DNA from: Ralstonia sp. 25mfcol4.1
GTDB taxonomy: Bacteria > Pseudomonadota > Gammaproteobacteria > Burkholderiales > Burkholderiaceae
DNA: 64,000 nucleotides
Direction: 5' to 3'
Assembly: GCF_900104095.1 (NCBI RefSeq)
Contig: NZ_FNJO01000005.1
Location: forward strand, 1 to 64,000
Shown in pieces: positions 1-64,000 of the stretch. Positions within the stretch are counted from its first letter, which is position 1; every line of letters starts with the position of its first letter. Under the pieces are notes generated by a model. The model did no database searches. It saw nothing but the letters and a program-made list of their open reading frames with translations, and had not been told where the DNA came from. The position numbers were made by a program, and so were the translations under genes.

Positions 1-1092
1 AAATTGTGCCGACTTCCACGCCCGGGCGTAGCGATGTCGTGATCGCCGTCAAACGCGGCAAGCCGTGGACGCTGGTAGCCTCCGTCGACAATTCGGGCTC
101 GCGTTCCACCGGCAAGTGGCAAGGCAATGTGAGCGTTGGCATCGACAATCCGCTAGGCCTCAGCGACATGTTCAACATCGGCTACAACCAGGATCTGGTG
201 TTCAGCAACAAGGAACACGGCACCCGCGGCTGGAATGGCTTTTATTCGATTCCGTGGGGCTACTGGACGGCCACGCTGTCGGCCTACAGCAGCAACTACT
301 TCCAGCAGATTGCTGGCGTAAATACGACGTTCGTGTCGAGCGGAAAATCGCAGAACGTCGATCTGAAGCTGCACCGTGTGCTGCGCCGCAGTCAGAACGA
401 CGTGTTGGGCATGCATGTGCGACTGACGCGCCGGTTCGGCACGAGCTATATCGATGACACCGAGATTCCCCAGCAGCGCCGGAATAACACCCTCCTCGAA
501 GTCGGGGTGACGGACCGCCATTACTTCGGCCCGTCGCAGCTCGACGCCACGCTGTCATTCCGCCAGGGCATTGGCGCCTTCGGCGCGCAGGACGACACGC
601 TGGCGTCGTTCGATGGCCCGACCTGGCGCTACCGCATGATGGTGCTCGACGCCAACCTCGGTGCCTTTCAAACTGGCAGAACAGCCATTCCGCTACGTCA
701 CGACGATCCGGGGGCAATTCACCAATGACCGGCTCTATTACGTGGATGACTTGACGATTGGCAGCCGATATACCGTACGGGGCTTCGATGGCGAAAGCCA
801 GCTTGCGGGCGAGCGTGGCTTCTATTGGCGCAATGAACTGCAGGCGCCGCTAGGGACCAGCGGCCAGGCGCTTTACGTCGGCCTCGATTATGGCCGCGTG
901 TACGGACCATCGACCCAGGCACTGGTCGGCACGCAACTGGCTGGCGCGGTGATCGGCATGCGCGGCGGCGTCGGCTCGCAAACGTTCGGCGGCGTCTCGT
1001 ATGACGTGTTCCTGGGCACGCCCGTGTACAAGCCGGAGCAGTTCAATACCGCCGGGGTGACGGCGGGGATGCAGGTGGTTTATCAGTATTAG
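1..1092 (+). pseudogene. C-terminal part of TpsB (ShlB/FhaC-type) two-partner-secretion transporter, frameshifted
   Basis: The gene enters from the left edge. The visible part is the C-terminal beta-barrel of an outer-membrane TpsB transporter, which exports a large TpsA exoprotein. Its opening resembles the usual start of the barrel (VPTSTPGRSDVVIAV, then DNSGSRSTGKWQGN), and the end has the typical RGF and F-x-G-x-x-YD-like strands (TVRGFDGES; FGGVSYDVFLGTP) with a terminal aromatic residue (VVYQY). The first frame runs from the edge to 728; homology moves to the next frame at about position 660, after codon ctc (657-659), where one extra g precedes gtg at 661. A one-base insertion or two-base deletion there explains it. 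The product would end in unrelated residues and lose the last barrel strands, so it is probably inactive unless the shift is a sequencing error. No TpsA gene is visible. Confidence 0.85.
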
Positions 1093-1125
1093 TCCATGAA
1101 CAATCGCCAACGGCCGCGCGGAACG

Positions 1126-2046
1126 CTAATCGCTGCCTGACTCCTGCCATGGCTCTCCCTGCGCAACCCTTCGCGCCACTGACACAAACCGTTGCACATG
1201 ACGGTCGTCGGTGTCCTGTTGCGTGGCCAGTGCAATGCCGATGCGATTGGTCGGACGAGGGCTCGACAGGCGCAGGAAGCGCACGCGTCGATTGGTGTAG
1301 CGCGCCGTCACGCCCGGCACCAGCGCCACGCCCAGGCCGCTCTCCACCAGGCTGACGATGGTCTGCACCTGCACGGCCTCCTGCGTGATGCGGGGCACGA
1401 AGCCGGCCTGCTGGCATAGCAGCATCGCCACGGCTTGCAGGTTCGGCACGTCGGCACTGGGATGCATGATGAACGGCTCGTCGGCCAGCGCCTTCAGCGC
1501 GATGCTGTCCTGGCTGGCGAAGCGGCTCTCGGCGGGCACGGCTGCCATGAACGAATCGGACTCCAGCGGCAGCAGCTGAAAAGGCCCGCTGCTCAGGATC
1601 GGAAAACGCACCAGGCCGGCGTCGAGCTGGCCGCGCTCGATGCGGTCGAGGATCGCCGCCGAGGTCGATTCATGCAGGATCAGCTCGATGCCGGGGTGTT
1701 CGCCGCGAAACGCCGGAATCAGCCGGGGCAGCAGCGCATAGGTGGCCGATCCGACAAATCCCACACGCAGCGCGCCGCGCTCGCCATGGGCCGCCGATTG
1801 CGCGGCGGCGCGGGCCTGCTCCGCATGGAACAGCGCACGCCGCGCATCGTTCAGGGCGGCCTCGCCGGCCTGGGTCAGGCGGACGCCACGTGTGGTGCGC
1901 ACGAACAGCGGCGTGCCCAGCGACGCTTCCAGCTTGCGGATCGAGATGGACAGCGGCGGTTGCGCCATGTGCAGGCGCTCGGCGGCGCGGTGGAAGTTGC
2001 CGGTTTCGGCAAGCACGACAAACTGCTGAAGCTGGCGCAGGTCCAT
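1126..2046 (-). CDS. LysR-family transcriptional regulator (CatM/BenM-like)
   Basis: A 306-residue LysR regulator: N-terminal winged helix-turn-helix (residues about 1-60, RQLQQFVVLAETGNFHRAAE then AQPPLSISIRKLE) followed by a periplasmic-binding-protein-like effector domain. The TTG at 2058 would add four residues; the ATG at 2046 gives the standard MDLRQLQQF start and is preferred. It is transcribed away from the CoA-transferase operon at 2157 and so is its likely regulator. The helix-turn-helix with APPLS-type recognition helix is typical of regulators of aromatic or organic acid catabolism, but the effector cannot be named from sequence. Confidence 0.9.
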   Translation of the reverse strand: MDLRQLQQFVVLAETGNFHRAAERLHMAQPPLSISIRKLEASLGTPLFVRTTRGVRLTQAGEAALNDARRALFHAEQARAAAQSAAHGERGALRVGFVGSATYALLPRLIPAFRGEHPGIELILHESTSAAILDRIERGQLDAGLVRFPILSSGPFQLLPLESDSFMAAVPAESRFASQDSIALKALADEPFIMHPSADVPNLQAVAMLLCQQAGFVPRITQEAVQVQTIVSLVESGLGVALVPGVTARYTNRRVRFLRLSSPRPTNRIGIALATQQDTDDRHVQRFVSVARRVAQGEPWQESGSD

Positions 2047-2156
2047 GGCGATATACAACCGATATCAGTTCCTAAATATCTAATATTAGACGCAAGCGGC
2101 CGGCTGGACTACGCTAGGCCCCCATCAGATCCATAAAGCCATAAGGAGACACCGCG
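2047..2156. promoter_or_regulatory. Divergent LysR/CoA-transferase promoter region with AT-rich dyads
   Basis: This 110-bp divergent spacer is much richer in AT than its surroundings. It holds ATAT-N7-ATAT at 2051-2065 and a perfect palindrome ctaatattag at 2080-2089, the kind of T-N11-A-like dyads LysR proteins bind. A ribosome site (aaggag, about 2140-2146) precedes the ATG at 2157. Assignment as operator is inference from position and symmetry. Confidence 0.5.
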
Positions 2157-3326
2157 ATGCTGCCATTGTCAGGTATCCGTGTCGTCGACCTGTCGACCGT
2201 CGTGATGGGCCCCTACGCCAGCCAGTGGCTGGCCGACCTGGGCGCCGAAGTCATCAAGGTGGAAACGCCCGACGGCGATTCCACGCGCCGCACCGGCCCG
2301 GCCACCGAAGATGGCATGTCCGCCATTTTTCTGGGTGTGAACCGCAGCAAGAAGAGCGTGGTGCTGAACCTGAAGCAGCCGGCCGCGCAGGCGGCGCTGC
2401 ACAAGCTGCTGGACACGGCCGATGTGTTCCTGCACAGCATGCGGCCGCAGAAGCTGGGCAGGCTGGACCTGGATCCGGCCAGCGTCATGGCGCGCCATCC
2501 GCAACTGGTCTATGTGAGCCTGCTGGGCTTTGCCGAGGATGGCCCCTATGGCGGCCGGCCCGCCTACGACGACATCATCCAGGGGCTGTGCGGCAATGCC
2601 GCGCTGATGGCCGCGCAGACCGGCACCGTGCGCTATTTCCCGACCATCTCGGCGGACAAGACCAGCGGCCTGGTGGCCGCGCTGTCGATTTCCGCCGCGC
2701 TGGCCGGGCGCGAGCGCAACGGCGGCAAGGGCGGCATGGTCGAAGTGCCGATGTTCGAATCGATGGTGGCGTTCAACCTGGTCGAGCACCTGTATGGCCA
2801 GCATTTCGAGCCGCCACGCGCCACGGCCGGTTATCCGCGCGTGCTGGCGCCGTTGCGTCGGCCGTACCAGACGGCCGACGGCTACGTCTGCATGATGCCG
2901 TACACCGACGCCCACTGGCGCGACTTCTTCCAGGCCGCCGGCCGCGACGACCTGGCCGCCGATGCGCGCTTCACCGACATCGCCGCGCGCACGCGCCATA
3001 TCGAGACGCTTTACGAGATCACCGGCGAACTGGTGCGCGAACGCAGCACCGACGACTGGCTGGCGCTGTGCGAATCGCTGCAGATTCCGGTCGCGCGTGT
3101 GAACGACCTGGATGAGCTGGTCGATGACCCGCACCTGCGGGCCACGGGTTTCTTCGATCAGGTGGACGACCCTGCCATGGGCACGCTGCGCTTTCCGGGG
3201 GCGCCGGTGCGCTTCGACGGCGAGCGCGCGCATGCCGCCGTGCCGCCGCGGCTGGGCGAGCACACGCGCGAAGTGTTGGGCAGCCTGGGCCTGAGCGACG
3301 CCGAGATTGCCGCGCTGCGCGACTGA
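2157..3326 (+). CDS. Family III CoA-transferase (CaiB/BaiF type)
   Basis: A 389-residue CaiB/BaiF acyl-CoA:carboxylate CoA-transferase. It has the family opening (LPLSGIRVVDLSTVVMGPY, then LADLGAEVIKVE), the N-R-S/N-K-K segment (GVNRSKKSVVLNL) and the catalytic aspartate region RPAYDDIIQG at about residue 140. Length matches the family norm of about 400. It is the first gene of a set with a MaoC-fold protein, a Bug binding protein and two acyl-CoA dehydrogenases, all on the plus strand, so it probably activates an imported carboxylic acid by moving CoA from an acyl-CoA donor. The substrate is not inferable. Confidence 0.92.
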   Translation: MLPLSGIRVVDLSTVVMGPYASQWLADLGAEVIKVETPDGDSTRRTGPATEDGMSAIFLGVNRSKKSVVLNLKQPAAQAALHKLLDTADVFLHSMRPQKLGRLDLDPASVMARHPQLVYVSLLGFAEDGPYGGRPAYDDIIQGLCGNAALMAAQTGTVRYFPTISADKTSGLVAALSISAALAGRERNGGKGGMVEVPMFESMVAFNLVEHLYGQHFEPPRATAGYPRVLAPLRRPYQTADGYVCMMPYTDAHWRDFFQAAGRDDLAADARFTDIAARTRHIETLYEITGELVRERSTDDWLALCESLQIPVARVNDLDELVDDPHLRATGFFDQVDDPAMGTLRFPGAPVRFDGERAHAAVPPRLGEHTREVLGSLGLSDAEIAALRD

Positions 3327-3365
3327 CCCTCGAACACCCCCATCGACACACGACACGGAGACGAC

Positions 3366-3833
3366 ATGACCGCAGCACAGCCGCAACGCCTGGGACAGGG
3401 CTTCTACTGGCAGGACATCCGCGATGGGCAGGTATTCGAGACCTTCCGCCGTACCGTGACCGAGACCGACCTGGTCAACTTCATTTCGGTCACCGGCATG
3501 CTGGAGGCCATTTTTATCGAGGAAGGCTACGAGGCCGGCGCCATCAAGGGCCGTCCGGTGCCGGCCGCGCTGACCTATGCGCTGATCGAGGGCTTCATCC
3601 TGCAGACGATGATCCAGGGCACGGGCCTGGCCATGCTGGAGCTGACCCAGAAGATCCACGGCCCGGTGCTGGTGGGCGACACGATCCACGCGCGCATTAC
3701 CGTGACCGGCGTGCGGCCGACGTCGAAGAGCGGCCGCGCCGTGGTGGATTCGTCGATCGAGGTGTTCAACCAGCGCCAGGCGTTGGTCATGACCTATACC
3801 GCGCGGCGGCTGCTGGCCGGACGCGAGGCCTGA
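3366..3833 (+). CDS. MaoC-fold (hotdog) protein lacking the usual hydratase residues
   Basis: A 155-residue single-hotdog protein of the MaoC-like family. Its layout matches the family: a T-V-T-E-T-D-L-V-N-F opening, a GRPVPAALTYALIEG helix, and a VGDTIHARITVTGVRPTSKSGRAVV strand region. Active R-hydratases have an Asp-x-Asn-Pro-x-His stretch directly after the opening; here the matching stretch reads VTGMLEAIFIEE, with neither Asp nor His. It may therefore be a non-catalytic or altered MaoC member. It lies 39 bp after the CoA-transferase and 106 bp before the Bug gene. Confidence 0.8.
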   Translation: MTAAQPQRLGQGFYWQDIRDGQVFETFRRTVTETDLVNFISVTGMLEAIFIEEGYEAGAIKGRPVPAALTYALIEGFILQTMIQGTGLAMLELTQKIHGPVLVGDTIHARITVTGVRPTSKSGRAVVDSSIEVFNQRQALVMTYTARRLLAGREA

Positions 3834-3939
3834 CACGGCCCGACGACCCACGGCGTGACGGCAGGTCACGTCGGTCGCGCGCTGCCCGGCCCTGGAAGGG
3901 GGCCGGGTCAGGACACGGTTTTTACCGGAGGAGACAAAC

Positions 3940-4959
3940 ATGCCCACACAGAGCAGAATTGCCAGGCATTGCTTCAGCATTCCCACGCGCCGCGCATGGC
4001 TGCTGGCACTGGCGGGGTGCGCGCTGGCCGTAGCCGCACTGCCTCGCGCGACGCTGGCCGCCACCTATCCCGACCGGCCGATCCGGCTGGTGGTGCCGTT
4101 CCCGCCCGGCGGGCCCACCGACCTGGTGTCGCGCGTGATCGCCCGGAAGATGTCGGACGAACTGGGCCAGCAGGTGCTGGTCGACAACCGGCCGGGCGCC
4201 AACGGCAATATCGGCAACGAGATCGTCGCCAAGGCGCCCGCCGATGGCTACACGGTGCTTTACAACACATCGTCCATCGCGCTCAGCCAGGCGCTGTACA
4301 AGAAGCTGCCCTACGACGTCAAGCGCGACCTGCTGCCCGTGGCCATGACGGCCAATGTGCCGCTGGTGCTGGAAGTCAACGCGCAGGTGCCGGCGAACAC
4401 GGTGCCGGAGTTCGTGGCGTGGCTCAAGTCGCATCCCGGCAAGATGACGTATGGATCGGCCGGCAACGGCAATGTCACGCATCTGGCCGCGTTCCTGTTC
4501 CTGCAGGCCAACGGGCTGGACGCGGTGCATGCGCCGTACAAGGGCAGCGCGCCCGCGCTGACTGATCTGGCCAGCGGCCAGGTGCAGTTCATGACCGATA
4601 CGATCAATTCGTCGCTGCCGTTCATCCGCGACAGGCGCATGAAGGCGCTGGCCGTGACCAGCGCCGCGCGCAGCGCGCAGCTGCCCGACGTGCCGACGCT
4701 GGCGGAATCGGGCATGCCGGGATTCGAGGTCGGTGCCTGGCAGGGCATGATGGTGCCGGCGAAAACGTCGCCCGACATCGTGCGCAAGCTCAACGCCGCC
4801 GCGCTGAAGGCGCTGGGCTCGGCCGACGTGCGTGCCAGCCTGGCAGCGCAGGGCGCCGAAGCGCGCGGCTCCAGCCCCGACGCCTACGCGAAATACCTGA
4901 CCCAGGAAATCGACCGCTGGCAGAAGGTGGTCAAGGACACCGGCGTGACGCTGGACTGA
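3940..4959 (+). CDS. Bug/TctC-family tripartite tricarboxylate transporter substrate-binding protein
   Basis: A 339-residue periplasmic solute-binding protein of the Bug family. After an arginine-rich N-terminus (PTRRAWLLALAGCALAVAALP) comes the family signature YPDRPIRLVVPFPPGGPTDLVSR, then Q-x-x-V-x-NRPGANGNIG and the GYTVLYNT strand. The central HAPYKGSAPALTDLASGQVQ motif is diagnostic. A strong ribosome site (ggagg, about 3926-3932) precedes ATG 3940. No TctA or TctB membrane gene is nearby, as usual for these orphan binding proteins in Bordetella and Cupriavidus. It probably captures the carboxylate handled by the surrounding CoA enzymes. Confidence 0.95.
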   Translation: MPTQSRIARHCFSIPTRRAWLLALAGCALAVAALPRATLAATYPDRPIRLVVPFPPGGPTDLVSRVIARKMSDELGQQVLVDNRPGANGNIGNEIVAKAPADGYTVLYNTSSIALSQALYKKLPYDVKRDLLPVAMTANVPLVLEVNAQVPANTVPEFVAWLKSHPGKMTYGSAGNGNVTHLAAFLFLQANGLDAVHAPYKGSAPALTDLASGQVQFMTDTINSSLPFIRDRRMKALAVTSAARSAQLPDVPTLAESGMPGFEVGAWQGMMVPAKTSPDIVRKLNAAALKALGSADVRASLAAQGAEARGSSPDAYAKYLTQEIDRWQKVVKDTGVTLD

Positions 4960-4996
4960 CCGGCAGCCGGTGAATCGATCGGTAAAGGAGTCGACA

Positions 4997-6157
4997 TTGC
5001 ATCCGTTGTTTGGCACGTTTGCGCTGACTGCCTTGCCTGCCGGGGCCGCTGCGTTCCGGCGGGAAGTCAAGGCCTTTCTGCAGGACCACCTGCCCGCGCT
5101 GCCGCCCGATGTGCGCGCACGCTCGTGGATGGGGTTCGATGCCGGCTTCAGCCGCGCGCTGGCCCGGCGCGGATGGGTCGGCATCACGCTCCCCGCGCAG
5201 TACGGCGGGGCCGGCCTCGACGCGTTCTCGCGCTTCGTGCTGGTAGAGGAGCTGCTGGCCTGCGGCGCGCCGGTATCGGCGCACTGGATCGCCGACCGCC
5301 AGAGCGGGCCGCTGATCCTGCGTTACGGCACCGACGCGCAACGGGCGTTCTACCTGCCGCGCATCTGCCGGGGCGAGGCGTTCTTCTGCATCGGCATGAG
5401 CGAGCCCAATTCGGGCTCCGACCTGGCCAGCGTGGCCACGCGCGCCGTGCCGCTGCCCGATGGCGGGTGGCGCCTGAATGGCCGCAAGATCTGGACGACC
5501 AATGCCGATCGCTGCCACTTCATGCTGGCGCTGGTGCGGACATCGGGCGAGACCGGAGACCGGCAGAAAGGGTTGTCGCAGGTGATTGTCGACCTGTCGC
5601 TGCCGGGCGTGACCGTGCGGCCGATCCACGACCTGGCCGGCGATGCGCATTTCTCGGAAGTCAGCTTCGAAGACGTGCAGTTGCCCGCCGATGCGCTGGT
5701 CGGGCAGGCGGGCGCGGGCTGGGAGCAGGTCAACGCGGAACTGGCTTTCGAGCGTAGCGGCCCCGAGCGGCTGTATTCGAGCGTGGTGCTGCTCGATGCC
5801 TGGATGGCCGCGCTGCGCCGCCAGCCGGCGGTGCAGCGCGATCTGGTGACGATCGGCCGGATCATGGGGCAACTGGCCACGCTGCGCGCCATGTCCCTGG
5901 CCGTGACCGCAAAGCTGGCGGCCGGCGAAAGCCCCCTGGTCGAGGCCGCGCTGGTCAAGGACCTTGGCACGGGACTGGAACAGTCGATCGGCGCGCTGGC
6001 CGAGGCGGCGCTGGGCGACGAAGCCGGCCTGGCTGCCGATGCCGACCTGTATCGCACGGCGGCCTATGTGAGCCAGATTTCACCGACCTATTCGCTGCGG
6101 GGCGGCACGCGCGAGATCCTGCGCGGAATGATCGCGCGGGGCCTGGGACTACGCTGA
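4997..6157 (+). CDS. Acyl-CoA dehydrogenase (large-subunit type)
   Basis: A 386-residue FAD acyl-CoA dehydrogenase. It shows the middle-domain motif SEPNSGSDLASV, the RKIWTTNADRCHFML strand and the terminal SLRGGTREILRGMIARGLGL. The TTG at 4997 is chosen because a near-perfect Shine-Dalgarno aaaggag (4984-4990) sits six bases before it; the in-frame GTG at 4970 has none. It is followed after 14 bp by a second, shorter dehydrogenase, a pairing typical of heteromeric alpha2beta2 acyl-CoA dehydrogenases such as pimeloyl-CoA dehydrogenase PimCD. It should introduce the alpha-beta double bond into the acyl-CoA made by the operon. Confidence 0.9.
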   Translation: MHPLFGTFALTALPAGAAAFRREVKAFLQDHLPALPPDVRARSWMGFDAGFSRALARRGWVGITLPAQYGGAGLDAFSRFVLVEELLACGAPVSAHWIADRQSGPLILRYGTDAQRAFYLPRICRGEAFFCIGMSEPNSGSDLASVATRAVPLPDGGWRLNGRKIWTTNADRCHFMLALVRTSGETGDRQKGLSQVIVDLSLPGVTVRPIHDLAGDAHFSEVSFEDVQLPADALVGQAGAGWEQVNAELAFERSGPERLYSSVVLLDAWMAALRRQPAVQRDLVTIGRIMGQLATLRAMSLAVTAKLAAGESPLVEAALVKDLGTGLEQSIGALAEAALGDEAGLAADADLYRTAAYVSQISPTYSLRGGTREILRGMIARGLGLR

Positions 6158-6171
6158 CACGGAGAAAGGGC

Positions 6172-7143
6172 ATGGACGACATTTACGCCGATGCGCTGGA
6201 AACGGTGCTGCGCGATCACTGCACGCCGGCCGTGGTGCGCGCCATCGAAGCCGGTTCCGAAGCCGCTGCCGCCGCGCTCTGGGCGCAGCTCGACGCCAGC
6301 GGCTTCGCGGATAGCCTGCTGCCCGACGCCGGGCTGACGCTGCGCGACCTGCTGCCGATGCTGCTGGTCACCGGCCGGTACGCTACACCGCTGCCGCTGG
6401 GCCAGACGATTTTTGCGCGCGCGCTGCTGCATGCGGCCGGCGTGGCGATACCGGACGGCCCCATCGCACTGGCCAGTTTCGGCTTGCAAGCGCGCACCCT
6501 GGTTGCCGATGGCGCCACGGCAAGCTGGTTCCTCGCGCAGCAGGCGGATCGCGTCTGTCTGCTGCCTCGCGACGCCGCCGATGTGGCGCCGACCGGGGTG
6601 CACGCTGACCTCACCGTCAGCATCGCAGGTACGCCGGCGGCAGCCTTTGCCTTGCCGCCGGGCACGCTGCGCACGATAGGTGCCGCACTGCATGCCGCGC
6701 AGATGGCCGGGGCCATCGCCCGTGTGTTCGATCTGACCCTGCAGTACGCCAACGACCGCGTGCAGTTTGGCCGGCCTGTGGGCAAGTTCCAGGCGATCCA
6801 GCACCAGATCAGCGTGATGGCCGAGCAGGTGGCGGCCACCCGAATGGCCGGGCAGATCGCATTCTCCGGCGATGGCGCGACGCCGCATCGCATGCACGCG
6901 GCCATCGCCAAGTTCGGTGCCAGCGACGCCGTTGCGCCGGTCACGTCGATGGCGCATGCGGTGCACGGGGCTATCGGCATTACCGCCGAATACGACCTGC
7001 AGCTTTATACGCGGCGGCTGCACGCATGGCGCGTGGCCGACGGGTCGGAACGATACTGGGCCCGCGAGATCGGCCAGGCCGCGTGCGAGGCGAAGGGTGG
7101 TGCGGTGGACATCATCCGCGCCTGGAGCGGCGAGGCCGTGTAA
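6172..7143 (+). CDS. Acyl-CoA dehydrogenase (small-subunit type)
   Basis: A 323-residue acyl-CoA dehydrogenase-like protein, shorter and less conserved than the gene before it. The C-terminal helical domain is clear (TLQYANDRVQFGRPVGKFQAIQHQISVMAEQ; AVHGAIGITAEYDLQLYTRRLHAW), while the central FAD loop is weak. This is the pattern of the small partner in two-subunit dehydrogenases. ATG 6172 follows ggagaaaggg closely. It is the last gene of the 2157-7143 operon. The 209 bp after it, up to 7352, hold no gene I can support. Confidence 0.88.
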   Translation: MDDIYADALETVLRDHCTPAVVRAIEAGSEAAAAALWAQLDASGFADSLLPDAGLTLRDLLPMLLVTGRYATPLPLGQTIFARALLHAAGVAIPDGPIALASFGLQARTLVADGATASWFLAQQADRVCLLPRDAADVAPTGVHADLTVSIAGTPAAAFALPPGTLRTIGAALHAAQMAGAIARVFDLTLQYANDRVQFGRPVGKFQAIQHQISVMAEQVAATRMAGQIAFSGDGATPHRMHAAIAKFGASDAVAPVTSMAHAVHGAIGITAEYDLQLYTRRLHAWRVADGSERYWAREIGQAACEAKGGAVDIIRAWSGEAV

Positions 7144-7352
7144 CGAGACGTGGATCGACGATCGGGCCGGCAGTACCGTGGTCCGCTACCGTCGTCCGGC
7201 AGCGCGTCAGGAAATGGAAGCCGGCGACGGCGGCCCGTGCACCAGCGCTTCCAGGCACGCCTGTTCGAGCGCCATTGTCCCCGGTCCAAATGGAGCTTGG
7301 GCGGCACATGGCGAACGTCGTGCCGCTGCCACGCAGCGGGCGTGGCGCAGCT

Positions 7353-8012
7353 TCAGTGGCCGGTCATTTCCACGCGGCAGTCCATTTCGGGCTTGCCGGG
7401 CAACACAAGCCGGGCGTCGGGGCCTTTGTCCCAGAACTGGGCCTCGCCGTCCTTGAGCGTGGCCGCATAGCGTGCGCCCGAGGCCGCGGGGGCCTGCTGC
7501 AGCACGATTTGCTGATCCAGCCAGCGCAGGTAGGCGTAGCCGGGGTCGGTCTGCACGAAGGTGCCGGCGATCACCGCATCCACGCCGGGGCAGCGGATAT
7601 TGAACGGACCCCGGCTGATGCCACGGTCGTCCTGGGTGCGCGCGCCTGCGTAGCTGTGACGGAGGTCGGAGATGCGCTGCAGGTAGGTGGTGGCGGTGCA
7701 GGCGTGCGCGTCGTCGGCCTTCCAGCAGTCGTTGCGGCCCTTGATCCAGCCCCGTTGCTCGGCGATCAGCGATTTCTTCTGCGCGGTCGGCAGCGACCTC
7801 GCGTCGAGCGCCAGGCCGTAGAGCCGGGTGGTTTCGCGGTCCAGCCGCGCCAGGGAGGCGTCCTTGCACACCATCTGTTCGATCTGGCCCTCCGCCTTCT
7901 TGCAGTCGAAGCTCGGCATGGCTGTGGTCTGTGCGGCGTGCGCCGGGCTGGCGAGAACCAGAAGGGCCAGCAGCAGGGGCGGGGCGGCCGGCAGGGCGAG
8001 GTGGCTGGGCAT
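7353..8012 (-). CDS. Secreted LprI-like / MliC-like lysozyme-inhibitor domain protein
   Basis: A 219-residue exported protein. Residues 1-27 form a signal peptide (a Leu/Ala core ending SPAHA-AQ). Residues about 34-120 match the LprI/DUF1311 pattern: FDCKKAEGQIEQMVCKDASLARLDRE with paired cysteines (C37, C49), then the AEQRGWIKGRNDC segment. The C-terminal part (from about 165) reads ARYAATLKDGEAQFWDKG and ends MDCRVEMTGH, resembling MliC/PliC inhibitors of C-type lysozyme. Both domains are known from lysozyme inhibitors, so a role in protecting peptidoglycan in the periplasm is likely. It follows the cupin gene by 22 bp. Confidence 0.75.
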   Translation of the reverse strand: MPSHLALPAAPPLLLALLVLASPAHAAQTTAMPSFDCKKAEGQIEQMVCKDASLARLDRETTRLYGLALDARSLPTAQKKSLIAEQRGWIKGRNDCWKADDAHACTATTYLQRISDLRHSYAGARTQDDRGISRGPFNIRCPGVDAVIAGTFVQTDPGYAYLRWLDQQIVLQQAPAASGARYAATLKDGEAQFWDKGPDARLVLPGKPEMDCRVEMTGH

Positions 8013-8034
8013 GGCAGGAACTCCTGCGGGCCGC

Positions 8035-8421
8035 TCAGCCCGCGTTGCGATCGATCACGACAAAATGCTTGCGCACGGGTTCGATGACTTCGAAGACGCC
8101 TTCGAAGCCCGCCGGGATCACGCAGGCATCGCCCGGGCCGAACTCCCGTGCGCTACCAGTATGGCTGGTGATGCGCAGCCGGCCACTGATCACGCAGAAG
8201 AATTCTTCCTTGCCGGCCGGAAAGGCGATGCGCCACGCTCCCGGCTGGCACGCCCAGATGCCACAGTCGAAATCGCCCTGCCCGGCGCTGTAGTGCGTCC
8301 AGGTGGTGCGATCCGGATTGCCCTGTACCAGGCGGTCGGGACGGGGGTTGTCGTGGGCAGGCGCCGGTTCGGCGCGGAAATCGATCAGGGAGACGGGGGC
8401 GCGGGGCGATGGATGCGACAT
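8035..8421 (-). CDS. Small cupin-domain protein (DUF861/EutQ-like)
   Basis: A 128-residue single cupin. The double-stranded helix motifs are visible: W-A-C-Q-P-G-A-W-R-I-A-F-P-A-G-K-E-E-F-F-C-V-I-S-G in two parts, then FGPGDACVIPAGFEG and a terminal KHFVVIDR strand. The ATG at 8421 (MSHPSPRAP) is preferred over 8523, which would add a Pro/Arg-rich stretch outside the fold; neither has a strong ribosome site. Function is unknown; members of this family bind metal and small ligands. Confidence 0.75.
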   Translation of the reverse strand: MSHPSPRAPVSLIDFRAEPAPAHDNPRPDRLVQGNPDRTTWTHYSAGQGDFDCGIWACQPGAWRIAFPAGKEEFFCVISGRLRITSHTGSAREFGPGDACVIPAGFEGVFEVIEPVRKHFVVIDRNAG

Positions 8422-8526
8422 GGGTGGGCAACCCGGCGAAAGCCGGGCAAGGCAGGGTGTAAAGCCGTAAGTGTAGCCGCCGATGGCGGGCCCGCGCGGG
8501 CGCGGGGCGGGCTCGGCGGTCATCGG

Positions 8527-9420
8527 TCAGCGGCCGGTTGCCTTGTCGCGCAGGAAGGCAACCAGCGTCGTGACGGCACGCGTCTGGTAGCGGGCCGGCA
8601 TGTATAACAGGAACATGGTGGTGCGCAGGAACGCCAGATCCTGGGGCGGCAGCGGCAATTGGAGCAAGGCGCCGGCGGCCAGGTCCCGATCGACCATGTA
8701 GTGGGGCACCAGCCCCACGCCGAGCCCTTGCAGGATGGCGTCGCGAAGGAAGAAGAAGTTTGCCGACATCAGCCGTGGTCGGATATTTGGCACGCCGCCC
8801 GCCGCGCCCGCCCGGCCCGCCGCATGTAATTTCTGGCCGGTCAGTTCCGACGTGATCAACGGCAGGTCCCGAAACTGGTCGAGCGTGCGCGGCATGCCGT
8901 ATTGGCCCACAAGCTGCGGGGTGGCGCAGGCGACATATTCCACATCGCCAAGGCTGTGGGCCACCGCATTGGTTGGCGCTTCTGCCATGACGCGGATAGA
9001 GAAGTCGACCGCACCCTTGATCAGGTCCTCGATGTCGTTATCGAAGATGACGTTGAGCGTAATGGCAGGGTACATCGTCATGAATTCGATGAACCAGGCC
9101 GACATGGTGTGCTGGCCGAACCCACTCGGCACGCTGAGCCGCACCGTGCCGCTCAGGCGCTTGCCCAGGCTCTGCACCGACTCCTGCGCGGCCAGCAGTT
9201 CCTGCCGGATGGCGCGGCCATGTTCGTAGAGTTGCCATCCCAGTTCGGTGGGTTCCAGCTGCCGGGTGCTCCGCCTGAGCAGTTCGGCGCCCAGCTGCCG
9301 CTCGAAATGATTGAGCCGCTTGCTCACATTGGCGCGGCTCATGCCAAGCTGGCTGGCGGCGCGGCTCAGGTTTCCCGCGTCGATGATATCGACCAGCAGT
9401 GCAAGCGCGTTCAGGTCCAT
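8527..9420 (-). CDS. LysR-family transcriptional regulator
   Basis: A 297-residue LysR regulator starting MDLNALALLVDIIDAGNLSR, with recognition helix SRANVSKRLNHFERQLG. The ATG at 9420 is chosen over an upstream in-frame start at 9462, which would add 14 residues before the canonical N-terminus. It is divergent from the CoA-transferase/Bug pair at 9559-11803 and probably controls it. The serine-alanine-asparagine recognition helix and the domain at 90-297 place it in the CrgA/DmlR-like branch, an assignment made by eye only. Confidence 0.88.
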   Translation of the reverse strand: MDLNALALLVDIIDAGNLSRAASQLGMSRANVSKRLNHFERQLGAELLRRSTRQLEPTELGWQLYEHGRAIRQELLAAQESVQSLGKRLSGTVRLSVPSGFGQHTMSAWFIEFMTMYPAITLNVIFDNDIEDLIKGAVDFSIRVMAEAPTNAVAHSLGDVEYVACATPQLVGQYGMPRTLDQFRDLPLITSELTGQKLHAAGRAGAAGGVPNIRPRLMSANFFFLRDAILQGLGVGLVPHYMVDRDLAAGALLQLPLPPQDLAFLRTTMFLLYMPARYQTRAVTTLVAFLRDKATGR

Positions 9421-9445
9421 TGTCAACTTTAAGTTTTCATATATG

Positions 9446-9469
9446 TTGAAAATTGGTTGCAATTGTCAA
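9446..9469. promoter_or_regulatory. Imperfect 24-bp dyad, candidate LysR operator
   Basis: The sequence TTGAAAATTG-gttg-CAATTGTCAA is an inverted repeat with one mismatch pair, lying between the divergent LysR gene (start 9420) and the CoA-transferase (start 9559). Position and symmetry suggest the operator of the 8527-9420 regulator. Binding is inferred. Confidence 0.5.
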
Positions 9470-9558
9470 GGATTCGGAACATATGGACAATGCTTCCTCG
9501 TCAATACAACCGGACCTCCCTGGCAGGAACAGATCCGGACGCGGGGAGACGCAGCAAA

Positions 9559-10770
9559 ATGAATCAAGAAAACATGGCATCGCTGCCGCTGGCTGGCGTG
9601 CGGGTGCTGGACCTGTCACGTGTGCTGGCAGGGCCGATGTGCGCCATGGCTCTGGCCGACCTCGGTGCGGACGTCATCAAGGTCGAACATCCCGCCCGGG
9701 GCGACGACACCCGCGACTGGGGCGTGCGCATCGGCACGCGCAATACCTCCTACTTCAATAGCGCCAACCGCAACAAGCGTTCGGTGACGCTGGACCTGCA
9801 GACCGAAGCGGGCCTGGCGCTGGCGCGGCAACTCGCCGCGCAGTGCGACGTGGTGATCCAGAACTTCAAGGTGGGCGGCGCCGAGAAACTCGGCCTGGGC
9901 TATGAACAGTTCAGCGAGATCAATCCGCGCCTGGTCTACTGCTCGATTTCCGGCTATGCACGGTTCACCCCGGAAGCCGAACGGCCCGGCTACGACCTCG
10001 TGGTGCAGGGCGAGTCTGGCGTGATGGCGACCAACGGCGAGGCCGGCCAAGGCCCGCTGAAGTTCGGCGTGGCCGCCGTGGACATGTTCACGGGCATGTA
10101 TTCCGCCCAGGCGATCCTGGCCGCGCTGTTCGCGCGCCAGGCCAGCGGCCGCGGCCGCCACGTGCAAATGGCGCTCTACGACTGCGGCGTGATGATCACG
10201 TCGTACTACGGCATGGAGGCCTTGCTGAAGGCCGGCGATCCGCCCAAGTTCGGCAATGCGCATCCGTCCATCGTCCCCTATGGCGTGTTCGAAGCGGCCG
10301 ACGGTCCGCTGGTCATCACGGTTGGCAACAACGGACAGTTCCAGCGATTCTGCCGCGAGGTCATCGGCTGCCCGGAATGGGCGGACGATGAACGCTTTGC
10401 CACCAACACCGCCCGCTCGGCGCATCGTGACGTGCTGCTTGCGCAGGTACGCGAACGGCTCCAACGCTTTACGCGAGCCGACCTGCTGCAGCGCCTGACG
10501 GCTGCGCAAATCCCATGCGGCGAGGTGCTGGGCATGCTGGACGCCCTGCAATCCGAACGCACGGCGCAGGCGGGCCTGCTGCATCGTTTCGAGGACAGCG
10601 AGGCTGGCACGCAGGCCGTGCTGGCGCCCCCGTATGCGCTCGATGGTCAGCGCCTGCCGGTGCGCATGCCGCCGCCCCACATGGGACAGCACACGCACGA
10701 GGTGTTCAAGGAATTGCTGAAGCTCGACGACAACGCCATCGCGGATCTGCAATCCCGGGGCGTGATCTGA
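9559..10770 (+). CDS. Family III CoA-transferase (CaiB/BaiF type)
   Basis: A 403-residue CaiB/BaiF CoA-transferase. Key marks are LPLAGVRVLDLSRVLAGPM, LADLGADVIKVEHP, SANRNKRSVTLDLQ and the active-site region ERPGYDLVVQGESG with its aspartate. The ATG at 9559 is supported by ggggaga about ten bases before; the longer frame from 9457 lacks homology in its first 34 residues. It is followed after 34 bp by a Bug binding protein, so the pair probably imports and activates one carboxylic acid. Closely related in layout to the transferase at 50852-52144. Confidence 0.93.
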   Translation: MNQENMASLPLAGVRVLDLSRVLAGPMCAMALADLGADVIKVEHPARGDDTRDWGVRIGTRNTSYFNSANRNKRSVTLDLQTEAGLALARQLAAQCDVVIQNFKVGGAEKLGLGYEQFSEINPRLVYCSISGYARFTPEAERPGYDLVVQGESGVMATNGEAGQGPLKFGVAAVDMFTGMYSAQAILAALFARQASGRGRHVQMALYDCGVMITSYYGMEALLKAGDPPKFGNAHPSIVPYGVFEAADGPLVITVGNNGQFQRFCREVIGCPEWADDERFATNTARSAHRDVLLAQVRERLQRFTRADLLQRLTAAQIPCGEVLGMLDALQSERTAQAGLLHRFEDSEAGTQAVLAPPYALDGQRLPVRMPPPHMGQHTHEVFKELLKLDDNAIADLQSRGVI

Positions 10771-10804
10771 CACCCCGAATTTTCGATCGACAGGAGACAA
10801 GACA

Positions 10805-11803
10805 ATGACCAAGCTGCTACTGAGCCGCCGCCAGGTACTGAAGGCGGGGGCCGCCGCGTCGATGGCTGCCGTGATGCCATCGGTGCTGGCCAAGACCGAC
10901 TGGCCCGACAAGTTCATCAAGATGGTGGTGGCATTCCCCGCCGGCGGCCCCACCGATACCGCCGCGCGCATCGTGGCGCAGAAGCTGTCGGAACGTCTCG
11001 GGCAGCAGGTCATCATCGAGAACAAGCCCGGTGCTTCGGGATCGATCGGCACGGCCAGCTTCATCCGCAGTCCGGCCGATGGCTACAACCTGTCGATGTT
11101 CGGCATGCCGGCCCTGCTGGCGCCGCTGATGTACAAGACCAACGCCTACGACGTCAAGAAGGACTTCCTGTCCGTGGCCACGGTCTATGTGCTGCCGATG
11201 GCCATCGTCATCAACCCGGCAGTGGTGCCGCATGTCGATACGCTGGCGGACCTGATCCGCTTTGCCAAGGCCAGCAAAACCCCGTTGAGCTATACCAGCT
11301 CGGGCACCGGCAGCTTTGGTCACCTCGCCATGGAGCAGCTCAAGGACCTGGGCGGCTTCGACGTGCTGCACGTGCCCTACCGTGGCAGCGCCCCGGCCGT
11401 GGCCGACCTGCTCGGCGGCCAGGTGGGCATCATGTTTGCCGACGTGGTCGCCGCGCTGCCGCATATCCGCGCCGGCAAGCTCAAGGCCATCGCACTCAGC
11501 TCGCCCAACGCCCGGGTACTGCTGCCGGGCGTGAAGACCGTCTCGGAGCAAGGCTTCCCGGGATTCGACTTCGATTCCTGGGGCGGCCTGATCGCGCCGC
11601 TGGACACCCCGCAGCCCATCGTCGATCGCATCGCCGGCGAAACGCGCGACATCCTCGGCAAGGACAAGGAGCTGCAGCAGAAGCTGGTCAGCGCGGGCGC
11701 CATCGCGTCGTTCCAGGACGGCAAGCAGATGCAGGCGCGGCTCAACAAGGACTACGACCGGTGGAGCGCCATCGTCAAGGCAAAGGGCATCAGTGCAAGC
11801 TGA
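10805..11803 (+). CDS. Bug/TctC-family substrate-binding protein with Tat-like signal
   Basis: A 332-residue Bug-family periplasmic binding protein. The N-terminus carries SRRQVLKAGAAASMAAVMP, a twin-arginine-type signal, followed by WPDKFIKMVVAFPAGGPTDTAARIV and NKPGASGSIG. The ligand-binding HVPYRGSAPAVADLLGGQVG motif is intact. ATG 10805 follows caggagaca. It is the second gene of a CoA-transferase operon. The stop is at 11801-11803, and the region beyond is occupied by a toxin gene on the opposite strand. Confidence 0.94.
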   Translation: MTKLLLSRRQVLKAGAAASMAAVMPSVLAKTDWPDKFIKMVVAFPAGGPTDTAARIVAQKLSERLGQQVIIENKPGASGSIGTASFIRSPADGYNLSMFGMPALLAPLMYKTNAYDVKKDFLSVATVYVLPMAIVINPAVVPHVDTLADLIRFAKASKTPLSYTSSGTGSFGHLAMEQLKDLGGFDVLHVPYRGSAPAVADLLGGQVGIMFADVVAALPHIRAGKLKAIALSSPNARVLLPGVKTVSEQGFPGFDFDSWGGLIAPLDTPQPIVDRIAGETRDILGKDKELQQKLVSAGAIASFQDGKQMQARLNKDYDRWSAIVKAKGISAS

Positions 11804-11840
11804 GGCGGGTCGCCCCGGGCAGTGGCCCGGCACGTGAATT

Positions 11841-11885
11841 CGGCAAGGGGGGGCCGGCATGCGTCGCGCGGGCGGCCCCCTGCCG
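11841..11885. terminator. GC-rich stem-loop between convergent Bug and VapC genes
   Basis: Arms gggggccg (11849-11856) and cggccccc (11873-11880) pair perfectly, and outer arms cggca (11841-11845) and tgccg (11881-11885) extend the stem past a three-base bulge. There is no T run, so it is at best a rho-assisted or bidirectional stop. It sits exactly where the VapC coding region should end. Confidence 0.45.
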
Positions 11886-12295
11886 AAGGGATCGACCAGC
11901 CGCACGCCGGTCTGGGCGAAGTCACGTACGTTGCGCGTGACCACGGCCAGCCCGTGGATCATCGCGGTGGCCGCGATCAGCTTGTCCAGCGGGTTCTCCG
12001 GATGGGGCACCCGCAGGTGGCCCCATAGCTCGACCACGCGCGCGTCCACCCCAAGGATGTTGTGCGCGTAGCGGCGTTGGACCGCCAGCAGCCATTCATC
12101 CAGCGCCTGGCATTGCTGCCGGTCGCCCCGGAAGCGCTTCAGTTCCACGCCGCGCCGCAATTCCCCCATCGTCACCACCGACACGAACAGGGCGTGGCCA
12201 TCGGCCTCGGCATTGTCGAAGAAGGCCTGCACGCCGGGATCGGCCCGGCGCCCCTTGCGGCTTTCGCTGATGACATCGGTATCGATCAGGTACAT
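11885..12295 (-). CDS. vapC: VapC/FitB-type PIN-domain toxin, without a stop at the usual place
   Basis: About 137 residues form a complete PIN-domain ribonuclease of the VapC/FitB type: MYLIDTDVISE with D5, GELRRGVE with E45, DKLIAATA with D104 and the closing VVTRNVRDF with D125, the expected acidic quartet, then GVRLVDPF. It lies 14 bp after its antitoxin gene. The expected stop after residue 137-140 is absent: the frame stays open antisense through the Bug gene to 10817, giving a possible 492-residue product whose last 350 residues are not protein-like. The stated end marks the domain end, not a stop codon. The toxin may be translated with a long tail, be made from a frame-changed mRNA, or be inactive. 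Confidence 0.75.
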
Positions 12296-12309
12296 GTGCC
12301 GGCCCCGCG

Positions 12310-12510
12310 TCAGTGAATTCGTGCGAAGTCCTGGTCGTCGTACGCGTCGCCAGGCGGAATCGTCTTGAGGAATGCCGCGAACGTGGGCTTGCGGGCCGAT
12401 TTGGCGCGGCTCGTACGCGATTTGCCGCCGCTGCGTGACTGACCGCCCGCGTCAGCGCCGGCCGTGCCTTCATCGAGACCACCGGCATTGGATTTGTCGT
12501 GCTGCTTCAT
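12310..12510 (-). CDS. VapB-type antitoxin, small basic protein
   Basis: A 66-residue protein rich in Ser, Arg and Lys in its middle (SRSGGKSRTSRAKSARK) ending in FAAFLKTIPPGDAYDDQDFARIH. That ending matches the toxin-neutralising tail of many VapB antitoxins, where a Phe-x-x-x-Arg-like segment enters the PIN active site. No clear AbrB, MetJ or Phd fold is visible at the N-terminus, so DNA binding is uncertain. It precedes the PIN toxin by 14 bp in the same direction, the usual antitoxin-first order. Confidence 0.7.
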   Translation of the reverse strand: MKQHDKSNAGGLDEGTAGADAGGQSRSGGKSRTSRAKSARKPTFAAFLKTIPPGDAYDDQDFARIH

Positions 12511-12666
12511 GCTGGACCTCCGTCATGAGTGAATGAGCGAGGCGCCATCTTGCATGCCGGAAGGGCTGAAATTTGTGTCCGGATGTGACGGGTGATCGAC
12601 TGTTGATCCAGCGCAATGGGGTGGCCGGCGAGCGCGGGGGACGCCAAATCCGCCCCCAAAAAGAAA

Positions 12667-12694
12667 TACCCCGACGCGCGGGATCGTCGGGGTA
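12667..12694 (-). terminator. Rho-independent terminator of the trehalase operon
   Basis: A ten-base-pair stem (taccccgacg / cgtcggggta) with an eight-base loop is followed, reading the minus strand, by tttctttttggg. It lies about 60 bp past the trehalase stop codon and ends the trehalase-SDR transcript. The rest of 12511-12755 shows no gene. Confidence 0.8.
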
Positions 12695-12755
12695 GTAAGA
12701 GTTGCCAAGTCGTTTGGGGTCGTGTCGAAATGACCCTGCGTCAGTGTGACGTTCC

Positions 12756-14753
12756 CTACCTGCTACGCCAATAACTCACATGAGTTATTGGCGTATCCGG
12801 AACAATCGCTGGCGGATGCAGTATTGCATCGCAGAATTCTGAACAAAGGAACGAAATTCCGAATGTGGGACGTACGCGCCGCCCCAGCCGTTGTTTCATC
12901 GCGATCCGCGCCCGCCCAGACCATCGATCGCCGGTTTCGGGGCGGCCCGCCTTGCTGCGTTGCGCCGGGTGCCCTGGATACATCGCCAGTAGTGCGCTGA
13001 CCACACCGTTGGTCCAGCCGAAGCCGTCCTGCAGCGGGTATTCGCCCCCGCCCCCGCCTTCGGCGCCGCCGGTGCGGCGTCGCTGCAGCCGGTATTTTTC
13101 CACCATCTTGTATTCCGAGACATAGAGGCTGGCCACCGTCCGGAGCCACCGGTGCGCAATCTCGTCCGCCAGCGCGTCGCAGCCATAGCGCCGCAGGCCA
13201 ACGATGCCGATCCACTGCAGCGGTGCCCAGCCGTTCGGACGGTCCCATTGCTCGCCGGAATCGATCTCCGTGGTGGCCAGGCCGCCTTCCTCGATCAGCC
13301 GGGCGGCCACCACGTCGGCCACCTGTGCGGCTTGCCCCGCGGTGGCCAGGCCCAGGAACAGCGGCATCAGGGTGGCTGCGCTCAGACAGGAACGCGGTGT
13401 GCCGCGATGCCAATCGAAGTCGACGAAGGCGCCCGTGCCGGCGTCCCACATGATCGCGGCGATTGCCTGCCGGCGACGGTCCGCCGCTTCGCGATAGCGC
13501 GTGGCGCGGTCGATGTCGCCGGCGCGCTCGCAGAGTTCGCCCAGGCGGCATTCGGTATGCCAGAGCAGGGCGTTCAGGTCGATGGGCAGGATTGCCGTGG
13601 TGCGGATGGTGGCCAGGTCGCAGGTTGGCTGACCGCCGGCCAGGCCTGGTTCGCACCAGCGCGAGCTGAAGTCCCAGCCAGATTCCGCCGCGGCGCGCAG
13701 GTCGCGGAATACCAGGTGCGCGGGCCGGTCGGCGCGCCGGGCCGTGGCCACATCTTCCAGGTAGGCTTCCTCGCGCGGATGGGCGCGGTCGTCCCAGTAA
13801 CGGTTGAGCAATGCGCCGCCGGGCAGGCGCACCAGGCGCCGGTAGGCGTTGCCGCGGGCCAGGTGCGCGGCGCCGTCCATCCAGAACGCATATTCGCGCT
13901 CGAGCTGGGGCAAATAGCGTACGGCCGCATCGACGCCCTGGTCTTCGAACAGATCGGTCATCAGCGCAAACACGGGCGGCTGCGAACGGCTCAGGTAGTA
14001 CGACCGCGTGCCGTTGGGCACCAGCCCGTAGGTGTCCAGCAGGTAGGCGAAGTTGTCGGCCATGGCGCGCAGCAGGTCGTGCCGGCCGCTGGCCGACAGG
14101 CCCAGCATGGTGAAATACGAATCCCAGTAGTACAGCTCGCGAAAGCGCCCGCCAGGCACGACATAGGGCCGGGGTAGCGGCAGCAGCGAACATCGCGGCG
14201 GATGCTCGGCGGGTTCGCGCGTGAGCACGGGCCACAGCCCGTCGATGTGCTCGCGCATCGAATTGTCCGGATTGGACTGGTAGTGGTCGTCCGAAACCGT
14301 CTCGCGGGCAAAAAAGTTGCGCACGAAGGCCTCCAGCGAGAAGCCGGGCGCCTCCCGCTCGGCGCGGTAGCGCGACAGGATGGCCTCGGGCGCGTCGAGC
14401 GGAATGCAGTCGGGAAAGGTCTTGCTGTCCGCGAACATGCCGCTGGCCTGCACGTCGACGAACAGTTCGGCATAGCGTTCCGCCGGCGACATGGTGTCGG
14501 CGTCCGCGCACCCGGGCAGCGTGCACGGGGCGGGGATGGGCAAATGGGTGACCGCTGGCGCGTGCCGGTGGCAATGCCGTTGCAACGGTGGCTGGCCCGG
14601 CGCGGGCTCGGGACCGGGGCCCGGGGCCGCCGTCGTGGCGGCCGGCGCAGAAGCGGGGGCAGCCGGATGCGGCGCGGCATCCGCCGTGGCGGGCTGGGTT
14701 CGAGTGGAAACGTGTGGGGTGCCGCCGGCCGAGTCGACGTTATTGTTCCGCAT
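12756..14753 (-). CDS. Trehalase (GH37), without signal peptide, with unusual C-terminal tail
   Basis: A GH37 alpha,alpha-trehalase that cleaves trehalose to two glucose. Both family signatures are intact: PGGRFRELYYWDSYF and EQWDRPNGWAPLQW. The SGWDFSSRW and KMVEKY segments hold the Asp and Glu expected to be catalytic acid and base. The GGGGEYPLQDGFGWTNG ending is typical. Before the domain lie about 90 residues rich in Pro and Ala without a secretion signal, suggesting a cytoplasmic enzyme like TreF. The start is uncertain: ATG 14753, ATG 14774 or ATG 14492 (MSPAERYAEL). About 72 residues after the normal end look like read-through of non-coding DNA and include a perfect palindrome. It overlaps the upstream dehydrogenase stop by a few bases. 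Confidence 0.9.
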   Translation of the reverse strand: MRNNNVDSAGGTPHVSTRTQPATADAAPHPAAPASAPAATTAAPGPGPEPAPGQPPLQRHCHRHAPAVTHLPIPAPCTLPGCADADTMSPAERYAELFVDVQASGMFADSKTFPDCIPLDAPEAILSRYRAEREAPGFSLEAFVRNFFARETVSDDHYQSNPDNSMREHIDGLWPVLTREPAEHPPRCSLLPLPRPYVVPGGRFRELYYWDSYFTMLGLSASGRHDLLRAMADNFAYLLDTYGLVPNGTRSYYLSRSQPPVFALMTDLFEDQGVDAAVRYLPQLEREYAFWMDGAAHLARGNAYRRLVRLPGGALLNRYWDDRAHPREEAYLEDVATARRADRPAHLVFRDLRAAAESGWDFSSRWCEPGLAGGQPTCDLATIRTTAILPIDLNALLWHTECRLGELCERAGDIDRATRYREAADRRRQAIAAIMWDAGTGAFVDFDWHRGTPRSCLSAATLMPLFLGLATAGQAAQVADVVAARLIEEGGLATTEIDSGEQWDRPNGWAPLQWIGIVGLRRYGCDALADEIAHRWLRTVASLYVSEYKMVEKYRLQRRRTGGAEGGGGGEYPLQDGFGWTNGVVSALLAMYPGHPAQRSKAGRPETGDRWSGRARIAMKQRLGRRVRPTFGISFLCSEFCDAILHPPAIVPDTPITHVSYWRSR
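12764..12795. repeat. Perfect 15-bp inverted repeat with 2-bp spacer
   Basis: Arms tacgccaataactca (12764-12778) and tgagttattggcgta (12781-12795) are exact reverse complements around ca. The element is AT-rich against its surroundings and falls inside the last codons of the trehalase frame. No T run follows on either strand. It could be an operator or a remnant of an inserted element; I cannot decide. Confidence 0.8.
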
Positions 14754-15516
14754 AGTTCCAGAGCAGTCCGCCATCGATCACGAGCGTGGTGCCGGTGATG
14801 TAGTCGGCATCGGCGCTTGCCAGGTAGGCCACCAGTCCGGCGACTTCGTCGGGCTGGCCGAGCCGCCCCAGCGGGATGTTGGCCAGCAATGCCTGCAGTT
14901 CCGCGCGGTCGGCCATCAGCTTGCGGTTGATCGGCGTCTGGATGGCGCCCGGTGCGATGTTGTTGACCGTGATGCCGGCCGGCGCCAGTTCGATGGCCAG
15001 GTTGCGCATCATCATGCGCAGGCCGCCCTTGCTGGCGCAGTAGCTCGTGAAATGCGGAAAGGGCAGGTCTTCGTGCACGGAGCTGATGTTGATGACCTTG
15101 CCCCCGAGCTTGCGCGCCAGCCGGTGCTTCACGAATTGCTGCGTGAGGAAGAAAGGCCCCTTGAGATTGGTATCGAGCACGCGGTCGTAGTCGGCCTCGC
15201 TCACCTCGGCAAACGGGGCCCGCACTTCGACGCCGGCGTTGTTGACCAGGATGTCGAGACTGCCAGCGGGAGCGACCGCCGCCACGGCCTGGTCGACGAT
15301 GGCAAAAGCCTGCGCCACATTGCCGATATCGCCCGCCACCACATGGGCGCTGCGGCCGGCGGCGCGCACGCCATCGGCCGTTTCTGCCGACTCGGCGTCA
15401 AGCTTGTGCACCGCAACAACGATATCGGCGCCTTCCTGCGCCAGGCGCAACGCTATGGCGCGGCCGATGCCACCCGCGCCACCCGTTACCAGGGCAGTCT
15501 TGCCTTGCAGCCGCAT
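14740..15516 (-). CDS. SDR oxidoreductase, glucose 1-dehydrogenase-like
   Basis: A 258-residue classical short-chain dehydrogenase. It has the TGGAGGIG cofactor loop (residues 11-18), NNAG, the catalytic Ser in NISSVHEDL, and YCASK with Tyr and Lys, plus the terminal YITGTTLVIDGGLLWNYAEQ. The 258-residue length and the GGLLWNY ending resemble bacterial glucose 1-dehydrogenases. It overlaps the trehalase start and is read first, so glucose released from trehalose could be oxidised to gluconolactone by this enzyme. That link is inference from gene order. The promoter probably lies in 15517-15663, which has no gene. Confidence 0.88.
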   Translation of the reverse strand: MRLQGKTALVTGGAGGIGRAIALRLAQEGADIVVAVHKLDAESAETADGVRAAGRSAHVVAGDIGNVAQAFAIVDQAVAAVAPAGSLDILVNNAGVEVRAPFAEVSEADYDRVLDTNLKGPFFLTQQFVKHRLARKLGGKVINISSVHEDLPFPHFTSYCASKGGLRMMMRNLAIELAPAGITVNNIAPGAIQTPINRKLMADRAELQALLANIPLGRLGQPDEVAGLVAYLASADADYITGTTLVIDGGLLWNYAEQ

Positions 15517-15663
15517 GGGGAACCTCCTGCATTCAGGGTGGTGTCACCGTCAGAGCCACGCGCCGGACGCGAAGTTCAAACGGCGCCACAACATGTTCCG
15601 ACCTTGCCACGCCCGACGGCGGGCCGGTATAGGCACAGTCCGAATCTGGTGTCGGCCTGCGGC

Positions 15664-16338
15664 TCAATCGTGCGTGGCGGGGTCGGGGGCGGCGGTCTGG
15701 CCGTCAGCGTCGGGAGCGTCGCCAGGGTTGGAAGGGGCGCCAGGGTCGGACGCGTCGGAAGCGTCGGAAGCGTCGGCAGGGTCGCCAGGGTCGCCAGGGT
15801 CGGTAGGGTCGGTCGCCAGTCCGAGCAGGGCCAGAACGTTGGCGGCGGCCTGTGCCACGGTGCCCGCATGGGCCGGCATGATCAGGTGGGCGATGTCGCG
15901 ATAGAGCGGATCGCGCTCGCAGAACAGGGCTTCGAGCCGGGCGCGCGGGTTGTCCACCTGCAGCAGCGGACGGTTGCGGTTGCGCCGCACGCGGCGCCAC
16001 AGTTCGGGCAGAGTGGCGTCCAGATAGATCACGTGGCCCCGCGCGCGCAGCATTTCGCGGTTCTCCGGCCTCAGCACGATGCCGCCGCCGGTGGCCAGCA
16101 CAATGCCGCTGCGTTGCGTCAGTTCGTCCAGGATGCGGGTTTCACGGCGGCGGAAACCTTCTTCGCCTTCCAGCTCGAAGATGGTGGTGATGCGCACCCC
16201 GCAGCGCGATTCGATCTCGTGATCGGTATCGAAGAACGGACGGCCAAGCCGACGCGCGACGGTTCGCCCGATCGTCGTCTTGCCGGCGCCCATGAAGCCG
16301 ATGAAAAAGAGGTTGTCTGACGTGGATCGGGGTTCCAA
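15664..16338 (-). CDS. Shikimate kinase with repetitive acidic C-terminal tail
   Basis: A 224-residue protein whose first 175 residues are a shikimate kinase: Walker [10 protein letters not shown] (14-22), the shikimate-binding FFDTDHE (35-41), ATGGGIVL (82-89), and the lid RNRNRPLL. The enzyme phosphorylates shikimate in the cytoplasm. The usual family length is about 170-190; here a 49-residue tail of D-P-G and D-A-S triplets follows, coded by a 9-bp repeat. It is not beside aroB, its normal partner, but lies after pcaK by 132 bp, so it is probably a second copy that may process quinate- or shikimate-derived compounds together with protocatechuate catabolism. That role is inference. Confidence 0.88.
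15703..15810. repeat. Degenerate 9-bp tandem repeat in the shikimate kinase gene
   Basis: Units such as gtcgccagg and gtcggaagc recur about twelve times, coding D-P-G, D-P-A and D-A-S triplets. Repeats of this kind change length by slippage in multiples of three codons without breaking the frame. Confidence 0.85.
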
Positions 16339-16470
16339 AAGTATGCGCCGCAGCGTGCCATCCCATTCTTCGCAACGGTAGCACGTAATGGCGTTTTCGC
16401 CATAGCGCAGCGGATTGGCGGGACGAAGCCGAATCGGCGCCGCTTCGGCCCGTGCCGCCGCGGCCGCCTC

Positions 16471-17856
16471 TCAGTGACCGGGCACGGTCTTGCTGGCCGG
16501 TTCTGCGGCATCCGCTGCGGCACCCGCCCCGGAGAACTGCTTGACCACCAGCGCCCCGGCCGCGATGAACGCCGGCACCGCCAGCAGCGTGAAGATGGCG
16601 TCGAAGCCCAGATGCATGCGCAGCAGTTCGGCGCCCAGCAGCGCACCTGCAATGCCGCCAAAGCGGCCGATGCCGAGCATCCAGGCCACGCCGGTGGCAC
16701 GGCCCTGCGTGGGGTAGAAGCTCGCTGCCAGCGTGGGCATCGACGACTGCGCGCCATTCATGGCCGTGCCGGCCAGGAAGATCAGCAGGCCCAGTACGAA
16801 CTGGTCGCCGCCCGCGCCATGGCCCACCGTGTAGATCAACACGCCGGTCAGCGCATAGGTGAACGCAATCACCTTGTTCGGGTTGAAGCGGTCCATGAAC
16901 CAGCCGGCAGCAATCGTACCGATACCACCGCCCAGCGGGAACAGCGCGGTCAGCAGCGAGGCGCGCTGCAGCGTGAATCCGGCGTCCTTCATCAGCGTCG
17001 GCATCCAGCTGGTCAGCAGGTAGAAGATCACCAGGCCCATGAAGTACGTGAGCCAGAGCATGGCCGATCCCACGCGATAGCGCGGCGCCAGCACCGTGCC
17101 CACGGCAGACCGGGCAGCCGGCGCCGTCTCGTTGATCGTGAAGACCTGTGCGGCGCCCAGCGCGGCGCCCGTCACGCGTGCCAGCACCTTGCGGATCTGG
17201 TCGGCGGGGTACTGGCGCACCACCATGTAGCGGATCGATTCGGGCAGCGCGGCCACCAGCACTACGGCCAGCACCAGCGGCACGATGCCGCCGAAGACCA
17301 GCACGCTATGCCAGCCAAAATGGGGAATGATGGCCGCCGCAAAGAAGCCGCCGCCAGCCGACCCAAGCGGAAAGCCGCAGAACATCGTGTTCACCAGGAT
17401 CGCGCGGCGGCGGGCCGGCGCGTACTCGGACATCAGCGTCACCGCGTTGGGCATCGCGGCGCCGAGCCCGACGCCCGTCAGGAATCGCAGCACGGTCAGC
17501 CATGTCACCGATGGCGCGAAGGCGGTGGCTAGGCTGCAGGCGCCGAAGAAGAACACCGACAGCACCAGCACCCGCTTGCGTCCCACGCGGTCGGCCATCG
17601 GCCCGGCGAAGATCGCGCCGAATGCCAGCCCGAACAGCGCGGCGCTCATGACCGGGCCGAGTGACGATTTCTCGATGCCCCACTCCTGGACAAGGGCCGG
17701 AGCGATATATCCCATGGCGGCTGTGTCGAAACCGTCGATCGCGACGATCAGGAAACATAGAACCAAGATGAGCCACTGATACGCGGAGAACCGGTGGCTG
17801 TCGATAAATGACTGCACGTCGAGCGTGCCAGTCGCGGGGCGCGGGGTGTGGGACAT
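16471..17856 (-). CDS. pcaK: AAHS-family MFS transporter for 4-hydroxybenzoate/protocatechuate
   Basis: A 461-residue MFS carrier of the aromatic acid:proton symporter family. The first transmembrane segment has the diagnostic LIVAIDGFDTAAMGYIAP with the conserved acidic residues; loop 2-3 reads GPMADRVGRKRVL; twelve hydrophobic segments can be counted; the middle loop is long and charged. Length fits PcaK (about 450). ATG 17856 (MSHTPRPATGTLDVQ) follows ggagacacc; the frame open to 17955 has no homology upstream. It is beside pcaQ and the pca genes and should import hydroxybenzoate or protocatechuate. A double IclR-type site lies 81-115 bp before its start. Confidence 0.9.
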   Translation of the reverse strand: MSHTPRPATGTLDVQSFIDSHRFSAYQWLILVLCFLIVAIDGFDTAAMGYIAPALVQEWGIEKSSLGPVMSAALFGLAFGAIFAGPMADRVGRKRVLVLSVFFFGACSLATAFAPSVTWLTVLRFLTGVGLGAAMPNAVTLMSEYAPARRRAILVNTMFCGFPLGSAGGGFFAAAIIPHFGWHSVLVFGGIVPLVLAVVLVAALPESIRYMVVRQYPADQIRKVLARVTGAALGAAQVFTINETAPAARSAVGTVLAPRYRVGSAMLWLTYFMGLVIFYLLTSWMPTLMKDAGFTLQRASLLTALFPLGGGIGTIAAGWFMDRFNPNKVIAFTYALTGVLIYTVGHGAGGDQFVLGLLIFLAGTAMNGAQSSMPTLAASFYPTQGRATGVAWMLGIGRFGGIAGALLGAELLRMHLGFDAIFTLLAVPAFIAAGALVVKQFSGAGAAADAAEPASKTVPGH

Positions 17857-17936
17857 GGTGTCTCCGTTCTTCGGATCAGTTACAGGCCCGACCGAGCAGT
17901 CCGTCAGGCATTTTTCGTTCTCGGTTCGCCTTGTTT

Positions 17937-17970
17937 GTTCTATAGGCGAACTCATGTTCTCGATAGGAAC
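17937..17970. promoter_or_regulatory. Two adjacent GTTC-N7-GAAC inverted repeats, candidate IclR-type (PcaR/PobR) operator
   Basis: Site 1 is gttctataggcgaac (17937-17951) and site 2 is gttctcgataggaac (17956-17970): two 15-bp dyads with identical GTTC/GAAC arms, 19 bp centre to centre. They lie in the 305-bp gap between pcaK and pcaQ. IclR-family regulators of pca and pob genes bind GTTCGATAATCGCAC-like dyads, so an IclR protein is the likely ligand, although none is encoded here. Remainder of 17857-18161: no gene seen. Confidence 0.65.
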
Positions 17971-18161
17971 GGATCATACGCAGCGTTTTTCGCCACGAAA
18001 TATCGGCGTTAACCCGCAAGCGGCGTGACGCGCGACGGGGGCCAAAGCGTGCCGGCCCGCGCGGCCAAAGGGCTGGCGGCGGGATGGAAGGGGTCGCAAG
18101 ATTGTTTTGACGCGGGCCCGGCACCACGGCAAAAGTGCTGCACAGCGATCAGGCCAGCGGA

Positions 18162-19136
18162 TCAGCGCCGGGTCATCGACTCCGCCGGATGGGCGGCGGC
18201 GATGCCCCGGATGGTTTCCGCCAACGCCTCGGCCACCGGTCCCAATGTGCGGTCGCTGCGGCGTAGCAGGCCGATCGGTTCCTCGGTGCCTTGGGTATCG
18301 ACCGGCAGCAGCACCATCTCGCCCCCGGCCACCGCCCGGCGCGTGGCCGACAACGGCGCGGCCCACACGCTATCGCCCTGCTGCGTCAGCAGGCGGCCCA
18401 GGTAGGCGTCGGCGGTTTCCAGGCAACCTTCGGGCAGCGCAAAGCCGTGGCGGGCCAGCAGGCTTTCGGTACTGTGGCGCGGGATGGAACCGACGGCCGG
18501 CACCACCATCGGCCACGCCACGACGTCGCGCAGGGTCGGGCGGGGCTGCGCCGCCAGCGGGTGTCCGGCGCGCACGGCCAGCACCAGCGGCTCGGCCGCA
18601 AGCGATTCGAACCACAAGCCTTCCATGGCCGCCGGGTCGTCCATGCGGCCGATCACCACGTCGAGCACATCCGCCTTGAGCAGGTCGATCAGCGTGCGGT
18701 TCATGCCGCTCTGCACGGCCAGCGCCACCTCGGGATGCGTGGTGCGGAAGGCCGTTACGGCATCGAGCAGCAGCGCCGGCACGATGCTCGGCAGGGCGCC
18801 CACGCGGATGCGCTCGTGGCGTGTGGCGTCCGTGGCCGCAAGGCTGTCGGCCGCGGCGTCGATGTCTTCGACGATCCGCAGCGCATGGCGCAGGAAACGC
18901 ATGCCGGCTGCGGTCAGGGTGGTGCCGGCCCGCTGGCGCACCAGCAGCCGGGCGCCGACCAGTTCCTCCAGTTCGGTCAGCGTCTTCGACACCGCAGGCT
19001 GCGTCAGGCCCAGCTGCTCGCCGGCCCGCCCCAGATGCTGCGCCTGGGCCACCGCCACGAAGCAGTGCAGATGCCGCAGCCGGATGCGGCTGCGAAAGGC
19101 GTCGATGGCCGGCTGCGGCGGGGGCGGGAGTTGCAT
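18162..19136 (-). CDS. pcaQ: LysR-family regulator of protocatechuate genes (PcaQ-like)
   Basis: A 324-residue LysR regulator. The DNA-binding part is long (RLRHLHCFVAVAQAQHLGRA; LGLTQPAVSKTLTELEELVG) as in PcaQ, whose members start with about 20 extra residues before the helix. It is divergent from pcaH by 101 bp, the arrangement of pcaQ with pcaHG or pcaDCHGB in alpha- and beta-proteobacteria, where it activates these genes with beta-carboxymuconate or related intermediates. ATG 19136 sits at the intergenic edge. The GTTLTAAG and PAVGSIPRHSTESLLAR segments fit this branch. Confidence 0.85.
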   Translation of the reverse strand: MQLPPPPQPAIDAFRSRIRLRHLHCFVAVAQAQHLGRAGEQLGLTQPAVSKTLTELEELVGARLLVRQRAGTTLTAAGMRFLRHALRIVEDIDAAADSLAATDATRHERIRVGALPSIVPALLLDAVTAFRTTHPEVALAVQSGMNRTLIDLLKADVLDVVIGRMDDPAAMEGLWFESLAAEPLVLAVRAGHPLAAQPRPTLRDVVAWPMVVPAVGSIPRHSTESLLARHGFALPEGCLETADAYLGRLLTQQGDSVWAAPLSATRRAVAGGEMVLLPVDTQGTEEPIGLLRRSDRTLGPVAEALAETIRGIAAAHPAESMTRR

Positions 19137-19156
19137 AATAAAAATTCATCGTAATT

Positions 19157-19189
19157 ACGCCAAATCTCAATTTACATGACTTCTGGCGT
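19157..19189. promoter_or_regulatory. Inverted repeat acgcca-N21-tggcgt in pcaQ-pcaH intergenic region
   Basis: Six-base arms at 19157-19162 and 19184-19189 flank an AT-rich centre in the divergent spacer. Its location supports a PcaQ activator site for pcaHGBL and for pcaQ itself. Binding is inferred. Confidence 0.4.
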
Positions 19190-19237
19190 TGCATACAGTC
19201 CTCCCCATCGATTCACACCTACAACGGAGACAGCGCG

Positions 19238-19951
19238 ATGCCCCACCGCTCCGATCGCCCCGCCCAGTACCGCCGGCCGTACTGGGACACCCAGCCCGAA
19301 TACCGCTTCGACCCCTATGCCTCGACGCAACTGCGCTCGCCGGCTCAGCCGCTGATCGCGCTGCCGCAGTCGCTGTCCGAAGTCACCGGCCCGACGTTTG
19401 GTCCCGAGTTTGTCCGGGAGGGCGACAACGACCTGACCGTCGGCAACGGCGGCGAGCCGATTGGCGAACGCATGCTGGTCACGGGCCGCGTGCTGGACGA
19501 AAACGGGCGCCCCGTGCCCAACGCGCTGATCGAGGTCTGGCAGGCCAACGCCGCCGGCCGCTACACGCACAAGCGCGACCAGCACGACGCGCCGCTCGAC
19601 CCGCATTTTTCCGGCGAAGGCCGCACCATCACCGACGCCAACGGGAACTACCGGTTCAAGACGATCAAGCCGGGCGCCTATCCCTGGCGCAACCACCACA
19701 ACGCATGGCGGCCGCAGCACATCCATTTTTCGCTGTTCGGCAACGCCTACGCCACGCGGCTGGTCACCCAGATGTATTTCCCGGGAGATCCGCTGCTGGC
19801 ATACGACCCGATCTTCCAGTGCGTGCCCGACGAGAAGGCGCGCAATCGCCTGGTCGCCACGTTCGACTGGGAAACCACGGCACCCGAGTACGCGCTCGGC
19901 TACCGTTTCGATATCGTGCTGCGTGGCCGCGATGCCACGCCGATGGAGTAA
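19238..19951 (+). CDS. pcaH: Protocatechuate 3,4-dioxygenase beta subunit
   Basis: A 237-residue beta subunit of the intradiol ring-cleaving dioxygenase, which opens protocatechuate to beta-carboxy-cis,cis-muconate. The Fe(III) ligands expected for the family are present: Y109 in [9 protein letters not shown], Y148 in KPGAYPW, H161 and H163 in [10 protein letters not shown], each one residue beyond the Pseudomonas numbering. The opening [17 protein letters not shown] and the [30 protein letters not shown]-type strand match the family. Ribosome site ggaga (about 19226-19232). Four bases separate its stop from pcaG. Confidence 0.97.
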   Translation: [237 protein letters not shown]

Positions 19952-19955
19952 GGCC

Positions 19956-20525
19956 ATGCTGTACGCCACCGCATCCCAGACCGTAGGTCCGTACCTGCAC
20001 ATCGGCCTGACCGGCCTGAACTGCGCCGACCTGACCGCCGACGCGCCCGATTTGGCCGCGCAACGCATCGTGATCGAAGGCCGCGTGGTCGATGGTCGCG
20101 GCGAGCCCGTGCCCGATGGCATGGTCGAGATCTGGCAGGCCAACCCTGCCGGCCGCTACCGTCATCCCGAAGATGTCCGCGAACTGCCGCTGGTGCCGGG
20201 CTTCACCGGCTTCGGCCGTGTGCCCACCGAGGCCGACGGCTCGTTCCGCTTCACCACGGTCAAGCCCGGCGCCGTGCCCGATGGCGACGGGCGTCCGCAG
20301 GCGCCGCACATCATGGTGTCGGTCTTCACGCGCGGACTGCTCAAGCATGTGGCCACGCGCATGTACTTCCCCGAGGACACCGCCGCGAACGGCGCCGATG
20401 CGGTGCTGTCTCTGGTGCCCGCCGATCGGCGCGACACGCTGATTGCAAGGGCCGAGGGCCAGAACCGCTACCGCTGGGACGTCGTGCTGCAGGGTCCGGG
20501 CGAGACGGTGTTCTTCGATATCTGA
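19956..20525 (+). CDS. pcaG: Protocatechuate 3,4-dioxygenase alpha subunit
   Basis: A 189-residue alpha subunit, pairing with PcaH. The opening ATASQTVGPYLHIGLTG and the core VVDGRGEPVPDGMVEIWQANPAGRYRHPED are typical. As usual in alpha subunits the four iron ligands of the beta chain are not all kept (PQAPHIMVSVFTRG instead of QHIHFS). ATG 19956 directly follows the pcaH stop (19949-19951), so translation is probably coupled. The usual length is about 190-200. Confidence 0.97.
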   Translation: MLYATASQTVGPYLHIGLTGLNCADLTADAPDLAAQRIVIEGRVVDGRGEPVPDGMVEIWQANPAGRYRHPEDVRELPLVPGFTGFGRVPTEADGSFRFTTVKPGAVPDGDGRPQAPHIMVSVFTRGLLKHVATRMYFPEDTAANGADAVLSLVPADRRDTLIARAEGQNRYRWDVVLQGPGETVFFDI

Positions 20526-20645
20526 TACGTCGCCATCGTTGCCCGCCTTGCCTGAACGCGGCGCCGGCTCACACCGGTGCCGCGTTTTGCATCACAATCG
20601 GCGCATTCCTTGCCGGCAATTCCAACGGTTCGCCCCCAACCGACC

Positions 20646-22040
20646 ATGCCAACGTTTTCCCGCCTGACCGATCCGATGTTCGGCAGCCCCGCCGTGCTCG
20701 ATATCTTTTCCGACACCGGGACGGTGCGCCGCATGCTCGATGTGGAAGCCGCGCTGGCGCGCGCGGAGGCGCGCTGCGGCGTCATTCCCGAAGCGGCCGC
20801 CCGGATCATCGAACAGGTCTGTGCCGCCGAGCCGGCCCAGGTCATCGACTTCGACGCGCTTGCGCAGGCCGCCGCCTCGGCCGGCAACCTGGCGATCCCG
20901 TTCGTCAAGCAGTTGACGGCCGCCGTGACCCGGCGCGATGCCGAGGCGGGCCGCTACGTGCACTGGGGCGCCACGAGCCAGGACATCATCGATACGGCGC
21001 TGGTGCTGCAGCTTGCCGACGCCTTGCAGGACATCGACGCCGGCCTGCTGGCGCTTGGCGATGCCTGTGCCGCGCAGGCCGTCGCCCATCGTGCCACGCC
21101 GATGGTGGCGCGCACCTGGCTGCAGCACGCGCTGCCCACCACGTTTGGCCTGAAGGCCGCCGGCTGGCTCGACGCCTTGCGCCGCGATCTGGCCCGGCTT
21201 GACCTGGCGCGCACGCACGGGCGGGCGCTGCAGTTCGGCGGTGCGGCCGGCACGCTGGCCAGCCTGGGCAACGATGCGCCGGCGGTGGCCGCGCAGCTTG
21301 CGCAGGTGCTGCAACTCGATCTTCCCGCGCTGCCGTGGCACGCGCACCGCGACCGCATGGTGGAAGTGGCTACCACGCTTGGCATGCTGACCGGCACCCT
21401 GGGAAAGATGGCGCGCGATATCTCGCTGCTGATGCAGACTGAAGTGGCAGAGGTGGCGGAGCCATCGGGACCGGGGCGCGGTGGTTCCAGCACGATGCCG
21501 CACAAGCGCAACCCCGTGGGCTGCGCAGCGGTGCTGACCGCGGCCGTGCGGGTGCCGCCCCTGGTCGCCACGATGCTGGCCGGCATGACGCAGGAGCACG
21601 AGCGCGCGCTCGGCGGCTGGCAGGCCGAGTGGGACACGCTGCCGCAGATCGTCACGCTGGCAGCCGGCGCGTTGCGGCAGATGACCGACGTGGTGGCCGG
21701 CCTGCAGGTCGACGCTGCCCGCATGCGCCAGAACCTGGATATCACGCATGGGCTGATCCTTGGCGAAGCCGCCATGCTCGAACTCGGCCGGCGCATCGGC
21801 CGGCTGCCCGCCCACCATCTGGTGGAGCAGGCGTCGCGCCGCGCCGTGGCTGATGGCACCACGCTGCGCGACGCGCTGGCGCGCACGCTGGCCGACGATC
21901 CATCGCACCAGGGCCTGCTCGACGACGCCACGCTCGACCGGCTCAGCGACCCCGCGCAGTACGCGGGCCAATCCACCAGCTTCGCCGATGCCGCCGTGCA
22001 AGCCTGGCGGCACGCGCGGACGCACCGCAACCACGCCTGA
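20646..22040 (+). CDS. pcaB: 3-carboxy-cis,cis-muconate cycloisomerase
   Basis: A 464-residue member of the fumarase/aspartase superfamily that lactonises beta-carboxymuconate. The superfamily signature GPGRGGSSTMPHKRNPVG (about 277-294) is intact, as is HWGATSQDIIDTA and the WQAEWDTLPQI segment. ATG 20646 (MPTFSRLTDPMFGSP) is preferred over the upstream 20577 start, whose first 23 residues lack homology. It lies 120 bp after pcaG in the same direction and is followed by the pcaL fusion after 12 bp. Confidence 0.95.
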   Translation: MPTFSRLTDPMFGSPAVLDIFSDTGTVRRMLDVEAALARAEARCGVIPEAAARIIEQVCAAEPAQVIDFDALAQAAASAGNLAIPFVKQLTAAVTRRDAEAGRYVHWGATSQDIIDTALVLQLADALQDIDAGLLALGDACAAQAVAHRATPMVARTWLQHALPTTFGLKAAGWLDALRRDLARLDLARTHGRALQFGGAAGTLASLGNDAPAVAAQLAQVLQLDLPALPWHAHRDRMVEVATTLGMLTGTLGKMARDISLLMQTEVAEVAEPSGPGRGGSSTMPHKRNPVGCAAVLTAAVRVPPLVATMLAGMTQEHERALGGWQAEWDTLPQIVTLAAGALRQMTDVVAGLQVDAARMRQNLDITHGLILGEAAMLELGRRIGRLPAHHLVEQASRRAVADGTTLRDALARTLADDPSHQGLLDDATLDRLSDPAQYAGQSTSFADAAVQAWRHARTHRNHA

Positions 22041-22052
22041 CTGGAGACAACC

Positions 22053-23231
22053 TTGCCTTACCTCGATCATGCCGGTGCCCGGCTGTTCTACACCGTCGAC
22101 GGCCCCGATACCGCGCCCGTCATCATCTTTTCGAACTCGATGGGTACCGACCACACGATGTGGAAGCCGCAGGCCGATGCGCTGGCGGGCCGCTTCCGCG
22201 TGGTGCGCCACGACATGCGCGGACACGGCCGGTCATCGACCGAGGCGTCCGAAGCAACGGTTGATGTGCTGGGGCGCGACGTCCTGGCAATCCTGGACGC
22301 GCTGCAGGTTGAGCAGGCGGTGTTCTGCGGCCTGTCGATCGGTGGCCTGATTGGCCAATGGCTGGCCGTGAACGCGCCGGGGCGGTTCTCGAAGGTCATC
22401 GTCGCGAATACGGCGCCGAAGATCGGCACGGCGGAAGCGTGGAGCGCGCGCATCGACGGCGTCTTGCGCGACGGCATGGCGCCGCTGGTCGATGCGTCGC
22501 TGGGCCGCTGGTTCACCGAGACCTTCCGCAATACCGCGGGCGGCGCGCTGGACGACCTGCGCGCGGTGCTGCAGGGACTGGACCCGCGCGGCTACGCGCT
22601 GGGGTGCACGGCGCTGCGCGACGCCGACCTGCGCGAGGCCGTCAAGACGATCAAGGTGCCGGTACTGGTGATCGCGGGCAGCGACGATCCGTCGACCACC
22701 GCCGCCGAGGGCAGGGCGCTGGCCGATGCCATCCCCGGCGCACGCTATGTCGAGCTGCCGGCCGCGCATCTTTCCAACCGCGAGCAGCCGGGGCGATTCA
22801 CGGCGGCGCTGCTGGACTTCATCCATGGCCGCCTGCCCGTGACCGATGACCACGCGCGCTACGAGGCGGGGCTGTCGGTGCGACGCGCGGTGCTTGGCAG
22901 CGCCCACGTGGACCGTTCGCTGCAGAAACTGACGCCGCTCAACGAGGAATTCCAGAACCTGATCACGCGCTATGCATGGGGCGAGATCTGGACGCGCGAA
23001 GGCCTGCCGCGCCATACGCGCAGCCTGGTGACCATCGCGATGATGGTGGCGCTGAACCGTTCGGAGGAACTGAAGCTGCATCTGCGCGCGGCGGCCAACA
23101 ACGGGGTGACGCGCGACGAGATCAAGGAGGTGCTGCTGCAGACCGCCATCTACTGCGGCGTGCCGGCCGCCAATTCGGCCTTCCATATGGCCGAGGAAGT
23201 CTTCGCGGAAGTGGACAGCGCGCGCGCCTGA
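22053..23231 (+). CDS. pcaL: Fused 3-oxoadipate enol-lactonase / 4-carboxymuconolactone decarboxylase
   Basis: A 392-residue fusion of PcaD and PcaC. Residues 1-260 are an alpha/beta hydrolase with nucleophile S95 in GLSIGG, oxyanion region SNSMGTDHTMW, Asp and the closing His (AAHLSNREQP). Residues about 267-392 are a carboxymuconolactone decarboxylase (RRAVLGSAHVDRSL; EIWTREGLPRHTRSLVTIAMMVAL; HLRAAANNGVT). The two reactions convert the muconolactone to beta-ketoadipate in succession. The start is TTG 22053, with ggaga at 22043-22047. It closes the pcaHGBL operon; a strong hairpin follows. Confidence 0.95.
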   Translation: MPYLDHAGARLFYTVDGPDTAPVIIFSNSMGTDHTMWKPQADALAGRFRVVRHDMRGHGRSSTEASEATVDVLGRDVLAILDALQVEQAVFCGLSIGGLIGQWLAVNAPGRFSKVIVANTAPKIGTAEAWSARIDGVLRDGMAPLVDASLGRWFTETFRNTAGGALDDLRAVLQGLDPRGYALGCTALRDADLREAVKTIKVPVLVIAGSDDPSTTAAEGRALADAIPGARYVELPAAHLSNREQPGRFTAALLDFIHGRLPVTDDHARYEAGLSVRRAVLGSAHVDRSLQKLTPLNEEFQNLITRYAWGEIWTREGLPRHTRSLVTIAMMVALNRSEELKLHLRAAANNGVTRDEIKEVLLQTAIYCGVPAANSAFHMAEEVFAEVDSARA

Positions 23232-23255
23232 CGCGCGCCGCAGCCGCATCGGGGC

Positions 23256-25474
<2,219 letters not shown>

Positions 25475-25480
25475 AGGCTC

Positions 25481-25531
25481 ATATCCATACTTTTGGAATA
25501 TGAATAGGTAGATTGGCATATATTTTACGTG
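25481..25531 (+). promoter_or_regulatory. Promoter module A of the tannase-like gene (dyad plus shared 16-bp box)
   Basis: A dyad TCCA-N6-TGGA (25484-25497, tccatacttttgga, inside atatcca...tggaatat) is followed after 18 bp by gcatatattttacgtg (25516-25531). The 16-bp box is identical to one before the hydrolase at 29425 and lies 72 bp from the start codon here, 74 bp there. TATATT within it resembles a -10 element. Confidence 0.6.
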
Positions 25532-25603
25532 GCATCACCCCGGTGATACCGTCTCGCTCCAGCATGCCGGCACAAGTACCGGCAGTACTGGAGGAGGCAA
25601 ACG

Positions 25604-28285
25604 ATGACAACCGGATACAAGGGCTGCCGCCCGGCGTGGCGGCTGGCCGCTGCATTTTCAGTGGCGCTGCTGGTCACCGCCTGCGGCGGCGGCGATGATG
25701 CACCCGCCACGGCCGGCACAGGAAATACGGGCAACGCCGGGGTCGGCGGTGACACGGGAACGGCACCGGCCGTCCCGGCGCTCAGTGCGCTGGAGGCCTG
25801 CAACGCGCTGAACGGTGCAAGCCTGCCGGCATCGAGCCTGGCCTTGGCTTCGGGCGGCGCCACCGTCAGCAAGGCCACGCTGATCGCGGCCGATGCCACC
25901 GGCAACACGCTGGGCGAGTACTGCCAGGTGCGCGGCGCGATTGCGCCGGTCGATGCGTCGGCGTCCAGCATCAACTTCGCCGTCAACCTGCCCACGCAGT
26001 GGAATGGCAAGGGCATCCAGTTCGGCGGCGGCGGTTTTGACGGCACGCTGATCGACGGCACCGAGACCGTGCGTTTTGCCTTGCCCGGCGACCCTGCACC
26101 GCTGTCGCGCGGCTACGCCACGTGGGGCGACGATTCGGGTCACCAGAGTTCCAGCATCACCGATGGCCGCTTTGCCACCAATGACGAGCAACTGGCCAAC
26201 TACGGCGGCGACACGCTCAAGAAGACGCACGATGTGGCGATCGCGCTGATCACCCAACGCTATGGCAAGGCGCCGGTGCGCGCGTATTTCCTCGGCACCT
26301 CGACGGGAGGCCGCGATGCGCTGAGCTATATCCAGCGATGGCCGGCGGACTACGCTGGCGTGATCGCCAATGAGCCCGCGCTCAACTACACGGGTACGCG
26401 GCTGTCAAACGTGGCCGTGGGCCGGGCGCTGTACCTCAATGGCGGCGCAGGCTGGCTCAATATCAACAAGACGCTGATGGTGCAGAAGGCGGCCATGGAT
26501 GCGTGCGACACGCTCGACGGCGTGGCCGACAAGGTCGTGAGCAATGTGGAAGGCTGCCGCGTGGGCGCCATGCAGGTGCTGGCCGGCCTGCGTTGTGCGG
26601 GCGGCGCCGATACCGGCGACACCTGCCTGTCCGATGCGCAGATCGCCACGGTCAAGACCATCGAGCAGCCGCTGCAGCTCGGCTATCCGCTGGCCAATGG
26701 CGTGACGGTTGCCGGCGGCTACAACCTCATGGAAGGCGCGCTGGTGGCGGGGCCGTTCACCACGCGCGACCTCGGCACGCGGGCGGTGCCTGGCAATCCG
26801 GCCACCACGGCCGACGCCAACATGTACGTGACCGGCGACCAGTGGGTCAAATACTTCGTCACCCGCAATGCCACGTTCGACGCGCTGACCTTCGATCCGG
26901 CCAGCCCGGGTAGCTGGACGTCGCGCGTGCAGGCCGTGTCGGCGCTGACCGACGCCACGAACCCCGACCTGTCCGCGTTCCTGGCCAGGGGCGGCCGGCT
27001 GATCATGCTGCACGGTCTGGCCGACGAGGTCATCAGCCCGAATTCCACCATCGCGTGGTACAAGGCCGTCATCGCGCGGGTGGGGCAGGCGGCCGTGGAC
27101 CAGGGCATCCGGTTCTACACCGTACCCGGCATGGGCCACGGTACGGGCAGCTTCCTGCCAGCGTGGAATTCGCTGACCGCACTCGAAAACTGGGTCGAGA
27201 TGGGCGTGGCGCCGGGCACCCGTGAAGTGATGGACACCAACGCGGGCACCTACGGCCGCACGCGGCCACTGTGCCAGTACCCGTCGTGGCCCAAGTACAA
27301 GGGCACCGGCAGCGCCGACGCGGCCATCAACTACACGTGCGAAGGCGCTTCGGGCATCGTGCAGTCCTGCCTGAACCTGCCGTCGGTGGCCACCACCTGG
27401 AAGGGCGGCAACACCAACGGCGAGGAATTGTCGGTCCGCATCGATCCCGCCACGCTCAAGTACACGGTGACGATCGATGCCAGCGCCCAGCGTGCGGCCA
27501 GCACCGTGCTGAGCGGACAGCTCGTCTCGCAGGGTGGCTGCACGTACGCCAGCGACGAAAATGGCGCGCAGTTCTCGTTGACCGGAGGCGGTGTGCTGGC
27601 GGGCGGCGTCAAGCCGGTATCGGGCGGCGGTTTCCTGCCGCTGGTGGCGTTCCAGACCGTCTCTGCCGACTACAAGGCGGTGGCCGATATCTACAACGTC
27701 AACGGTATCCAGACGGCCGTCGCAGACGGATCGGTCACGGTGCGAAATGGCTCGGCGCGGCTGCGGTCGTCGGCGGCCACCTGGCAGACGTGCGCGGCCA
27801 CGGCCAGCGGCGGCTATATCGTCTATGACGCGGCCTGCACGAACACGACCAAGGGCTACATCGTATGGAACGCTGCGCGCAACGCGTTCGATTACTTCGT
27901 GGGCGGCACCATCGCGGCGGGCGATGGCGTGTTGAGCGGGTCGCTGATCAGCGGCATGGTCAATGGTGCGCCGGTACCGGTGCTCCTGACGCGGTCGGCC
28001 ACAGCGTACGGCATGAACATCTACGCCCAGCAATCGACGGCGGGCCTGGCGACCGGCGCGGCCGATGGTGCCTATCGCGTGATGGCCACCACCGGCGAAC
28101 AGGTCAATGCCGCCCTGAACGGCACGAGCATCGTGCGTAACGGAGCGTCGGGCGCGCTGGCCTACAACAGTCCGGTGCCAGGCGTGATCGGAGCAACGGG
28201 TGGGGTGGTGGCGTCCTACCTGTACAACAGCGGCCTGCTGATCGGCACGGCCGCCGGGCGTTTCGAGATCGGGTTGCTGCACTGA
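25604..28285 (+). CDS. Tannase/feruloyl-esterase-family lipoprotein with long C-terminal extension
   Basis: An 893-residue outer-membrane-type lipoprotein. The signal ends in LLVTACGGG, with the lipid cysteine at 27. Residues about 65-590 form a tannase/feruloyl esterase alpha/beta hydrolase: nucleophile S233 in FLGTSTGGRDAL, then LIMLHGLADEVISPNSTIAWY and the closing His in VPGMGHGTGS, with Cys pairs typical of the family. It should cleave ester bonds of aromatic acids. About 300 further residues, rich in Gly, Ser and Thr with strand-like repeats, follow (SGIVQSCLNLP onward); I do not recognise that domain. ATG 25604 has ggagg at 25590. It lies after pobA, so it may release hydroxybenzoate-type acids from esters outside the cell. 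Confidence 0.85.
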   Translation: MTTGYKGCRPAWRLAAAFSVALLVTACGGGDDAPATAGTGNTGNAGVGGDTGTAPAVPALSALEACNALNGASLPASSLALASGGATVSKATLIAADATGNTLGEYCQVRGAIAPVDASASSINFAVNLPTQWNGKGIQFGGGGFDGTLIDGTETVRFALPGDPAPLSRGYATWGDDSGHQSSSITDGRFATNDEQLANYGGDTLKKTHDVAIALITQRYGKAPVRAYFLGTSTGGRDALSYIQRWPADYAGVIANEPALNYTGTRLSNVAVGRALYLNGGAGWLNINKTLMVQKAAMDACDTLDGVADKVVSNVEGCRVGAMQVLAGLRCAGGADTGDTCLSDAQIATVKTIEQPLQLGYPLANGVTVAGGYNLMEGALVAGPFTTRDLGTRAVPGNPATTADANMYVTGDQWVKYFVTRNATFDALTFDPASPGSWTSRVQAVSALTDATNPDLSAFLARGGRLIMLHGLADEVISPNSTIAWYKAVIARVGQAAVDQGIRFYTVPGMGHGTGSFLPAWNSLTALENWVEMGVAPGTREVMDTNAGTYGRTRPLCQYPSWPKYKGTGSADAAINYTCEGASGIVQSCLNLPSVATTWKGGNTNGEELSVRIDPATLKYTVTIDASAQRAASTVLSGQLVSQGGCTYASDENGAQFSLTGGGVLAGGVKPVSGGGFLPLVAFQTVSADYKAVADIYNVNGIQTAVADGSVTVRNGSARLRSSAATWQTCAATASGGYIVYDAACTNTTKGYIVWNAARNAFDYFVGGTIAAGDGVLSGSLISGMVNGAPVPVLLTRSATAYGMNIYAQQSTAGLATGAADGAYRVMATTGEQVNAALNGTSIVRNGASGALAYNSPVPGVIGATGGVVASYLYNSGLLIGTAAGRFEIGLLH

Positions 28286-28303
28286 CGCCCGCCGCGCTGC
28301 CAA

Positions 28304-28342
28304 GGGACCGCCCCTGTGCTCGCGGGGGAGTGGGGCGATCCC
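28304..28342. terminator. Imperfect hairpin after the tannase-like gene
   Basis: Arms gggaccgcccc (28304-28314) and ggggcgatccc (28332-28342) match at ten of eleven pairs, between convergent genes. No T run. Confidence 0.4.
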
Positions 28343-28351
28343 GGCTGGCAG

Positions 28352-29299
28352 CTATTCTTCGTCCTGCGATTTCTTGCGATGGCGCGTGGCGATGCGGTGG
28401 GTCAGTGCCACCAGCGCCGTCAGCGCGGCGTCATCCTGGCCCTCGCGGTAGCCGAGCGTCAGCGGCGCGCGAAGCCGGTCGGCCTCGACCATCCGGCAGT
28501 AGGCCACGCCGTGACGGTTCAGGCCGGCCATCGATGCCGGCACCACACTGACGCCAGCGCCGGCCGCCACGAGATTCAGGTTGGTCAGCATCCGTTCGAC
28601 TTCTGCGCCGATGCGCGGCGTGAAGCCCAGGGCCTCGCATTCGCGCAGCAGGTCGCCGTACATGCCCGGTGCGCCCGGTCGCCGCACCAGGATGAACGGA
28701 TCGGATGCCAGCTCGCTCAGCGACACAGGTGCCGCAGCGTTCTGCCCGCGCAAGGCACGGCGCCGCAGCAGGGCGTGATCGAGCGGCAACGCAATCACCA
28801 TCTCCTCTTCCAGCAACAGGTCGAAGCGCACGCCCTCGGGATGCAGTACCGGCGCGCGCAGCAGGGCGGCGTTCAGCGTGCCGTCGGCAAGCCGTTCGAT
28901 CGCTTCCGCCGCGTTGCATTCGGTCAGGGACAGCGCCACACGCGGAAAGTGCCGGCGGCATGCCCGCAGTACTTCGGGCGTGAGCTTGTGCGCGGCCGCG
29001 GAACTGGTGAAGCCGATGGCCAGGGCGCCTTCGTCTCCCCGCGCCATGCGCTGCATGCGTGCGCGCATCTGATCGATCCGGGCGAACAGGTCCACCGCAT
29101 CGGCATGGAGCGCAGTGCCGGCAGGCGTCAGCGCCACGCCGCGCGGCAGCCGTTCGAACAGGGTCACGCCGAGTTCCGCTTCCAGCACCTTGAGCTGCTG
29201 CGAAAGAGGAGGCTGCTGGATGCCGAGCTGTTCGGCGGCGCGCGTGACGGAACGGGTCTCCGCCACGGCCAGGAAGTAACGCAGGTGTCTCAGCTCCAT
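28352..29299 (-). CDS. LysR-family regulator between two exported hydrolases
   Basis: A 315-residue LysR regulator beginning MELRHLRYFLAVAETRSVTR with recognition helix IQQPPLSQQLKVLEAELG, a CatM/BenM-like head. ATG 29299 is chosen over 29338, which adds 13 residues. It lies convergent to the tannase-like gene and divergent from the hydrolase at 29425; both of those promoters share an exact 16-bp box with a LysR-type dyad just upstream, so it is the best candidate to control both. The effector is not known. Confidence 0.88.
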   Translation of the reverse strand: MELRHLRYFLAVAETRSVTRAAEQLGIQQPPLSQQLKVLEAELGVTLFERLPRGVALTPAGTALHADAVDLFARIDQMRARMQRMARGDEGALAIGFTSSAAAHKLTPEVLRACRRHFPRVALSLTECNAAEAIERLADGTLNAALLRAPVLHPEGVRFDLLLEEEMVIALPLDHALLRRRALRGQNAAAPVSLSELASDPFILVRRPGAPGMYGDLLRECEALGFTPRIGAEVERMLTNLNLVAAGAGVSVVPASMAGLNRHGVAYCRMVEADRLRAPLTLGYREGQDDAALTALVALTHRIATRHRKKSQDEE

Positions 29300-29308
29300 C
29301 GATATATA

Positions 29309-29350
29309 TCCAAGAAATATGGAAGTCTTGTGATGCATATATTTTACGTG
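29309..29350 (+). promoter_or_regulatory. Promoter module B of the hydrolase gene (dyad plus shared 16-bp box)
   Basis: The dyad TCCA-N7-TGGA (29309-29323, tccaagaaatatgga) is followed after 11 bp by gcatatattttacgtg (29335-29350), identical to module A. It lies between the divergent LysR gene and ATG 29425, and so can serve both. Confidence 0.6.
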
Positions 29351-29424
29351 CGGCCGGCATGGTCGTAGTATTGGCGTTTCGCCCGATGCGCGCGGGCGGC
29401 CAGAACATCAAAGGAGACACCTTC

Positions 29425-30552
29425 ATGCGCCGCATTACGCAATATTTGCCCGTCATCGCCGTGGTCGCGGCGGGCGCGGTGCTGGCCGGTTGTGCCGGCC
29501 AGACCGGCACAACGGCGGCCACGGCGGCCACGGCTGCCACACCGGGCGCGGCCGCGGTCAAGCCGCAATGGCAGCGCGTGCACCTGGGCAAAGGGGCGGG
29601 CTATGACTTCCCGGTCTATGCGAATCACGCGCTCAATGGCGACCTGCGCGCGATCCGGGAGGTGGTATTCGTCCAGCATGGCTTGCAGCGCAATGGCGAC
29701 GACTATTACGACGCTGGCGCAGGCTTGTTGAAGGCCAGCGGCCGGAACCCCGACGAGGTGCTGCTGGTGGCGCCCAATTTCCCGGGCACGCCCGACGCCG
29801 CCAAGCATTTCGACAACATGCCGGTGTGGACCGTGCAGGGCTGGATCGGCGGCGACGACGCGGTGTCCGGCCCCGGCGCCGGCGTCAGTTCGCTGCAGGT
29901 GCTCGACGATCTGCTGGCCTTCGTCACCGACAGGCAGCGCCTGCCGATGGTGCGCCAGGTCACCGTGGCCGGCCATTCGGGCGGGGCGCAGATCGTGCAT
30001 CGGTATGCCGTGCTGAACAACGTGGACGAAAAGGTGCGGGCGTCCGGCATCGACCTGCGCTACGTCGTGGCCAATCCGTCGTCCTATCTGTACTTCACGC
30101 CGGATCGCCCGGTGGCGCCTGACTACCGCCGCTTCGCGCCATACAGCGCCAGTACCTGCGCCGACTACGACAAGTACCGCTATGGCATGCGCGACATGGT
30201 GGCTTACGCGCGCGGCGCCGATGGCATGACGCTTTATCGGCGCTACATGCAGCGCCAGGTCACTTACATGGTGGGCAGCGACGACAACGATCCGAACCAT
30301 CGGGTGCTGGACAAGGCTTGCGGCGCTGAAGCGGAAGGCCCCACGCGCCTGCAGCGGGCACGCGCTTACTGGCGCTACGAGCAGGTGCTGGCCGCGCCGG
30401 GGCAGGCCAGCGCGCACCGGTCGTTCGAGGTGGTGGGCGTGGGGCATGACCAGGCCCGCATGTTTGGTTCGCAGTGCGGCGCGCAGGCGGTCTTCGGCAT
30501 GGACCCCGCAGTCAACGGGAAGGGGGCGGCCTGTCGCGCCCCGCAGCAGTGA
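29425..30552 (+). CDS. Lipoprotein alpha/beta hydrolase
   Basis: A 375-residue predicted lipoprotein. The signal ends VLAGCAG with lipid cysteine C23, followed by an Ala/Thr-rich linker. The hydrolase fold shows VVFVQHGLQRNGDDYY (oxyanion loop), nucleophile S185 in VAGHSGGAQIVHR, NPSSYLYF, and the likely catalytic His in VVGVGHDQARMF near the end. ATG 29425 follows aaaggagacacc. It shares its promoter box with the tannase-like gene at 25604, suggesting that both act on related extracytoplasmic esters. The exact family is not recognised. Confidence 0.8.
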   Translation: MRRITQYLPVIAVVAAGAVLAGCAGQTGTTAATAATAATPGAAAVKPQWQRVHLGKGAGYDFPVYANHALNGDLRAIREVVFVQHGLQRNGDDYYDAGAGLLKASGRNPDEVLLVAPNFPGTPDAAKHFDNMPVWTVQGWIGGDDAVSGPGAGVSSLQVLDDLLAFVTDRQRLPMVRQVTVAGHSGGAQIVHRYAVLNNVDEKVRASGIDLRYVVANPSSYLYFTPDRPVAPDYRRFAPYSASTCADYDKYRYGMRDMVAYARGADGMTLYRRYMQRQVTYMVGSDDNDPNHRVLDKACGAEAEGPTRLQRARAYWRYEQVLAAPGQASAHRSFEVVGVGHDQARMFGSQCGAQAVFGMDPAVNGKGAACRAPQQ

Positions 30553-30664
30553 GATGACGGGCGCTCGGACACGTTGACGTCGTCCGGGCGGGTTTGTCCC
30601 GGCGGCGGACGTTGGCCGGCGGTGCTACGATGCCGCAGTTTTCCCGATTCGTGCCGCCGCCTTC

Positions 30665-31669
30665 ATGTCAGTTCCCGCTCGCCGGCGCGTCACCGCGGCA
30701 TTGCTGGCCATGCCGTTCGCGCGTCCCTGGCGGCCTGCCGCCGCTGCCCCGTTCCCGTCTCACGTTCCGCCCCTGCATCTATTGGTAGGCTATGCCGCCG
30801 GTGGCGGTGCGGACCACGTCGCACGCATCGTGGCGGACAGTCTTGGCGGCGACGGCGAGCCCACGATCGTCGACAATCGACCGGGCGCCTCCGGCCAGAT
30901 TGCGATGCACGAAGCCGCACGCGCCGGCGCCGACCGCCAGACGCTGCTGCTGGGCACGGTCGGCTCCGTTAGTATCGGGCCGCTGCTGGCCAGCAGCCCC
31001 GAGGCGCCGGCGCGCCAACTACAACCGCTGGCGATCGTTGCCAGCACGCCTCACGTGTTGCTGATGGCTGGCGACGGCACACACGCGCAGCCGGAGCAGG
31101 CACGCGCGACGTTGCAACGCCTGCTCGACGATGCGCGGCAACGTCCCGGCGAAATCGCCTATGCCTCGCTTGGCATTCATTCCAGCGCTCATCTGGTGGG
31201 TGAACTGATGTGCCGGCAGGCCGGCGTTTCCCTGGCACATGTTCCGTATCCCGGCAGCGCGCGTGCGCTGGTGGACTTGCAGGGCGGACACGTGGCTGTG
31301 CTCGTCAGTACGCTGCAGGCCGCGTTGCCACTGATGCGGCAGGGCCGCGTGCGTGCCCTGGCGGTGACGGGCAGGGTGCGAAGTCCGCTGGCGCCGGCGG
31401 TCCCGACATTCGCCGAAGCGGGCATCGTCGGCATGCAGCAAGACGCCTGGTATGGCGTGCTGGCGTCTCCTGGCGTGCCAGAGGCACGCCGCATCGCGTT
31501 GTCAGCACGACTGACCCGACTGCTGCGCGAGCCATCGCTGCGGCAGCGCCTGGCACAGGACGGCGCCGAGCCGCTGAGCCTGACCGGCCGTCAGGCCATC
31601 GACTATCTCGACCAGCAGCGCGAAGTGTGGCGCCAAGCGTTGGCGGTGGTGTCGGGCCGGCTGGGCTGA
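30665..31669 (+). CDS. Bug/TctC-family substrate-binding protein, divergent member
   Basis: A 334-residue Bug-like protein. It keeps LHLLVGYAAGGGADHVARIVADSL, VDNRPGASGQIAMHEAA and AHVPYPGSARALVDLQGGHV, but the YPxRPI opening and the KG of PYKGSAPA are changed. The N-terminus has an arginine-rich, alanine-containing signal (SVPARRRVTAALLAMPF...). It has no neighbour of obvious catabolic role in the same direction, being 112 bp after the hydrolase. ATG 30665 has no strong ribosome site. Confidence 0.85.
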   Translation: MSVPARRRVTAALLAMPFARPWRPAAAAPFPSHVPPLHLLVGYAAGGGADHVARIVADSLGGDGEPTIVDNRPGASGQIAMHEAARAGADRQTLLLGTVGSVSIGPLLASSPEAPARQLQPLAIVASTPHVLLMAGDGTHAQPEQARATLQRLLDDARQRPGEIAYASLGIHSSAHLVGELMCRQAGVSLAHVPYPGSARALVDLQGGHVAVLVSTLQAALPLMRQGRVRALAVTGRVRSPLAPAVPTFAEAGIVGMQQDAWYGVLASPGVPEARRIALSARLTRLLREPSLRQRLAQDGAEPLSLTGRQAIDYLDQQREVWRQALAVVSGRLG

Positions 31670-31735
31670 GCGGAGGGTGCAAGCGTGTAGCATCGGTCGG
31701 CCACTCCGATACGCCTGGCCAACTCGAACGAAAGA

Positions 31736-31766
31736 CGCCGGAACATCCATGGCGGATGTTCCGGCG
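31736..31766 (-). terminator. Perfect 13-bp hairpin terminator
   Basis: Arms cgccggaacatcc (31736-31748) and ggatgttccggcg (31754-31766) surround a 5-base loop. Reading the minus strand, tctttcgtt follows, so it probably ends the transcript of the Gln-rich gene and also the convergent Bug gene. Confidence 0.7.
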
Positions 31767-31867
31767 CGGGACCCCGTTTGCATGAGGCCACGTCCTGACT
31801 TCAGACGTGGTGTGACAACCGTGGAGATGTCACTGCGGGGCCCGGAAAGGTGAGGAAGTCGGCAGTA

Positions 31868-32119
31868 TTACTGCTGACGGTTCTTCTGCTGCTGGGAACC
31901 TTGCTGCGATCCCTGCTGGCTGCCTGTGCCGCTTTGCTGCTGGTGCTGGCCCGAGCTCTTGTCCTGGTTGCCCATCTGACCACCACCCTGCTGGCGTTGC
32001 TGATCCTGGCTACCTTGCTGCTGGTTGCCGCGCTGGCCGCCTTGCTGCTCCTGCTGCCTTTGTCCCGATTGGGATTGGCCACCTTGCTGTCCGGATTGGC
32101 TACCTTGCTGCTGTCCCAT
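31868..32119 (-). CDS. 83-residue Gln/Gly/Ser-rich low-complexity protein
   Basis: The product starts MGQQQGSQSGQQGGQSQSG and consists almost entirely of Gln, Gly, Ser, Asn, Arg and Lys. ATG 32119 follows ggaga with a good spacing of seven; the open frame extends upstream to 32266 but without ribosome site or similar composition. No membrane segment or fold is seen. Low-complexity hydrophilic proteins of this type are often made in general stress, and its divergent neighbour is a BON-domain stress protein. That role is inference. Confidence 0.7.
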   Translation of the reverse strand: MGQQQGSQSGQQGGQSQSGQRQQEQQGGQRGNQQQGSQDQQRQQGGGQMGNQDKSSGQHQQQSGTGSQQGSQQGSQQQKNRQQ

Positions 32120-32520
32120 TGCTGTCTCCAAGTCCAAGTCGCGGCGGGCTGCCGCATGGATAAAGCAGCAATCCGCGTGCCACGCATCAAAGTCGGGGGT
32201 ATGGCATCTGTCAGACATACAGGTAGCCCATGCGAGACATCGGATGTGCCGCGATTTACAACGCATGCAGGCTTTTCACGCGAGAAGGGCGGCACGGGCT
32301 CCAAGACCTCTACCGACGTGGGCGCATGCTCTTGGGGATCAGCCTGCCGTACGGACTTCGGTAAAAGACATGTCGGCCCGGCCGGGTCTTTGGAACGCTC
32401 CTTGCAGAGTCATGGGTAAGGTGCCGGTTACCGTGCAAGCGTTCAAAGCGCCAGGCGCGCTGCCTACGTGGTTTCGGCATTCGTCCCTCTGTGATTGATA
32501 CGCTGACAAGGAGAGTGCAC
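32120..32520. promoter_or_regulatory. 401-bp divergent spacer between the Gln-rich and BON genes
   Basis: No gene can be supported here. It must contain the promoters of both divergent genes. An aaggag ribosome site (about 32508-32513) lies at its right end before ATG 32521. Confidence 0.5.
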
Positions 32521-32985
32521 ATGAAAATCGTACCCAAGCTTCGCATTGCCCTGACGATTGCTGCGGTCGCTGCCGCAGGCGGCGCCCACGCCCTCGACAA
32601 CGGCGGCTACATGAAGGTTGCCGATACGAACACGACGAGCGGATCGGCGATGCATCCCGCCCCGGCCAACAATGCGTCGGGCATGCCCAGCCGTACCGAG
32701 GGCGACCGCACGACCGGGGCCACGACCGAATCCAGGACGGACGCCGGCGCGGACAATGCCAAGCAGGCCGTGACGGACGGGGCCCTGACAACGAAGATCA
32801 AGACCAAGCTGCTGGCGACGAAGGATCTGAAGTCCACCGGCATCCACGTCAAGACCAAGGATCGGGTGGTGAACCTGACCGGTTCGGTGCCAAGCGCCGA
32901 ACAGAAGCAGATGGCGCTGGAGACGGTGAAGTCGGTGGAAGGCGTGGATTCCGTGAATGACAACCTGAAGGTGTCGTCACGCTAA
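32521..32985 (+). CDS. BON-domain periplasmic protein (OsmY-like)
   Basis: A 154-residue exported protein. Residues 1-22 form a signal peptide (KLRIALTIAAVAAAGGAHA). A spacer rich in Thr, Ala and Gly follows, then one BON domain (residues about 87-152): DGALTTKIKTKLLATKDLKSTGIHVKTKDRVVNLTGSVPSAEQKQMALE...SVEGVDSVNDNLKV. BON domains bind phospholipid membranes and are found in OsmY. ATG 32521 follows aaggagagtgcac. It is followed by a strong terminator and the Ku gene in the opposite direction. Confidence 0.88.
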   Translation: MKIVPKLRIALTIAAVAAAGGAHALDNGGYMKVADTNTTSGSAMHPAPANNASGMPSRTEGDRTTGATTESRTDAGADNAKQAVTDGALTTKIKTKLLATKDLKSTGIHVKTKDRVVNLTGSVPSAEQKQMALETVKSVEGVDSVNDNLKVSSR

Positions 32986-33059
32986 GGCAGGCAGGTGTTG
33001 CCGTCCGAGGTCAATACTAACGGTTGATGATGCGCGGCGACCCAGGTCGCCACTGCGCT

Positions 33060-33095
33060 GAGCCGCGACTCTCCCACGTGTCGCGGCTCTTTTTC
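33060..33095 (+). terminator. Rho-independent terminator after the BON gene
   Basis: Arms gagccgcgac (33060-33069) and gtcgcggctc (33080-33089) are perfect complements, followed by tttttcg. A classical intrinsic terminator. Confidence 0.85.
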
Positions 33096-33149
33096 GTGTG
33101 CGCCGGGCAGCGTTGTCCGTGCGGCGACGTGCTTCACGGATGCACGTGA

Positions 33150-34232
33150 TCAGGCGGCCCTGCGGGTGGTGGTGCGTGCGGGGGCCTTGACCGTTTTCTT
33201 CGCGGTTGCCTTGCGCGCGGGGGTCTTCTTGGCGGTGCTAGCGGTGCTGGCGCTGCGCTTGCCGCTGGCAGACGACTTTGACGCGGCCTTCTTGGCTGCT
33301 GGCCGCCTGGTGGTGCCCGCTTTGCGGTCGCCAGCTGCCCCGCGTCTGACGGCCTTCTTTTTTGGCGCTGCGGTAGCGGCTTCGGCGGGCTCGCCCTCAT
33401 CGGCTGACGTCGCGTCAGCGGGTGCGCCGCGCTTGCCCCGTTGCCCCAGGCTCTGCTTGAGCAGCGCCATCATGTCGATCACCTTGGCACCCTTGCGGGC
33501 GGGCGCGGCGGTCTCGTCGGCCGCGGACGTCAGCAGATGCGTCTTGCCGGCCTTGACCCGGGCCTGAATGCGGGCCAGCAAGTCCTCGCGATAGGTGTCG
33601 TGGTATTGCTCGGGTTTGAAGTCCTCGCTCATGTCTTCCACGAGCCTGGTCGCCATCTGTACCTCTCGGGCGCTGGCGGCGTGCTTCTTGCCGCCGGGCA
33701 GGCTCAGGTCGGCCACCGGCACCACTTCGTCCGCGAAGCGCATCGTGTTCAGCACCAGCGCCTTGCCTGCGACCAGTAATGCCGCCAGATGCTGGCGGTT
33801 GCGCAGCACCACCAGCGCCAGGGCCGCGCGTCCTGTCTTGCGCATGGTTTCGTGCAGCAGTGCATAGCCGCGTTCGCCGCGCTTGTCCGGTTCCAGGTAG
33901 TAGGGGGTGTCGAAAAAATAAGGCGGGATCGCGGCGGCGTCGACAAAGCTGACGATATCCACCGTCTGCGTGGCTTCGACGTTGGCCTGCCTGAAGTCCT
34001 CGTCAGTCAGAACGACGTACTCGTCCTTTTCGTACTCGTAGCCCTTGACGATGTCGTCGCGCTCCACCGGCTTGCCGGTGTGCTTGTTGATGCGCTGATA
34101 GCCCACCGGCGCCATGTCGCGCTTGTCCAGCAGGTCGAGATCCAGCGAATGCGTACGTGACGCAGGCTTGACCGATATGGGGATGTTCACCAGCCCGAAG
34201 CTGATGGCGCCCTTCCAGATCGCGCGCGACAT
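33150..34232 (-). CDS. ku: Ku protein, non-homologous end joining
   Basis: A 360-residue bacterial Ku that binds double-strand ends and recruits LigD. The opening MSRAIWKGAISFGLVNIPI, the CxxC-free but conserved KHTGKPVERDDIVKGYEYEKDEYVVLTDEDF, and the RQHLAALLVAGKALVLNTMRFADEV segment are typical. The core ends near residue 260. A Lys/Arg/Ala-rich tail (about 285-360) follows, as in Ku proteins that bind DNA internally. Its partner LigD starts 5.4 kb upstream on the same strand. Confidence 0.96.
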   Translation of the reverse strand: MSRAIWKGAISFGLVNIPISVKPASRTHSLDLDLLDKRDMAPVGYQRINKHTGKPVERDDIVKGYEYEKDEYVVLTDEDFRQANVEATQTVDIVSFVDAAAIPPYFFDTPYYLEPDKRGERGYALLHETMRKTGRAALALVVLRNRQHLAALLVAGKALVLNTMRFADEVVPVADLSLPGGKKHAASAREVQMATRLVEDMSEDFKPEQYHDTYREDLLARIQARVKAGKTHLLTSAADETAAPARKGAKVIDMMALLKQSLGQRGKRGAPADATSADEGEPAEAATAAPKKKAVRRGAAGDRKAGTTRRPAAKKAASKSSASGKRSASTASTAKKTPARKATAKKTVKAPARTTTRRAA

Positions 34233-34246
34233 GGCGGGTCAGCCGA

Positions 34247-34396
34247 TCACGCCGCTCGGTGCGCACGCTGCGGCGGCGGAGGGGGCAAGTCGCCCGGAGG
34301 TGGATCGTTGACCGGCTCCGGCGTCGTGTCGGGCGGCTCCGGCGGCGGTGTTTCCGGCTTCGGCGGCGTGATATCCGGTTCGGGTGTGATATGCAT
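34247..34396 (-). CDS. 49-residue proline-rich peptide next to Ku
   Basis: A short open frame reading MHITPEPDITPPKPETPPP and on with Pro-Glu/Pro-Asp repeats to PPQRAHRAA and TGA. Nearly half of the residues are proline, with alternating acidic residues. A Shine-Dalgarno aagga lies five bases before ATG 34396. It sits between the hybrid kinase and ku, all on the minus strand, so it could be co-transcribed with both. No function can be assigned; it may be a spacer or linker peptide. Confidence 0.55.
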   Translation of the reverse strand: MHITPEPDITPPKPETPPPEPPDTTPEPVNDPPPGDLPPPPPQRAHRAA

Positions 34397-34423
34397 TGCG
34401 GTCCTTGTGCGGGCGCTTGCCCC

Positions 34424-36487
34424 TCAGGCGTCGAGTTCCTCGAGCAGGCGCGTCAGTGCGTTGAGATCCGCTGGCTTCACCAGATGCAGGTCGAAGCCGG
34501 CGGCACGGGTACGGCGCCGGTCGTCGGGCTGGCCGAATCCGGTCAGCGCCACCAGCCGGGCATTGCGCAATTCGGGAATCTCGCGCAGCCGCCTGGCGGT
34601 TTCGAAGCCGTCCATGGTCGGCATGCCCAGATCCAGGAGGACGACGTCCGGTCGCACGCTGGCGGCGCACGCGATGGCGCTCTGGCCGTCGGGCGCGGTG
34701 ACCACGGTGTGGCCCAGCGTTTCCAGCGTCATCGTCATGGCCTCGAGGGCGTCGATGTTGTCATCCACGAGCATGATCGTGTGCGCGGCCGTGGGGGCCA
34801 CGCGGGTCTTGCCGCTGGTCGGATGCCAGGTCTGCCAGGGTTCCACCGGCAGTTCGACGATGAAGGTACTGCCAAGGTTCCGGCCCGGGCTTTCGGCGCT
34901 GATGCGTCCGCCGTGCAGCGTTACCAGCTTCTGGACCAGCGTCAGGCCGATGCCGGCGCCTTCTCGCGCGGCAAAGGCATCGGGGTCCGTGATGCCCGGA
35001 TGCTCATCTTCGGGCTGGGCCTGCTGCATTGGCTGAGCGGGCTGCTGCGTCTCGCGTTCGGCGGCCGGCCGGTCATCGTGTTCGCTGGCACCGTGTGCGC
35101 CCGCGTCGCCGCCGCCCGCGCCCGGCGCGAGCGGGTCGAACAGCTGGCGTTGCATGTCTGGCGAGAGCCCGTTGCCGTTGTCGCGCACGCGCACTACGAC
35201 CTTGCCGTCGGAGGCCGTGGCTTCGACGGCGATCTGGCCGCCTTCGGGCGTGAACTTGGCCGCGTTGTGCAGCAGGTTGGCAAAGATCTGCGTGAGCCGC
35301 ACCATATCGCCCCGCACGGGCAGCGGTTGCTCCGGCAGCGCCAGGCGCAGCGTGTGGCGGCGCGATTCCAGCAGCGGACGCACGGTTTCCACCGCCGTGT
35401 TCAGCGCGCCGCGCAGTTCCACCAGATCGCGGCGCAGGGTGATCTTGCCCTGGTTGAAGCGCGACACATCGAGCAGTTCGTCCACCAGGCGGGTGAGGTG
35501 ATGCAACTGCCGGCTGATGATGTCGCGCGCCCGGAACATGTCTTCGCGGCTTGGAGAAAACTGCTGGAGCAGGTCTACGGCGCTGCGCATCGGCGCCAGC
35601 GGGTTGCGCAGTTCGTGCGCCAGCATGGCCAGGAATTCGTCCTTGCGGCGCTCTTCGTTATGCAGCGTGCGCTCGGCGCGGTTGTGGCGCGTGACGTCCT
35701 GGCAGATACCGGCCACGCGCAGGCATCGCCCATCGGCGCCGCGTACCGGGAACGCCCGCATATGCACTTCGCGGATCTCGCCGTTCGGCCGTTCGAGCTG
35801 GAATTCCGAATCCAGGCGGCCGTCACGCAGCATGCTTTCCCATTCGACTTCCAGGCGCGCGCGATCGTCGGGGGTCACCCACTTCAGCCAGCAGGTGGGG
35901 TCGTGCTTGACCGAATCCGCCGGGCGGCCCCACAAGGCCTCGAAGGACGGGCTCACGAACAGGAAGCGGTGTGCCGCGGGATCGATGATCCAGACCACAT
36001 CGGCGAAGGCCTCGGCCAGCTGGCGGAACAGGTCTTCGTTCTCGTGCAGCGCCTGGGAAGTGCGCCGGAAGGCATCCTCGGCCCCGCGCATGCGCAGCAG
36101 CGCGTTGATGTTCGACACCAGTTCCTCGGGCTCCACCGGCTCCACCAGAAAGCTGTCCGCGCCGCCGTCCAGCGCCTGCACGCGGCGATGCGAGTCCGTC
36201 ACGCCGGGCGATGTCAGCAGCACCATGGTCCGGGCGGTCTGCGGATCGCTCTTGATCAGGCGGCATACGTCGAGGCCATCGATGTCGGAAAGCGGTCCCG
36301 CGAGCAGTACCAGGTCGGGTGCGTGCTGGCGAACCAATGACAGCGCGGCCTGGCCGTCGGATGCCTCAAGCACGGCGAAGTCGGCGCGGTTCAGGATACG
36401 GCTCTTGACGTAGCGCGGCCCCTCGCGGCCCTCGACATTGAGGACTAGCGGTCGACGCGTCGGGTGGTGGGCAGGCGTGGCATTCAT
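34424..36487 (-). CDS. Hybrid sensor histidine kinase with degenerate N-terminal receiver
   Basis: A 687-residue protein, no membrane segment. Domains in order: a receiver-like domain (about 13-135), a PAS sensor (about 150-265), a HisKA with phosphorylated H291 (LAHELRNP), a HATPase (NLLHNAAKF; RDNGNGLSPD; GAGIGLTLV) with an inserted low-complexity stretch (about 456-505), and a C-terminal receiver with D575, D576, D619 and K671. In the first receiver the phosphate-accepting Asp is Ala (DLVLLAGPL, A63) and the Lys is Glu (LVEPVE, E116), so it cannot be phosphorylated. ATG 36487 is chosen. It lies between LigD and Ku and may sense DNA damage or stress; that is inference. Confidence 0.93.
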   Translation of the reverse strand: MNATPAHHPTRRPLVLNVEGREGPRYVKSRILNRADFAVLEASDGQAALSLVRQHAPDLVLLAGPLSDIDGLDVCRLIKSDPQTARTMVLLTSPGVTDSHRRVQALDGGADSFLVEPVEPEELVSNINALLRMRGAEDAFRRTSQALHENEDLFRQLAEAFADVVWIIDPAAHRFLFVSPSFEALWGRPADSVKHDPTCWLKWVTPDDRARLEVEWESMLRDGRLDSEFQLERPNGEIREVHMRAFPVRGADGRCLRVAGICQDVTRHNRAERTLHNEERRKDEFLAMLAHELRNPLAPMRSAVDLLQQFSPSREDMFRARDIISRQLHHLTRLVDELLDVSRFNQGKITLRRDLVELRGALNTAVETVRPLLESRRHTLRLALPEQPLPVRGDMVRLTQIFANLLHNAAKFTPEGGQIAVEATASDGKVVVRVRDNGNGLSPDMQRQLFDPLAPGAGGGDAGAHGASEHDDRPAAERETQQPAQPMQQAQPEDEHPGITDPDAFAAREGAGIGLTLVQKLVTLHGGRISAESPGRNLGSTFIVELPVEPWQTWHPTSGKTRVAPTAAHTIMLVDDNIDALEAMTMTLETLGHTVVTAPDGQSAIACAASVRPDVVLLDLGMPTMDGFETARRLREIPELRNARLVALTGFGQPDDRRRTRAAGFDLHLVKPADLNALTRLLEELDA

Positions 36488-36684
36488 GGCTGACAGGCGG
36501 CAGACAACGCCGCTTTGGCTTTGATAATGGCAAAGACCGGTGCGCTCAGGGCACGGCACGGCGTAACCTGGACCGCTGCGGCGTTCCCAGGTGGCGCCGA
36601 CCTATCCTGATTTGTAATTTTTACCTTCATTCCGCCCATATCGGTTGTATTTATGACATTTGCGCGTTGCGCGTCCCGCAGAAG

Positions 36685-36837
36685 TCAACGGCCCGGCGCG
36701 TGCACGGGCAGCCACGAACCGGCAGCGCGAGCATCGGCCGGGGAAGCCAGCAAATAAGCCAGTGCCAGCATCAGCACGCCGATCAGGGCACGCTGCCAGA
36801 ATTCGCTCGAATACCAGGGATCGGGGTCTTGTCTCAT
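36685..36837 (-). CDS. 50-residue single-pass membrane peptide between LigD and the kinase
   Basis: A small frame, too short for many gene finders: MRQDPDPWYSSEFWQRALIG, then the hydrophobic VLMLALAYLLASPA and a polar end AAGSWLPVHAPGR with TGA at 36685-36687. It has one likely transmembrane helix (about 18-34) with an acidic, Trp-rich N-terminus. ATG 36837 is preceded by ggaacgaaaaacg, a modest ribosome site. It lies 146 bp after the ligD stop in the same direction and 198 bp before the kinase start. Composition looks coding; no family is recognised. Confidence 0.6.
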   Translation of the reverse strand: MRQDPDPWYSSEFWQRALIGVLMLALAYLLASPADARAAGSWLPVHAPGR

Positions 36838-36982
36838 CGTTTTTCGTTCCGCCCCGGGCGGCTACAGGCCCAGGTTCTGGGTGCAGTGTGGCAAGAACCG
36901 TGCCGCAGATGGCGCGATGGCTGACAGACGGACGCCGACAGGGTGCCGGGCGGTGTGGCGCGGGGACTGCGTGTGGCGCGTC

Positions 36983-39679
36983 TCAGGCGGCGTCGAGCCG
37001 CTTGCGGGCCTGGGTGAGGGTCTGGCGAACCTTGTCGTGGCCAGCCCAGGGATCATGGCGCGCCAGTTCGTCGAGGCGTTCTCCCACGTTGGCGATCGTC
37101 CACTGCGCGGCGCCCGTCAGGTCGTCCAGTTCATCCCAGCTCACCGGAATGGACACCCCGAGGCCGGGACGCGCCCGCGCCGAGAAGGCTGCCGCCGTGG
37201 TAGCGCCGACACCGTTGCGCAGGTAATCGATGAAAATCTTGCCAACCCGGTTGCGCGGACCGCTCTTTGCCACAAAGCGTTCGGGGATCGTCCGGGCCAT
37301 GTGCGTCACCGCGTCCTGCGCGAAGTCGCGCACGGCATCCCAGCCCGCGCGCGCGGACAGCGGCACCACCACATGCAGCCCCTTGCCGCCGCTTGTTTTC
37401 AGGAAGCTCTGCAGCGACAGCGCGTCGAGCAGTGCCTTGACCAGGCTGGCCGCCTCCTGGATCTCGCGCCAGCTGACGCCTTCGCCCGGGTCGATGTCGA
37501 AGACGATCTGGTCGGGCTTGTCGATGTTGCGCGCCCTGGCATTCCAGGTGTGGAATTCCACGACGTTCAACTGCGCGGCTTCGACGATGGCGGCCGCCGA
37601 GGTAATTTCCAGCAGGGGCGGATGGCCCGGCCAAAGTTCGGGGTCCAGGGCCGTGACGCCTTTCACGTGCAGCGTGTAGCCATGGCGCTGGAAGAACTGC
37701 TCGCTATCGATGCCGGCCGGCGCGCGAACCAGCGCCAGCGGACGCCCGCGCAGGAACGGCAGCATCAGGTCGGCGGCGTGGGCGTAGTAGCCAACCAGAT
37801 CGCCCTTGGTCAGCCCGGTGGACTTGTCGATCACGCGGTCGGCATGGCTGACCACGACATTGCCGATGGCGGCGCGGGTGGCCCGCGTTGTGCCCGTCTT
37901 TGCGGCGGCCTTCGTTCCGGCCTTGGCGGCGGTTTTTGCGGTGGCTTTCACGGCAGTCTTTTCCGAGGGCGTACGGTTCGATGCATCCGCCTTCGCGGGC
38001 ACCTCCAGCGTGACGGTGGCGGCCGGCTTGTCGGTGCGCAGGGCGTGGAACACGGAATGGCGGATGCGGCCTTCGCGGGTCCAGGCGCCGAAGGTCACCT
38101 CGGCCACCAGCCTGGGCTTGACCCAATGGCCCTTGATGCCGCGCGGCAGCGGGTCGAACGGCGTGTCGTCCGTGCGCAGCGGTTCCAGCTGCTTGCGCAG
38201 CGCATCGAGCATCGCCGTGTCGAAGCCGGTGCCGACATTGCCGACATAGCGCAGTTTGCCGTCGGCATCATGCACGCCGAGCAGCAGCGATCCCAGTCCA
38301 CTGCGGCTGCCCTTGGGGTCGGTGTAGCCGCCGATCACGAATTCCTGCCGGTTCTGGCATTTGAGCTTGATCCACGACGGCGCGCGTGAACTCACGTAGG
38401 GCGCGTCCACGCGCTTGCCGATGATGCCTTCGAGTTTCATGCGGCACGCCGCATCGAGCATGTCGGCCGGGTCGCCTTCGAAGTTGTCGCTGAAGCGCAC
38501 GCGGCCCGACGTGTGACCGGCCAGCAGCCCGTGCAGCAAGGCCCGTCGCTCGGCCAGCGGCACCGCGCGGAGGTCGTGCCCGGCAAACCAGGGCAGGTCG
38601 AACGCGTAGAACTGGATCGATTCGGCATGCGCGGTTTCGAAGGCGTTCTGCAGCGCCTGAAAGTCGGTGATGCCGTGCTTGTCCACCACGACGATCTCGC
38701 CGTCGAGCCATCCGTCCGGCCAGCCCAGTGCGGCGATCTCGGCCGCGAGCGGGCGCAGTTTCGCGGTCCAGTCGTTGCCATTGCGCGTGAACAGCCGTAC
38801 ATCGGCGCCATCGATGCGCGCCACGATGCGGTAGCCATCGAACTTGATCTCGTATTGCCATCGGCTGGGGTCGGCGGGCGGCTGATCGACCAGTGTGGCC
38901 AGCTGGGGCGCCAGCGCCAGGGGCAGGGCAGCCTTCCTGGCGCCCGCTGGCAGCGCGGGCATCCCGCTGCCATCCTTGCCGCCTTTGCTGCCCGTCTTCG
39001 ACGTCTTTTTCGAGGCTTGCTTGTCCTTCCCGGTAGCGGTCTGGTTCGTGGGCGCCTTCGCCGTGCCGGCCAGCACGCTGTCGGGCATGGCATCCACCAC
39101 GTCGAACTCCGACGCGGGCCGCGCGTATTCGTCGCGCTCCTTGATCAGCAGCCACGCGTTGTCGTCGCGCGCCTTCCTGCCGCCCATGCGTACAAGCGTC
39201 CAGTGGCCCTGCAGCTTTTCACCACGCAGTTCGAACTTGAGCTTGCCGTCCCGATAGCCGGCCTCAGGGTCCGTATCGGGAATCCACTCGCCGCGATCCC
39301 AGACGATCACCGTGCCCGCACCGTAGTGGCCGGCGGGGATGACCCCCTCGAAATCGGCGTAATCGAGCGGATGGTCTTCCACGTGCACGGCCATGCGCTT
39401 GTCGGCCGGATCGTAGCTGGGCCCCTTTGGCACGGCCCAGCTCTTGAGCGTGCCGTCCAGTTCCAGCCGGAAGTCGTAGTGCAGGCGCCGCGCCGCATGC
39501 TTCTGGATGACAAACGCATGGGCGCCGCTGCGACTGGCGGACTTGCTGGCCTTCGCCGCCTTCGTGGTCCCGGGGGCTCGCTTGCCGCTCGGCTCCGGCG
39601 TGGCCGCGAAGTCGCGCTTGCGCTGGTACTTGCCCAGCGGGGCGTCTGATGGGTCGGGGGCTGCAGCGGACTTGGCCAT
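36983..39679 (-). CDS. ligD: ATP-dependent DNA ligase D (multidomain)
   Basis: An 898-residue LigD, the end-processing and ligating enzyme of bacterial end joining. Order of domains: 3'-phosphoesterase (about 50-205; FVIQKHAARRLHYDFRLELDG; HVEDHPLDYADFEG), ATP-dependent ligase (about 250-560) with adenylated lysine K279 in EIKFDGYRIV and SSRAPSWIKLKCQNRQEF, then a primase-type polymerase (about 605-890) with the metal-binding FDIDPGEG (D728, D730). Linkers are Lys/Ala/Thr-rich (214-240; 562-604). Architecture PE-Lig-Pol is that of Pseudomonas LigD. ATG 39679 at the intergenic edge. It pairs with Ku at 33150. Confidence 0.96.
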   Translation of the reverse strand: MAKSAAAPDPSDAPLGKYQRKRDFAATPEPSGKRAPGTTKAAKASKSASRSGAHAFVIQKHAARRLHYDFRLELDGTLKSWAVPKGPSYDPADKRMAVHVEDHPLDYADFEGVIPAGHYGAGTVIVWDRGEWIPDTDPEAGYRDGKLKFELRGEKLQGHWTLVRMGGRKARDDNAWLLIKERDEYARPASEFDVVDAMPDSVLAGTAKAPTNQTATGKDKQASKKTSKTGSKGGKDGSGMPALPAGARKAALPLALAPQLATLVDQPPADPSRWQYEIKFDGYRIVARIDGADVRLFTRNGNDWTAKLRPLAAEIAALGWPDGWLDGEIVVVDKHGITDFQALQNAFETAHAESIQFYAFDLPWFAGHDLRAVPLAERRALLHGLLAGHTSGRVRFSDNFEGDPADMLDAACRMKLEGIIGKRVDAPYVSSRAPSWIKLKCQNRQEFVIGGYTDPKGSRSGLGSLLLGVHDADGKLRYVGNVGTGFDTAMLDALRKQLEPLRTDDTPFDPLPRGIKGHWVKPRLVAEVTFGAWTREGRIRHSVFHALRTDKPAATVTLEVPAKADASNRTPSEKTAVKATAKTAAKAGTKAAAKTGTTRATRAAIGNVVVSHADRVIDKSTGLTKGDLVGYYAHAADLMLPFLRGRPLALVRAPAGIDSEQFFQRHGYTLHVKGVTALDPELWPGHPPLLEITSAAAIVEAAQLNVVEFHTWNARARNIDKPDQIVFDIDPGEGVSWREIQEAASLVKALLDALSLQSFLKTSGGKGLHVVVPLSARAGWDAVRDFAQDAVTHMARTIPERFVAKSGPRNRVGKIFIDYLRNGVGATTAAAFSARARPGLGVSIPVSWDELDDLTGAAQWTIANVGERLDELARHDPWAGHDKVRQTLTQARKRLDAA

Positions 39680-39919
39680 GGGACGGAATCTGAGGCGGTG
39701 GAGTCATTTCAGCTTATGCAGCGCGCCCCACGCGCGAAAGCGGGAGCCGTCCTACAACGGGGGGCGGATTTTTCCCGGGGTTGTTTCCGGGTTTGTAATT
39801 CCTGACCGGGCTTGCTGCGCCGCACATTGGCGCGAGGGGTCGCCCTGCGCGGGCACGGGATGTGCGACGACAGCCAGGGGCGCGGCCCAATTCCTTTTCA
39901 TCGCAGCTAGAGGGGCAAC

Positions 39920-40924
39920 ATGAAGATGCTGAAGAAGATTGGCTCACAGGTCATCGTGCTGACGGGCGCTACGAGCGGCGTGGGGCTTATCACGGCGCGC
40001 AAGGCGGCCGGGCTGGGCGCCAAGCTGGTTCTGGTGGCCCGCGGCGAGGATGCATTGCAAAAACTGGCCGAGGAACTTCGCGAACACGGTACCGAGGTCA
40101 TCACCGTCGCCGCCGATGTCGGCAAGCACGAGGACGTGGCGCAGGTGGCGCAGTCGGCCATTGACCGCTTTGGCGGCTTCGATACCTGGATCAACAATGC
40201 CGGCGTGACGATCTTCGGCCGTCATGACGATGTGCCCCTCGAAGATCACCGGCGGCTGTTCGAAACGAACTACTGGGGCGTGGTCCACGGATCGCTGGCC
40301 GCCGTGGCGCACCTGCGCCAGAACGGCGGGGCCATCATCAACATGGGAAGCGAGTCCTGCGACTGTCCGCTGCCGCTGCAAAGCGCGTATGTGGCGTCGC
40401 AACATGCGATCAAGGGCTTTACCGACACGCTGCGGCTGGAGCTGGAGCAGGAAAAGGCGCCGGTATCGGTCACGCTGATCAAGGCCGCTGGGATGGATAC
40501 GCCCATCGTCACCCATGCGAAGAACTTCCTGCACGTGGAGCCAAAGCAGGCGTCGCCGCTCTACGACCCATCGATGGCCGCGGAAGCGATCCTGTTTGCC
40601 GCGGAGCACCCGCGTCGCGACATGTTCGTCGGGGCAGCCGCCAAGGCGTATTCGGCAGCGGCGTACTACGCGCCGCACGCGTTCGACCGCTTCATGCGGC
40701 GCTTCATGGGCCGCGCCCAGCAGACCGACATGCCGGCGGGGCCGCGCGACGACAACGCGCTGCACGCCGCCGGCAACAGTCTGATAGAGCGGACCGGAGA
40801 CCGCCGGACAATGAAATCGTGTCCCTATACGGCCTCCACCCGCCATCCGGTCCTGACGACGGCGCTGGTGGTGGGCGCCTCTGCGGCCATGGCGGCCGCG
40901 CTGGTGCGCCACCGCCGCGGGTAG
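39920..40924 (+). CDS. SDR oxidoreductase with C-terminal hydrophobic segment
   Basis: A 334-residue short-chain dehydrogenase. The TGATSGVG loop, INNAG, and the SYK-like triad (NMGSESCDCPLPLQSAYVASQHAIKGF) are present. After the fold, a basic segment (FMRRFMGRAQQ) and a hydrophobic end (VLTTALVVGASAAMAAALVRHRRG) suggest anchoring to the membrane. ATG 39920 follows agaggggcaac, a good ribosome site. It stands divergent from ligD with a 240-bp spacer. Its substrate is unknown; such SDRs accompany stress loci in Burkholderiales. Confidence 0.88.
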   Translation: MKMLKKIGSQVIVLTGATSGVGLITARKAAGLGAKLVLVARGEDALQKLAEELREHGTEVITVAADVGKHEDVAQVAQSAIDRFGGFDTWINNAGVTIFGRHDDVPLEDHRRLFETNYWGVVHGSLAAVAHLRQNGGAIINMGSESCDCPLPLQSAYVASQHAIKGFTDTLRLELEQEKAPVSVTLIKAAGMDTPIVTHAKNFLHVEPKQASPLYDPSMAAEAILFAAEHPRRDMFVGAAAKAYSAAAYYAPHAFDRFMRRFMGRAQQTDMPAGPRDDNALHAAGNSLIERTGDRRTMKSCPYTASTRHPVLTTALVVGASAAMAAALVRHRRG

Positions 40925-40943
40925 GCTGCCGGCAGCCCTTCGT

Positions 40944-41738
40944 TCAGAGGATGGTGTCGACCACGCCGCCATCCACGCGCAGCGCGGCGCCCGTGGTGGC
41001 CGACGCCTGCTTCGAGCACGCGTAGACGATCATGTTGGCCACCTCGTCGACCGTGGCCGCGCGCTGGATCAGCGAGGTGCTCCGGTGTGCCTTGACGAAA
41101 TCGGCCGCCACCTCTTCGGCGGATTTGCCGGTCTTTGCGATGTCATCCTTGAGCATGGCTTCCACGCCCTCGGACAGCGTGGGGCCGGGCAGCACCGAGT
41201 TCACCGTTACGCCGGTGCCGGCCAGCCGCTTGGCCAGGCCGCGCGACACCGCCAGCTGGGCGGTCTTGGTGAACCCGTAGTGGATCATCTCCACCGGGAT
41301 GTTGACGCCCGACTCCGAGGCCACGAATACGATGCGGCCCCATTTGCGCTGGACCATGCCCGGCGCATAGGCACGCGACAGCCGCACCCCGGTCAGCACG
41401 TTGACCTCGAAGAAGCGCGACCATTCGCTGTCCGGGATCTCGAAGAAGTCCTGCGGCTGGAAGATGCCCAGGTTGTTCACCAGGATGTCGACGTCGGGAT
41501 GGGTCTTGACGAGCGTGTCGCAGACCCCGGCATCGACCAGGTCGCCGGCAAAGCCAGCCACGTTGGCATCGGGCACGGCGGCCTTCAGCGCCGCGATGGC
41601 CTTGTCGACACTGGCCTGGCTGCGGCCATTGAGAATCACGCGTGCGCCCGAGCCGGCCAGGCCGCGCGCCGTGGCAAAGCCGATGCCGGCGGTGGATCCG
41701 GTTACCAGGGCGGTCTTGCCCGACAGGTCGATCTTCAT
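40944..41738 (-). CDS. SDR oxidoreductase
   Basis: A 264-residue classical SDR. TGSTAGIG at residues 14-21, NNLG in place of NNAG, catalytic Ser in VFVASESGVN, and Y/K in IHYGFTKTAQLA are visible. The end ALRVDGGVVDTIL is typical. It is convergent to the SDR at 39920 with 19 bp between them, and it is a different subfamily. Substrate unknown. ATG 41738; the region 41739-41850 upstream shows no gene. Confidence 0.9.
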   Translation of the reverse strand: MKIDLSGKTALVTGSTAGIGFATARGLAGSGARVILNGRSQASVDKAIAALKAAVPDANVAGFAGDLVDAGVCDTLVKTHPDVDILVNNLGIFQPQDFFEIPDSEWSRFFEVNVLTGVRLSRAYAPGMVQRKWGRIVFVASESGVNIPVEMIHYGFTKTAQLAVSRGLAKRLAGTGVTVNSVLPGPTLSEGVEAMLKDDIAKTGKSAEEVAADFVKAHRSTSLIQRAATVDEVANMIVYACSKQASATTGAALRVDGGVVDTIL

Positions 41739-41850
41739 GTGAACTCCAAGGGTAGGTAGGCCCCGTCAAGTGTATGAAGCCGGCGGCAATGTGCAAGGCT
41801 GGCGTGGGGAATGCAGCATTTCAGCCGTGCGTTGCCGCAAAAAACAAAAA

Positions 41851-41874
41851 AAGGCCGCAAGCGATTGCGGCCTT
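41851..41874 (-). terminator. Rho-independent terminator of the OFA transporter operon
   Basis: A 10-bp stem (aaggccgcaa / ttgcggcctt) with loop gcga is preceded on the plus strand by a long A tract, so the minus-strand transcript ends in a U tract. It lies 28 bp past the small-subunit stop. Confidence 0.88.
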
Positions 41875-41901
41875 CGGTGCTTGCCCGGCGCGGGCAGGCG
41901 C

Positions 41902-42033
41902 TTACTGGAACAGCTTCATCGCCTGGGTGATGGTGTTTGACACCCCCCAGACCAGCGGGACAAGCACATAGAGCCAGAAGGCGGCCAGCAGGCCCTTGTT
42001 GGTCGGTTGCGCGTTGAGGTTCTGGTTATCCAT
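41902..42033 (-). CDS. 43-residue companion protein of an MFS transporter
   Basis: The peptide MDNQNLNAQPTNKGLLAAF continues WLYVLVPLVWGVSNTITQAMKLFQ: a short polar head and one transmembrane helix. ATG 42033 follows an aggag with seven-base spacing. It lies directly after the OFA-type MFS carrier (13 bp), and peptides like this (NKGLLAAFWLYVLxPLxWGV) are known as small companions of OFA transporters. It probably stabilises or modulates the carrier. Confidence 0.8.
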   Translation of the reverse strand: MDNQNLNAQPTNKGLLAAFWLYVLVPLVWGVSNTITQAMKLFQ

Positions 42034-42046
42034 TTGTGACTCCTGA

Positions 42047-43474
42047 TCAATGGGCCGCGCCGGCGCTGGCGCCCAGCCGGGCCACGTCGGCATCGCTCAT
42101 GTGGTGCTTCGCGTTGACGCGCGACACCAGCAGGTTGCAGATGAAGCCCACCACCAGCAGGCCGGCCATGATGTGCAGCGTCATGGCGTAGGCTTCGGCC
42201 CCCGTCACGCCGTGCGCCACCTGGTATTCGCGGATGTAATTCACCAGCACCGGGCCGGCGATGCCTGCCGCCGCCCAGGCGGTCAGCAGGCGGCCGTGGA
42301 TGCCGCCCACGAAGGCGGTACCGAACATGTCGGCCAGGTAGGCCGGGATGGTGGCGAAACCGCCGCCGTACATCGACATGATCACGCAGTAGCCCAGCAC
42401 GAACAGCGCGATATTGCCGCTGGCGCCCAGTTGCGGCACCAGCCAGTACAGCACGGCACCCAGCGCGAAGAACACGAAGTAGGTGTTCTTGCGGCCGATC
42501 CAGTCCGACGACGAGGCCCAGAAGAAGCGGCCACCCATGTTGAACAGCGACAGCAGGCCCACGAAGCCGGCGGCGGCCGCGGCGGTCACGCTGCCCTTGA
42601 AGCTTTCCTGGATCAGCAGCGACGCCTGGCCGAGCACGCCGATGCCGGCCGTCACGTTCAGGAACAGCACCAGCCACAGCAGGTAGAACTGCGGCGTCTT
42701 CAGTGCCTCGTCGATATGCACGTGGTTACGCGTGATCATCTTGTTCTCGACCACGGGCGGGGTCCAGCCTTCGGGCTTCCAGCCCGGCGGCGGGACGCGG
42801 ATCGCCAGCGAGCCGATGGTCATCGAGATGAAGTAGCCCACGCCCATGACCAGGAAGGTCTGGGTCACGCCCACCGAGGTGGCGCTCTTGAAGTAGTTCA
42901 TCAGCGCCACCGACAGCGGCGCGGCGATCATCGCGCCGCCGCCGAAGCCCATGATGGCCATGCCGGTCGCCATGCCGCGACGGTCGGGGAACCAGCGGAT
43001 CAGCGTCGACACCGGCGACACATAGCCCAGACCCAGACCGATGCCGCCCAGCACGCCGTACCCCAGGTAAAGCAGGACGATCTGATGGGTATAGACGCCC
43101 AGCGCGGAAATCAGGAAGCCGCCGCCAAAGCAGCAGGCCGCCGTGAACATCGTGCGGCGCGGGCCGACGCGCTCCAGCCATTTGCCGGCAAATGCGGCCG
43201 AAATGCCCAGGAAGAAAATCGCCAGCGAGAAAATCCAGCCCAGCGTGGTCAGCTTCCAGTCGTCAGCCACGGATTCGGTAATGCCGATCACCTTGGAAAG
43301 GGGGGCATTGAAAACCGAGAATGCATAGGCCTGGCCGATACAGAGATGTACCGCAAGCGCGGCGGGCGGCACCATCCAGCGCGAAAATCCCGGTTTGGCG
43401 TAGGTCGCTTCTTTCGAGAAGAACGGCGCCGGCCCTTGGGACGGCATGCCACCTTCATTCATAACACTGCTCAT
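42047..43474 (-). CDS. OFA-family MFS transporter (oxalate/formate antiporter type)
   Basis: A 475-residue MFS carrier. The first membrane segment is FSRWMVPPAALAVHLCIGQAYAFSVFN, with the OFA marks WIFSLAIFFLGISAAFAGKWLERVGPRRT and GLGLGYVSPVSTLIRWFPDRRGMATGMAIMGFGGGAMI. Twelve hydrophobic helices are countable. OFA members exchange oxalate/formate or take up monocarboxylates. ATG 43474 follows ggagaacatcca. It forms a two-gene operon with the 43-residue companion. No oxalate enzyme is in the window, so the substrate is open. Confidence 0.9.
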   Translation of the reverse strand: MSSVMNEGGMPSQGPAPFFSKEATYAKPGFSRWMVPPAALAVHLCIGQAYAFSVFNAPLSKVIGITESVADDWKLTTLGWIFSLAIFFLGISAAFAGKWLERVGPRRTMFTAACCFGGGFLISALGVYTHQIVLLYLGYGVLGGIGLGLGYVSPVSTLIRWFPDRRGMATGMAIMGFGGGAMIAAPLSVALMNYFKSATSVGVTQTFLVMGVGYFISMTIGSLAIRVPPPGWKPEGWTPPVVENKMITRNHVHIDEALKTPQFYLLWLVLFLNVTAGIGVLGQASLLIQESFKGSVTAAAAAGFVGLLSLFNMGGRFFWASSSDWIGRKNTYFVFFALGAVLYWLVPQLGASGNIALFVLGYCVIMSMYGGGFATIPAYLADMFGTAFVGGIHGRLLTAWAAAGIAGPVLVNYIREYQVAHGVTGAEAYAMTLHIMAGLLVVGFICNLLVSRVNAKHHMSDADVARLGASAGAAH

Positions 43475-44427
43475 TGGATGTTCTCCAGTCGTGGATCCTC
43501 GGTAATCCGTCCGTGCAGTCTGGCGCGTCCGCCGGGTCTGGGTGGCCCGTCGGTTGACCCCGTCACACCCTCGGCGCGGATTACCTCCAGAGGTTGTCGC
43601 CGTGCCGGGCTTTCAGAGACGTTTTGGCCCGGGAATGGCGACGGTTGCTACGGGTTGCTACAAAACGGATAAACGGAATCGGGCGCGCGGACGCGCGCCG
43701 GCGTGACCCGAAGGGGCCGGGGATGAGGGCGGCTGGAGACGCAGGGAGCGTCCCGTCATGGAATGGATCATTGTTTTTCCGACTGGGGCGAACAATATAT
43801 GCACAGGGTTGCATATATTGCCGGGGAAAATATTATGCGCAGAACCATAGCCGGCCCGATTGATCACTTCAATAGGCTAAAGATGACATATTCCCCAGAT
43901 ACCTGAATTTGTGGTGCTCATGAGAAAAAATCCGGAGTGGTTTCCGGTATCCGTTTGATTTTCACCACACTCCGGTAGCCATTCGAAGCCCGGTCTACCG
44001 CTCTCCCAGGTCAAACATCGGCCATGGATTGGCCTGACCGTATGTCAAGACACGTTGTCATGAGACGGACATCGGCGGCCATTACGATCCGTTCCGTGGC
44101 GGTTTTCCTCTGCCATGAAAGGACAAGCCGGTCGAACCAGAAATGGGGTGCAACGGGCGACATAGTGGGTGTCGTGCGGACCGGCGAATTGACACGCTGC
44201 GGCCAGATCCTGGCTGCGGCGTTTTTTTCGCCCGCGATTTGTACCGGCCCGCGGCGGGACATGCAACAGGGTGTTGGATGTATGGGTCATTCACGTCGGG
44301 TTCAACTTGTTGTCATAAACGCGCCATAGGATGCGTTCCGGCGCGGCCTTGTGCCGCCGACCTCACAAGGCGAATGGCCGGCCATTGGCAGGGCGCGTTC
44401 GATAACAACCAGACGGGAACCATACAG
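43475..44427. other. 953-bp gene-free region between OFA transporter and PhoX-like gene
   Basis: No convincing gene is seen: all open frames here are short, overlapping and without ribosome site. The left part must hold the OFA promoter. Direct repeats ggttgctac (about 43643-43660) and an 11-bp dyad at 43793-43820 are the main structure. An imperfect repeat around 43935-43980 (ccggagtgg ... ccacactccgg) follows. Confidence 0.6.
43793..43820. promoter_or_regulatory. 28-bp palindrome, perfect 11-bp arms
   Basis: Arms caatatatgca (43793-43803) and tgcatatattg (43810-43820) surround cagggt. It is AT-rich in a GC-rich region, 319 bp before the OFA transporter start, and probably an operator for a dimeric regulator. 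It shares tgcatatatt with the promoter box at 29335. Confidence 0.6.
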
Positions 44428-46416
44428 ATGTTCGAAAAACCTGACGCTTCGCGCCGCAAGGCCCTGAAACTCCTGGCCGGCGCGCCGATGCTGCCGCTGG
44501 GCCTGGCTTCCACCTCGCTGCTGGCTGGTTGCGGCGGCGGCGACGATGCGCCTGCAGCGGTGACCCCGGGCGGTACCACGCCCCCGGCCACGGTCACGCC
44601 GAGCTTCGTTTCGGCCGAGTTCACGGGCATGGCCGCGCCTTCGCTGAGCAACCCGGCCGCCATGGCCACGACCACGGTCGGCTCCAGCCTGTCGGTGAAG
44701 CTGAGCGACGGCAGCACGCAGACCTACAAGCTGGCGTACCAGCCGTTCTTCATGACCGGCGACATGGTGCCGGACGGCAATGGCGGCCAGATCCTGGCCG
44801 GCGGCTACTTCAACATCAACAACAGCCCGATCATCGATCCGTCGGTGACCGGCGCCAAACAGTTCTTCTCCGATTCGCCGGACGGCACGTCGCTGCTGAA
44901 GATCGACGGCGCCAAGGTTGCCGGCGTGAAGGGCAACACGGTCTTCGCCGTGGTGCAGTTCGAATACACGACGTGGGACCAGGCCAAGGCCAAGGACATG
45001 TACGGCCGCCTGCCGTCCCCGATTGCCGTACTGACGCTGGACCAGGACCCCGCCACCGGCAAGCTGACGCTGGTGAAGTACCACAACGTGGACACGTCGG
45101 GGGCCAACGGCCTGTGGATCACCTGCGGCGCCAGCCTGTCGCCGTGGAACACCCACCTGTCGAGCGAAGAGTACGAGCCGGACGCGCGCACCGCCGACAC
45201 GAACCAGCAGTGCATCGACTATGCGCTGAACCTGTACGGTACCTCGACGGTCAAGTTCAACCCGTACCTGTACGGCCACCTGCCGGAAGTCACGGTCAAC
45301 CCCGACGGCACGGGCTCCATCAAGAAACACTACTGCGTGGGCCGTATCTCGCACGAGCTGGTGCAGGTGATGCCTGACAACCGCACTGTGCTGATGGGCG
45401 ACGACGCCACCAACAGCGGCCTGTTCGTGTTCGTCGCCGACAAGGAAAAGGACCTGTCGGCCGGTACGCTCTACGTGGCCAAGGTCGGTTCGGGCTTCTC
45501 GGTGGACCCTGCTGCCGCCGGCGCCGACCTCACCTGGATCAAGCTGGGCCATGCCACGAGCGCGCAGGTGGAAGCCTGGGCCAAGTCGCACACGTTCGCC
45601 GACATCATGGATTACTCGGGTACCGATCCGGCCGATACGACGTACACGAAGATCATGCTGAGCGGTGCCGCGCAGTGGGTCCGCGTCAAGCCGGGCAAGG
45701 AACTGGTCGCCGCATTCCTGGAAACCCACCGCTACGCAGCCCTGATGGGCGGCAGCATGGGCTTCACCAAGATGGAAGGCACGACGGTCAATATCAAGGA
45801 CAAGATCGCCTACTCCGCGCTGCAGAACATCGTCGATTCGATGGTGATAAACAATACGGCCAAGGGCTGGTACGCCGAGAGCGGTATCGGCGTGCCGGCT
45901 GCGATCAACTCGGGCGGCGTGCTGCAGCACAAGCTGGCAGGCGGCCAGAAGGATACGTCTGGCGCCGCCATCAACAGCGAATGGATGCCTGTGCATACCC
46001 AGGCGCTGATCGTCGGCAAGGACATCACGGCTGATGCGCTGGGCAATACGTCGGACCCGGAAACCCTCGGCAACCCGGACAACCTCAAGTTCTCGGAAAA
46101 GCTGCGCACGCTGTTCATCGGCGAGGACAGCAGCCGCCACACCAACAACTTCCTGTGGGCGTACAACGTCGACACGAAGAAGCTGTCGCGCCTGATGTCG
46201 GTGCCGGCGGGCGCGGAATCGACGGGCCTGCACGCCGTGGACGAGATCAACGGCTGGACCTACATCATGAGCAACTTCCAGCACGCTGGTGACGGCATCA
46301 AGACGCAGGTCAAGGCGCAGGTGGAGCCGCTGGTGTTCGCCAACTACAAGAACGGCCTGGGCGCCTCGGTCGGTTACCTGACCGCCGATCCCACCAGCAT
46401 GAAGCTGGGCAAGTAA
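44428..46416 (+). CDS. PhoX-like (DUF839) lipoprotein
   Basis: A 662-residue exported protein with a twin-arginine-type signal (ASRRKALKLLAG) leading to a lipobox (STSLLAGCGGG). The body is PhoX-like: GDGGQILAGG-type opening, TTWDQAKAKDMYGRLPSPIAVL, VDTSGANGLWITCGASLSPWNTHLSSEEYEPD with the acidic metal-binding stretch, VGRISHELVQVMPDNRTVLMGDDAT, and IGEDSSRHTNNFLWAY. PhoX proteins are Ca/Fe phosphatases in the periplasm. ATG 44428 is preferred; the frame is open to 44143 but without similarity. It stands alone with its own terminator. Confidence 0.8.
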   Translation: MFEKPDASRRKALKLLAGAPMLPLGLASTSLLAGCGGGDDAPAAVTPGGTTPPATVTPSFVSAEFTGMAAPSLSNPAAMATTTVGSSLSVKLSDGSTQTYKLAYQPFFMTGDMVPDGNGGQILAGGYFNINNSPIIDPSVTGAKQFFSDSPDGTSLLKIDGAKVAGVKGNTVFAVVQFEYTTWDQAKAKDMYGRLPSPIAVLTLDQDPATGKLTLVKYHNVDTSGANGLWITCGASLSPWNTHLSSEEYEPDARTADTNQQCIDYALNLYGTSTVKFNPYLYGHLPEVTVNPDGTGSIKKHYCVGRISHELVQVMPDNRTVLMGDDATNSGLFVFVADKEKDLSAGTLYVAKVGSGFSVDPAAAGADLTWIKLGHATSAQVEAWAKSHTFADIMDYSGTDPADTTYTKIMLSGAAQWVRVKPGKELVAAFLETHRYAALMGGSMGFTKMEGTTVNIKDKIAYSALQNIVDSMVINNTAKGWYAESGIGVPAAINSGGVLQHKLAGGQKDTSGAAINSEWMPVHTQALIVGKDITADALGNTSDPETLGNPDNLKFSEKLRTLFIGEDSSRHTNNFLWAYNVDTKKLSRLMSVPAGAESTGLHAVDEINGWTYIMSNFQHAGDGIKTQVKAQVEPLVFANYKNGLGASVGYLTADPTSMKLGK

Positions 46417-46440
46417 TTCCGGGCTGCGTCACGCATCAAG

Positions 46441-46468
46441 GCGCCGCGGGCCGAAGGGTCCGCGGCGC
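46441..46468 (+). terminator. Rho-independent-like terminator after the PhoX-like gene
   Basis: Arms gcgccgcgg (46441-46449) and ccgcggcgc (46460-46468) are perfect, followed by tttcctgt. It can act for the plus-strand gene and faces the convergent barrel gene. Confidence 0.7.
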
Positions 46469-46496
46469 TTTCCTGTCCCTCGAAGACGCCGGGGCT

Positions 46497-47681
46497 TCAG
46501 AACGCCTCGTTGATCTGGAAGTAGACGCCCTTGGTGTTGCGGCCGACGCCGACGTCGAACCGCACGTTGACGCGTGGCTTGAACTCGAAGCGGTAACCCA
46601 CGCCGGCGTTCGGCAGCCAGTGGGCCGACGTCAGTGCGCCGGGGTTGCCGGCGATGGCGCCGGTGCCGGCCCAGAACACCATGCCCTGGCGTCCTGCGAT
46701 ATGCTAGCGGTATTCCACCTGCGCGGTCAGCATGGCCTTGTCGCGATACTGGCCCATGAAATAGCCGCGCATGCGCCGGTTGTCGCCAAGCTTGGACATC
46801 ATGCTCCACGGCACGTCGCCCCAGTTGAACTTGCCGTAGATGTCGAAGGCCAGCACATCGCGCTCGCGCATCCGGAAGTAATTGTCGTAGATGATTTCCA
46901 GCGCTTCGAAGTCGTTGTCGCTGCCGATGGCACGCCGGTAGACCGTGCCATTGACCAGCAGCGCCTGACCCTTGTAAGGGTTGGGCAGGAAGTCGCGCGT
47001 GTCGTACGAGAAATGCGCGGTCAGGCCGCTGCTGAGCACGCGCGTGCCGTGCGGGTCGGTGGCCAGTGCGCTGCTGGCGCCGCGGTCCAGCTGGGCGGCA
47101 TTGTCGTATTCGAAATCGTAGCCGCCGCCCACGTAGATATTGGGGCGCACCCGCACCATGACGCGGGGCTGCACCACGATGCCGCGCCGCGTGTAGCCTT
47201 CCTTGTTGGCGTCGTTGATGGCGTTGTCGTAGCCGATGCCCCAATACGAGGTCGGCATGTTGATCAGGGCGCCGCTGAAGACAAAGCGATAGCTGTCGTC
47301 GGCGAAGAACGTGTTGTTGTCCACGCCGATGCCCACGGCGCCCGAGGTGGTCAGGAAGCCGTGCAGGTTCAGCGTCGACAGCTGCGTGTCCTTCCCGGCG
47401 TTTTTCGGCTTGTACAGGCCTACCGCGGCGGCCCCGACGCCCAGTCCCATCTCGGGGTTGTAGAACGGCCCGGGCAGCACGCCCCAGTCGATGCCGTGGC
47501 TCAGGTCCACTTCCTTCGACGCGCCAAGCTTGTTCAGCACCTTGTCGATCCAGCTCACGTGCTCGGGCCCGGGTTTGGACTCCGGCGCAGCGTCGGCGGC
47601 GGCGGTCTGCGCCACGGCGCTACCGGCGCAGCCCGCCAGCAGCATCGTGCAGAGAGAAGCCGTAAGCGGGGCGGTGCGCAT
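46497..47681 (-). pseudogene. Surface-antigen (D15/BamA-like) outer-membrane protein with in-frame amber codon
   Basis: The frame encodes a predicted lipoprotein-type signal (LLAGCAGSAVAQ) and an outer-membrane barrel resembling the D15 surface-antigen family: SYDTRDFLPNPYKGQALLVN, MRGYFMGQYRDKAMLTAQVEYR at the penultimate strands and VFWAGTGAIAG, YRFEFKPRVNVRFDVGVG, VYFQINEAF at the end. One TAG at 46704-46706 splits it: the reading is EYR-stop-HIAGRQG in the same frame, exactly where the family has Trp (TGG to TAG). The truncated 325-residue product lacks the last four strands. It is therefore a pseudogene, or the codon is an amber suppressed in the cell, or a base error. It lies 5 bp after another outer-membrane gene. 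Confidence 0.88.
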
Positions 47682-47686
47682 GGTCG

Positions 47687-48763
47687 TCAGAACCGGAAGA
47701 AGCCGGTGGCGATGATGTTGTTGCGGTTATAGCCATAGCCGATCTCCATCAGCAGGCCGAAGCTGCGGTTGATCGTCCAGCTGGCGCCGACAGAGCCGCT
47801 CCAGTATCCCGTCACATGCTCGCCGATCTGGTAGTTCAGCCGCGCGGTCTGGCCGTCGGTGTCGGGCAGGGGCACGTCGAAATGGCCAGTGATGGTGGCG
47901 CGCGTGCGAAAGTACGTGGCGCCGACATACGGGGTCAGCAGCCCCAGCCCATGGCCCAGCCGGATATTCCAGCCCACGCGCGGCCCGATGTTGATCGACT
48001 TGATGGGCGTCTCGGACATGGTGATGTCCGCCACCGTGTATGTCACCGGCAGCGAAAAGAACAGATGCTTGTAAGTGCCCACCAGCGTGAAGCCGCCGCC
48101 GTAGGTGTGCCCGCTGTAGTTGGCGTGTTGCGTGGGCAGCTTGATCGGCTGGCTGCACGCTGCCCGTGGCCGACGCCCGCCACAGCCGACGTTGATGCCG
48201 AAGAAGCGTTCCAGATCGGTCAGCGACGAAAAGCCGATGTCGATCGATCCGCTGCCCTGCACGTTGCCGACGATCCCGTACACATTCATGAACGGAAACA
48301 GCCAGGCCCCCACCTGCACCTGGTTCGACGTGTTATGGATGCGCGACTGCTGGAACTGGACAAAATCGGCCGCGCGCAGCGGATTGTTGCCGGCGGATAC
48401 CTGCAGGTCGCTGAGCTGGTAGCGCTGGTAGCCGTCAAAGTACGAGTAGCCGATGTCGTACGGATTGGGCAGGTTGTAGCCCTTGTCGATCACGCGCTGG
48501 GCGAAGAAGGGCAGCGCGCGGTCCCACAGCGGCGGTTCGGGCGGCGCGGGTTCCGGGGTTCCCACCGGGCCGACGATGCCGCGATACGGACCCGAATGCG
48601 TATCGGGCGATGCCGTCGCTGCCGCCGCGCCGCCGCTGCCGCCGGCCGTCCATGCGTGGGCAATGCCCGGGAGGGCGAGCGCCGCCGCAGCCGTCAGGCC
48701 GGCCAGCCTGTGGCGCAGGGACAGTCGGACGGTGGCGCCGCGCTGGCTGCCGCAGGCGGACAT
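47687..48763 (-). CDS. Outer-membrane beta-barrel protein of unknown role
   Basis: A 358-residue exported protein: signal peptide 1-38 (HRLAGLTAAAALALPGIAHA), a Pro-rich linker (about 40-80), then a series of amphipathic strands (YGIVGNVQGSGSIDIGFSS; HTYGGGFTLVGTYKHLFFSLPVTYTVADI; RVGWNIRLGHGLGLLTPYVGATYF; EIGYGYNRNNIIATGFFRF) with Phe at the C-terminus, the usual signal for insertion by BAM. I do not recognise a family. It leads an operon with the broken D15-like gene. Start ATG 48763. Confidence 0.78.
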   Translation of the reverse strand: MSACGSQRGATVRLSLRHRLAGLTAAAALALPGIAHAWTAGGSGGAAAATASPDTHSGPYRGIVGPVGTPEPAPPEPPLWDRALPFFAQRVIDKGYNLPNPYDIGYSYFDGYQRYQLSDLQVSAGNNPLRAADFVQFQQSRIHNTSNQVQVGAWLFPFMNVYGIVGNVQGSGSIDIGFSSLTDLERFFGINVGCGGRRPRAACSQPIKLPTQHANYSGHTYGGGFTLVGTYKHLFFSLPVTYTVADITMSETPIKSINIGPRVGWNIRLGHGLGLLTPYVGATYFRTRATITGHFDVPLPDTDGQTARLNYQIGEHVTGYWSGSVGASWTINRSFGLLMEIGYGYNRNNIIATGFFRF

Positions 48764-48941
48764 GGGTGGCTGGATTCCTGGGGATCGATGCGGATGGAAC
48801 CGATGTTCCCCGATTGCCCGCCAGCGCCGAAGTGAATGTTTTCGAAAAGCGACTTAGGAGATTCAGGCGGCCGCCCCGGATTCCCGGTCAGGTATTCTTG
48901 CACCATTGCCAACCGCAGGTTGTGAATACATCGCGAGGATT

Positions 48942-49850
48942 ATGGACAGGGCACGCGTCTTGACACTGTTTCTGGGCGTGGTACGGGCCAGGAGTTTTGC
49001 CCGTGCCGCAGTGGAGGCCGGCGTCACGCCCCAGGCCGTCAGCAAGGCCGTGCGCACGCTGGAGGAAGACCTGGGCGTGCGGCTGTTGCATCGCACCACC
49101 CGCAAGCTGAGCCTGACGGACGAAGGCGCCCGGCTGTTCGAACTGGCCGACCCCGGGCTGCGTCAGCTCGACGAAGCCCTGGCGCAGGTGCGCAGTGCCA
49201 AAAGCGAGGACGATGGCCTGATCCGGCTGACCGCGCCGCCATCGGTCGGCACCCACGTGCTGGTGCCGCTGATGCAGCAGTTCCGGGCGACGCATCCAGG
49301 CATCACGTTCGACCTGCAACTGAGCGATCTTTTTACGGACCTGGTCGAATCACGCATCGATGTCGGCTTCCGGTCGGGCACAAGCCCGGGCCAGAACCTG
49401 GTGGCGCGCCGGCTGGCCGACCTGCCGCTGGTCATCTGCGCGGCGCCGGCCTACCTGGAACGGCATGGCGAACCCCGCACGCTGGACGAACTGCTGCGGC
49501 ACGCCTGCACCGGCTTCCGGCGGCCCGTGACAGGCCGCATGGTGCCGTGGGAACTGAGCATCGACGGCGACCTGGTATTCCAGGACGTGCCCGCCGTGGC
49601 AACCTTCAACGACGTGCAGACCGAGATCGCCGCCGTGCGGGCCGGCATGGGGATCGGCCAGCTGTCGATGTTCCTGGTTCGCGACGACGTCGCCGCCGGC
49701 CGCCTGATACCCATCCTGCGGCAGTTCGACAGCAACAATGTCGGTCTCTATATGTACTACCCGCACCGCACCCATATTCCGGTGCGGGTGCGTCGGTTCA
49801 TCGATTTCGTGGCCGAAGCGGGCCGTGTGGCGGCGCTGACAGGGGCCTGA
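48942..49850 (+). CDS. LysR-family transcriptional regulator
   Basis: A 302-residue LysR protein: MDRARVLTLFLGVVRARSFARAA, recognition helix TPQAVSKAVRTLEEDLG, then RLTAPPSVGTHVLVPLMQQF of the effector domain. ATG 48942 is preferred over 48906. It is divergent from the outer-membrane pair at 47687 and may control it. It ends beside a small secreted protein on the other strand. Confidence 0.88.
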   Translation: MDRARVLTLFLGVVRARSFARAAVEAGVTPQAVSKAVRTLEEDLGVRLLHRTTRKLSLTDEGARLFELADPGLRQLDEALAQVRSAKSEDDGLIRLTAPPSVGTHVLVPLMQQFRATHPGITFDLQLSDLFTDLVESRIDVGFRSGTSPGQNLVARRLADLPLVICAAPAYLERHGEPRTLDELLRHACTGFRRPVTGRMVPWELSIDGDLVFQDVPAVATFNDVQTEIAAVRAGMGIGQLSMFLVRDDVAAGRLIPILRQFDSNNVGLYMYYPHRTHIPVRVRRFIDFVAEAGRVAALTGA

Positions 49851-49874
49851 GCAGGAATTTGCCTGCCGGCGGTG

Positions 49875-50114
49875 TCAGCTGGTATGGATCGGCGCGAGAG
49901 CCGCCTTCGGCGCGCTGGCCGACGGGATGCCGGTGGTGGCGCCCGGGCCGGTGCCGGCCGCGGTGTCGCAATGGCATGCGGCGGGCTTGACCTGCTGACG
50001 CTGATGGGCGTTGGCACGCGCGCGCTCGATCACGGCAAAGTCGGGACCGGCAACGGCGGACAGCGAGGCAAGGAGGGAGGCTGCGCCACACAGGGCGAGC
50101 AGGGCGGACTTCAT
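49875..50114 (-). CDS. 79-residue secreted protein
   Basis: MKSALLALCGAASLLASLSA is a signal peptide, cleaved near VAG. The mature part (about 57 residues) reads PDFAVIERARANAHQRQQ and then a Thr/Ala/Pro-rich end with a CHCDTAAG cysteine pair. ATG 50114 follows a cggag with good spacing, while the frame open to 50216 adds unrelated residues. No family is recognised. Its neighbours are a LysR gene (convergent) and an AraC-like gene upstream on the same strand. Confidence 0.65.
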   Translation of the reverse strand: MKSALLALCGAASLLASLSAVAGPDFAVIERARANAHQRQQVKPAACHCDTAAGTGPGATTGIPSASAPKAALAPIHTS

Positions 50115-50191
50115 CGAAGACTCCGGTGGGTGGGGAAAACCGTTGATCGCGATGATCCGCCTTTCCGGGTATAGCGTCCAAGACCGGTTTG

Positions 50192-50839
50192 TTATGCGGG
50201 GGATAGGCTGGGCCAATAGTGCGCGGCAGGCGGCGCGGCCCGTAGGGGTGGCCCCGCATGACGCAGCACATCGTCGGCGGCCGTGACATGTCGCAGCAGA
50301 TCGAGCGTGATGCCGAATCTGTCATGGAATGATGATTCCACGTCTTGGCCCGGCGGCCAGCCTACGCCGCGTTTCAGCGACGGCAGGCCGGCGCGCTCGT
50401 GTGGCGCCTCGAACAGCAGCCGCATCAGCCGCTGCGTCCGGCACAGGTCTCCGAAGGCCGCGCCTTCCGCAAACAGTGCGCGCCGGATACGTTCGGGCGA
50501 CACGCCCAGCAAGCCGGCAGCGAACCCGGCACTCCATGGCAGATCGGGTTGCAGGAAAATGCGCCGCGACAGCACGCGATGGAGCAGCGGCTGATCGGAA
50601 TGGTCGGTTGCTGGCGCGATGTCGATCCGGCAACCGGCTGGCTGCGCCATGCTGCCGGCCATCAGCAGGTCGAAGCCCTGGAACGCTTCGACCCGGCACG
50701 GCAGGCGTGGCACCAGCATGCGGTCGAAGCCGTCGCGCCGTAAAACGGCCGTGCCACGCGTGGCCGTGACCGTTACCGGGAACGCCGGCGCAAGCCGCGC
50801 CACGCGCAGATGCAACACCGACTCGATGCTGAGCCGCAT
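50192..50839 (-). CDS. Short AraC-like regulator
   Basis: A 215-residue protein. The C-terminal half is recognisable as two helix-turn-helix units of AraC type: SAGFAAGLLGVSPERIRRALFAEG followed by DLCRTQRLMRLLFEA, and VESSFHDRFGITLDLLRH matching the second unit. The N-terminal half (about 90 residues) is shorter than usual sensor domains. It begins 12 bp after the CoA-transferase stop in the same direction, so it is probably the last gene of the 50192-57034 operon and its regulator. A divergent member. Confidence 0.65.
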   Translation of the reverse strand: MRLSIESVLHLRVARLAPAFPVTVTATRGTAVLRRDGFDRMLVPRLPCRVEAFQGFDLLMAGSMAQPAGCRIDIAPATDHSDQPLLHRVLSRRIFLQPDLPWSAGFAAGLLGVSPERIRRALFAEGAAFGDLCRTQRLMRLLFEAPHERAGLPSLKRGVGWPPGQDVESSFHDRFGITLDLLRHVTAADDVLRHAGPPLRAAPPAAHYWPSLSPA

Positions 50840-50851
50840 GTCCGCCGCCGG

Positions 50852-52144
50852 CTAGAGTACGCCCTTGGCGCGCAGGTCCGCCACGTCCTGCGGGCCGAGG
50901 CCCAGGCAATCGCGCAGCACTTCGTCCGTGTGCTGGCCCAGCGCGGGCGGCGCGTGGCGCAGCGTGGGCGGCGTGTCGGACAACCGTAGCGGGCTGGCGG
51001 TGGAGCAGATCCGGTTCACGGTATCGGCCTCGGGACGGTCGGAGGTCGCATAGCGATACTGCTCCACGCGCAGTCCGCGATGCTGCACGTGCTCGTCGGC
51101 GAACGCCTGCCCGATGTCGTTGATCGGGCCGCAGGGCACCGAAGCCGCCTCAAGCAGGCCGATCCATTCGTGCGTCGGCCTGGCGCGTGTGACATCGCTC
51201 ATCATCGGAATCAGCGTGTCGCGATGAACGACGCGGGCGCTGTTGGTGGCGTAACGCTCGTCGCGTGCCCAGTCGACACCGGCTACCTCGCAAAAGCGCG
51301 CGAACTGCCCGTCATTGCCGATGGCCAGCAGCATGTTGCCGTCCCGGGTCGGAAAGTCCTGGTAGGGCACCACGCTCGGATGTACATTGCCCTGGCGCGT
51401 CGGCACCACGCCGGCGTTCAGGTAGCCCGCCCCCTGGTTGGCCAGTACCGCCATGGCCACGTCGAGCAGCGCGATGTCGATGCGCTGGCCGCGCCCGGTG
51501 TGGTGGCGGGCCTCGATCGCGCCAAGGATGGCCGTGGTGGCATACATGCCCGTGAACACGTCGATCACCGCCACGCCCACGCGCAACGGGCCGCCGCCCG
51601 GTTCGCCATCGGGCTGGCCCGTGATGCTCATCAACCCGCTCATGGCCTGCACCAGCAGGTCGTAACCGGGCCGCGCGGCATAGGGCCCGGTCTGGCCGAA
51701 GCCGGTAATCGAGCAGTAGACCAGGCGCGGGTTCAGCGCGCTGAGCGTCTCGTAGTCGAGCCCGTAGCGTTTGAGGCTGCCGGTCTTGTAGTTCTCGATG
51801 ACCACGTCGCTCTGCTGCGCCAGGTCGCGCACCAGCTTCTGGCCCTCGGCCGTGGCGATGTCCACCGTCACCGAGCGTTTGTTGCGGTTGCACGCCGCGA
51901 AGTAGCTGGCCTGGCGCGTGGGCCCGTCATCGCCTTCCAGGTACGGCGGCCCCCAATGGCGGGTGTCGTCGCCGGCGCCGGGCTTCTCGATCTTGATGAC
52001 GTCGGCGCCCATGTCGGCCAGGTTCTGGGTACACCATGGGCCCGCCAGCACGCGCGACAGGTCCAGCACGCGGAGATGGCTCAGTGCGCCGGTCTGCGGC
52101 GACGGCGGCGGCAGGCCGGGGGTAGGTTCGTTGGAAGCGGTCAT
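50852..52144 (-). CDS. Family III CoA-transferase (CaiB/BaiF type)
   Basis: A 430-residue CaiB/BaiF CoA-transferase: LSHLRVLDLSRVLAGPWCTQNLADMG, ACNRNKRSVTVDIA, ARPGYDLLVQAMSG with active-site Asp, and DDTRHWGPPYLEG. ATG 52144 is preferred; the frame is open further upstream without homology. It is the sixth gene of the acyl-CoA operon that starts at 57034, and would activate the acid substrate or recover CoA at the end of the pathway. Confidence 0.92.
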   Translation of the reverse strand: MTASNEPTPGLPPPSPQTGALSHLRVLDLSRVLAGPWCTQNLADMGADVIKIEKPGAGDDTRHWGPPYLEGDDGPTRQASYFAACNRNKRSVTVDIATAEGQKLVRDLAQQSDVVIENYKTGSLKRYGLDYETLSALNPRLVYCSITGFGQTGPYAARPGYDLLVQAMSGLMSITGQPDGEPGGGPLRVGVAVIDVFTGMYATTAILGAIEARHHTGRGQRIDIALLDVAMAVLANQGAGYLNAGVVPTRQGNVHPSVVPYQDFPTRDGNMLLAIGNDGQFARFCEVAGVDWARDERYATNSARVVHRDTLIPMMSDVTRARPTHEWIGLLEAASVPCGPINDIGQAFADEHVQHRGLRVEQYRYATSDRPEADTVNRICSTASPLRLSDTPPTLRHAPPALGQHTDEVLRDCLGLGPQDVADLRAKGVL

Positions 52145-52178
52145 GACGAAGGAATCAGACGAATTCGGAGGGGCGCAA

Positions 52179-53072
52179 TCAGGCAATCTCGGCCCAGCCA
52201 TGGCTGAGCACGACCTTGTCGCGTTCCAGCACCCTGGCGCGCAACTGGAACTGGCCGGCATGTTGCGGATCGCGCCAGATCTCGGTCACCAGCGTCTCGC
52301 CGGGGAACACAGGCGCGGCAAAGCGGATATCGAACGCGCGCAGCCGCGCCGGGTCATGGTCCGCGCACTGCCGCAGCAACGCGTGGGCCACCAGCCCGTA
52401 GCTGGCCAGGCCATGCAGGATGGGCCGCTCGAATCCGGCGGCACCTGCCACGGCGGGATCGGCGTGCAGCGGATTGAAGTCGCCCATCAGGCGGTACAGC
52501 AGCGCCGCCTCTGGCCGCGTGGGCTGGGTATCGACGAAATCCGGCGGACGGTCTTCGGGCACCGGCGGCAGTGCCGGCAGCGGTTCGTCGCTGGGCTGGC
52601 CACCATCCAGTGCGCTGTAGCCGCCGTCGCCGCGCAGGAACGACACTTGCTGGATCGTGGCCAGCAGCTCGCCCTGTACGGTTTCCAGCCGGCGCTCGGT
52701 GACCATGATGGCGCCCTTGCCCGCGCCCTTGTCGGTCAGATGGGTGATGCGGTTATGACCTACCACCTCGGCATCCGCAGGCAGCGGCCGATGCAGCCGC
52801 AGCCGCTGTTCACCGTGCAACAGCTTGACCCAGTCGATGCCGGTATCGGGCTCGCGGGCCCAGAAGCCCGGATAGCCCAGCACTACTGCCTGCGAGGGCA
52901 GCGCGCGCAGCCCGCCCGGCGTGCCTTCGTAGACGAAGGGGAGGGCCGACGCGTTCATCGGGTCGTTGCCCAGGCCCAGGCTCAGCGCGTACAGCATGGT
53001 GTCGCGCATCGTGTAGTGCTGGCGCACCGGGGGAAAGACGCGGTTGCGCAGGTGCTGGTAGTGGATTGCCAT
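52179..53072 (-). CDS. MaoC-type acyl-CoA hydratase (double hotdog)
   Basis: A 297-residue protein with two hotdog units, as in 2-enoyl-CoA hydratase 2 and the hydratase part of MFE-2. The C-terminal unit has the intact active-site motif LMGDFNPLHADPAVAGAAGFERPILHG (Asp, His). The N-terminal unit (TMRDTMLYALSLGLG; DIDWVKLLHGEQRLRLHRPL) is degenerate in catalytic residues, as expected. It hydrates trans-2-enoyl-CoA formed by the dehydrogenase genes of the same operon. Confidence 0.88.
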   Translation of the reverse strand: MAIHYQHLRNRVFPPVRQHYTMRDTMLYALSLGLGNDPMNASALPFVYEGTPGGLRALPSQAVVLGYPGFWAREPDTGIDWVKLLHGEQRLRLHRPLPADAEVVGHNRITHLTDKGAGKGAIMVTERRLETVQGELLATIQQVSFLRGDGGYSALDGGQPSDEPLPALPPVPEDRPPDFVDTQPTRPEAALLYRLMGDFNPLHADPAVAGAAGFERPILHGLASYGLVAHALLRQCADHDPARLRAFDIRFAAPVFPGETLVTEIWRDPQHAGQFQLRARVLERDKVVLSHGWAEIA

Positions 53073-53084
53073 CGGCTGCTCCGC

Positions 53085-53492
53085 TCAGGCCGCTTCGACC
53101 GGCGCGAAGACGGGCACGGGCGCGCCGCCTTCTGTCTCGGCAAAGCGCACCTTCACGCGCTGGCCGATACGCACGCTGTCCAGGTCGGTATCGACGATAT
53201 GGGTGAGCATGGTCACGCCTTCATCGAGCTTCACATAGGCGATGCAGAACGGATTGGGACCGGCGCGGCGGGTGATGCTGAACGAGTAGATCTCGCCCAG
53301 GCCGCTGGCGTCCTTCCAGTCGGTGTCGCCCAGGCAAAACGGGCACAGCGCACGTGGATACCAGTGGGGCTTGCCGCACGACTTGCAGTGGCGCACCAGC
53401 AGGCGGCCTTCGCGGGCGGCTTGCCAGAAGGGGGCGTTGTCCGGCAGTTCGTCCGGAGCCTTGAGAACGGTGGGAACGTAGGGAGTGGTCAT
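53085..53492 (-). CDS. DUF35 zinc-ribbon/OB-fold protein, partner of thiolase
   Basis: A 135-residue protein. A rubredoxin-like zinc ribbon CKSCG...ALCPFC gives C36, C39, C50, C53 (CX2C-X10-CX2C), followed by an OB fold (GEIYSFSITRR; NPFCIAYVKLDEGVTMLTHIVD; RIGQRVKVRF). DUF35 proteins sit beside thiolase-like enzymes and bind the acyl-CoA. Here the thiolase-like gene ends 14 bp before it, making a complete pair. ATG 53492. Confidence 0.9.
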   Translation of the reverse strand: MTTPYVPTVLKAPDELPDNAPFWQAAREGRLLVRHCKSCGKPHWYPRALCPFCLGDTDWKDASGLGEIYSFSITRRAGPNPFCIAYVKLDEGVTMLTHIVDTDLDSVRIGQRVKVRFAETEGGAPVPVFAPVEAA

Positions 53493-53506
53493 CGTTAGCC
53501 TCGCGC

Positions 53507-54673
53507 TTATTCGCGTTCCAGGATCAGGGTGGCCGAGCCATGGCGCGATCCCATGTAGCCGCCGGTCCCCTGGGCCAGCGCAAGCTGGCAGTTCTTGACC
53601 TGCACGGCCGGATGGGCTTCGCCGCGCAGCTGTCGTACGGCCTCGATCACCTTGGTGATGCCGCCGCGATTGGCCGGGTGGTTGTTGCACAGCCCGCCGC
53701 CATCGGTGTTGACCGGCAGCTTGCCCACGCCCGAGATCAGGTTGCCGTCCATCACGAACTTTCCGCCTTCGCCCTTCTTGCAGAACCCCAGGTCTTCGAG
53801 CTGCATCAGCACGGTGATGGTGAAGCTGTCGTAGATCGACGCGTACTGGATATCGGACGGGGTGACGCCAGCCTCGGCAAATGCTGCCGCACCGGACACG
53901 CGTGCGGCCGACCAGGACAGGTCCACCTGGCCGCCCAGCAGGCCCTTGACGTGTTCGCCCGCGCCCAGCACCTTGATCTTCGGCCGGTTCAGCTTCGCCG
54001 CGATCTCGGGGCGTGCCACCACCAGCGCACCGCCGCCGTCGGATACCACGCAGCAGTCCAGCCGGTGCAGCGGATCGGAGATCATCGGCGAGTTCAGCAC
54101 GTCCTCGACCGTCACCCGTTCACGCAACATCGCGTTCGGGTTGTGCTGCGCGTGATGCGAGGCCGCCACCTTGATCCACGCAAGCTGCTCGGGCGTGGTG
54201 CCGAACTCGTACATGTGGCGCTGCGCCACCATCGCGTACAGGTTGACCGTCACCGGGCTGAACGGCGCCTCGAACGGCTGGTCGGGCAGGTTCGCGCCCC
54301 AGTTGCGGGCCTGCATGCCGCTGGAGCCCTCCGAGCGCGGGCGCCCGGCCAGCGTGATCAGCGCCACGTTGCACTTGCCGGCGGCAATCGCCTGCGCCGC
54401 GTGCGAGACGTGCGCGATATAGGACGATCCGCCCATTTCGCTCGAATCGACGTGGCGCGCGTTCAGGCCCAGGTAGTCGACCATGTTGACCATGCCCAGT
54501 CCGGGCGCGTCACCGGCGCAGAAGTAGCCGTCCACGTCGGCCAGCGTCAGGCCGGCGTCTTCTAGCGCGCCGCGGGCGCTCTCGGCGTGCAGTTGCGGCA
54601 CGGTCTTGTCCGGTGCCTTGCGGGTCGGGTGCTCGTAGGCCCCGACGATGTATGCCTTGCCATGGATGCTCAT
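53507..54673 (-). CDS. Thiolase-fold protein (SCP2-type) lacking the usual nucleophilic Cys
   Basis: A 388-residue thiolase-superfamily protein: YIVGAYEHPTRKAPDKTV, DGYFCAGDAPGLGMVNM, SPVTVNLYAMVAQRHMYEFGT and the C-terminal TDGGGLCNNHPANRGG. In thiolases the region after VDSS is a Cys-containing loop; here it is EMGGSSYIAHV (residues 79-89) with Ser and no Cys. Such members with a DUF35 partner act as aldolases (Ltp2/ChsH2) or thiolases (BbsAB); which applies here is open. ATG 54673 with gaaggaaga upstream. Confidence 0.85.
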   Translation of the reverse strand: MSIHGKAYIVGAYEHPTRKAPDKTVPQLHAESARGALEDAGLTLADVDGYFCAGDAPGLGMVNMVDYLGLNARHVDSSEMGGSSYIAHVSHAAQAIAAGKCNVALITLAGRPRSEGSSGMQARNWGANLPDQPFEAPFSPVTVNLYAMVAQRHMYEFGTTPEQLAWIKVAASHHAQHNPNAMLRERVTVEDVLNSPMISDPLHRLDCCVVSDGGGALVVARPEIAAKLNRPKIKVLGAGEHVKGLLGGQVDLSWSAARVSGAAAFAEAGVTPSDIQYASIYDSFTITVLMQLEDLGFCKKGEGGKFVMDGNLISGVGKLPVNTDGGGLCNNHPANRGGITKVIEAVRQLRGEAHPAVQVKNCQLALAQGTGGYMGSRHGSATLILERE

Positions 54674-54707
54674 GGGTGTGTCTTCCTTCTGATGTCTGGT
54701 GTGCGGA

Positions 54708-55823
54708 TCAGGCCGCGATCGCGGCCATGCTGGCGCTGTAGCGTTCCATGTGCAGGTCGGTGTCGCCGAGCAGCACATCGGTCATGGCCAGCGCCTTGAA
54801 ATAGTCGCCGACCTCAAGCTCGTCGGTCATGCCCATGCCGCCGTGCAGTTGCACGGCCTGCTGCCCGACAAAGCGTGCGGCGCGTGCCGTGATCACCTTG
54901 GCGGCCGATACCTTGCGGCGGCGCTCGTCTGCATCGGTGGCGTCCAGGCCCTGGGCGGCCACGTAGGCCATCGACAGCGCCAGCTCCTTCTGCAGCAGCA
55001 TGTCGGCCATGCGGTGCTGCAGCGCCTGGAACGATGCCAGTGGCTTGCCGAACTGCTTGCGCGCGCCCAGGTATTCGGCGGTCACCTCGATCAGGCGCTC
55101 CATCGCGCCGGCCGCGGCCGCGCACTGCGCCGCAATGCCGTGGTCGATGCCGAGTTCCAGCGCCTGCAGCCCGTTGACCGTCACCAGCGTGGCCGGCACA
55201 TCGGCCAGCTTCAGGTCGGCGCCGGACAGACGGTCGATGGTCGGGTAGGCGGTCACGGTCAGCCCCGGGGCGTCGCGGCTGACCAGGAACAGCGCCAGCG
55301 TGCCATCGAGCTTCGCAGAGACCAGATAGGTATCGGCCGCGCCGCCATGCCATACCACCGACTTCGCGCCGCTCAGCACGTAGCCGTTCGGCTCGCGCTG
55401 GCGTGCCACGGTCTCGGCCGCGTCCAGCCGATAGCGTGTGGCGGGTTCCAGATAGGCCAGCGCAAGCACCTTGCTGCCATCGGCGATGGCCGGTAGCCAT
55501 TCGGCCTGCTGCGCGGCCGGCGCATGGTGCGCCAGGATGGCCGTGGCGATGGCCGCCGGAATCACGGGTTCCTGCACCAGCCCGCGGCCCAGTTCGCGTT
55601 GCACCACCACCTGGCTGGCGGGGCCCTCGCCAAAGCCGCCGTGGTCCGCCGGAACGGTCAGGCCCAGCACGCCCATGTCGGCCAGTTGCTGCCACGTGGC
55701 GCGGTCGAAGCCGCCATGCTCGCGCGCATTGCGGCGGCGATGCTCGAACGAATACTCGGATGCGACAAAGCGGCGCAGGCTGTCGGCCAGCATCTGCTGT
55801 TCTTCGCTGTAGGTGAAATCCAT
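54708..55823 (-). CDS. Acyl-CoA dehydrogenase, small-subunit type (PimD-like)
   Basis: A 371-residue dehydrogenase starting MDFTYSEEQQMLADSLRRFV as PimD-like small subunits do. It retains the dehydrogenase fold (FGEGPASQVVVQRELGRGLVQEP; TVTAYPTIDRLSGADLKLADVPA; GARKQFGKPLASFQALQHRMADMLL) but the central FAD loop is weak (ALAYLEPATRYRL). It is 17 bp after the large-type gene at 55841. The pair forms the first step of the route. Confidence 0.9.
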   Translation of the reverse strand: MDFTYSEEQQMLADSLRRFVASEYSFEHRRRNAREHGGFDRATWQQLADMGVLGLTVPADHGGFGEGPASQVVVQRELGRGLVQEPVIPAAIATAILAHHAPAAQQAEWLPAIADGSKVLALAYLEPATRYRLDAAETVARQREPNGYVLSGAKSVVWHGGAADTYLVSAKLDGTLALFLVSRDAPGLTVTAYPTIDRLSGADLKLADVPATLVTVNGLQALELGIDHGIAAQCAAAAGAMERLIEVTAEYLGARKQFGKPLASFQALQHRMADMLLQKELALSMAYVAAQGLDATDADERRRKVSAAKVITARAARFVGQQAVQLHGGMGMTDELEVGDYFKALAMTDVLLGDTDLHMERYSASMAAIAA

Positions 55824-55840
55824 GCCTGTCGTCCCCTGCG

Positions 55841-57034
55841 TTAGAAACCGATGATCATCTTCGAGATGATGTTTTTCTGGACCTCGGTGGAGCCGCCGTA
55901 GATCGTGGTCTTGCGCATGTCGTAGTAGGTTGAAGCCGCGGGCGCGGCCCAGTCCGGGCCGCTCACGGGCTGCGGCGCGCCGGGCTCCATCCAGTCCGGC
56001 GAGTACGGCCAGCCGTTCGGGCCGGCCACTTCCATCTGCAGCATCGCAATGTCCTGCTGCAGTTCGGAGCCCCGAATCTTGACGATCGACGCCTCGGGGC
56101 CGGGCGTGCCGGCTGCCTGGGTGGCAACGCGCAGCAGCAGCATTTCAAGCGCGAGAAGTTCCATCTCCACGCGGGCAATCTTGTCGCGCATGCGCACGTC
56201 GTCGATCAGCGGACGGCCCCGGCCGTCGGTAGTCCCGGCCGCGTAGTGCCGCAGCTGGCGCAGTTCGCGGTAGCAGTGGCCGATGCCGGCAATGCCGGTA
56301 CGTTCGTGGCCCAGCAGGTACTTGGCGTAGGTCCAGCCCTTGTTTTCCTCGCCCAGCAGGTTTTCCACCGGCACCTCGACGTCCTCGAACCAGGTCTCGT
56401 TCACGTCGTGGCCGCCGTCCAGCGTCTTGATCGGGCGCACCGTCACGCCGGGCGACTTCATGTCGATCAGCAGCATCGAAATGCCTTCCTGCGGCTTGGC
56501 CTCGGCGTCCGTCCGTACGAGGCAGAAGATCCAGTCGGCAAAGTGCGCCATCGTCGTCCAGGTCTTCTGGCCGTTGACGATGTACTTGTCGCCCTTGCGC
56601 ACCGCGCGGGTCCGCAGCGATGCCAGGTCGGAGCCGGCGCCCGGCTCGGAATAGCCCTGACACCAGAAGTCTTCCACGGTCGGGATGCGCGGCAGGAAGC
56701 GGGCCTTGTGCTCGGCGCTGGCGTACTTCATCAGCACGGGGCCGATCATCGTCAGTCCGAACGGCAGCATGCGCGGTGCGCCGGCGCGGAAGGTCTCGAT
56801 CTCGAAGATCAGGCGCTGCAGTGCGTTCCAGCCCGTGCCGCCCCACTCGGTGGGCCAGGTCGGGGCCCCCCAGCCCTGGGCGTGCAGGATGCGGTGCCAG
56901 CGCACGTAATCGTCTTTCTCCACACGGCGATGGCCCAGTACCTTGTCGCGGATGTCGGCGGGCAGGCTGGCCCGCACAAAGGCGCCGACTTCCTCGCGAA
57001 AGGCTTCTTCTTCTCTTGTGAAACGCAGGTCCAT
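55841..57034 (-). CDS. Acyl-CoA dehydrogenase, large-subunit type (PimC-like)
   Basis: A 397-residue dehydrogenase beginning MDLRFTREEEAFREEVGAFV, as in PimC, the large subunit of pimeloyl-CoA dehydrogenase. FAD and substrate motifs are intact: YSEPGAGSDLASLRTRAV, GQKTWTTMAHFADWIFCLVRT, KYLLGHERTGIAGIGHCYRELRQL and YGGSTEVQKNIISKMIIGF. ATG 57034 follows ggagacagttc. It is the first gene of the seven-gene operon 50192-57034, divergent from the ligase at 57257. Confidence 0.93.
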   Translation of the reverse strand: MDLRFTREEEAFREEVGAFVRASLPADIRDKVLGHRRVEKDDYVRWHRILHAQGWGAPTWPTEWGGTGWNALQRLIFEIETFRAGAPRMLPFGLTMIGPVLMKYASAEHKARFLPRIPTVEDFWCQGYSEPGAGSDLASLRTRAVRKGDKYIVNGQKTWTTMAHFADWIFCLVRTDAEAKPQEGISMLLIDMKSPGVTVRPIKTLDGGHDVNETWFEDVEVPVENLLGEENKGWTYAKYLLGHERTGIAGIGHCYRELRQLRHYAAGTTDGRGRPLIDDVRMRDKIARVEMELLALEMLLLRVATQAAGTPGPEASIVKIRGSELQQDIAMLQMEVAGPNGWPYSPDWMEPGAPQPVSGPDWAAPAASTYYDMRKTTIYGGSTEVQKNIISKMIIGF

Positions 57035-57256
57035 GAACTGTCTCCGGTCAGTGAAAACGATTCTATGGGCGTGTACGCCACGCTGGTTCGAGATTGCCGA
57101 ATCCAGCCTTCCGGATACCGAAATGCACGGCCGCCGCATTCCGCAGCGCGGTTTCAGGCCAGCGAAGCCGACCCTTGTGATTTACGAATGGCGCCGGCCC
57201 GGCTTTGGCGCCATGCTGCGCGAACCTCTTCATCGCATTCAGCAAGGACGGCCAGC

Positions 57257-58786
57257 GTGACCACCCGGATTCATGAGCTGCTTGACCATTGGTTGGCCGA
57301 GGCCCCCAATGAACCGTTTCTTCACCTGCCGGACGGCCGCAGCCTGAGCTTTGCCGATCTGGGCGCGCTGACCGACACGGCCGAGGCGGAACTGCGCGAA
57401 CTCGACGTGCGACCCGGTGATCGCGTGATGGTGGTGGCCGAGAATTGTCCCGAGCACGCCGCGCTGATCCTGGGCTGCAGCCGCGTGGGCGCGTGGTCGT
57501 GCGGCGTCAATGCCCGCATGGCCGCCGGCGAGATCGATGCCTTTGCCATCCGTGCCGATGCGCGGCTGGTGTACTTCACCGCAGCGGCGTCGCGCGCCGC
57601 CGCCGCGCACGCGCAGCGCTTCGGGGCCGCACCGTCGGCGCTGCCCGGCATACAGCGTTCGGCGGTGCGCGCCGATGCCATGCCGGAGCCGGCGCCGCTG
57701 CGTGACCAGGTGGCCGCCCTGATCTTCACATCGGGCACCACGGGCGAGCCCAAGGGCGTGATGCTGACGCATGACGCATTGATCCATTTCGCGCGCGTGA
57801 CCCGCGATGCCCGCGCGCTGGGTCCCGCCGACCGCAGCTATGCCTTCGTGCCGATGACCCATATCTTCGGCCTGGGCACGGTGCTGCTCAGTTCGCTGCT
57901 GGCCGGCGCGCAGCTGGTGATGCGGCCGCAGTTCGATCCCGCCGATCTGCTCGACGCGCTGGCCCATCACGGCGTGTCGCAGTTGCAGGGGCCGCCCACG
58001 CTGTTCTCGCGGCTGCTGGTCTATCTGCAGGAACAGGGCATCGCGCAGCCGCTGGCCCCTGCGCTGCGCTATCTCTACACCGGTGCCGGTCCGCTCGACC
58101 TGTCGCTGAAGACGCGCGTGGAAGCCACGTTCGGCCTGACGCTGCACCATGGCTATGGCCTGTCCGAATACGCCGGATCGGTCCATGTGACGCGTCTGGG
58201 CGAGCGGCGTCCAGATACCAGCGCCGGCTACGCCGTGGCCGAGGCCGAGGTGCAGGTGACCGATCCCGTGACCGGCCAGCCGTTGCCGCTGGGCCAGCGC
58301 GGCGAACTCTGGCTGCGGGGCAGGGGGCTGATGCCGGGCTACTTCCGCGATGCGGCGGCCACCAACGCGGTGATGCGCGAGGGCGGCTGGTACGCCAGCG
58401 GCGACCTCGGCGAGATGCATGCCGATGGTGCGCTGTTCGTGGTGGGTCGCCTCAAGGAAATGATCATCCGCTCGGGTTTCAACGTCTACCCGGCTGAAGT
58501 GGAGACCGCGCTCAACACGCATCCGAGCATCCAGCGGTCTGCCGTGGTCGGCGTGGCCGAGGGCGACGGCAACGAGGAGATCGTCGCCTTCGTCGAACTG
58601 CGCCCCGGCGCGGCGCTGGAACCGGAGGCCTTGCGCGGCCACCTGCAAAGCCGCCTGGCCCCGTACAAGCGGCCGGCGCGCATCGTGGCGCTGGCCGAAC
58701 TGCCCACCAATAACAACGGCAAGATCCTCAAGCGTGTGCTGCAGGAGCAGGCCGGTTCGATGTCGATCCAAGGAGACCCAGCATGA
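57257..58786 (+). CDS. Acyl-CoA synthetase (AMP-forming ligase)
   Basis: A 509-residue ANL-superfamily ligase. AMP-binding motif LIFTSGTTGEPKGVMLTHDAL, YGLSEYAGS, the GELWLRGRGLMPGYFRD turn, YASGDLGEM and the C-terminal Lys region LPTNNNGKILKRVLQ are intact. Start is GTG 57257 with aaggacgg ten bases before; the frame is open much further left but carries no similarity. It activates a carboxylic acid to acyl-CoA for the divergent dehydrogenase operon. It overlaps the next gene by ATGA. Confidence 0.93.
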   Translation: MTTRIHELLDHWLAEAPNEPFLHLPDGRSLSFADLGALTDTAEAELRELDVRPGDRVMVVAENCPEHAALILGCSRVGAWSCGVNARMAAGEIDAFAIRADARLVYFTAAASRAAAAHAQRFGAAPSALPGIQRSAVRADAMPEPAPLRDQVAALIFTSGTTGEPKGVMLTHDALIHFARVTRDARALGPADRSYAFVPMTHIFGLGTVLLSSLLAGAQLVMRPQFDPADLLDALAHHGVSQLQGPPTLFSRLLVYLQEQGIAQPLAPALRYLYTGAGPLDLSLKTRVEATFGLTLHHGYGLSEYAGSVHVTRLGERRPDTSAGYAVAEAEVQVTDPVTGQPLPLGQRGELWLRGRGLMPGYFRDAAATNAVMREGGWYASGDLGEMHADGALFVVGRLKEMIIRSGFNVYPAEVETALNTHPSIQRSAVVGVAEGDGNEEIVAFVELRPGAALEPEALRGHLQSRLAPYKRPARIVALAELPTNNNGKILKRVLQEQAGSMSIQGDPA

Positions 58787-59766
58787 ACCCATCGTCCGCC
58801 ATGCGCAGGCGCCTGTTGGCCGCCGGCCTGTTCGGCGCCGCAGCGTATCCGTTTGCGTCGTTCGCCACGGAAACGTGGCCGGCCAAGCCCGTGCGCCTGA
58901 TCGTGCCATTTCCGCCTGGCGGTCCGGTGGATAGCACCGCGCGCATCTTCAGCCAGAAGCTGGGCGAGATCTGGAAGCAACCGATCGTCATCGACAACCG
59001 CGCCGGCGCGGGCGGCACCATCGGCGCCACCATCGCCGCCAAGGAAGCGCCTGACGGTTACACGCTGTTCCTGGGATCGATCCATCACGCGGTCAACCCG
59101 TCGCTGATGGGCAAGCTGCCGTACGACATCGAGAAGGACTTTGCGCCGGTCAGCTTTGCCGCGATGTTCCCGGTGTTCGTCGTCGCGCATCCGTCGGTGC
59201 CGGCCAGCAACATCAGGGAGCTGATCGCCTACGCCAAAAGCGGCCACACGCTGGCCTACGGGTCGTCGGGCAACGGTGGCGGCACGCACCTGGCGGGGGA
59301 GCTGTTCAACATGGAAGCGGGCACCAAGCTGCAGCACGTACCGTACAAGGGCAGTGGCCCGGCCATGAACGACCTGCTGGGCGGCCAGGTGCAGCTGATG
59401 TTCAGCGACGCGCCTACCGCGCTGCAACATATCAAGTCGGGACGCATCAAGGTGCTGGGCGTAGCCAGCCGCAAGCGTTCGGGCATGTTGCCCGACGTGC
59501 CGACCGTTGCCGAGTTGGGGGTGCCCGGTTACGAGGCCTACTCCTGGGCCGCACTGTTTGCGCCGGCCCAGACGCCGAAGCCGATCCTCGAGAAGATCAA
59601 TGCCGATTTCAACCTCGCCATGAAGGACGCCGGTGTCAGGCAGCGGCTGCTGCAGGCCGGCGCCGAAGCGGACGCCGGCACGCAGGACCAGATGCGCCAG
59701 CGCCTGCACAGCGAAATCGAGAAATGGCGAAAGGTGATCCAGACGGCGGGGATCACGGCGGGTTGA
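58783..59766 (+). CDS. Bug/TctC-family substrate-binding protein
   Basis: A 327-residue Bug protein. Signal peptide (MRRRLLAAGLFGAAAYPFASFA), WPAKPVRLIVPFPPGGPVDSTARIFS, IDNRAGAGGTIGATIAAKE, LQHVPYKGSGPAMNDLLGGQVQ. It overlaps the ligase stop by 4 bases (ATGA), so translation is coupled: this binding protein almost surely delivers the ligase substrate. The 57035-57256 divergent spacer (222 bp) upstream of the pair has the promoters. Confidence 0.95.
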   Translation: MNPSSAMRRRLLAAGLFGAAAYPFASFATETWPAKPVRLIVPFPPGGPVDSTARIFSQKLGEIWKQPIVIDNRAGAGGTIGATIAAKEAPDGYTLFLGSIHHAVNPSLMGKLPYDIEKDFAPVSFAAMFPVFVVAHPSVPASNIRELIAYAKSGHTLAYGSSGNGGGTHLAGELFNMEAGTKLQHVPYKGSGPAMNDLLGGQVQLMFSDAPTALQHIKSGRIKVLGVASRKRSGMLPDVPTVAELGVPGYEAYSWAALFAPAQTPKPILEKINADFNLAMKDAGVRQRLLQAGAEADAGTQDQMRQRLHSEIEKWRKVIQTAGITAG

Positions 59767-59792
59767 GATAGCGAAGGGCGCAACGATGCGCA

Positions 59793-59819
59793 GCCCTCTC
59801 CCACGAAATGGGAGAGGGC
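59793..59819. terminator. Convergent 11-bp hairpin
   Basis: Arms gccctctccca (59793-59803) and tgggagagggc (59809-59819) around cgaaa, between the convergent Bug gene and the hydratase. This family of ccctctccc...gggagaggg hairpins is common after genes in beta-proteobacteria. No T run. Confidence 0.65.
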
Positions 59820-59829
59820 GGAAAACCCA

Positions 59830-60624
59830 TCAACCAGGCGCAGTGGGCCACTGGAACAGCGGCGGCTCCTTTTCCTTGAAGCGGCGCACGGCCTCGTGGT
59901 GGTAGTCGGTGGTGAACGCGATGCCCTGGCCGAGCGATTCCAGCTCCAGCATGGCGCGCACGTCGGCGCTGTTCGACTGGTTCAGCGCCCGCTTGGTCAG
60001 CGCGAACGCTGTCGGGGAAGCCCCGGCCAGGCCGCGTGCCAACTGGTCGGCGCGCACGTGAAGCTGGCCCTCTTCGACGATCTCGAACACCGCCCCCATC
60101 TGCCGGGCCTCTTCGGCGCCGACTTCGCGCGCGCTGAAGACCAGGTCCCGGGCGCGCGCCATGCCCACCACGCGCGGCAGCGTGTACAGGGCGCCGCAAT
60201 CGGGCACCAGCCCGACCTTCATGAATGGCATGCAGAACCGCGCGCGCGGCGTGGCCACGATGAAATCGGCCAGCAATGCCAGGCTGAAGCCGGCGCCGTA
60301 CGCCACACCATCCACTGCGGCCACGACCGGACGGTCCAGATCGACAAGCAGGGCGATCCATCCGTGCAGGTCGTCCATGCGGTTGCGGCCGGCGTCGGCA
60401 GCGGTGACGTTCATCGCGCGGATATCGCCGCCGGAGCAGAAGTCGGTGCCGGCCCCGCGCAGCACCACGGCGCGTACCGTACGGTCGGCACGGATCTGCT
60501 GCACGGCCTCGCGCAGGGCGTCGCGCATCGGGCCGTTCAGTGCGTTCTTGTACTGGGGGCGGTTCAGCGTCAGCGTGGCAATGCCGTCGGCAATGTCCAC
60601 GAGCAGGGTGTGTTCTTCTGCCAT
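59830..60624 (-). CDS. Enoyl-CoA hydratase/isomerase family protein
   Basis: A 264-residue crotonase: RPQYKNALNGPM, oxyanion motifs SGGDIRAM and DGVAYGAGFSLALLADF, then MKVGLVPDCGALYTLPRVVGMARARDL. The second catalytic position carries Asp (VPDCG) in place of the Glu of classical hydratases, as in PaaG-type isomerases. ATG 60624 is preferred over 60705 for its ggagacacc site. It stands alone, divergent from the LysR gene at 60797, which probably controls it. Confidence 0.9.
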   Translation of the reverse strand: MAEEHTLLVDIADGIATLTLNRPQYKNALNGPMRDALREAVQQIRADRTVRAVVLRGAGTDFCSGGDIRAMNVTAADAGRNRMDDLHGWIALLVDLDRPVVAAVDGVAYGAGFSLALLADFIVATPRARFCMPFMKVGLVPDCGALYTLPRVVGMARARDLVFSAREVGAEEARQMGAVFEIVEEGQLHVRADQLARGLAGASPTAFALTKRALNQSNSADVRAMLELESLGQGIAFTTDYHHEAVRRFKEKEPPLFQWPTAPG

Positions 60625-60723
60625 CGGGTGTCTCCAGGAGGGTTCGATGGCACAGCTTGACCGAAGCACGGCCGCGCGGCTATTTGCATGTTTTGAATCC
60701 GGCATTCGCCGGCAGTGAAGGCC

Positions 60724-60740
60724 TCTCGGTAATTGCGAGA
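60724..60740. promoter_or_regulatory. Short dyad in hydratase-LysR intergenic region
   Basis: tctcg and cgaga surround gtaattg within the 172-bp divergent spacer. A LysR-like T-N11-A site is possible; low specificity. Confidence 0.35.
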
Positions 60741-60796
60741 ATGGAAAAAATGCCGGCGTTCGGGGGATAATCGCTGGTTACCCTGGAGACAACGAC

Positions 60797-61699
60797 ATGC
60801 GCTTCGATCTGGTCGATCTGAATCTCTTCACGCATATTGCGGAAGCCAGCAGCCTGACCCGCGGTGCAGAACGTTGCCACCTGTCGCTGCCGGCGGCCAG
60901 CACGCGCATCAAGAACCTGGAAGAGCAGGTGGGCGTCAAGCTGCTGAGCCGCAGCAGCCAGGGCGTCAAGGTCACGCCGGCCGGCGAGACGCTGCTGGCC
61001 CACGCGCGCCGGGTGCTGCGGCAGATCGAGCAGCTCAGCGGCGACCTGCAGGAGTACGCGTCCGGTATCAAGGGCCATGTGCGCGTGTTCGCCAACACCA
61101 CGGCCATGAGCGAGTTCCTGCCCGGAGTGCTGCGTACGTACCTGGTCAATCATCCCGACGTGACCGTCGACATCCGCGAGCGGCTCAGCCCCGACATCGT
61201 GCGGGCCGTGCAGGAAGGCATGGTCGATATCGGCATCGCCGCCAGCGGCGTCAACATGGAAGGGCTGGAGGTGATGCCGTACCGGCTGGACCGCCTGGTG
61301 CTGGCCACGGCGCTGAGCCACCCCCTGGCCCAGCGCAAGCGCGTGCGGTTTGTCGAGACGCTGGACTACGATTTCATCGGCCTGCCCGAGGAAAGCGCCA
61401 TCCACAACTTCCTGAAGCGCGCCGCCTCCGACCTGCAGCGCCAGTTGCACTGGCGCATCCAGGTCAGCAATTTCGAGACGGCGGGCCGGATGATCGAGGC
61501 CAATGTCGGCATCGGCGTGCTGCCGGAGAGCACCGCGCGCCGCCACGCGCAGACCATGGCGCTAAATATCGTGCAGATCGAGGACGACTGGGCGGAACGC
61601 AAGCTGCAGATCTGCGTGGCGGACCTGGACGCGCTGCCGGTCTTTGCGCGCAAGCTGGTGGACCTGCTGGTGGAAGACGGCACCGGGAACCCGGCCTGA
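60797..61699 (+). CDS. LysR-family transcriptional regulator
   Basis: A 300-residue LysR regulator: RFDLVDLNLFTHIAEASSLTRGAE, recognition helix SLPAASTRIKNLEEQVG, then VRVFANTTAMSEFLPGVLRTYLVNHPDVTVDIRE. ATG 60797 follows ggagacaacg. Divergent from the enoyl-CoA hydratase; convergent with the ligase at 61734. Confidence 0.9.
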   Translation: MRFDLVDLNLFTHIAEASSLTRGAERCHLSLPAASTRIKNLEEQVGVKLLSRSSQGVKVTPAGETLLAHARRVLRQIEQLSGDLQEYASGIKGHVRVFANTTAMSEFLPGVLRTYLVNHPDVTVDIRERLSPDIVRAVQEGMVDIGIAASGVNMEGLEVMPYRLDRLVLATALSHPLAQRKRVRFVETLDYDFIGLPEESAIHNFLKRAASDLQRQLHWRIQVSNFETAGRMIEANVGIGVLPESTARRHAQTMALNIVQIEDDWAERKLQICVADLDALPVFARKLVDLLVEDGTGNPA

Positions 61700-61733
61700 C
61701 GGCCTGATACGGCCGGCGCCCGCGCGCGGAGTG

Positions 61734-63275
61734 CTAGGCCATCTCGGCGACGATGCCGCGCAACTGGTGCTTGTGCAGCTTGCCGCTGGCGGTCGTCGGA
61801 ATGGCCGGTACGCGCACGATCTGCGCGGGGCGCTTGTAAGGCGACAGCCGCTCGGCGAGATAGGCGTGCAGTTCGCCCGCATCGAAGCTCTCGCCCTCGC
61901 GCAGCTCGACGAACGCCACGATCTCTTCGTTGCCATCGGCCGCAGGCCGGCCGACCACGGCGGACAGGCGCACCGACGGATGCGTGTTGATGACCGATTC
62001 CACTTCGATCGGATAGACGCTGAAGCCTGAGCGGATGATCAGGTCACGCGTGCGTCCGACGATATACAGCGCGCCGTCGGGCCCCAGACGGCCAATATCG
62101 CCGGTGTTGAGCCAGCCTTCGGGGCGTATTGCTTCCGCCGTCTGTATGGGGTCGCGATAGTAGCCACGCATGACGCCGGGGCCTTTTACCCACAGCTCGC
62201 CTGCCGTACCGGGCGGCACCGTTTCGCCGTTGGCCCCCACGATGCGCAGTTCGGCCCCTTCGACAATCTCGCCGGCCGAGCAGTCGCTGCGCGGGCGGTC
62301 CATGCGGGTGATGAACAGCGAACCCGCGTATTCGGTCATGCCATAGCCATGGTGCAGCGGCTGGCCGAAGACGGCTTCGACGTTGCGCTTGAGCGTGGGC
62401 TCCAGCGGGCCGCCGCCGGTATAGAGATAGCGCAGGCGTCTGGGGTGGAGCGTGGCGATGCCCTGCTTCTGCAGATGCGCCAGGATGCGGCTGAACATGG
62501 CCGGCACGCCCTGCAGGATGGAGATCGCGTCGCGTTGCAGCGCGGCGCAGGCGTCGGTGACATTGAACCGGGCCACCAGGTACAGGCTCCCGCCACCCTG
62601 GAAGGTGGCCAGCAGCAGCGTGGCCAGCCCGAAGATATGGGACATCGGCATCACCGCGTAGGCACAGTCGCCCGGCCCGATCTTGCGGGTGTCGGCCGTG
62701 ACGCGCGCATAGTGCAGCAGGCCGCGATGCGTGACCATCACGCCCTTGGGCTGGCCCGTGGTGCCCGACGTGTAGATCAGCGCGGCCACCTCGTGCGCCA
62801 GCGCCTGCGGTTCGCGCTCACTGCGCACGTCCACGTCGGCAGCCATCAGCGCCCCCAGCCCGGGCGGAGCGATCTCGCGGGCGCGGTACCGCAGGCCGTG
62901 ACGCAGCGCGTCGGGGGATGCGGCGTGCGTGAACAGCATCAGCCTGGGCGTGCAGTGTGCGCGGATTTCCTCGATCTCGCGGGCCGTCAGCCGGGCGTTG
63001 GTCACTACCGGCCAGGCGCCCAGTTCGGACAGGGCAAAGACCAGCGTGATGACGGCCAGGCAGTTTTCGCCGGTAATCATGACCCGGTCGCCCGTGCCGA
63101 CCCCCTGGCCCTCCAGATACTGCCGCGCCAGCCCGACGCCTTCCCAGAGCTGCGCAAAGCTCACCGTGCGCTCGCCTTCATGCACGGCCACGTGGTCGGG
63201 CGCATGGGCCGCCCAATGGCGGGGAATGTCGCTGATGCGATTCGCGATGGCTCGGTTCTGCGGCATCTCGCTCAA
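61734..63275 (-). CDS. Acyl-CoA synthetase (AMP-forming ligase)
   Basis: A 513-residue ANL ligase, closely related in layout to that at 57257: YTSGTTGQPKGVMVTHRGL, YGMTEYAGSLF, GELWVKGPGVMRGYYRD, WLNTGDIGRLG, IIRSGFSVYPIEVE, and the C-terminal Lys motif IPTTASGKLHKHQL. ATG 63275 or the fourth residue Met is the start. It is followed, reading leftward, by the convergent LysR gene and preceded by the Bug gene at 63431 in the same direction, so those two may form an operon. Confidence 0.93.
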   Translation of the reverse strand: MSEMPQNRAIANRISDIPRHWAAHAPDHVAVHEGERTVSFAQLWEGVGLARQYLEGQGVGTGDRVMITGENCLAVITLVFALSELGAWPVVTNARLTAREIEEIRAHCTPRLMLFTHAASPDALRHGLRYRAREIAPPGLGALMAADVDVRSEREPQALAHEVAALIYTSGTTGQPKGVMVTHRGLLHYARVTADTRKIGPGDCAYAVMPMSHIFGLATLLLATFQGGGSLYLVARFNVTDACAALQRDAISILQGVPAMFSRILAHLQKQGIATLHPRRLRYLYTGGGPLEPTLKRNVEAVFGQPLHHGYGMTEYAGSLFITRMDRPRSDCSAGEIVEGAELRIVGANGETVPPGTAGELWVKGPGVMRGYYRDPIQTAEAIRPEGWLNTGDIGRLGPDGALYIVGRTRDLIIRSGFSVYPIEVESVINTHPSVRLSAVVGRPAADGNEEIVAFVELREGESFDAGELHAYLAERLSPYKRPAQIVRVPAIPTTASGKLHKHQLRGIVAEMA

Positions 63276-63430
63276 GTCCTTTGCAGAGTGGATTTCGGAG
63301 TGGCGCCGGCCCCGCGTTCACGCGGATGCCGGATCGTCGCAGTGTATGGGCAGCCCGGTGGCCGCGCAATTCGTCATCCGGAAAGCGGTACTTCGCCGGG
63401 GCGGAACGGTGCGCCCCGGGGGCGGCATGC

Positions 63431-64000
63431 TCATTCCACCTCGATGTTGGCGGTCTTGACGACGTTGCCCCACAGGGCCAGTTCCTTCTTGATGCGGTCC
63501 TGCAGCGGCGCCGGGCCGGTGATGTTGAGGTCGTAGCCACCGTCGGCCATGCGGGCGCGGAACGCTGGGTCCTGGCCCACGGTCTGCTGGGCCTTGACCA
63601 GCCGCTCGGTGACGTCGGCGGGCATGCCAAGGGGGCCCACCAGGCCGTACCAGCCGGTCAGGTCATACTGCTTGAGTCCCGACTCGACCAGCGTGGGCAC
63701 CGTTGGCAGCGCGGGGTTGCGGGTCTTCGACGTCACGGCCAGCGCGCGCACCTTGCCGCCCTGGATATGGCCGATGGCGGTGCCGGTGATGTCGAACATG
63801 AACGTCACCTTGCCGCTGATGACGTCGGCCATGGCCGGCGCGTTGCCTTTGTACGGTACGTGCAGCATCTTTACGCCGGTCATCTGCGCCAGCAGTTCGG
63901 CGGACAGGTGGTTCGAGGCGCCGATGCCGGCCGAGCCGAAGCTCACGTCGCCCGGATGCTTGCGCGCATACGACACCAGTTCGTCGACGTTCTTTGCCGG
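63431..64000 (-). CDS. Bug/TctC-family substrate-binding protein, 5' part outside window
   Basis: The C-terminal 189 or so residues of a Bug protein; the gene enters from the right edge. VSYARKHPGDVSFGSAGIGASNHLSAELLAQMTGVKMLHVPYKGNAPAMADVISGKVTFMFD covers the family ligand-binding region, and the frame continues to the right edge (PAKNVDEL). The stop is at 63431-63433. It lies 155 bp before the ligase at 63275 on the same strand. Confidence 0.92.
   Translation of the reverse strand, partial: PAKNVDELVSYARKHPGDVSFGSAGIGASNHLSAELLAQMTGVKMLHVPYKGNAPAMADVISGKVTFMFDITGTAIGHIQGGKVRALAVTSKTRNPALPTVPTLVESGLKQYDLTGWYGLVGPLGMPADVTERLVKAQQTVGQDPAFRARMADGGYDLNITGPAPLQDRIKKELALWGNVVKTANIEVE

What the first reader, a model, noticed from the sequence alone, without database searches (positions are those of the whole stretch)
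25481..29350. Two exported hydrolases share an identical 16-bp promoter box and a similar dyad, flanking one LysR gene
gcatatattttacgtg occurs at 25516-25531 and 29335-29350, 72 and 74 bp before the start codons of the tannase-like lipoprotein (25604) and the alpha/beta-hydrolase lipoprotein (29425). A TCCA-N6/7-TGGA dyad lies just upstream of both. A 16-bp exact match in AT-poor DNA at nearly equal distance from two genes, with the LysR gene between them, points to one regulon of extracellular ester hydrolysis that would feed pobA and pca products inside the cell.
Basis: partly seen in the sequence, partly recalled or inferred. Interest (0 to 1): 0.72.

Follow-up and report, generated by a model that had tools for sequence, protein, structure and literature searches.

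The report
LysR switch for two exported esterases
Two secreted-enzyme genes on either side of one regulator gene carry the same precisely spaced control site, and related bacteria keep similar genes together as one operon behind one such site, so they very probably form one small regulon of an ordinary kind.

Summary
In detail: the 16-mer occurs exactly twice in the 6.34-Mb genome. It is one piece of a rigidly spaced element, ATAY-N7-RTAT-N15-CATATATTTTAC, which holds a -35-like hexamer and is followed 17 nt on by a -10-like one. The element occurs only at these two promoters here. In Cupriavidus it is present in 22 of 22 genomes where the LysR orthologue was found and 0 of 37 others, only before these two genes. 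The dyad lies near -65 and the box near -34 of the predicted starts, the usual LysR layout. In three other genera a LysR homologue sits beside one copy that precedes a transporter-hydrolase-tannase operon (19 of 22 selected loci). In Cupriavidus the two enzymes stand apart, each with its own copy, and a TctC receptor gene follows the hydrolase (14 of 15 LysR-bearing, 0 of 15 LysR-less genomes examined). Best reading: a LysR activator regulon for exported ester hydrolysis and uptake. Binding, ligand and substrate are untested; the link to pobA/pca is only adjacency within the genus.

The parts
25487..25501 (+). Predicted LysR recognition site of the tannase promoter, ATAC-N7-ATAT, centre about -65 of the predicted start
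   Evidence: ATAY-N7-RTAT at this fixed spacing in 17 of 17 tannase promoters
25517..25528 (+). CATATATTTTAC core of the reported box; predicted activation site overlapping the -35
   Evidence: exact in 17 of 17 tannase promoters; composite found at only two places in the genome
25524..25529 (+). Predicted -35, TTTACG
   Evidence: 17 nt before the -10-like hexamer; consensus inference
25547..25552 (+). Predicted -10, TACCGT; predicted start of transcription about 25559
   Evidence: TACCGT in 17 of 17; consensus inference
25604..28285 (+). Tannase/feruloyl-esterase/MHETase-family lipoprotein, 893 aa; residues from about 581 on form an extension without a Pfam match
   Evidence: Pfam Tannase E 4.6e-125; best solved relatives are MHETases; extension; lipobox by eye
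28352..29299 (-). LysR-type regulator, 315 aa, divergent from the hydrolase gene
   Evidence: Pfam HTH_1 and LysR_substrate; nearest solved relatives 7w06, then CatM and BenM
29306..29320 (+). Predicted LysR recognition site of the hydrolase promoter, ATAT-N7-ATAT, 6 nt from the LysR start codon
   Evidence: ATAY-N7-RTAT at this fixed spacing in 22 of 22 hydrolase promoters
29336..29347 (+). CATATATTTTAC core of the second box; predicted activation site overlapping the predicted -35 (29343-29348, TTTACG)
   Evidence: exact in 14 of 22 hydrolase promoters, 1-4 mismatches in 8 of 22
29366..29371 (+). Predicted -10, TAGTAT; predicted start of transcription about 29378
   Evidence: TANNNT in 20 of 22; consensus inference
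29425..30552 (+). Alpha/beta-hydrolase lipoprotein, 375 aa
   Evidence: Pfam Abhydrolase_6 E 3.5e-6; weak relatives 3d0k and 6ve6; LAGC lipobox and GHSGG motif by eye
30665..31669 (+). TctC-type solute receptor, probable further member of the hydrolase transcription unit (112-nt gap)
   Evidence: Pfam TctC; follows the hydrolase in 14 of 15 LysR-bearing and 0 of 15 LysR-less genomes examined; no terminator-like site in 29250-30700

Best explanation
The two boxes are the activation-site/-35 parts of two LysR-type activator promoters run by the LysR protein encoded between them. Each promoter has a recognition dyad CATAY-N7-RTATG (TATAT-N7-ATATG on the hydrolase side here) centred near -65 of the predicted start; then, about 31 bp further on (three helix turns), the box CATATATTTTACG, which covers the -35; then a 17-nt spacer and a -10 of the form TANNNT. 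A LysR tetramer would bind both parts and, with its ligand (probably a product of the hydrolases), recruit RNA polymerase. The regulon is: exported tannase-family esterase; exported alpha/beta-hydrolase with, probably, a TctC receptor; and probably the regulator itself, because the hydrolase-side dyad lies directly upstream of its start codon. Other genera hold homologous genes as one operon (LysR, divergent from transporter-hydrolase-tannase) behind one such site, so the Cupriavidus arrangement looks like a split operon whose two halves each keep a copy of the control element. Shown: element, spacing, conservation, co-occurrence, linkage in gene order. Inferred: binding, activation, ligand, substrate, autoregulation, co-transcription and the direction of the split.
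For: Box: 2 exact copies in the genome. Composite: 2 sites, no other at up to 3 mismatches, control 0. Dyad at the fixed position in 39 of 39 promoters; box core exact in 31 of 39. Mean commonest-base frequency 0.96-0.98 in half-sites and box against 0.51-0.52 in the N7 and N15 spacers (the rows are lined up on the best box match, which favours the box but not the half-sites). Between the window's own two promoters the spacers match at only 2 of 7 and 5 of 15 positions, so they are no recent duplicate. Composite in 22 of 22 Cupriavidus genomes with a LysR match and 0 of 37 others; its 37 sites there are 17 tannase and 20 hydrolase promoters. Tannase orthologue in 17 of those 22 and 0 of 38 others. 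Outside the genus, of 44 sites examined 27 have a divergent LysR gene starting 4-45 nt away and 4 lie about 90 nt upstream of a LysR gene. LysR, transporter, hydrolase, tannase in this order at 19 of 22 selected loci, including 9 of the 11 whose neighbours I had not looked at before. The LysR and tannase of one such operon find the window's genes as best and as only match in this genome at the cut-offs used. The geometry agrees with the LysR scheme in passages of PMC9942251 and PMC6628147.
Against: No binding, expression or mutant data. The dyad register was chosen after seeing the Cupriavidus sequences, so only later searches with the fixed pattern are independent. Genomes are related, so the co-occurrence counts are not independent events, and the hydrolase-side element adjoins LysR, so one deletion removes both (as in G047). 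The LysR search scored only 37 candidates per genome, so absence is not exhaustive. 5 of 22 LysR-bearing genomes have no tannase orthologue. In 8 of 22 hydrolase promoters the box core has 1-4 mismatches, and G027 and G030 lack a TANNNT -10. The same composite occurs beside LysR genes with other neighbours, so it marks a group of LysR regulators rather than ester hydrolysis as such. The window's box shows no clear dyad of its own. A consensus scan of 29250-30700 listed no promoter; I take this to fit a weak, activator-dependent promoter.
Confidence: 0.87

Rival explanations
1. The element binds another regulator, and the LysR gene is only a neighbour.
For: No binding data; this genome encodes at least six other LysR-like proteins, 36-39% identical to the LysR of a related operon.
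Against: 22 of 22 against 0 of 37 co-occurrence; LysR genes beside 31 of 44 sites outside the genus; dyad of T-N11-A type as in LysR sites (passage).
Confidence: 0.07
2. The two boxes are plain core-promoter sequence kept by a recent duplication, without shared regulation.
For: The box contains a -35-like hexamer and is followed by a -10-like one.
Against: Spacers have diverged to near-random identity while half-sites and box stay; in 17 LysR-less genomes whose hydrolase upstream was read (of 23 that have the gene), the best match misses 8-11 of 20 positions.
Confidence: 0.03
3. The 16-bp identity is chance.
For: At up to 2 mismatches the 16-mer alone hits about as many genus genomes as its reversed control (23 and 22 of 60).
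Confidence: 0.005
4. The LysR protein mainly represses, for example by blocking the -35 until the ligand arrives.
For: The box overlaps the -35; CatM and BenM are reported to repress without effector through another pair of sites (passage of PMC6628147).
Against: Dyad near -65 and weak -35/-10 fit activation better (inference from known LysR promoters).
Confidence: 0.12

Closest known systems
CatM/BenM promoters (catB, benA) of Acinetobacter
   Same: CatM and BenM are among the nearest solved relatives of the LysR protein; site 1 fits ATAC-N7-GTAT with T-N11-A; [quoted passage not shown] in catB the 3' half of site 2 is degenerate (passages of PMC6628147)
   Different: Targets are benzoate/catechol genes; here exported hydrolases; box sequence CATATATTTTAC and two separate promoters around one LysR gene
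GalR-gal operon of Pseudomonas putida
   Same: LysR activator whose recognition and activation sites were deduced by aligning intergenic regions of relatives (passages of PMC9942251)
   Different: Targets gallate catabolism genes, not a tannase; different half-sites
CatR/ClcR-type LysR sites of Betaproteobacteria
   Same: T-N11-A inverted repeats, regulator divergent from target (passages of PMC6449761)
   Different: Consensus AkACC-N5-GGTAT; the word tannase does not occur in that paper's main text
MHETase and feruloyl esterases (tannase family)
   Same: Nearest solved relatives of residues 55-580 of the tannase-like protein
   Different: About 310 further residues without a Pfam match; substrate unknown

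Membership tests
LysR-type transcriptional regulator (protein) | HTH_1 and LysR substrate domain | tested here: met
LysR-type activated promoter | T-N11-A dyad recognition site | tested here: met
   ATAY-N7-RTAT in 39 of 39 promoters
LysR-type activated promoter | recognition site near -65 and activation site near -35 | tested here: inconclusive
   fits the predicted starts, but starts are not mapped
LysR-type activated promoter | dyad symmetry in the activation site | tested here: not met
   in the window the box reads ATAT-N7-GTGG and ATAT-N7-GTGC, without T-N11-A (by eye); a degenerate activation site is reported for catB (passage)
LysR-type activated promoter | binding and ligand-dependent activation | not testable with these tools
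   needs bench work
Single regulon (tannase, hydrolase, LysR) | shared element limited to these genes | tested here: met
   2 sites in this genome; 37 of 37 sites in 59 genus genomes
Single regulon (tannase, hydrolase, LysR) | linkage in relatives with a different gene order | tested here: met
   19 of 22 selected loci
Tannase family (PF07519) | full-length domain match | tested here: met
   profile positions 1-489 of 490
pobA/pca genes as members of the same regulon | the same element before pob/pca genes | tested here: not met
   no third composite in the genome at up to 3 mismatches

The most novel reading that the evidence does not exclude
A transporter-hydrolase-tannase operon under one LysR switch was taken apart in Cupriavidus: the tannase came to lie across its own regulator, both halves carried or rebuilt the same composite operator-promoter, and the importer was exchanged for a TctC receptor. 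The composite, ATAY-N7-RTAT-N15 followed by an ATAT/TTTTAC-type box, operator and -35 fused at fixed spacing, is a signature of a whole group of Burkholderiaceae LysR regulators, so that regulons can be read from DNA alone; in one other genus it also marks a remote hydrolase gene (11 loci).
Probability: 0.5. Interest if true: 0.52.

Novelty: new member of a known kind. Interest (0 to 1): 0.42.

Why it matters
It gives an exact operator-promoter for a LysR regulon of exported ester hydrolases (MHETase and feruloyl-esterase relatives) in Cupriavidus, with a gene list that can be tested at the bench. It also looks like a clear natural case of an operon divided while its control element stayed the same, and the fixed-spacing composite makes targets of related LysR regulators findable across the family.

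Tried and rejected
TCCA-N6/7-TGGA as the regulator dyad: rejected, its distance to the box differs between the two promoters and the register is not the conserved one. The box as a -10: rejected in favour of a -35 inside it, since TANNNT stands 17 nt downstream in 37 of 39 promoters. The box alone as a genus-wide marker: too weak. TAL-effector matches: taken as composition artefacts, not followed. Structure models of the hydrolase (mean pLDDT 51.8) and of the tannase extension (41.6): too poor, so no fold search was made. A close homologue of the other genera's transporter in this genome: best match 45% identical with one stop inside, no composite element outside the two promoters; no match in the window with the L169 transporter as query.

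Literature: tannase+LysR+Cupriavidus (1 paper, passages read); tannase+LysR+Burkholderia+operon (3 papers listed, passages of one read, none of them on such a regulon); LysR+MHETase+regulator+promoter (1 paper, listing only). These searches showed no description of this regulon; the library lacks most subscription journals. Other searches: listings only; listing; passages of one paper; listing; passages of one paper. No paper was read whole.
Full report
OBSERVATION. The 16-mer is exact at both places, 72 and 74 nt before the two start codons. It is beyond chance in the window (2 found, 0.04 expected at up to 3 mismatches) and in the genome (2 exact copies in 6.34 Mb; 2 more with 3 mismatches; 4 control hits at up to 3 mismatches).

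ANATOMY. I read the upstream regions of 17 tannase orthologues and 22 hydrolase orthologues from Cupriavidus genomes with the LysR orthologue (the genus name comes from the named loci). Lined up on the box, each of the 39 has ATAY-N7-RTAT ending 15 nt before CATATATTTTAC. I chose that register. The core is exact in 17 of 17 tannase and 14 of 22 hydrolase promoters; the other 8 have 1 to 4 mismatches. Half-sites and box have mean commonest-base frequencies of 0.96-0.98, the N7 and N15 spacers 0.51-0.52. The box holds a -35-like hexamer (TTTACG in the window), with TACCGT (17 of 17 tannase) or TANNNT (20 of 22 hydrolase; not G027, G030) 17 nt further on. With a start predicted 7 nt past the -10, the dyad centre lies at about -65 and the box centre near -34. 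That is the usual LysR layout of recognition and activation sites (passages of PMC9942251, and PMC6628147; the -65 figure is from general knowledge). The starts are predictions.

SPECIFICITY. With the composite fixed, this genome has two sites at up to 3 mismatches and the reversed control none. Of 398 family genomes, 103 have a site at up to 2 mismatches; the reversed control hits 2 genomes. In the 59 genus genomes of that draw, sites occur in 22, the same 22 in which the LysR orthologue was found (which scored 37 candidates per genome), and in none of the other 37; one further genome without a LysR match, G048, was not drawn. The 37 sites are 17 tannase and 20 of the 22 hydrolase promoters, by coordinates. 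The tannase orthologue (77% identity or more) is in 17 of 60 genomes, all with LysR; 5 of the 22 LysR-bearing genomes lack it; the hydrolase is in 45 of 60. In 17 LysR-less genomes (of 23 that have the hydrolase) the hydrolase upstream region was read; the best match misses 8-11 of 20 positions. In G047 the LysR 5' part and the element are gone, while a LysR remnant and the -10-like hexamer remain. The genomes are related, so these are not independent events.

BEYOND THE GENUS. Of 44 sites in 43 loci from other genera, 27 have a divergent LysR homologue starting 4-45 nt to the left; 4 lie about 90 nt upstream of a LysR gene; 11 precede a hydrolase of another kind with no LysR match in the 3-kb locus; 1 precedes a porin-transporter-hydrolase-hydrolase run near a LysR gene (L169); and 1 (L173) has only a weak LysR match, 33% identical, 175 nt away. 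At 19 of 22 selected loci the order is LysR, site, transporter, homologue of the window's hydrolase (39-41% identical), homologue of the window's tannase (56-63%); these lie in three genera by the handles. Neighbours of 11 of the 22 had not been looked at before, and 9 of these 11 show the full order. The exceptions are L199 and L207 (no tannase match) and L208 (no LysR at the site, a partial hydrolase match). Porin-hydrolase-transporter-hydrolase variants also occur (L182, L183, L186). The LysR of L181 has the window's LysR as best match in this genome by a wide margin (270 against 159 bits), and its tannase has the window's tannase as its only match. So the pairing of the two enzymes with this regulator does not rest on the box alone. 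The element also occurs beside LysR genes with other neighbours, for example a chromate-transporter-like gene (named by eye), so it marks a group of LysR proteins.

WIDER UNIT. A TctC-type receptor gene follows the hydrolase by 98-314 nt in 14 of 15 LysR-bearing genomes examined (not in L180) and in 0 of 15 LysR-less ones (about 1.5 kb held downstream in these; 8 kb in a second locus of one). No terminator-like site was found in 29250-30700. It probably belongs to the hydrolase unit and may stand in for the transporter of the other genera, which has no close homologue in this genome (best 45%, with a stop inside).

MECHANISM AND LIMITS. Most likely a LysR tetramer spans the dyad and the box and activates both promoters when a ligand binds. 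It probably also controls its own gene, since the hydrolase-side dyad ends 6 nt from its start codon. Binding, ligand and direction of control are not shown. The tannase-like protein is nearest to MHETases and feruloyl esterases among solved structures. pobA lies next to the tannase in 8 of 9 relatives' loci with enough flank (not in L188), but no pob/pca homologue was found in the 25 loci of other genera scanned, and no third composite stands anywhere in this genome. Feeding of pobA/pca is possible but unproven.

VERDICT. An ordinary kind of control (LysR activator promoter), a regulon that I did not find described, and what looks like an operon and its divided counterpart keeping the same element.

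Noticed in passing
window 30665-31669: TctC receptor gene follows the hydrolase where the LysR gene is present (14 of 15 genomes examined) and not where it is absent (0 of 15).
   Followed up: partly
window 27344-28285: About 310-residue C-terminal extension of the tannase-like protein, conserved in 9 Cupriavidus relatives aligned, no Pfam match, not present in the tannase homologues of L181 and L185 (560 and 574 aa); low-confidence beta-rich model.
   Followed up: partly
L140-L148, L152, L156, at about 1501: Same composite element upstream of a different hydrolase gene with no LysR match in the 3-kb locus, a likely remote regulon member in one other genus.
   Followed up: partly
L051 and L179 (G047): The tannase, the LysR 5' part and the element are missing while the hydrolase, its -10-like hexamer and a LysR remnant remain.
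   Followed up: partly
L161, L162, L171, L172: Variant element with CATATATTGGAC beside LysR genes of other genera; a chromate-transporter-like gene (by eye) follows in L161 and L162.
   Followed up: no
L185 251-2629: Genes that look like maleylacetate reductase and an intradiol dioxygenase (named by eye) beside the operon, a hint of phenolic catabolism.
   Followed up: no
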